In this document: positions 1 to 20,292 of the stretch, piece after piece
Position numbering within the stretch: the stretch's first letter is position 1
Layout of the letters: each line of letters starts with the position of its first letter
DNA from: a virus
Length of the DNA: 20,292 nt
Reading direction: 5' to 3' (one strand)
Virus record (IMG/VR): IMGVR_UViG_3300034642_000172
Span: 1 to 20,292 of that record
Program-made: the position numbers and the translations under genes
The notes under the pieces: generated by a model
What the model was told of the DNA's origin: nothing
What the model saw: only the letters and a program-made list of their open reading frames with translations
The model's database searches: none

Positions 1-1079
1 TTCATACCAGGATCAGCAGCAGTTTTTTCTTCTGCTACTACCTCACCAACCTTTGCAAGAGCACCCATGATGCCCTCATCAATTGCTTGAGGTTCTCTTT
101 CTTCGTAAACTTTAGAATAAGTTTCCAAGAGGGATGCTGCTCCCTTTCCTGTCATACGTTCCATTGGGTCTCCGTTTTTAAGTGGTTGTTTTTTCTCTAC
201 CTTTGCAGCAGGTTTTACTGTAGGTGTTGTAGTTGCACCAGTAGTGCTTGGAGCAGAATCCTTTACAGTAGGCGTTGCGGGTGTACCACCCTGTGCAGTA
301 ATACGAGCCTGTGATCTTGCTCTCATATCACGAATTTGCTGCAATCTATCAGCGATTGAAAGTTTAGGTTTAGCAGCAGGAGTAGCAGGAGCTGTTACAG
401 GAGCGGTAGCAACAGGTTTAGCAGCAGATGTTACAGGAGTGGCACCAACACGAGCAGCAGCACCAGCAGTTGTTTTTGGTCTGGCACTTACGGGAGTTTG
501 ATATCCACCAGGACCACTACCAGAGGCAGATTTGTTACTCATGACTCCTGGAATAGTCCGAGAATTATTAGAATTAGACTTGGCCAAATCTGCAGCAGAT
601 TTATATCCAGAGAAGTCCTTTTTGGCAGCACCTGCTGATGCCATTGCCTTACCATAACCTGCAGCCTGAGCACGTTCCTTTGGATCCTTGGAATATCTCA
701 AACGGTCATACTCTGCTCTAACTTTCTGTTGATCAGTAGGAGGTTTGGCAGTTGGTTGAGATACCTGAGCTGGTTGAGAAGTAGGAAGAGGATCTTCTCC
801 TCTAGATGCCCTTCTCTCATTTTCTGCTTTTATTTTTGCCGCTTCTTGATCTCTTTTAGCATCAGCAGCAGTATAGTTTGATCTAGAATTTTCTCTAGAA
901 GCAACTTCTCTTTGCTGCATTCTTTTTGCTATAAGACCTTCTGGATTTCCAGATTTTTTGACAAGTGCAGCAAACTCCTCATCACTCATTGATGCGTAGT
1001 CAGGAGTTGCCTGCTCACTATAAACCTGAGCAACTGCATCCATCATTGATAATACTTCTTTCGAACTAATCCTATCCAT
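1..1079 (-). CDS. Ala/Pro/Thr-rich cyanophage protein, 3' end cut by window
   Basis: The frame opens at an ATG at 1079 and runs 359 codons to the window edge without a stop, so the C-terminus is missing. The start lies two bases past the stop of the 52-aa gene (TGACAATG), which suggests coupled translation. The N-terminus (residues 1-25) is a short amphipathic segment containing MMDAVAQVYSE. A charged helical part follows (about 40-130), then a low-complexity Ala/Pro/Thr/Lys linker (about 195-300). A second similar segment, LLETYSKVYEE, lies at 317-327. No enzyme motif, signal peptide or membrane helix is visible. The composition and two LxETYxKVYE-like segments recall cyanophage proteins of unknown or presumed structural role. 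That is a resemblance from memory, not a family assignment. Function unknown; that it is a real gene is well supported by length and reading frame. Confidence 0.8.
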   Translation of the reverse strand, partial: MDRISSKEVLSMMDAVAQVYSEQATPDYASMSDEEFAALVKKSGNPEGLIAKRMQQREVASRENSRSNYTAADAKRDQEAAKIKAENERRASRGEDPLPTSQPAQVSQPTAKPPTDQQKVRAEYDRLRYSKDPKERAQAAGYGKAMASAGAAKKDFSGYKSAADLAKSNSNNSRTIPGVMSNKSASGSGPGGYQTPVSARPKTTAGAAARVGATPVTSAAKPVATAPVTAPATPAAKPKLSIADRLQQIRDMRARSQARITAQGGTPATPTVKDSAPSTTGATTTPTVKPAAKVEKKQPLKNGDPMERMTGKGAASLLETYSKVYEEREPQAIDEGIMGALAKVGEVVAEEKTAADPGM

Positions 1080-1081
1080 TG

Positions 1082-1240
1082 TCAATTCTCCGTAATGAGC
1101 TCAAACCACTGTTCGCTCATTCCTTGAATGATGGAATCTGCGGAATCAGAATCGGTTGCGTAACCTTCCTCAATGAGGTGTGTTACAACCTTTTCATAAA
1201 TTTCTTTTGTCTCTTTTAATTGCTTAGGGGAAGGTTTCAT
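1082..1240 (-). CDS. 52-aa small cyanophage protein (helical, unknown)
   Basis: ATG at 1240, stop TGA at 1084-1082, 52 residues, starting MKPSPKQLKETKEIYEKVVT. It looks like a two-helix acidic unit: a helix through YEKVVTHLIEEG, a loop YATDSDSAD, then a helix ending MSEQWFELI. The pattern (HLIEEGYA, about 15 residues, MSEQW) is one I recognise as a recurrent N-terminal segment of many T4-like cyanophage proteins; here it stands alone. The 333-aa protein at 3482-4483 opens with a similar helical segment. It is flanked upstream by a late-promoter-like box (AATAAATA) and downstream by the Ala/Pro-rich gene two bases away. No clear Shine-Dalgarno is seen. Function unknown. The gene is supported by tight packing, codon pattern and the family-like motif. 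Confidence 0.72.
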   Translation of the reverse strand: MKPSPKQLKETKEIYEKVVTHLIEEGYATDSDSADSIIQGMSEQWFELITEN

Positions 1241-1264
1241 CGCTAGACACTTTTTCTATATTCT

Positions 1265-1272
1265 TATTTATT
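1265..1272 (-). promoter_or_regulatory. Putative T4-type late promoter, 52-aa gene
   Basis: Minus-strand AATAAATA differs from the T4 late consensus TATAAATA at the first base only. It overlaps the stop of the 710-aa gene and lies about 25 bases before the ATG at 1240, leaving room for a short leader. One-mismatch boxes also occur by chance inside genes, so placement is the main support. Confidence 0.5.
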
Positions 1273-3404
1273 CAAGCGATAAGTTCAATAAACTCTCCCA
1301 AAACTTTCTTGTTCATCTTCTTGTTTTTCAAACTCTTTGCAAATGCAGACTTGATTTTTGCTTTGGTTGCTCCATAATCAACATCAAACTCAGAATCATT
1401 TGCAAGTGAATTTGCGGAGAGAGCAAAGTAAGTGTGATATCCAGAATCATAAAGTGAAAATGCACGCTCCTTTTTCCAAATCTTAATAGTTTTTTCTATC
1501 TTAACAGAGTTCCAATCACAAGAGCGTCGGATGAAACTATTGGCATCACGAGATTCAAGAAGACGAATACCAATGAAATTAACTTCAGGGAAAGTGTCAC
1601 GAATATCTTTGATAAAGATTTCAGTCATTTCCCACCAATCACAATCAAAAGAATAAGTATTACCAGTTTTACGATTTCTCAGAAAAGAATTGCCACCAAG
1701 AGTTCCGATACCAAGAAAAGGTTCTACTTCCCAACGACGCTGAACTTCTTTGTGATACTTCATACCACCCGCTTCACCATCACTCAGAACAACACACTGA
1801 ACTTTCTGAACTTTGTTCTCTTTCTTAAAATGAGGAATCAGTTGGTGCAGAGAAATAAACGCTTCATTGAGAGGAGTTCCAGAAAGACTCAAACCAGTAG
1901 GAATGGGAATATTTGACCAGTGATTAAAAGTCCAAGCAAGACGGAAGAAGTTTTTCATCTGCTGCTCAAGATCTTTCATCTTGGTTTTACTGGTGAAGAT
2001 GTTCATCATAGAGAACCACTCATTCACAGCAATAAGACCTTCACGCTTCTTGTAAGCATAACCTTTTACTTCTGGATTACCATCTTCATTAGTGACGATC
2101 TTAGGATACTCATTTGTAAAAGCATAAACCTCAAAAGGAATGTTCACTTTCTTACAGAACCACATAAGATTGAACAGTTGCTTCAAAGTGTCCTGAAGAA
2201 CAGTACCCATTGAACCAGACCAGTCCAGAACAAAAATCAGACCATGATTTTTGCCATCAGCAAGAGTAGTGACTTTCTTGAAAAGATCTTCATTGTACTT
2301 GTAGGTATGAAGTTTAGAACAATCTAGCACACCAGTACGAGCAGTAGTGGCACGAGCGTAAGAGTCTGCTGCTTTTTTGCACTCAAACTCTTTCACAAGA
2401 TAGTTGACTTCTTTCTGAGCAGAACGTTTGAACTTTACAAATTCATTATCAATATGATAAAAGACTTCATCCTTAACAAGTCCTTGTCTATCCATCCACT
2501 CATCCCATTCAGCAAATCGTCCATGAATTTCAGAGTTATCAACAACAAACTTATTGATTTCAAGTTTGGGAAGTTCAACATAAACGTTCTCCATGCCATC
2601 CATTGAAGCAAGTTGTTTGATTGCTTCTTCCAAATTATTCATCGTGGAAACTTCTAGTTCATCATTGTTGGTTCCGCCATATGAGTCACTCTCTCCAGGT
2701 TCTTCAGATTCCCACGAATCTGTTTCCTGTTCAATAGAATCATTATATTCACCTTCTTCCATTCCTTCACTTTCTTGTTGAGGAACTTCTGAGATATCAT
2801 TGCTACCTTCTTGACCCCCTTGCATTTGCAAGTCATCAACCTTGGTTTTCATTTCTTCCTGACACTTACAGAAATCATAAAGTTCTTTAGAAACTTGCAG
2901 AACATCGTCAAAAGTCTCAGTATCAGCAATCTTCTGGCAAAGTTCTTTTTCATTGTCTTCAAAAGGAACTTCCACAAAGTTACCAATCTTGAAATACAGG
3001 TTTGCTTTATCGGCAAGATTCATAGTGCTGACATCATCATCAGCAATATCAAAGAAATCGGCATCAGACAGTTCTTTATATCCACGATAAAAAGTCTTAG
3101 AGATACCAGCATATCGACGCTTCATCAGTTTCTCAATGCGAGCATCTTCTACTACATTGACGAACTGTGGTGGAATCTTGATTTCTTTCAACCAGTTGCG
3201 GTCAGGAGTGTAGAGAGCATGACCAACTTCATGACCAACCAACATATCATACACCTCACCACTTGCACGATCCCACATCGGCAGAGTCAACACACGAGTA
3301 TGAACGTTGAAACAAGCAGTCTCCACTTTCTTATGCTCAACCACCAGGTCTTCAGTAGCAAGTAGTTTGGCAAGTTGAGACTTGATTTCGTGGGAAACGG
3401 TCAT
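1272..3404 (-). CDS. HExxH metallopeptidase-like plus VWA protein, CobT-like
   Basis: This is a 710-residue protein with three visible parts. Residues 1-150 carry an HEVGH zinc-protease-like motif (58-62) followed by VVEDARIEKL (84-93), whose Glu86 could be a third metal ligand. Residues about 198-250 are strongly acidic (Glu/Asp/Ser). The C-terminal half has a VWA domain with a MIDAS motif DWSGSMG (394-400), then FEVYAFT and VVLSDGEAG. The order (EDARxE segment, acidic linker, C-terminal VWA) matches the CobT subunit of aerobic cobaltochelatase and DUF2201-type metallopeptidase/VWA proteins. T4-like cyanophages commonly carry a cobS-like MoxR AAA+ gene, and MoxR ATPases work with VWA partners; pairing with it here is inference. 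The frame also opens from a TTG at 3434, but that codon lies in a terminator T-tract, so I start at ATG 3404 (MTVSHEIKSQ). Proteolytic or chelatase activity is unproven. Confidence 0.85.
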   Translation of the reverse strand: MTVSHEIKSQLAKLLATEDLVVEHKKVETACFNVHTRVLTLPMWDRASGEVYDMLVGHEVGHALYTPDRNWLKEIKIPPQFVNVVEDARIEKLMKRRYAGISKTFYRGYKELSDADFFDIADDDVSTMNLADKANLYFKIGNFVEVPFEDNEKELCQKIADTETFDDVLQVSKELYDFCKCQEEMKTKVDDLQMQGGQEGSNDISEVPQQESEGMEEGEYNDSIEQETDSWESEEPGESDSYGGTNNDELEVSTMNNLEEAIKQLASMDGMENVYVELPKLEINKFVVDNSEIHGRFAEWDEWMDRQGLVKDEVFYHIDNEFVKFKRSAQKEVNYLVKEFECKKAADSYARATTARTGVLDCSKLHTYKYNEDLFKKVTTLADGKNHGLIFVLDWSGSMGTVLQDTLKQLFNLMWFCKKVNIPFEVYAFTNEYPKIVTNEDGNPEVKGYAYKKREGLIAVNEWFSMMNIFTSKTKMKDLEQQMKNFFRLAWTFNHWSNIPIPTGLSLSGTPLNEAFISLHQLIPHFKKENKVQKVQCVVLSDGEAGGMKYHKEVQRRWEVEPFLGIGTLGGNSFLRNRKTGNTYSFDCDWWEMTEIFIKDIRDTFPEVNFIGIRLLESRDANSFIRRSCDWNSVKIEKTIKIWKKERAFSLYDSGYHTYFALSANSLANDSEFDVDYGATKAKIKSAFAKSLKNKKMNKKVLGEFIELIA

Positions 3405-3425
3405 TGCTTGGTTGCGTATGAACCT

Positions 3426-3431
3426 ATTATA
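3426..3431 (-). promoter_or_regulatory. Possible -10 box before the HExxH/VWA gene
   Basis: A perfect TATAAT lies on the minus strand directly after the T-tract of the terminator and about 22 bases before ATG 3404. No good -35 is found 16-18 bases upstream, because that sequence is the terminator stem. It may restart transcription as an early-type promoter, or be chance in an AT-rich spot. Confidence 0.35.
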
Positions 3432-3432
3432 C

Positions 3433-3457
3433 AAAAAAAGAGGGTCTCACGACCCTC
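3433..3457 (-). terminator. Rho-independent terminator after the 333-aa gene
   Basis: On the minus strand the arms GAGGGTC and GACCCTC (3451-3457 and 3440-3446) form a 7-bp GC-rich stem closed by a GTGA (GNRA-type) tetraloop, followed by seven T (3439-3433). It lies 24 bases past the stop of the 333-aa gene and ends transcription started at the late box at 4504-4511. The arms match those of the terminator after gene 23. Confidence 0.92.
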
Positions 3458-3481
3458 CCCTGTGCCAGTTTGAAAAGTGGA

Positions 3482-4483
3482 TCACTCACCCTTAAGTTTG
3501 GTATTGTATCTTCTACCACGCCAGGTAAACTCTTTCTTACCTGCCTTTCTAGCAGCGGCAAAAGTTTTATCAAAATCAGCGGCAGAATTTCTTCTGTTCT
3601 CAGCATCTGCCTTTGCAATTTCTTGCTTCTCCTTATTCACTTGAGCAGAACGCTCACCAGTTGGTTCTGGTTTTGGTTGAGATGCTGCTTGTGTTTCTGC
3701 TTTCTGCTGAGCAAGTTTTTCAGATCTTTGCTGAGCAAGTTTTTCAGATCTTTGCTGATCTCTTTCTAAACGTCGTGCAGCACTATCCTTGTTAGCCTTA
3801 TCAACCACTGCACCAGTTAGACCAACACCACCAGTAACTACACCCGCAGTTCCAAGAGCAGTCATTGCTTTTTTAACTTTCTTTACAGCACCAACCACAC
3901 TATCTGCTTTTGCTGGTTTAGGAAGAGATGGTGCAACTCTTTGTGGTTGTGCCTTGAGAGTTGGCATACTTCTTTGAGATGCCCTACCACCAGACACGGC
4001 AAAACCTTTAGTATTACCAGGAAGTCCAAGATTAGGATTTCGTGTAATGTTTCTCAAATCCTGTGCTTTATCAGACATACCAGGAATTCTCATCTGTCCT
4101 GGAGTTTGAACTGGATTTGCTTTTGGTTGTGGAAGTTTGGAACTTGCAGCAGGAACTGGACTGGTGCCAGTAAATGGGGTTCTTCCGCCAGTAAAGTTTT
4201 GTGCCTTACCTGATTTGGTTAGAAGATTTCCTTGAAGAGGAGTTCCCTGAACTTGCTTTACAACTTGCTTTACTGCCTTTTTAGCACCAGGTTTTTTAAG
4301 AACACCCGACATATATCCAACTGTTCTGAGTATATTCAGGAATGCTTTACCTTTATTTTCGGTAATCAACCCATACTCATGAATATTATCTTCGTAGAGA
4401 TAGTTAACGACTTCGGTCGCTTCATCTTCATCAATACCCCTCTCAATAAGATATTGATATAGTTCTTCGTAAAAGTTCTCCAT
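3482..4483 (-). CDS. 333-aa cyanophage protein with C-terminal Phe/Trp motif
   Basis: The modules are visible but the function is not known. Residues 1-40 form an acidic helical unit (YEELYQYLIERGIDEDEA). Residues 60-205 are basic, Gly/Pro/Ser-rich and disordered-looking. Residues 206-228 (AMTALGTAGVVTGGVGLTGA and on) are a Gly/Ala-rich hydrophobic segment that could insert in a membrane. Residues 235-300 form a charged coiled coil with two tandem RSEKLAQQ units. The end, 304-333, has FAAARKAGKKEFTWRGRRYN, a C-terminal pattern I recall from unrelated cyanophage proteins. A perfect late promoter precedes it and a strong terminator follows, so it is probably a single-gene late unit. Late expression, the membrane-like segment and the basic disordered region would suit a virion-internal or ejected protein, but this is inference. 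Start ATG 4483 follows a weak GTAGAG ribosome site. Confidence 0.85.
   Translation of the reverse strand: MENFYEELYQYLIERGIDEDEATEVVNYLYEDNIHEYGLITENKGKAFLNILRTVGYMSGVLKKPGAKKAVKQVVKQVQGTPLQGNLLTKSGKAQNFTGGRTPFTGTSPVPAASSKLPQPKANPVQTPGQMRIPGMSDKAQDLRNITRNPNLGLPGNTKGFAVSGGRASQRSMPTLKAQPQRVAPSLPKPAKADSVVGAVKKVKKAMTALGTAGVVTGGVGLTGAVVDKANKDSAARRLERDQQRSEKLAQQRSEKLAQQKAETQAASQPKPEPTGERSAQVNKEKQEIAKADAENRRNSAADFDKTFAAARKAGKKEFTWRGRRYNTKLKGE
3705..3758 (-). repeat. 24-bp tandem repeat, 2.25 copies
   Basis: Two identical 24-base units (3705-3728 and 3729-3752) are followed by the first six bases of a third. The unit length is a multiple of three and encodes the octapeptide RSEKLAQQ twice within a charged coiled-coil stretch of the 333-aa protein. 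Copy number may vary between related phages through slippage. Confidence 0.9.
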
Positions 4484-4503
4484 CTCTACAAATACTTTTT
4501 AGG

Positions 4504-4511
4504 TATTTATA
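4504..4511 (-). promoter_or_regulatory. T4-type late promoter, 333-aa gene
   Basis: A perfect TATAAATA lies on the minus strand, abutting the stop codon of gene 46 (last base 4512) and 21 bases before ATG 4483. This is the sequence read by T4 gp55-family sigma factors, and gp55 is encoded in this window. It separates the 333-aa late unit from the replication/recombination genes upstream. Confidence 0.82.
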
Positions 4512-6227
4512 TTAATCACATACTTTCTTAGAGAATCCTTTAATCTTGTCAAACTTGATTGTACTCTCAAACTTATCCTGCAAGTCCGTCTTATGAGAGA
4601 TCACAAAAATGTTTGCATCTTTAATTACATAACGAATAATCTTAAGGAACTCATCAGTTCCAAACCCATCAAGAGAAGAGTCAAAGACTTCATCCATAAT
4701 CAGCAGGTTGGTATTTACAGAGTTTTTGACACGCGCTACTTCACGCCAAGTGAAGAGAAGGGCAAGGTCGATTCTCATCTTTTCACCTTCGCTAAAGGAA
4801 CTATACGAAAAATCTTCGTGTATAGGGGACTTCACAGTTTCTTTGAATTCTTCGTCAAGATGGAAGTTGATATAAAAATCCATCATCTGAAGATAGCGAT
4901 TAACCTGCTGGTTAATGAACGGAAGATACTTTTTAATAATCTTCGTTTTTACACCATCATCCTTAAGTAAGGAATAGGCAAAATCGTGATGAACAATTTC
5001 TTGTTTTTTATCTGATAAGTATTCAATTGTCTGTTGGAGATTGGATTTAAATTCGTCTAACTTTTCATGTTCAGAATTTCGGTTTGCAAGGTTCTCGGTA
5101 ATTGTTTGAATTTCATATTCAAGATCTCGGATTTGTCGTTGATTTCCACTAACCCGAGTATTATTTTGAGAAATGCCATGCGTTAGATTCGTAATCTCCT
5201 GCGAAAGTGAATTAAATTGACGTTCTCTTTCTTGTTCAAACTTAATGGTTGATTCCAACTCATCGAAACCTTCCTTTAGTTCTTTTGCCGTATTTTGAAC
5301 GTCATCAATTTTATTTAACCGGAACGACTCTTCTATATCCTGGGTACAAGTAGGGCATACCGTATTTTCAACAAAGAATTTATGTTCTTTAGTAACTGCA
5401 GATACTTTTGCAGACAATTTACCACGAAGTGTGTTTAGTTTTGATAACTTTTGTCTAGCACCTGCAACATCTTCTTGCTTCTTTGTAGTGTTTTCTAAAT
5501 TTTCTTGAAGTTTAGTATTTTCTTTAATATACTTATCAACCTCGTTCATAAGTTTTGTAATCTTAGTATTATTTCCTTCAATATTCTGTTTACCGCGATT
5601 TTCTAACTCATCAATGAAGTTTTGTTGCATCTTCATTTTATCTTTGAGAGTTTCTTTCTTCAGATCCATAGATTTAACCTGATCTTTCTGAGTTCTCAAC
5701 TTATCCTTGAGAATGTTATTCATCAGAGAAAAGATACGGATATCCAGCAAGTCTTCAATGACTTCACGGCGATTTGCACATGTTAACTGCATGAAAGGTA
5801 CAAAAGTGCTGCTACCCAGAATAACAATCTGAGTAAATGACTTATAGTTTACTTTAAGAATATTATCTTCTAGAACACGTTGCATTGCACGGTCATCTGC
5901 TTCACGATGCAACTCAACTCCATTTACAACGATGTCAAACACATTAGGTTTTATACCCCGTCTAACAATATACTGGCGAGTATTAATTTCAAACTCAATC
6001 TCTACCAAACAATCTCTCTCATTTTGAGAATTGACTAGTTGAGGTTTGTTGATCTTACGAAAAGGTTTATTAAACAGAACAAAAGTTAGTGCATCCAGCA
6101 TTGTGGATTTACCTGCACCATTTGTTCCGATAATCAAATTGGTATTACTTTCTTGAAAATCAATCTCAGTAAATTGATTGCCCGTAGAAAGAAAATTTTT
6201 CCACCTAATTTTTTGGAAAGTTATCAT
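4512..6227 (-). CDS. 46: gp46 recombination endonuclease subunit (Rad50/SbcC-like)
   Basis: This is the ATPase subunit of the gp46/gp47 complex, which resects DNA ends for T4-type recombination-dependent replication and helps degrade host DNA. At 571 residues it is close to T4 gp46 (560). Walker A is GTNGAGKST (34-42), the Q-loop is near Gln133, and two long coiled-coil arms flank a zinc-hook CPTC (291-294). The ABC signature is FSEGEKMR (478-485), Walker B is LLIMDE (508-513), and a switch histidine lies in ISHK (545). All key residues are present. The ATG at 6227 lies inside the end of the oxygenase gene (23-base overlap) with no Shine-Dalgarno, so translation is probably coupled. It is separated from its partner gene 47 by two inserted small genes. 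A late promoter for the next unit abuts its stop. Confidence 0.97.
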   Translation of the reverse strand: MITFQKIRWKNFLSTGNQFTEIDFQESNTNLIIGTNGAGKSTMLDALTFVLFNKPFRKINKPQLVNSQNERDCLVEIEFEINTRQYIVRRGIKPNVFDIVVNGVELHREADDRAMQRVLEDNILKVNYKSFTQIVILGSSTFVPFMQLTCANRREVIEDLLDIRIFSLMNNILKDKLRTQKDQVKSMDLKKETLKDKMKMQQNFIDELENRGKQNIEGNNTKITKLMNEVDKYIKENTKLQENLENTTKKQEDVAGARQKLSKLNTLRGKLSAKVSAVTKEHKFFVENTVCPTCTQDIEESFRLNKIDDVQNTAKELKEGFDELESTIKFEQERERQFNSLSQEITNLTHGISQNNTRVSGNQRQIRDLEYEIQTITENLANRNSEHEKLDEFKSNLQQTIEYLSDKKQEIVHHDFAYSLLKDDGVKTKIIKKYLPFINQQVNRYLQMMDFYINFHLDEEFKETVKSPIHEDFSYSSFSEGEKMRIDLALLFTWREVARVKNSVNTNLLIMDEVFDSSLDGFGTDEFLKIIRYVIKDANIFVISHKTDLQDKFESTIKFDKIKGFSKKVCD

Positions 6228-6735
6228 GATTAAAATAATTAAAATTCAGAACAATTCTTCTTTTTTTATTAGTACAACTAGTTCCAGTATGTTTGAGTGA
6301 AGAATCAAAAGTAATCATCCTATTTGCAATACTTTCTATTATATCACCATTTTCAAACTCAGTAAATCCATTATTAGTATTCATATAAAAAATAGATGTT
6401 TTACAACCAGGTAATTTAACATCAGTATGAAATCCATATTTAAAAATAGAATTCATTCTAATTGTAGAATTTGCCTTTGCCTTTACAATATGCTTCATAT
6501 TCAAAGCATCAATAAAAGCTTGTATATTCACATTACTAACTGGTTTATTAAAATTATAAAGTGGGTGAATATATTGAAAATCATCTAACTCATTAAGTTC
6601 ACTACCATATTTCATTCCTTTTTCAGTTTTAAATTCATTCCAATACCATACAAATTTGCTAGAAAAGAAAAAATCTGATATATCTAAAAATAAATCTTTT
6701 GGGAGAAAATTATCAATAATTTTAATATTCTTCAT
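6205..6735 (-). CDS. 2OG-Fe(II) oxygenase family protein
   Basis: This 176-residue protein has the signature of a 2-oxoglutarate/Fe(II) dioxygenase: the metal triad HTD (His103, Asp105) and His149 in SLKHTG, then a basic pair (Arg159/Arg160) placed to bind 2-oxoglutarate, ahead of the beta-strand IVLNFNYF. The segment between (KTSIFYMNTNNGFTEFENGD) looks like the double-stranded beta-helix core with a typical turn. Several small proteins of this fold are known in T4-like cyanophages; their substrates (protein side chains, nucleobases or other) are mostly unknown, as here. It overlaps the DUF3110 gene by 14 bases upstream and gene 46 by 23 bases downstream. Its base composition looks clearly more AT-rich than gp46 and gp47, which would fit later insertion between the two recombination genes. 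Confidence 0.87.
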   Translation of the reverse strand: MKNIKIIDNFLPKDLFLDISDFFFSSKFVWYWNEFKTEKGMKYGSELNELDDFQYIHPLYNFNKPVSNVNIQAFIDALNMKHIVKAKANSTIRMNSIFKYGFHTDVKLPGCKTSIFYMNTNNGFTEFENGDIIESIANRMITFDSSLKHTGTSCTNKKRRIVLNFNYFNHDNFPKN

Positions 6736-6988
6736 TCTTAGGTGGAATTACAATGTCATTCGGTGTAACTACAGCATACTTATAATTATATCGTTTACAT
6801 GTGAGAATAGCAAGTGCATCATCAACCTCCACAACATCCATCTCTGCATCTTCATCTTCTTCTAAATGCATTGCATAACGCTCAGCATCATCTTCTTCCT
6901 CAAATAAAAAAAGGACCTTCTCACCATATCGATTTTGTACGGCATAAGCACCGTCCTCTTTACTATCTCTTAGGGTAAGAAGAAACAT
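6722..6988 (-). CDS. DUF3110-like small protein
   Basis: This 88-residue protein starts MFLLTLRDSKEDGAYAVQNR. The core (a strand with VLFLFEEEDDAERYAMHLEE, then an acidic stretch and VVEVDDALA) matches my memory of DUF3110, a small domain found mainly in cyanobacteria, with the typical LF.SEDDA.RYA..LE pattern. Its function is unknown in hosts and phages. The frame extends to a TTG at 7003, but ATG 6988 is preferred: it forms a TAATG overlap with the gene 47 stop and has a strong GAGGTGGA ribosome site just upstream. It sits between genes 47 and 46, so it is expected to be co-transcribed with them. Its conservation there would suggest a link to recombination or to takeover of the cyanobacterial host, which is speculation. 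Confidence 0.85.
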   Translation of the reverse strand: MFLLTLRDSKEDGAYAVQNRYGEKVLFLFEEEDDAERYAMHLEEDEDAEMDVVEVDDALAILTCKRYNYKYAVVTPNDIVIPPKNEEY

Positions 6989-8028
6989 TATTCCACCTCG
7001 CAAGCTTGTGAATAGACTTTCTGAAGGATTCCTTTAATAATTGTTTTGTCACAATCAAATTCTGCTTCTTCAATGTAACGATTCAAAATTGAAATTGTAT
7101 TTTCACTTTCTTCAACTTCAAAGTCTTCATTTTCTTGAATTACAAAGTTTTCTACAATTTTTAAATCTTGAATACCACAGGAATGTAATTTATCTATAAA
7201 TTTTTCAAACTTCTTAGGTTCGGTTTTCTTCTTAACAATGACTTTTACAATTTTACCTTCATATTCAGTAGTATCAAATACTTGGTAAGGAGTATCTTCA
7301 TAATATACGTTATAGAACATTCGATATGGATTATTGATAGGAGTATGTTCTAGAGTGTCCGTATCAAAGATATTAAATCCTCGGGGATCATTTACATCAT
7401 TCCAAAACATCTCATAAGGATTGCCTAGGTAGAAGATTTTTCCGTTGTCGCTCCGTGTATGGTAGTGTCCTGAAAACACTTTGTCGAACTTCTCAAATAA
7501 GTCGCACGCCATACCTTCTTCCATGACGTGTCCGCGATGCGCTCTAAATCCGTTGAGCTCAAGGTGCCCCATCGCACATATGCTATCAGAAACTTTGATA
7601 GCGTTGACAGAATCCTGATAGTTTTCCGCATTGATCCATGGAATAAACAGTACATTAAGTTTATCTAACACAACCTCAGTGCATTCTGAGTAAACTTCAA
7701 CATTCTTATATTGTTTAAGCAACAAATCTACAGAATTAATGGAGTTCGTATCTTTATAGTATGCAGTGTGATTGCCAACAATGGTGTGAACGGTCACACC
7801 CATCTTTTCTAGTTTATCGTAATAATTTTCTTTTGCCCATTCCAAAGACCATAAATCGATACTTCGACGATTGTCAAAGGTATCTCCCATATCCACAACA
7901 GTGGTAATATTGTGTTCTTTCAAATATGGAAAAAATACGTCATCATAAAACTTTTTAAAGTATTCATGAAGGAACTTGGAACCCTTACGAGCGCCAAAGT
8001 GTTGATCAGTAATAATTGCAATCTTCAT
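6988..8028 (-). CDS. 47: gp47 recombination endonuclease subunit (Mre11/SbcD-like)
   Basis: This is the nuclease subunit that works with gp46 in DNA-end processing and replication-recombination. At 346 residues it is near T4 gp47 (339). The calcineurin-like phosphoesterase motifs are all present in order: DQH (8-10), DMGDTFDNRR (46-55), GNHTAYY (85-91), GHLE (154-157) and GHYHTR (187-192). These provide the two-metal site. The ATG at 8028 overlaps the gp55 stop as ATGA, and the stop overlaps the DUF3110 start as TAATG, so genes 55, 47 and the DUF3110 gene look like one translationally linked operon. Confidence 0.97.
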   Translation of the reverse strand: MKIAIITDQHFGARKGSKFLHEYFKKFYDDVFFPYLKEHNITTVVDMGDTFDNRRSIDLWSLEWAKENYYDKLEKMGVTVHTIVGNHTAYYKDTNSINSVDLLLKQYKNVEVYSECTEVVLDKLNVLFIPWINAENYQDSVNAIKVSDSICAMGHLELNGFRAHRGHVMEEGMACDLFEKFDKVFSGHYHTRSDNGKIFYLGNPYEMFWNDVNDPRGFNIFDTDTLEHTPINNPYRMFYNVYYEDTPYQVFDTTEYEGKIVKVIVKKKTEPKKFEKFIDKLHSCGIQDLKIVENFVIQENEDFEVEESENTISILNRYIEEAEFDCDKTIIKGILQKVYSQACEVE

Positions 8029-8546
8029 TGACGATTCGTCTTATAGGCAATGTTATCCTTAATGCTATTATAGTCCGAACTACTGCTAGAAAGCAAGCTA
8101 TCATCAACCATCATAACTTCATCGTAACCAGTGCGTTCGATAATTTTAGTTTTGATTTCCAGTTGCTTCTTCTCTTTCTGAATTCGACGTAAAAAGGCGT
8201 AATGAATAATCTGCGTGAAATAAGCAAAAGGATTCTTAGATTTCTCAGGGTCGAAGTTATGAATATACTGAACACAGTTTTCAATACCATCAGAGATCAT
8301 ATCATCCCTAAACATATAATTCACAAAGTTTGGTTTATATGACAAGTGCGTTGCAATCTTTAGAAAACATTCACCCAAGTAATTACTGATTGGTGGTTTT
8401 CCTTCCCAACGCTGCGATCTGTCTGCCTTGGTGGGTTCTCTACCGTTGATACTAAAGAAACTTTCTTCTACTTTAGAACGATAAACAATCAGTGCTTCAA
8501 GCAACTCCTTGTTATTAACATAATGTTCCGATTTCTTTTTCGACAT
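8025..8546 (-). CDS. 55: gp55 sigma factor for late transcription
   Basis: This 173-residue protein is related to T4 gp55 (185 aa), the small sigma factor that directs host RNA polymerase to late promoters (TATAAATA). The central part shows the sigma region 2-like core: FRDDMISDGIENCVQYIHNF, then NPFAYFTQIIHYAFLRRIQK (about residues 83-143), which resembles sigma70 regions 2.1-2.3. In T4, gp55 acts with the sliding clamp gp45 and coactivator gp33; neither is in this window. The C-terminus has a Ser-rich run (SLLSSSSSDYNS) before a short basic tail. The gene has its own sigma70-like promoter, which fits a factor needed before late transcription, and its product would recognise the late boxes found across this window. 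Confidence 0.95.
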   Translation of the reverse strand: MSKKKSEHYVNNKELLEALIVYRSKVEESFFSINGREPTKADRSQRWEGKPPISNYLGECFLKIATHLSYKPNFVNYMFRDDMISDGIENCVQYIHNFDPEKSKNPFAYFTQIIHYAFLRRIQKEKKQLEIKTKIIERTGYDEVMMVDDSLLSSSSSDYNSIKDNIAYKTNRQ

Positions 8547-8581
8547 AACATTATAATTTTAGATAAACTTTTATTATATAC

Positions 8582-8609
8582 ATTATAGCATACTATCAGG
8601 GCTTGACAA
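8582..8609 (-). promoter_or_regulatory. Sigma70-like promoter of gene 55
   Basis: The minus strand has TTGTCA (8609-8604), a 16-base spacer and TATAAT (8587-8582), with TGC just before the -10 (extended -10). The expected start is near 8575, giving a leader of about 29 bases to ATG 8546. It lies in the only long gap of the window. A host-type promoter here would let gp55, gp47 and gp46 be made before late transcription begins. Confidence 0.72.
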
Positions 8610-8631
8610 CATGCTGAGTAATAAGTAGAAT
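8603..8631 (+). promoter_or_regulatory. Possible plus-strand sigma70 promoter (antisense)
   Basis: The plus strand reads TTGACA (8603-8608), a 17-base spacer and TAGAAT (8626-8631): a perfect -35, optimal spacing and a -10 with one mismatch. Its -35 overlaps the -35 of the gene 55 promoter on the other strand. A transcript from it would run antisense into the 3' end of the 135-aa gene. No plus-strand gene follows. Confidence 0.45.
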
Positions 8632-8663
8632 ACCTTTGTTAGGTTTGAAGAGACAGCTATAGC

Positions 8664-9071
8664 TTAATTTTCTTTATTATCTTTAAGTTTGTAGAGATTC
8701 TCTAGCATCTGTCTAGCATCATCTACTGTAGAGACATACCCCATATCATTAGATATTTTTGTTTTACCATCTTCATCCCAATCACAATCATCTTCATTAA
8801 TATATCTATCGTAAAACTCTATTATCTTAGATTCTTTTACTTCAGTCATAGTAACAATCTTATCGTATTTAATTACATAAAGATCATCGGTAGAGATTTC
8901 CATCCATGGTTTTACTTTGACGTATTGACCAGTTTGATTCTTCATCACTTTCATAATCACTGGGTTCATCAGTAGAATTATTGGATCACCATCATTTTCC
9001 TCTACACTAACTAGTGCAAATACTTCTTCTCCTGTAACTAGTTTTAATACTGCATGGAATTCTTCGCCCAT
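8664..9071 (-). CDS. 135-aa conserved cyanophage-type protein (unknown)
   Basis: The ATG at 9071 lies one base past the uvsW stop (TAATATG), so the gene is co-transcribed with uvsW. Residues 4-45 read as beta-strands with HAVLKLVTGEEVFALVSV, then PIILLMNPVIMKVM, a pattern that loosely recalls an Sm/LSm-like barrel. The middle has strands KPWMEISTDDLYVIKYDKIV. The C-terminal 45 residues are acidic and helical (DWDEDGKTK and DDARQMLENLYKLK). I know similar unannotated proteins beside uvsW in T4-like cyanophages, but no function. No catalytic motif, signal or membrane segment is seen. The Sm-like idea is only a fold guess. Confidence 0.82.
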   Translation of the reverse strand: MGEEFHAVLKLVTGEEVFALVSVEENDGDPIILLMNPVIMKVMKNQTGQYVKVKPWMEISTDDLYVIKYDKIVTMTEVKESKIIEFYDRYINEDDCDWDEDGKTKISNDMGYVSTVDDARQMLENLYKLKDNKEN

Positions 9072-9072
9072 A

Positions 9073-10536
9073 TTAATTTTTTAATGGAATGTTTACAATG
9101 TCGTAATTGAAGTTCTCCTCGTTATAAACTTTGATTCTTTCAATTAAATGATTAAGTGTATAGTTTCTCCGTGCCTTGTAGGAAATGTCGTCAGCAATGT
9201 CATAGAGAGTTGCCTTTGTCTTGTTATTGCCTTTTCTGAGCACACGACCAATAGATTGGAGATTCCGTATTCTAGATTTGGATGGAGAAGCAAAAATAAC
9301 ATTATGGAGGTTCTTAATATTGATACCTGTACTAAATGTTCCGTATGAAGCAATAATAATCGCGTTGTTTTCTTGCTCTGTAATCTCCCTTACTTTTTCT
9401 CTGTCTTCCGTTGCCACACCACCGTGGACGAAGAACACATGGCGTTCTTCTACACTACCGTTATTTATTAAATCGTAAAGTGGTTGCCCATGTCCTTCTA
9501 CTCTGGCAAATAGGATAAGAGTATTGCCTTTCAGATCGAGTGCCAGATTACGAATGAACTTGTTACGCTTTTCATGATTAATAATATATTGAACTTCATC
9601 CTCAAAAGTTTCAAACTTATGTGCAGGGTGTTTCAATAGAAGAACGTTAATATCTAACTTAGCAACATGACCCTTCTTCATCAGTTCTTCTGTTCTGATG
9701 ATTTTATAAGATGGACCAAATAATCCTTCCAGCACCCATTTATGAGTTTGAGTTCCATCAAGTGTTCCAGTGAAACCGTAACGGAATTTTGCATCTCCAA
9801 GTTTTGTCATTATAGATATTAATGACTTGGATTTAAACTGGTGTGCCTCATCCCCAACAACTACGCTAAAGCGAGCAAAATATTTTCGGGGGAGTTTATA
9901 GATGGACTGCCAGGTAGTGATGATAACTTGGGAATCAGTTTCCCTCTCCCTACCAGCGTATATCTTGTGACAATATGAACCTACGTCCCAGCCATAGTCT
10001 GCAAAATCTTTATACATCTGCTCTACTAAGGAAGTCGTCGGAACAACTATCAGAGTATTTTGTCCGCGCTCAACGTGATATCTCACAAGAGAATATATCA
10101 TCAGAGACTTTCCAGAAGCAGTTGGGCTTATCAACAACCTTCTATTATGTCTTAGAGCGTCGTATACCCCTTCAATTTGGTAATCTCTAGGGGCATACTT
10201 ACTAACAGCAGTCATATAGTCTTTCACACCTTCCTTGGAGATCATTTCATTGACTTCGAAAGGAAGACCATAAAACTTGTTCTCCACGAACTCATAAGTG
10301 TATTCGTGATCCTTACAGAACTGTATAACCTTATCTAACAACCCAACGTATATCTCTCCATTCTGAGTGTTAAACAGGCGAATTTTTCCATCCCAGTACT
10401 TATTACGATACTGAGGCATAAATTTGGCACCTGGAACCTCAAACGTAAACTGGTCCGCCAGTTCATAATATACATGAGGATCCGCTTTAATCTGAAGAAA
10501 AACTTCGTTCTTCTTCGATATAATCAAGTGAGACAT
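9073..10536 (-). CDS. uvsW: UvsW RNA-DNA and DNA-DNA helicase
   Basis: This superfamily 2 helicase, in T4, unwinds R-loops, migrates branched DNA and helps shift replication from origin-dependent to recombination-dependent mode. At 487 residues it is close to T4 UvsW (about 500). The helicase motifs are in order: PRDYQ (116-120), motif I SPTASGKS (137-144), motif II DEAH (229-232), motif III TGT (256-258), and motif VI QSIGRVLRKG (427-436). The N-terminal 100 residues form the T4-type extra domain (YRNKYWDGKIRLFN). The ATG at 10536 is preceded by a late-promoter-like AATAAATA, consistent with uvsW being a late gene in T4. UvsY and gp46/47 neighbours place it in the recombination cluster. Confidence 0.97.
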   Translation of the reverse strand: MSHLIISKKNEVFLQIKADPHVYYELADQFTFEVPGAKFMPQYRNKYWDGKIRLFNTQNGEIYVGLLDKVIQFCKDHEYTYEFVENKFYGLPFEVNEMISKEGVKDYMTAVSKYAPRDYQIEGVYDALRHNRRLLISPTASGKSLMIYSLVRYHVERGQNTLIVVPTTSLVEQMYKDFADYGWDVGSYCHKIYAGRERETDSQVIITTWQSIYKLPRKYFARFSVVVGDEAHQFKSKSLISIMTKLGDAKFRYGFTGTLDGTQTHKWVLEGLFGPSYKIIRTEELMKKGHVAKLDINVLLLKHPAHKFETFEDEVQYIINHEKRNKFIRNLALDLKGNTLILFARVEGHGQPLYDLINNGSVEERHVFFVHGGVATEDREKVREITEQENNAIIIASYGTFSTGINIKNLHNVIFASPSKSRIRNLQSIGRVLRKGNNKTKATLYDIADDISYKARRNYTLNHLIERIKVYNEENFNYDIVNIPLKN

Positions 10537-10559
10537 AATTCACAGGATTCACCTATGAA

Positions 10560-10567
10560 TATTTATT
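10560..10567 (-). promoter_or_regulatory. Putative T4-type late promoter of uvsW
   Basis: Minus-strand AATAAATA (one mismatch to TATAAATA) overlaps the stop of the 73-aa gene and lies about 24 bases before ATG 10536. T4 uvsW is transcribed from a late promoter, which supports the assignment. Confidence 0.6.
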
Positions 10568-10787
10568 AAGGCATGTTGAACTTATATTCTAAGACAACTC
10601 TATATAAAAAATTTTTCAAGTTCTCAAGTCTTTTTTGTTCATCTGGATGACCACCTGGCCAGTTCTCCCAACGATACTTTACAGATTCGTATAGTGCATA
10701 CAAGTCTTCAGCACCAAATTGTAGTTCAATGTAGGGAAGATTCTCATCAAAATTATCATCTTGATAAATCCAATCGTCGTCGTCCAT
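10566..10787 (-). CDS. 73-aa acidic protein between uvsY and uvsW (unknown)
   Basis: The protein starts MDDDDWIYQDDNFDENLPYI and continues with a helical part (AEDLYALYESVKYRWENWPG, then RLENLKNFLYRVVLEYKFNM). It is acidic at the front, aromatic-rich and soluble-looking. The frame extends nine codons further, to an ATG at 10814, but that would overlap uvsY by 28 bases with no ribosome site. The ATG at 10787 forms a TAATG overlap with the uvsY stop and has AGGA nine bases upstream, so I choose it. I recall a small gene at this place in related cyanophages, which suggests an accessory role near UvsY/UvsW, but nothing in the sequence shows one. Confidence 0.82.
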   Translation of the reverse strand: MDDDDWIYQDDNFDENLPYIELQFGAEDLYALYESVKYRWENWPGGHPDEQKRLENLKNFLYRVVLEYKFNMP

Positions 10788-11215
10788 TAGAATCCTGCTT
10801 GGAACTTCTGCCATTCAATAGCATTCTTAATCTGAAAAGTTCTATTAGCAACCGTTTTAATGATTTCCTCTAGAAACTTCAGAGTGGTATCATAATATCG
10901 TATCTTCATATCAATCTTATTTAACCTCTCATCAGCATCTAGATAACGCTGTATGGCATCCTTTTCCCTCACTTTATATGGAAATGGTTCTTCCTCATAT
11001 ACGGATGGTTCTGCCTTACCTGTGTAAAAGTTATGTCTTTCTAACTTTACTTTATTATATTGTTCTCTTGCTTTTTCTCGCAACAAAGTAATAGTATTGT
11101 ACAAAGTATAATACTTAGAGTGAAGTTGTGGAATCTTTAGAGATTCATCATGTAGATTATCAGGATCTATGACAGCATCTTTCCGCCACATCTCCTGAAT
11201 TTTGTCAAGATCCAT
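10787..11215 (-). CDS. uvsY: UvsY recombination mediator
   Basis: UvsY loads the UvsX recombinase on gp32-coated single-stranded DNA. The protein is 142 residues (T4 UvsY 137). The pattern matches T4 along its length: an N-terminal LDKIQEMWRKDAVID (T4 LEDLQEELKKDVFID), a central basic helix, NFYTGKAEP (T4 DYYSGRGDG), and a C-terminal VANRTFQIKNAIEWQKFQAG (T4 ends IQDMRAFEAGK). It is mostly helical and charged. Start and stop each share one base with the neighbouring gene (TAATG on both sides), so it is translationally linked to the gp3-like gene before it and the 73-aa gene after it. Confidence 0.95.
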   Translation of the reverse strand: MDLDKIQEMWRKDAVIDPDNLHDESLKIPQLHSKYYTLYNTITLLREKAREQYNKVKLERHNFYTGKAEPSVYEEEPFPYKVREKDAIQRYLDADERLNKIDMKIRYYDTTLKFLEEIIKTVANRTFQIKNAIEWQKFQAGF

Positions 11216-11772
11216 TAAACAGAAGAAATCAGTTGATATACAGTATACTTGAAAGATACCTGTGCTGTAAAGTAATTCACATCAGTTGATGTTGCATCAA
11301 AGTCAAGTGAACTGAGAGACACTGGAAACAAATCTAAGAATTTTACCTTAGCAACCTCATTAAAGTTACTATTTAAAATACGCAATGTGCCGTCAGCAAA
11401 CTGCTCATTCATTTCTCTAACACCATCTTTATCTGTAGTTAGAGTTTTGAATTGTTGTGCAGTTTCTGGAAAACCAAGACCAGTAATCCAATCATGAACT
11501 ATTTTATAGTTCTCCATATTCTCATCAACTAAAAACTGAAGAGTTAAATCTCCAAATGTTAATTTAGTCTCTGGAACATCAATATCTTTCAAATATGATG
11601 GTTGAGTTGCTGTTGCTAATCGTACCTCTGGAATCTTAGCAGTGTTACAGAAAAAATCAACCTTAGGATATTTTCCAAGATTAAATTTAAATCCAATACC
11701 AGAAAGAAAATTTCTATTGTTAAGTTGAGTTGGCCAACTACAATTATTACTAGATGATGAACTATATGACAT
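11215..11772 (-). CDS. 3: Tail completion protein, gp3-like
   Basis: This 185-residue protein opens with a Ser/Asn-rich stretch and then NRNFLSGIGFKFNLGKYPKV. The rest (KIPEVRLATATQPSYLKDID, then TFGDLTLQFLVDENMENYKI, then HDWITGLGFPE) has the look of a tail-tube-type fold. Its place directly after gene 23 and before uvsY is where T4-like cyanophages carry the protein annotated as gp3, the tail completion and sheath stabiliser (T4 gp3 is 176 aa), which caps the tube before head joining. I rely on position and remembered cyanophage homologues; similarity to coliphage gp3 is not obvious by eye. Alternatives are a gp54- or gp19-related tube protein. It begins after the gene 23 terminator, with a CTAAATA box 23 bases before its ATG, and overlaps uvsY by one base. 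Confidence 0.7.
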   Translation of the reverse strand: MSYSSSSSNNCSWPTQLNNRNFLSGIGFKFNLGKYPKVDFFCNTAKIPEVRLATATQPSYLKDIDVPETKLTFGDLTLQFLVDENMENYKIVHDWITGLGFPETAQQFKTLTTDKDGVREMNEQFADGTLRILNSNFNEVAKVKFLDLFPVSLSSLDFDATSTDVNYFTAQVSFKYTVYQLISSV

Positions 11773-11794
11773 CAGTCTTCATAAGTTTTATTTG

Positions 11795-11801
11795 TATTTA
11801 G
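11795..11801 (-). promoter_or_regulatory. Possible late-type promoter variant (CTAAATA)
   Basis: Minus-strand CTAAATA lies just past the gene 23 terminator and 23 bases before the gp3-like ATG. Since the terminator cuts read-through, a promoter is expected here. The same heptamer precedes gene 20. Weak on its own. Confidence 0.4.
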
Positions 11802-11803
11802 AT

Positions 11804-11829
11804 AAAAAAAGAGGGTCCGAAGACCCTCT
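11804..11829 (-). terminator. Rho-independent terminator after gene 23
   Basis: On the minus strand, AGAGGGTC and GACCCTCT form an 8-bp stem closed by a C(TTCG)G tetraloop, an unusually stable loop, followed by seven T. It lies 22 bases past the gene 23 stop. A strong stop after the most abundant structural gene is also known in T4. The seven-base arms equal those of the terminator at 3433-3457. Confidence 0.95.
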
Positions 11830-11851
11830 GAAGAAGATATGTGAGAAAGAA

Positions 11852-13246
11852 TCACATGAGGTTTGCGACCTTGACTCTTCTGTAGTAGCGGTTGGAGTTG
11901 ACGGTAAGTGCGCCAGCGCCTGCTGTTGTTCCTTCTGCGAATGGGTTCGCGACGATGCCGTAGCGAGTCTTGAATCCAATCTTTGGTTGGAAGGTGTCCT
12001 GACCGACGGCACGAACCATCTGGAGGGGGACATATGGGCAGTAGAAGAGACCTGCGTCGTAAGGGGAAGAACCCTTATAACCTGCAACGTAGTACTGGGA
12101 ACCAGTGCTGTTAGGCAGGTTTGCAGAATAAGGATCGATGTATACACGATACTTACCTTGCAGAACACCAGCGAAGGTGTTACCAGTATCATCAACGTTG
12201 AGGTTGCTGTTCAGAGCAGGGGTGTAGTCGAGTACGCCTGCCATGGTCAGTGCGGAAGCAACGTCTGCGGAACACAGAATCATGTTGCCCTTTCCTCTAC
12301 GAGTGCGCTGTGCAATTGCGTTAGCGTCACGCTCGATTTGGAAGATAAGACCCTTGAACTTCTCAACACTCCAACGTCCGTTGGAATCGGTGTCGAGGTC
12401 GAAAGTACCAGCGTTAGCAACGTTCTGTTGAGCACCAGACTCAGCAACACGATAGATGGTACGGATGACTTCACGGTTGATTTCGGCAAGAATCTCAGTG
12501 GAGAGAATGTTTGCCAATTCTGCTTCGGCATTCAGACCGTGAATTGCCTTGAGGTCTTGTGCCAGTTCCAGTGAGTACTCAGCTTTCAGTGCTCTGGACT
12601 TCGCAGTAACGGTGACCTTCTCGATCGAGAATGCCATTTCGTTGAAAGCACTTCCAGTCTCTCCCAGACCTTCAGCATCGTCTGTACGCATACCCTGACC
12701 AACAGAGTATGTGGAACCAGTTTGACCAGATTCTGGATTGAGGAGACCAGGGTTAGAACCAGTTTGACCAGTGGTACCCATACCGACGGAACCATTGGTG
12801 AATCCGTTAGTTCTATCGAAGTCGGTATCCTGACCGGAGAATGCGGTATCTGCTTCGTTGAACAGTGCCTCGTCGCCAGTCATTCCGCTGAAGCGGGAAC
12901 GCATTGCGAAGATAAGTCCAGTAGGACCAGACATTGGTTGAACGCCTGCGAGGTCATATGCGACCAAGTTAGGCATTGCGCGTCTGATCAAGGAGATCAG
13001 AACAGGATCGAAACCAGCAACTGGAGAGGAAGCACCAGCAGAGAAACCTGCATTAGCGCCAGAGTTGGTGGAAACGGTAGGTGCTTCGGAAAGGAATGCT
13101 CTTTCTTCAGCAAGAGTTTGTTCCTGGTTTTCCAGGAGGACTGCGGTAACAGCTCTGCGGTGGGAATCCTTAATTGGATCCATTCCCTCATAGTCGAGAA
13201 TGGGTGCCCACTTTTCCTGCAGAGCCTCAGTATTAGGCATTTGCAT
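11852..13246 (-). CDS. 23: gp23 major capsid protein precursor
   Basis: This 464-residue HK97-fold major capsid protein of T4-type phages (T4 gp23 521 aa) assembles as hexamers around the scaffold. Recognisable T4-family stretches include PNLVAYDLAGVQPMSGPTGL and MRSRFSG near residues 100-130, GNMILCSADVASAL, and the C-terminal KIGFKTRYGIVANPFAEG. An AFLSEAP site at 50-56 fits the gp21 protease rule (L/I)xE|(A/G) with the cut after Glu54, which would leave a mature shell protein of about 410 residues; T4 removes 65 residues. Two close ATG codons (13246 and 13240) are possible starts; neither has a Shine-Dalgarno. No perfect late box is found in the 40-base gap before it, so it may be read from the gene 22 promoter. 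No gene 24 vertex paralogue is in this window. Confidence 0.98.
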   Translation of the reverse strand: MQMPNTEALQEKWAPILDYEGMDPIKDSHRRAVTAVLLENQEQTLAEERAFLSEAPTVSTNSGANAGFSAGASSPVAGFDPVLISLIRRAMPNLVAYDLAGVQPMSGPTGLIFAMRSRFSGMTGDEALFNEADTAFSGQDTDFDRTNGFTNGSVGMGTTGQTGSNPGLLNPESGQTGSTYSVGQGMRTDDAEGLGETGSAFNEMAFSIEKVTVTAKSRALKAEYSLELAQDLKAIHGLNAEAELANILSTEILAEINREVIRTIYRVAESGAQQNVANAGTFDLDTDSNGRWSVEKFKGLIFQIERDANAIAQRTRRGKGNMILCSADVASALTMAGVLDYTPALNSNLNVDDTGNTFAGVLQGKYRVYIDPYSANLPNSTGSQYYVAGYKGSSPYDAGLFYCPYVPLQMVRAVGQDTFQPKIGFKTRYGIVANPFAEGTTAGAGALTVNSNRYYRRVKVANLM

Positions 13247-13286
13247 TTTTTTTGAAAAGTTAGTTTGAACGTTTATGATTTAAAAA

Positions 13287-14381
13287 TCACTTTTTAGCAG
13301 CTCTAGAGAGAGTTTGCAGATAGGCTTGCATCATTGGGGATACTTCCTCGGAAATAACCTCATCGGTAGAAACCTCTTCTGAAAGATTCTCGGAGGTGCT
13401 TGGAGTTCCGACATTCTCAGGGAAATAAGAATTTCTCAGAGTTGCCAGTTTCTCACGATAGTCTGTCTCACTTTCAAACTCAACTTTTTCTACGAGAGAA
13501 GCAAGCTTGTCCTTTTGTGAAAGTGCAAGACCTTCAGTTACCTCTGAAAAAACTGCATCAGCGGTGGACTCTGCTAATCTCTTATTCAGAGCAACGTTAT
13601 TAGCGATTTGCTCGTTGAGTTTAGACTCCATTTCATCTAGTTTATCTACCATGCTCTCAAGAACATCATATTTGTCTTCAGGGATAGTTACATAATGATC
13701 TTCAAAAAGTGCCTTCATTCCGTCAAGGAACGATTCGGTCACTTCAGACTTAAGACCTGCTTCAACTGCAAGTGCATTCTCTTGGAACCACTCATCAGCA
13801 ACGTACTCCAGATAGGAGTCAAGTCTTTCAGTCAGTTCTTCTTTGATTGCAACAACTTCTTCAACAAGTGCTTCTTGATATGCTTCGGTCAGAGACTCTT
13901 GCATCTCAGCAACTTTTGAAGTAACTGCTGCTTCAAAAATGGTGCGTGCTTTGTCTTGGAATTCTTCGGAGAGTTCTTCACCCTCAAACAGTGCTTGAAC
14001 ATCTGCTTCGATGTCAATACCTTCTTCCTCAACAAGCTCTTCTTCGGTTTCTTCCGCTTCGGCAACAACTTCTTCAGCTGCTACTTCCTCTTCGGAAACA
14101 ACCTCTTCTTCGGTCGCTTCTGCTTCGGAAACTACTTCCTGGTCCTCATCGACCTCAACCTCTTCCGCCTTAGCGGCTCTGGAATTAACAACATCCTTGA
14201 CTTGTGCAAGGGTACCAGCAGGATCCTTCAGCTTATTGCTGTCGTCATCTGGTCTTGAATTTTCAGGAGTAGGACCGCCGAGATCTTCAACTGGAATGCC
14301 AGCAGCATTCATTGGTTCGGCAGGTGCAGCCCCTTTGGTTACTACGTTTTCCATTTCTTGTAAATTGTTACCAACGGACAT
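13287..14381 (-). CDS. 22: gp22 prohead scaffold (core) protein
   Basis: This internal scaffold builds the prohead core and is later cut up by gp21. It has 364 residues, longer than T4 gp22 (269). The first 70 residues are Pro/Gly/Ala-rich. Residues 72-125 are extremely acidic (repeated EEVVSE-like blocks) and the rest is a long charged helix and coiled coil. Consensus protease sites are LFE|G (131-133), IFE|A (148-150) and LTE|A (164-166). The acidic block may have grown by slippage of GAA/GAG repeats, since codons there are highly repetitive. The late box TATAAATA precedes it. Position between genes 21 and 23 is as in T4. Confidence 0.94.
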   Translation of the reverse strand: MSVGNNLQEMENVVTKGAAPAEPMNAAGIPVEDLGGPTPENSRPDDDSNKLKDPAGTLAQVKDVVNSRAAKAEEVEVDEDQEVVSEAEATEEEVVSEEEVAAEEVVAEAEETEEELVEEEGIDIEADVQALFEGEELSEEFQDKARTIFEAAVTSKVAEMQESLTEAYQEALVEEVVAIKEELTERLDSYLEYVADEWFQENALAVEAGLKSEVTESFLDGMKALFEDHYVTIPEDKYDVLESMVDKLDEMESKLNEQIANNVALNKRLAESTADAVFSEVTEGLALSQKDKLASLVEKVEFESETDYREKLATLRNSYFPENVGTPSTSENLSEEVSTDEVISEEVSPMMQAYLQTLSRAAKK

Positions 14382-14415
14382 GTGAATATGTACTTAATGT
14401 TTGATTAATTACATG

Positions 14416-14427
14416 TATTTATTTATA
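14416..14427 (-). promoter_or_regulatory. T4-type late promoter(s) of gene 22
   Basis: Minus-strand TATAAATA (14427-14420) is perfect and runs into a second, overlapping AATAAATA (14423-14416). The pair lies just past the gene 21 stop, about 40 bases before the gene 22 ATG. It likely drives genes 22 and 23 to high levels. Confidence 0.82.
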
Positions 14428-14429
14428 AA

Positions 14430-15080
14430 TCAAAGATTTGAGAGGAAATTGTCGAATAAATTCAACTTATGCTCCTCAAGTGCTCTTTGATCAACAAGAG
14501 TATTAATTCTCTTCTTAGTTTGTTCTGCAAGTTGTTCACGAAGGATTCCTCCTTCCCAAACCCACTCTTTTCCTTCCATGATTCCATTAACAAAAGCGTC
14601 AGGAGCGGAAGGGTCAGCGACAATATCAGCAGCAGTTGCTAACTGGAAATCTTCACCGACAACTTTATGTCCTTCACTTGTAGTTTGGAGTGAACCAACA
14701 CCACGAGAAGAAACACCAAGCATTACACCTTCATCAAGAAGTGAAGATGCGATTTTACCCATAGGTGTAGAAAGGATTTGTGCCTTTCCTCTAAAGTTAT
14801 TACCTTCTTGTACCAGAGAAGTAATTTTGTGAGAAACACGATCAAGATTGACGGTAGGACCATCAGGGTGACCGAGTTCGCCAAGGGCACGACCCTTATT
14901 GACGAATGTTTCGTTGTAACGACCTACTTCACGAGCAAGGGTTGACATGGGATACATTCTCCCATTGCGATTTTTAATTTCGCCTTGAAGAAATACACCT
15001 TCAATGTATAACTTCTTGTTTGCACCCTTACCTTCGGTAAGAATCTTTACGTTTGTTACTTCTTCTGTGATAAGTTTCAT
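14430..15080 (-). CDS. 21: gp21 prohead core serine protease
   Basis: This is the maturation protease that cleaves the scaffold, core and capsid proteins after (L/I)xE. It has 216 residues (T4 gp21 212). A herpes-assemblin-like triad is suggested by ALGELGHPDGP (His71) or VSHKI (His84) with VSSRGVGSL (Ser124/125). The segment DIVADPSAPDAF (152-163) is characteristic of the family. NRNGRMYP (38-45) is another conserved turn. The start, ATG 15080, lies four bases past the previous gene's stop with a weak AAGAAA ribosome site. Confidence 0.96.
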   Translation of the reverse strand: MKLITEEVTNVKILTEGKGANKKLYIEGVFLQGEIKNRNGRMYPMSTLAREVGRYNETFVNKGRALGELGHPDGPTVNLDRVSHKITSLVQEGNNFRGKAQILSTPMGKIASSLLDEGVMLGVSSRGVGSLQTTSEGHKVVGEDFQLATAADIVADPSAPDAFVNGIMEGKEWVWEGGILREQLAEQTKKRINTLVDQRALEEHKLNLFDNFLSNL

Positions 15081-15084
15081 TTTC

Positions 15085-15345
15085 TTATGAAATGTTGTAG
15101 GCTACTTTTACTACTTTTACCGAAGAACCATTACTGGCTGCTTCCAAAGTATCGGTTGAATCTTTCTCCAGTACGACGGATTCTTTGGTATTGACAGTTA
15201 AACTGCCAACTGTAGATCCACCGGAGGTTTTTCTTGTGATAACGAGTGCAGCAGTATGACCATTAAAAAGTCTAACTACGGTTGCAGTATCAACATTAGA
15301 TGCGGCATTTAAATTTCCCTCCGCAGCTAGAACTTTGATAATCAT
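15085..15345 (-). CDS. 86-aa beta-rich protein between genes 67 and 21
   Basis: The ATG overlaps the gp67-like stop (ATGA), and the stop lies four bases before gene 21, so it is made with the prohead core proteins. The sequence alternates short hydrophobic and polar stretches (TVVRLFNGHTAALVITRKTS, then SVVLEKDSTDTLEAASNGSS, ending VVKVAYNIS), which predicts a small all-beta domain. T4 has gene 68, a helical core protein, at this place; this protein does not look like it. It could be a capsid or prohead accessory protein by context. I recall similar unnamed proteins here in other cyanophages. Function unknown. Confidence 0.85.
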   Translation of the reverse strand: MIIKVLAAEGNLNAASNVDTATVVRLFNGHTAALVITRKTSGGSTVGSLTVNTKESVVLEKDSTDTLEAASNGSSVKVVKVAYNIS

Positions 15346-15620
15346 TCTTCTGATTCCTCTTCTGTTTCAGTTTCTATCTCCACTTCATCACCAACTTCAG
15401 TTTCTGCTTCCGCTTCAACGTCAGTTTCATCAGTTTCATCAGTTTCAATTTCATCTTCAACTTCAGGATACTCAAATTCCTGACCAAACATTGCATTAGA
15501 AACGTAAGGTCTTGCAATATCAATTCGTTCTGCTGCCTTCGCATACAGAATTTCTTTCATTTTGTCGCTAACATTAGACGGAGAAGCGTCTGTAGCGATC
15601 AAATCGATAACATCTTCCAT
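15342..15620 (-). CDS. 67: gp67-like prohead core protein
   Basis: This 92-residue protein has the layout of T4 gp67 (80 aa), a minor prohead core component. The helical N-terminus (MEDVIDLIATDA, then ILYAKAAERIDIARPYV) parallels T4 residues such as the KEEKIAIARNFL region, and the C-terminal tail is almost pure Asp/Glu/Thr (from residue 51). The location between genes 20 and 21 is also as in T4. A perfect late promoter lies just before it. Assignment rests on composition and position because the protein is small and acidic tails are not specific. Confidence 0.8.
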   Translation of the reverse strand: MEDVIDLIATDASPSNVSDKMKEILYAKAAERIDIARPYVSNAMFGQEFEYPEVEDEIETDETDETDVEAEAETEVGDEVEIETETEEESEE

Positions 15621-15645
15621 GAAAAATCAATATGTTAATATAATC

Positions 15646-15653
15646 TATTTATA
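15646..15653 (-). promoter_or_regulatory. T4-type late promoter of gene 67
   Basis: Minus-strand TATAAATA is a perfect match. It overlaps the gene 20 stop and lies about 26 bases before ATG 15620. It likely drives the 67, 86-aa and 21 genes. Confidence 0.83.
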
Positions 15654-17376
15654 ACTCAGCCTTTCTAGTGTCTTTTTGATAGTTGGCATCTACTTCTCTT
15701 GCCATTGCTTCGGCATCTGGTTCCATGGGAATTTCGCCCATTGACATCGGGTCTGCACCCATTCCTTCCATTCCAGAACCTTCACCAGGAATTCCTTCTG
15801 CTGGTTGTGGAAGTGGTTGACCAGTTACTGGATCAATTGTGGATGGATCTGGAATGATACCTTTTTGAATTTCGTCCTCAATTTGCTCATCAATCTCAAT
15901 GATTTCTTGATCAGTTTGACGAAGGATTCTCTTTCTTACATATTCAGTAGAATAATACTTGCCAATAAATGGTTCAATCTGAGCAAGATTTCCGAGTCTA
16001 CCTTGAATCATTTCAGATTCTTTCAATTCTGCAAACTGGTTATCATACAAGAAATCATATTGAATATGATCTCTCATTATTTCCCAATCATCTGGAGAAA
16101 CAATGTTCTTAAGAATCAATTGAGTTTTCAACATATCGTTGAACATCTGGGCAAAACGCTTTCTCAGACGACCAACAAACTTAGAAAATTTAAGTTCATC
16201 TCTCAAGATTTCTGAAGAACGACCAAGGTTGAATCCACCATCAGCAGCGATTCTGGATTCGGGAACTCCAAGTGCTCTGTAGAGTTTCTTTTGAAAATAT
16301 TCAATATCAGAGAGTTCACCAAGATTCTGTCCACCAGGAAGTGTGGTAATTTCTGTACCACGACCACCTTCTCTGCGTGGCAACCAGAAATCTTCCATCA
16401 TAGACATAAACTTCTTGTCATCACGAACTTCACCAGTCTGTGCATTATATGCAAGTTTATTTCTATAGCGAGACATAACCTCACGTAGGTATTGCTCTGC
16501 CTTTACCTTTGGAAGATTGCCAACGTCAATATAAAATATTCTACGTTCTGGTGCTCTTGATAACCTATAAATGACCAAAGAATCCTCAATCATTCTAAGT
16601 TGATTGAGTGCCTTGATTGCTTTGTGAAGATATGAAAGAACAGTATTTTTATTTCTGTCTACAAGACCAGAAGTACAATATGTTACTGCATCTTTTGCAA
16701 TTTTGATTGATTTTCCTCTCCCACCAAGACTACTCGTCGGATAGTTTGGTGATGGTGTATATTGAAAAAACTCCTCAAATTCTGGACCGTTTTGATATTC
16801 TAAAGGATTTTTATTATTTCCACTGACTCTAACGGCACCAGTGTCGTATTTACCATTAGGATCTTTTTTCTCTTGACGAATATACTTCATCTTGAGAGGA
16901 TCAATATACCTCAGTTCTTTAATACCTTCTTGAGGTGATTTTAAGTCAATAACTTTTAGATAGTAAAGTCTACCGTCAACGTACCAGTTGCGAAAGATTT
17001 CATGAGACTTTCTATCAAAATCTAAAATTTCTTTAAGATATTTAAATTCTTCTCTAATCTTTTTCTTAAGTCCTTCGCTAGCGTTTAGATTTGATAACTC
17101 AATCTCTACAGGAGAGTCGTACAAATCACTAACAATTGCTTCGTTAACTACATCTTCAATCGCACCATCCGCTTCAGGATGTAGCGACATTTCTCTGTAT
17201 CTTCTTATTAAATCATGCTCTGTCTTATAAACACCTTCAATATCAACATATTGACCATAAAATCCACTACTGATATAATTATCAACCCCGTCCTGATTAG
17301 TTTCAGGAACGGGGGAGACAACTGAAGGTGATTTATTTTGATTGTCGTCAATTGAAAAACCAAAAAGTTTGGCCAT
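15649..17376 (-). CDS. 20: gp20 portal vertex protein
   Basis: Twelve copies form the portal through which DNA is packaged; it starts prohead assembly and joins head to tail. It has 575 residues (T4 gp20 524). Typical T4-family stretches are HPEADGAIEDVVNEAIV (47-63), DGRLYYLKVID, EIRYIDP-like LRYIDPLKMKYIRQ, YRLSRAPERRIFYIDVGNLP, ALGVPESRIAADGGF, and FAQMFNDMLKTQLILK. This is the gene used as a marker (g20) for cyanomyovirus diversity. The C-terminal 60 residues are Pro/Gly/Met-rich and probably flexible. ATG 17376 has no Shine-Dalgarno; a CTAAATA box overlaps the gene 19 stop upstream. Confidence 0.97.
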   Translation of the reverse strand: MAKLFGFSIDDNQNKSPSVVSPVPETNQDGVDNYISSGFYGQYVDIEGVYKTEHDLIRRYREMSLHPEADGAIEDVVNEAIVSDLYDSPVEIELSNLNASEGLKKKIREEFKYLKEILDFDRKSHEIFRNWYVDGRLYYLKVIDLKSPQEGIKELRYIDPLKMKYIRQEKKDPNGKYDTGAVRVSGNNKNPLEYQNGPEFEEFFQYTPSPNYPTSSLGGRGKSIKIAKDAVTYCTSGLVDRNKNTVLSYLHKAIKALNQLRMIEDSLVIYRLSRAPERRIFYIDVGNLPKVKAEQYLREVMSRYRNKLAYNAQTGEVRDDKKFMSMMEDFWLPRREGGRGTEITTLPGGQNLGELSDIEYFQKKLYRALGVPESRIAADGGFNLGRSSEILRDELKFSKFVGRLRKRFAQMFNDMLKTQLILKNIVSPDDWEIMRDHIQYDFLYDNQFAELKESEMIQGRLGNLAQIEPFIGKYYSTEYVRKRILRQTDQEIIEIDEQIEDEIQKGIIPDPSTIDPVTGQPLPQPAEGIPGEGSGMEGMGADPMSMGEIPMEPDAEAMAREVDANYQKDTRKAEL

Positions 17377-17405
17377 AATAATTTCTGGTGGTCTCGTTAT
17401 TTAAC

Positions 17406-17412
17406 TATTTAG
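17406..17412 (-). promoter_or_regulatory. Possible late-type promoter variant (CTAAATA)
   Basis: Minus-strand CTAAATA overlaps the gene 19 stop and lies 30 bases before the gene 20 ATG, the same heptamer and placing as before the gp3-like gene. Low information content; weak. Confidence 0.35.
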
Positions 17413-17999
17413 TTAATATCTTCACCGCCAGCATTTTCACCAGTGCCCTTAGTAGCTTGCCACCACTGAACTTGAAGTTCAACGGTGAATTCTTGAATGC
17501 CCTGAGCGTCATAACCAAGTTCAATTGGCGAGACCTGAGTTGGGAATACATCGTAGAAACGATATGTTCTCAGAACAGAACCATCGCGATCAAGTTGCAT
17601 AACATATGCATCTGCCTGATAGGTTGCTGGATCAGTTAATCCAGTGTTATCAGATACTCTATTGATGGTGTTCATCCAACGCTCCATAGCGGAACGAATT
17701 GCAAAGTCAGTATCGTTAATAACAGTAACTGTCCAGGAATCGAAGGTTCTATCACCTGCGATTTTCAGAACACGACCTCTGAAAGGAACTTCAATTTGCT
17801 GGATATTGGATGCTGGCATGTTAGCACCCTTAACCATGAATCTTGTTTTTTCCAGAGTGTCAGAATCTGGTTGTGCGGCATCTGGGAAGTTCAGAACGAC
17901 TTCAAAGAGATTGGCGCGAGCGCCACCACCCGTTAATTTACTCTTGAAGTCAGTAATCTTCCTTAGTGGGGGTGGATTGATTTGATTTCTGGTTGCCAT
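17409..17999 (-). CDS. 19: gp19 tail tube protein
   Basis: It forms the stacked hexamer rings of the inner tail tube, around which the gp18 sheath assembles. It has 196 residues (T4 gp19 163). Residues around 70-90 read LKIAGDRTFDSWTVTVIND, nearly the same as the T4 stretch INVAGDRTFDDWTVTVMND, and the C-terminus (QEFTVELQVQWWQ) parallels T4 IQTFEVTLALDYWE. The extra length is at the N-terminus and in a C-terminal Gly/Glu-rich tail. The ATG at 17999 follows gene 18 by 24 bases with an AAAGGT ribosome site; no separate late box is seen, so it is probably read with gene 18. Confidence 0.97.
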   Translation of the reverse strand: MATRNQINPPPLRKITDFKSKLTGGGARANLFEVVLNFPDAAQPDSDTLEKTRFMVKGANMPASNIQQIEVPFRGRVLKIAGDRTFDSWTVTVINDTDFAIRSAMERWMNTINRVSDNTGLTDPATYQADAYVMQLDRDGSVLRTYRFYDVFPTQVSPIELGYDAQGIQEFTVELQVQWWQATKGTGENAGGEDIN

Positions 18000-18023
18000 T
18001 AGTTTTGACCTTTAGAAGAAAAA

Positions 18024-20292
18024 TTAAACTGAACCAATAACTTCTTCAAACGCGACTCCAGTTCTTGTAGCAACAAAGGTAAGACCGATGAAGTTGATAG
18101 AACGTGCGGGTTTGATGAAGATGTCAGCAACAAATTCATTGGCATCAATGACTGCTGCTGTATTGTTTGTCTCATCACAAACAACTACAAAGTCCTGAAT
18201 GCCTCTCTTAGATTGTACATCGCGAAGGAATGGTTCTACGATATTGACGAAGTTAGTTCTAGTAATTTCGTCGTTGAACTCAAAGAGGAAGTCCTTAGCA
18301 GCAGCGGAGATTGCGTCTTCAAGGAAGATAAACAAACGACGAACGTTAATTCTATCAAACGCAGAAGACTTGCCAAATCCAGTCTTGTCACCGAAGAGAA
18401 TGATGCCTGCTCCAGGTGAAAGGATAACTGGATTGATTCTACTGGAGTACAGAAGGTCTCTTTGCTTCTTACCAGGATTGTATGCAAGTTTGACTGCATT
18501 CAGAATAGCACCTCTAGAAGTTCCAGCAGGTGAGAACCAGGGGAACTGTTCAATATCAGTTCTGGCACAAGTACCAGCGATATCTCCGTTCAGAGGAACA
18601 TAACGGAAGGTGTCATTGAAGCGGTCATACATGTACTTATAACCACTATCAAACACTCCATATGTAGTTGAAGTTGCAGCAGAGAAGAAACTTAATACAT
18701 TATCGGTGATTGTATCAATGCCATTAACTGTTACAGTTCCAACTTCATTATCGCTAATGAATGCACCTCTATATGGAGAGATGAATGCAACAGCATCTTT
18801 TCTTGCTTCAGCAACTGCAATACACTTATTACCAAGTGCTTGTGCTTGTTCCTTACTGTAGTTTGCAGAACCCATGAGAATGAAGTCTACTTCATACTCT
18901 TCAGTATTCTCAAACTTGGTCAGACCAGAAACAATATCATCAAGACCAGATGACAGTGAACCAGCAGTTGTGTAATCTGTGGTATCGCCACCAGCAGTAG
19001 CAGCATAGTTTGTACCACCAGCAAGTGTTCCAGTGAATGCACCGCAACCAGCAAAGTTTACATTCTTTGCATCTTGATCCCAAGCACTATCATCATCCAA
19101 CTCATAAGTCAGTGGAGAATTTCCAAATGCAATGGTTGTTATACCAGCAGGTGCAGAACCACCAAAGATATATTCGGAGTTGGTGTAAAGATACTTTCTC
19201 CAGTAAGATGGAGAACCAACAGAATATGTTGCATCTTTTGCTTTAGAAAGACTTAAGTGCTTCTCAAGGATAGTGCCTGCATTTCCACTAATTGTTCCTT
19301 TGTCATCAATGACAACGACGTGAACTTCGTCAAATCTACCACCTCTTGCAGCAGCATAATCTGAAGTACCTGGTCTATCTGCTAATTGATCCCATTCAAG
19401 TTGACCTACAGAAAGAGGAATTACTTGATTTTCAAACCAGTCCTTTTCAGCAGTGTATGCAGCACTACCAAGTTCTGTATTGTTTTTGTTATTGGTAATA
19501 GTTACAGTTCCACTTTCTGGGAATGCATAAACACCATTTTGCTGATAATCTACAGCAGTGAATGTATTTCCTGTGGAGACATGACCAACCAACTTAACGC
19601 TGATTTGACTTTCTCCAATTTCGCTAATAATGCCTCGGAAAGTACCAGTCAGAACTGAGGTAGAACCAGAACCAGCAAGAACTGTGTTTGCAGGAACATC
19701 AACTTTAACACCATGTCCAACGCTAAGTCCAATTCCAGAAGATCCTCTTGTACCAAATTCAAACGTTTGAGTACTTGATACTGTATTGAGTGAAGTATTA
19801 TTTAAGGTGACTGTTCCAATACCAATAGAAGCAACAGAAGATGCAGCAGCGACAACACCATCAATTGCTTTAACCGCATCATTGACGTTAATACCAGTGG
19901 TATTAATACCTGTGATATCAGTTGACGTTGCACCAATCGTGCCGCCTGCAGACCTTGCAGTAGTGAAAGTTGCCTGTGTTGCAGTGCTAATACCAGTCAG
20001 AATTTGGTCTGCCTTGCTATCAATAATTGCTACTTTAATATCGTTTGCCCAAGAACCAGGATTTCTTGCAGCAACAGTTACATTAGTAATTGCATTCTCG
20101 TCATAACCGAGTTGTTCGTAATGCTCTGTACTCTTGATTCTTAAGCTATTAGCAACACCAACATAAGCGTTCTTAAGTCCTGCTCCTGTTGATACATTAT
20201 AATCGTCTGCTCTTGAAATAAGCATCACACCACCATAAGCAAGGTAGGATGAAGCTACCATCCAGTGCTCATAGTGCTTGTCGGTTGAGTAA
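18024..20292 (-). CDS. 18: gp18 contractile tail sheath protein, 5' end cut by window
   Basis: This sheath subunit contracts to drive the tube through the host envelope. The reading frame stays open to the window edge; an internal ATG at 20261 is not the start, because in-frame residues YSTDKHYEHW precede it and match the sheath region where T4 has a TADYFMSGMNFLQYGNDLRV segment. At least 755 residues are visible (T4 gp18 659 in total). The C-terminus FIKPARSINFIGLTFVATRT, then GVAFEEVIGS closely parallels the T4 C-terminal pattern ending ATGADFDEL. The middle (about 80-270) is a long Thr/Gly/Val-rich beta insertion (repeated TITNNKN- and GIGTV-like stretches) that looks surface-exposed, larger than in T4. 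The catalytic-like handshake C-terminal domain is intact. The true start lies outside the window. Confidence 0.96.
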   Translation of the reverse strand, partial: YSTDKHYEHWMVASSYLAYGGVMLISRADDYNVSTGAGLKNAYVGVANSLRIKSTEHYEQLGYDENAITNVTVAARNPGSWANDIKVAIIDSKADQILTGISTATQATFTTARSAGGTIGATSTDITGINTTGINVNDAVKAIDGVVAAASSVASIGIGTVTLNNTSLNTVSSTQTFEFGTRGSSGIGLSVGHGVKVDVPANTVLAGSGSTSVLTGTFRGIISEIGESQISVKLVGHVSTGNTFTAVDYQQNGVYAFPESGTVTITNNKNNTELGSAAYTAEKDWFENQVIPLSVGQLEWDQLADRPGTSDYAAARGGRFDEVHVVVIDDKGTISGNAGTILEKHLSLSKAKDATYSVGSPSYWRKYLYTNSEYIFGGSAPAGITTIAFGNSPLTYELDDDSAWDQDAKNVNFAGCGAFTGTLAGGTNYAATAGGDTTDYTTAGSLSSGLDDIVSGLTKFENTEEYEVDFILMGSANYSKEQAQALGNKCIAVAEARKDAVAFISPYRGAFISDNEVGTVTVNGIDTITDNVLSFFSAATSTTYGVFDSGYKYMYDRFNDTFRYVPLNGDIAGTCARTDIEQFPWFSPAGTSRGAILNAVKLAYNPGKKQRDLLYSSRINPVILSPGAGIILFGDKTGFGKSSAFDRINVRRLFIFLEDAISAAAKDFLFEFNDEITRTNFVNIVEPFLRDVQSKRGIQDFVVVCDETNNTAAVIDANEFVADIFIKPARSINFIGLTFVATRTGVAFEEVIGSV

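Follow-up and report, generated by a model that had tools for sequence, protein, structure and literature searches.

A CobT-like zincin/VWA protein and its CobS partner in T4-like cyanophages: a candidate MoxR-VWA machine encoded beside replication genes

The window, i.e. the whole stretch of 20,292 nucleotides of IMG/VR record IMGVR_UViG_3300034642_000172 that was analysed, is a fragment of a T4-like (Kyanoviridae-type) phage genome, with profile matches for a tail sheath, a portal, an UvsW-like helicase, a late sigma factor, gp47 and gp46, the other head genes being placed by synteny with P-SSM2. Positioned with head/tail genes on one side and replication genes on the other, a minus-strand open reading frame (1272-3434) encodes, from an ATG at 3404, a CobT-like protein of 710 residues. 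The first-pass annotation had placed the gene correctly at 1272-3404 and left its strand unstated; as the plus-strand translation of this stretch contains stops throughout, the gene lies on the minus strand. It is flanked by two minus-strand genes, one cut by the contig end and coding for at least 361 residues, the other at 3482-4483 and coding for 333 residues. Both products are long, of low complexity and rich in A, P, K and Q, and neither matches a PHROG family. A further minus-strand frame, 6205-6735, may be akin to the 2OG-Fe(II) oxygenase genes that P-SSM2 and Mosig carry in the vicinity of gp46/gp47.

Table 1. Features of the cobT-like locus (window coordinates).
Feature	Position	Strand	Remark
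Downstream gene, between cobT-like gene and cobS	1..1085	-	cut by contig end; 490-aa frame in L004
CDS, CobT-like metallopeptidase-type/VWA protein, 710 aa	1272..3404	-	phrog_459 'peptidase'; stop codon included
VWA domain, about residues 384-630	1515..2255	-	
MIDAS motif 3 SDG (D542), residues 541-543	1776..1784	-	
MIDAS motif 2 SGTPLNE (T510), residues 508-514	1863..1883	-	
MIDAS motif 1 DWSGSM, residues 394-399	2208..2225	-	
Helical middle region, residues 253-351	2352..2648	-	conserved EVNYLVKEFEC
Acidic linker, residues 190-249	2658..2837	-	low confidence, probably disordered
N-terminal zincin-like domain, residues 1-195	2820..3404	-	
EDARIEK, residues 86-92	3129..3149	-	candidate third ligand E86/D87 on helix 79-97
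HEVGH, residues 58-62	3219..3233	-	putative zinc site on helix 49-65
gp46 (SbcC-like recombination nuclease subunit)	4512..6227	-	conserved upstream neighbour
gp47 (SbcD-like subunit)	6988..8028	-	profile match
gp21 head protease	14430..15080		P-SSM2 synteny

The window protein is an additional member of an already described phage protein family and architecture. The profile of phrog_459, labelled 'peptidase', matches it over its full length (residues 3-710, E 5.3e-264). Members of this family occur in 463 of 50,697 phage records, which are cyanophages apart from a few pelagiphages and individual phages infecting Ochrobactrum, Stenotrophomonas and Pseudoalteromonas. With the phrog_459 proteins of Kyanoviridae, e.g. 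T4-GC 146 of P-SSM2, it shares family, gene order, HExxH and MIDAS, and it differs from them by sequence divergence only, the best annotated phage protein, from S-SRM01, being 61% identical. Searches of PDB sequences gave no match, neither with the window protein alone nor with a 27-sequence profile. An IncH-type VWA protein and the Ochrobactrum phage protein, used as queries, found no relatives among the viral contigs, i.e. these lineages are single records.

All motifs that the first-pass annotation had listed, namely HEVGH, EDARxE, an acidic linker and DWSGSMG (residues 394-400), are present, the linker being about 60 residues long instead of the roughly 50 claimed, and residues 186-252 contain 33% D/E and 3% K/R. 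The MIDAS is complete (D394/S396/S398, T510 and D542). From its composition, 0.027 HExxH motifs would be expected in the protein by chance. Among 149 full-length relatives from viral contigs, HExxH together with a downstream NxxED is found in 148, the exception being truncated at its N-terminus, DxSGS occurs in all 149, and TPL, which contains the MIDAS Thr, as well as [TS]DG occur in 146 each; judging by this conservation, the motifs are under selection.

A second viral group, comprising phages of about 110 kb and phage-plasmids, is only 15-23% identical to the window protein in an alignment of the N-terminal domain (N-domain). In the 83 N-domains of both groups, where second-group members were restricted to those having HExxH, the columns P42, H58, E59, H62, N83, E86, D87 and G100 are invariant, i.e. 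HExxH is combined with a candidate third ligand on the following helix, as expected for a zincin. In the whole second-group set HExxH occurs in 68 of 80 proteins, a number which includes at least one chance match elsewhere in the chain (L202) and which is biased in that one pattern used in the search sits just before HExxH, although it excludes HExxH itself. The haloarchaeal virus HCTV-2 encodes a protein, gp79, with HEMEH...NVLED plus DLSGSM. Conversely, a group of Acinetobacter phage-plasmids (L085, L232-L249) has QEVAK in place of HExxH while MIDAS and the linkage to cobS and dnaE are retained, so that the protease site was apparently lost, and two other contigs have HEVAR instead. HExxH is therefore not a universal feature of phage VWA partners, the Thermus P74-26, Methylobacterium plasmid, Acinetobacter and hairong proteins being devoid of it.

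The predicted full-length model has a mean pLDDT of 77, with linker residues 196-248 below 50, and places HEVGH and EDARIEK on two successive helices. Its best PDB fold match is the VWA domain of NorD in the NorQD complex (E 4.7e-4), and the MIDAS domain of MDN1 is also listed. Modelled alone, the N-domain reaches a pLDDT of 88, and its leading, although weak, fold matches in the PDB are ArdC, selecase and PprI (E 0.05 to 2, best TM 0.33), all of which we take to be HExxH proteins, selecase being a minigluzincin. The N-domain is probably a metallopeptidase arm of minigluzincin-like type. For the earlier suggestion of a protease, the sequence evidence, i.e. motif and metal-site conservation, is strong and the evidence from the fold at most moderate, catalysis being a putative activity.

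How is this protein related to cellular CobT? Pfam CobT (PF06213/PF11775) gave no match to the window protein up to E 1, and TIGR01651 was absent from an NCBIfam scan as well as from the window record. Nevertheless, the protein is connected by reciprocal PHROG links to phrog_1576, phrog_5298 and phrog_17276, and members of phrog_1576 match phrog_459 as well as Pfam CobT_C (5e-100) and CobT (2.6e-23). Profile-profile comparison of the N-domain with the phrog_1576 group yielded 98.5% in hhalign (E 2e-15), whereas a NorD-like control, which lacks HExxH, had none of these links and matched no PHROG family. A Sphingomonas CobT, which matches cobaltochelatase CobT (PDB 9uka) at 1e-210, can be aligned co-linearly over the whole length (phage DARIEKLMKRRYAGI versus CobT TARIEALGARGYAGI). 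The CobT-like domain order proposed at first pass is therefore supported, and the matches are not confined to unrelated VWA families. In contrast, DUF2201, named alongside it, and CoxE gave no Pfam match, the only hit to the window protein being LPD22 with E 0.039, below the cut-off.

Taken together, the window protein is, as judged from these alignments, a distant homologue of CobT. Like the CobT of CobNST it combines a co-linear N-domain, an acidic linker and a MIDAS with a CobS partner; unlike the phage protein, the aligned cellular CobT, the one cellular sequence aligned in full, has no HExxH at the corresponding place and N-IDGE where the phage protein has SGTPLNE with its MIDAS Thr. As direct profile membership failed and the conserved site differs, we do not file the window protein as CobT. 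The CobT of SSU5-type phage-plasmids (phrog_1576) shares with the phage protein a homologous N-domain with HExxH...NxxED, the linker, the VWA domain and a downstream CobS, but differs from it by its strong match to CobT/CobT_C, by NVDGE in the VWA domain and by the dnaE that follows.

The partner gene lies just off the left end of the window. A contig that is 99.97% identical to the window over 6758 bp (L003) extends past this end and includes cobS, with about 1.85 kb separating it from the cobT-like gene upstream, and in a second one (L004, 98.6% identical) the order is gp46, the 333-aa gene, the cobT-like gene, the 490-aa gene, cobS, gp45 and gp44, comparable to gp47, gp46, 'peptidase', small genes, cobS, gp45, gp44, gp62 and gp43 in P-SSM2. 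Of 160 related viral contigs searched, all 139 with enough downstream DNA have cobS downstream on the same strand, 9-2238 bp away (median 381), and the 21 without cobS each have less than 1.7 kb of downstream sequence. The record counts of CobT-like protein and CobS, taken as a check of co-occurrence in cyanophages, are equal (365 for Synechococcus phages, 61 for those named 'Cyanophage' and 24 for Prochlorococcus phages). Hence, the first-pass expectation that the phage CobS has a VWA partner is borne out, the CobS/MoxR gene on which it depended being present; the pairing has also been published (PMC8651126).

Phage CobS contains AAA_5 and CbbQ_C above the Pfam cut-offs, and each of the 104 full-length matches has retained Walker A, Walker B and a putative arginine finger. 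Its closest PDB sequences are midasin, CobS, NorQ and CbbQ, and it matches the solved CobS with E 6e-22. Based on its sequence, phage CobS is a MoxR/CGN-type AAA+ protein, and the locus has the make-up of a MoxR-VWA system, i.e. an AAA+ protein with Walker A, Walker B and arginine finger adjoining a VWA protein with a MIDAS. The same combination of a MoxR/CGN AAA+ protein and a VWA partner is found in NorQD and CbbQO.

We observe this pair beside replication genes in two phage groups, which is new here. In Kyanoviridae contigs with enough sequence, gp46 lies upstream in 83 of 87 and gp45/gp44 downstream in 45 of 47. In the second group cobS follows the cobT-like gene in 75 of 75 cases and is itself followed by dnaE, coding for DNA polymerase III alpha, on the same strand in 62 of 62, a linkage that holds across CobT identities down to about 28%. 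Individual genomes add further neighbours of this kind, e.g. primase, helicase and polymerase downstream of the pair in ICP2, and a DNA ligase before and dnaE after it in Pseudomonas phage hairong. On a large E. coli plasmid (L087 4848-10545) MoxR, DUF3150 and a VWA protein with HEAAH...CEDLRIE adjoin ssb, recT and a lambda-type exonuclease, and in Thermus P74-26 MoxR, a VWA protein without HExxH and three small genes precede DnaB. No annotated replication gene adjoins the pair in HCTV-2, and in none of the examined neighbourhoods did we see cobalamin genes. All these are raw counts of adjacency, and T4-like gene order is generally stable and replication genes are common in phages; the adjacency is a lead, not proof, and the linkage in T4-like phages may reflect inheritance. 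In Pseudoalteromonas phage XG4 the VWA and HExxH domains are encoded by two separate frames, VWA first, followed by a CobS-like frame that seems to lack the N-terminal Walker A part (L093 3851-5065, 5059-6108, 6483-7403) and, 2 kb on, by a clamp-loader-like AAA+ gene.

Thus, based on our findings we speculate, with a probability of about 0.6, that the CobT-like protein acts as substrate adaptor in a MoxR-VWA machine of the phage with a zincin arm, whose target is likely to be a replication or recombination complex. CobS would form the hexameric motor. By analogy with CbbQO, NorQD and midasin, binding of CobS and/or a carboxylate of the target may fall to the VWA domain, whose MIDAS is complete, and the acidic linker may serve as tether. 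In CbbQO, CbbO with its VWA domain acts as substrate adaptor, and mutation of the MIDAS leaves the complex intact while activity is lost (PMC4660213). The zincin-like N-domain probably binds zinc and can probably cut, or at least grip, the protein delivered by the motor. The most tentative step is the target, for which protein complexes that act in phage DNA replication, in recombination or in clamp-dependent late transcription are the likeliest candidates, since the pair is fixed beside replication/recombination genes in two phage groups. As a leading guess we rank a replication-module protein first, virion assembly second and cobalamin third. The first-pass idea of a MoxR-VWA machine that remodels a protein complex instead of making cobalamin is favoured by hosts and neighbourhood, though not proven by them.

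A reading compatible with any of these roles, and one we consider rather unlikely, is that the HExxH domain is a pseudo-protease whose bound metal would serve only structure or the recognition of a target. The degenerate motifs QEVAK and HEVAR, of the Acinetobacter group and of two other contigs respectively, and the lack of the motif in the aligned cellular CobT imply that the family works without catalysis somewhere; in the Acinetobacter group with its QEVAK, the protease step would be dispensable. However, neither the two His nor the catalytic Glu vary across Kyanoviridae and most of the second group, and a purely structural site would not need E59.

Somewhat less probable is a chaperone-protease for virion assembly, where head or tail proteins would be the substrates that the pair assembles and trims. 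For the MoxR and metallopeptidase-vWA pair of group 2.2 jumbo phages, which by description has the same domain architecture and partner, such a role has been proposed by analogy with Acidianus two-tailed virus (PMC7824862), unlike the replication reading preferred here, and in the window gp18-gp23 lie on the same strand as the cobT-like gene, about 8-17 kb upstream. The immediate neighbours, however, are recombination/replication genes in two phage groups, including the dnaE that invariably follows the second-group pair, and T4-like phages already have the gp21 head protease. In its accessible text, the virion proteomics of S-CREM1 reports 14 proteins, four of them structural and the rest unknown.

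It is improbable, in our view, that the pair is a cobaltochelatase helper, i.e. that phage CobS and CobT work with host CobN, or in place of ChlI/ChlD, and raise cobalamin for nucleotide synthesis, as proposed in PMC8651126. True homology to CobT and CobS exists (TIGR01650, E 6e-21, besides the solved CobS), a Prochlorococcus genome has two PF02514 proteins, as expected for ChlH plus CobN, and 60 sampled relatives have no CobS, so that the phage pair could fill a gap; the only picocyanobacterial CobS match comes from the genome that gave phage contig L099. A hijack of host CobN is thus possible for cyanophages. On the other hand, the TIGR01650 match of phage CobS reaches only 75 bits against a cut-off of 559 bits, the window protein lacks a CobT profile match, the aligned cellular CobT lacks the HExxH site, and the examined neighbourhoods show no cobalamin genes. 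Among 14 control genomes, PF02514 (CobN) has matches in 5, E. coli and Caulobacter not being among them; despite this lack of a CobN match in E. coli, the pair is present on SSU5-type phage-plasmids from E. coli, Klebsiella and Salmonella, and Caulobacter has CobS and CobT above the cut-offs. Moreover, pelagiphages carry the pair, whereas their SAR11 hosts lack MetH (PMC12478193). The window protein is therefore probably not a cobalt chelatase subunit, and cellular orphan CobST may have a non-cobalamin role, too. In Sphingomonas, cobS-cobT (L184 5982-8813) adjoins BolA and J-domain genes, not cobalamin genes.

Least probable is a host-directed protease or anti-defence factor, with the motor passing a host protein to the metallopeptidase arm for cleavage: the nearest N-domain folds include the anti-restriction protein ArdC and the protease PprI, and the pair also occurs on large plasmids, but the fold scores are weak, no defence-gene neighbours were seen, and anti-defence genes are usually variable, unlike this gene with its fixed presence in essentially all examined Kyanoviridae.

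The pairing, the mis-annotation and the MoxR plus metallopeptidase-vWA architecture are already published (PMC8651126, PMC7824862). Liu et al. 2021, in the accessible part of that paper, describe cyanophage cobT as usually mis-annotated as peptidase and cobST as part of the cyanophage core (PMC8651126); their reading is cobaltochelatase, and the HExxH site is unmentioned in that part. Pelagiphage cobT is listed in PMC7029224. New here is the invariance of HExxH...NxxED across two distant viral groups together with its presence in a haloarchaeal virus; in the open-access literature we found neither this cross-group invariance nor the replication linkage of the pair, and no experiments on the phrog_459-type CobT-like family. 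The name cobS denotes two unrelated proteins, the AAA+ subunit of cobaltochelatase and cobalamin-5'-phosphate synthase (TIGR00317) (PMC2984593, PMC4303638), and the description of phage cobS as catalysing the final cobalamin step (PMC2984593) fits the latter instead.

More broadly, and only as a tentative and rather doubtful extension, phage and plasmid CobS-CobT pairs might be a widespread replication-module machine of bacterial and archaeal viruses and not B12 genes, with the CobT of cobaltochelatase as a derived relative that lost the protease site. cobS is counted as a cyanophage auxiliary metabolic gene, and ecological surveys take it as a sign of phage-boosted vitamin B12; these inferences are wrong if the replication module in fact contains the pair as a protein-remodelling protease. 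If our proposal is true, it would suggest kinship of cobaltochelatase CobT with an active protease, and some of the commonest marine viruses would have a testable role for two of their core genes.
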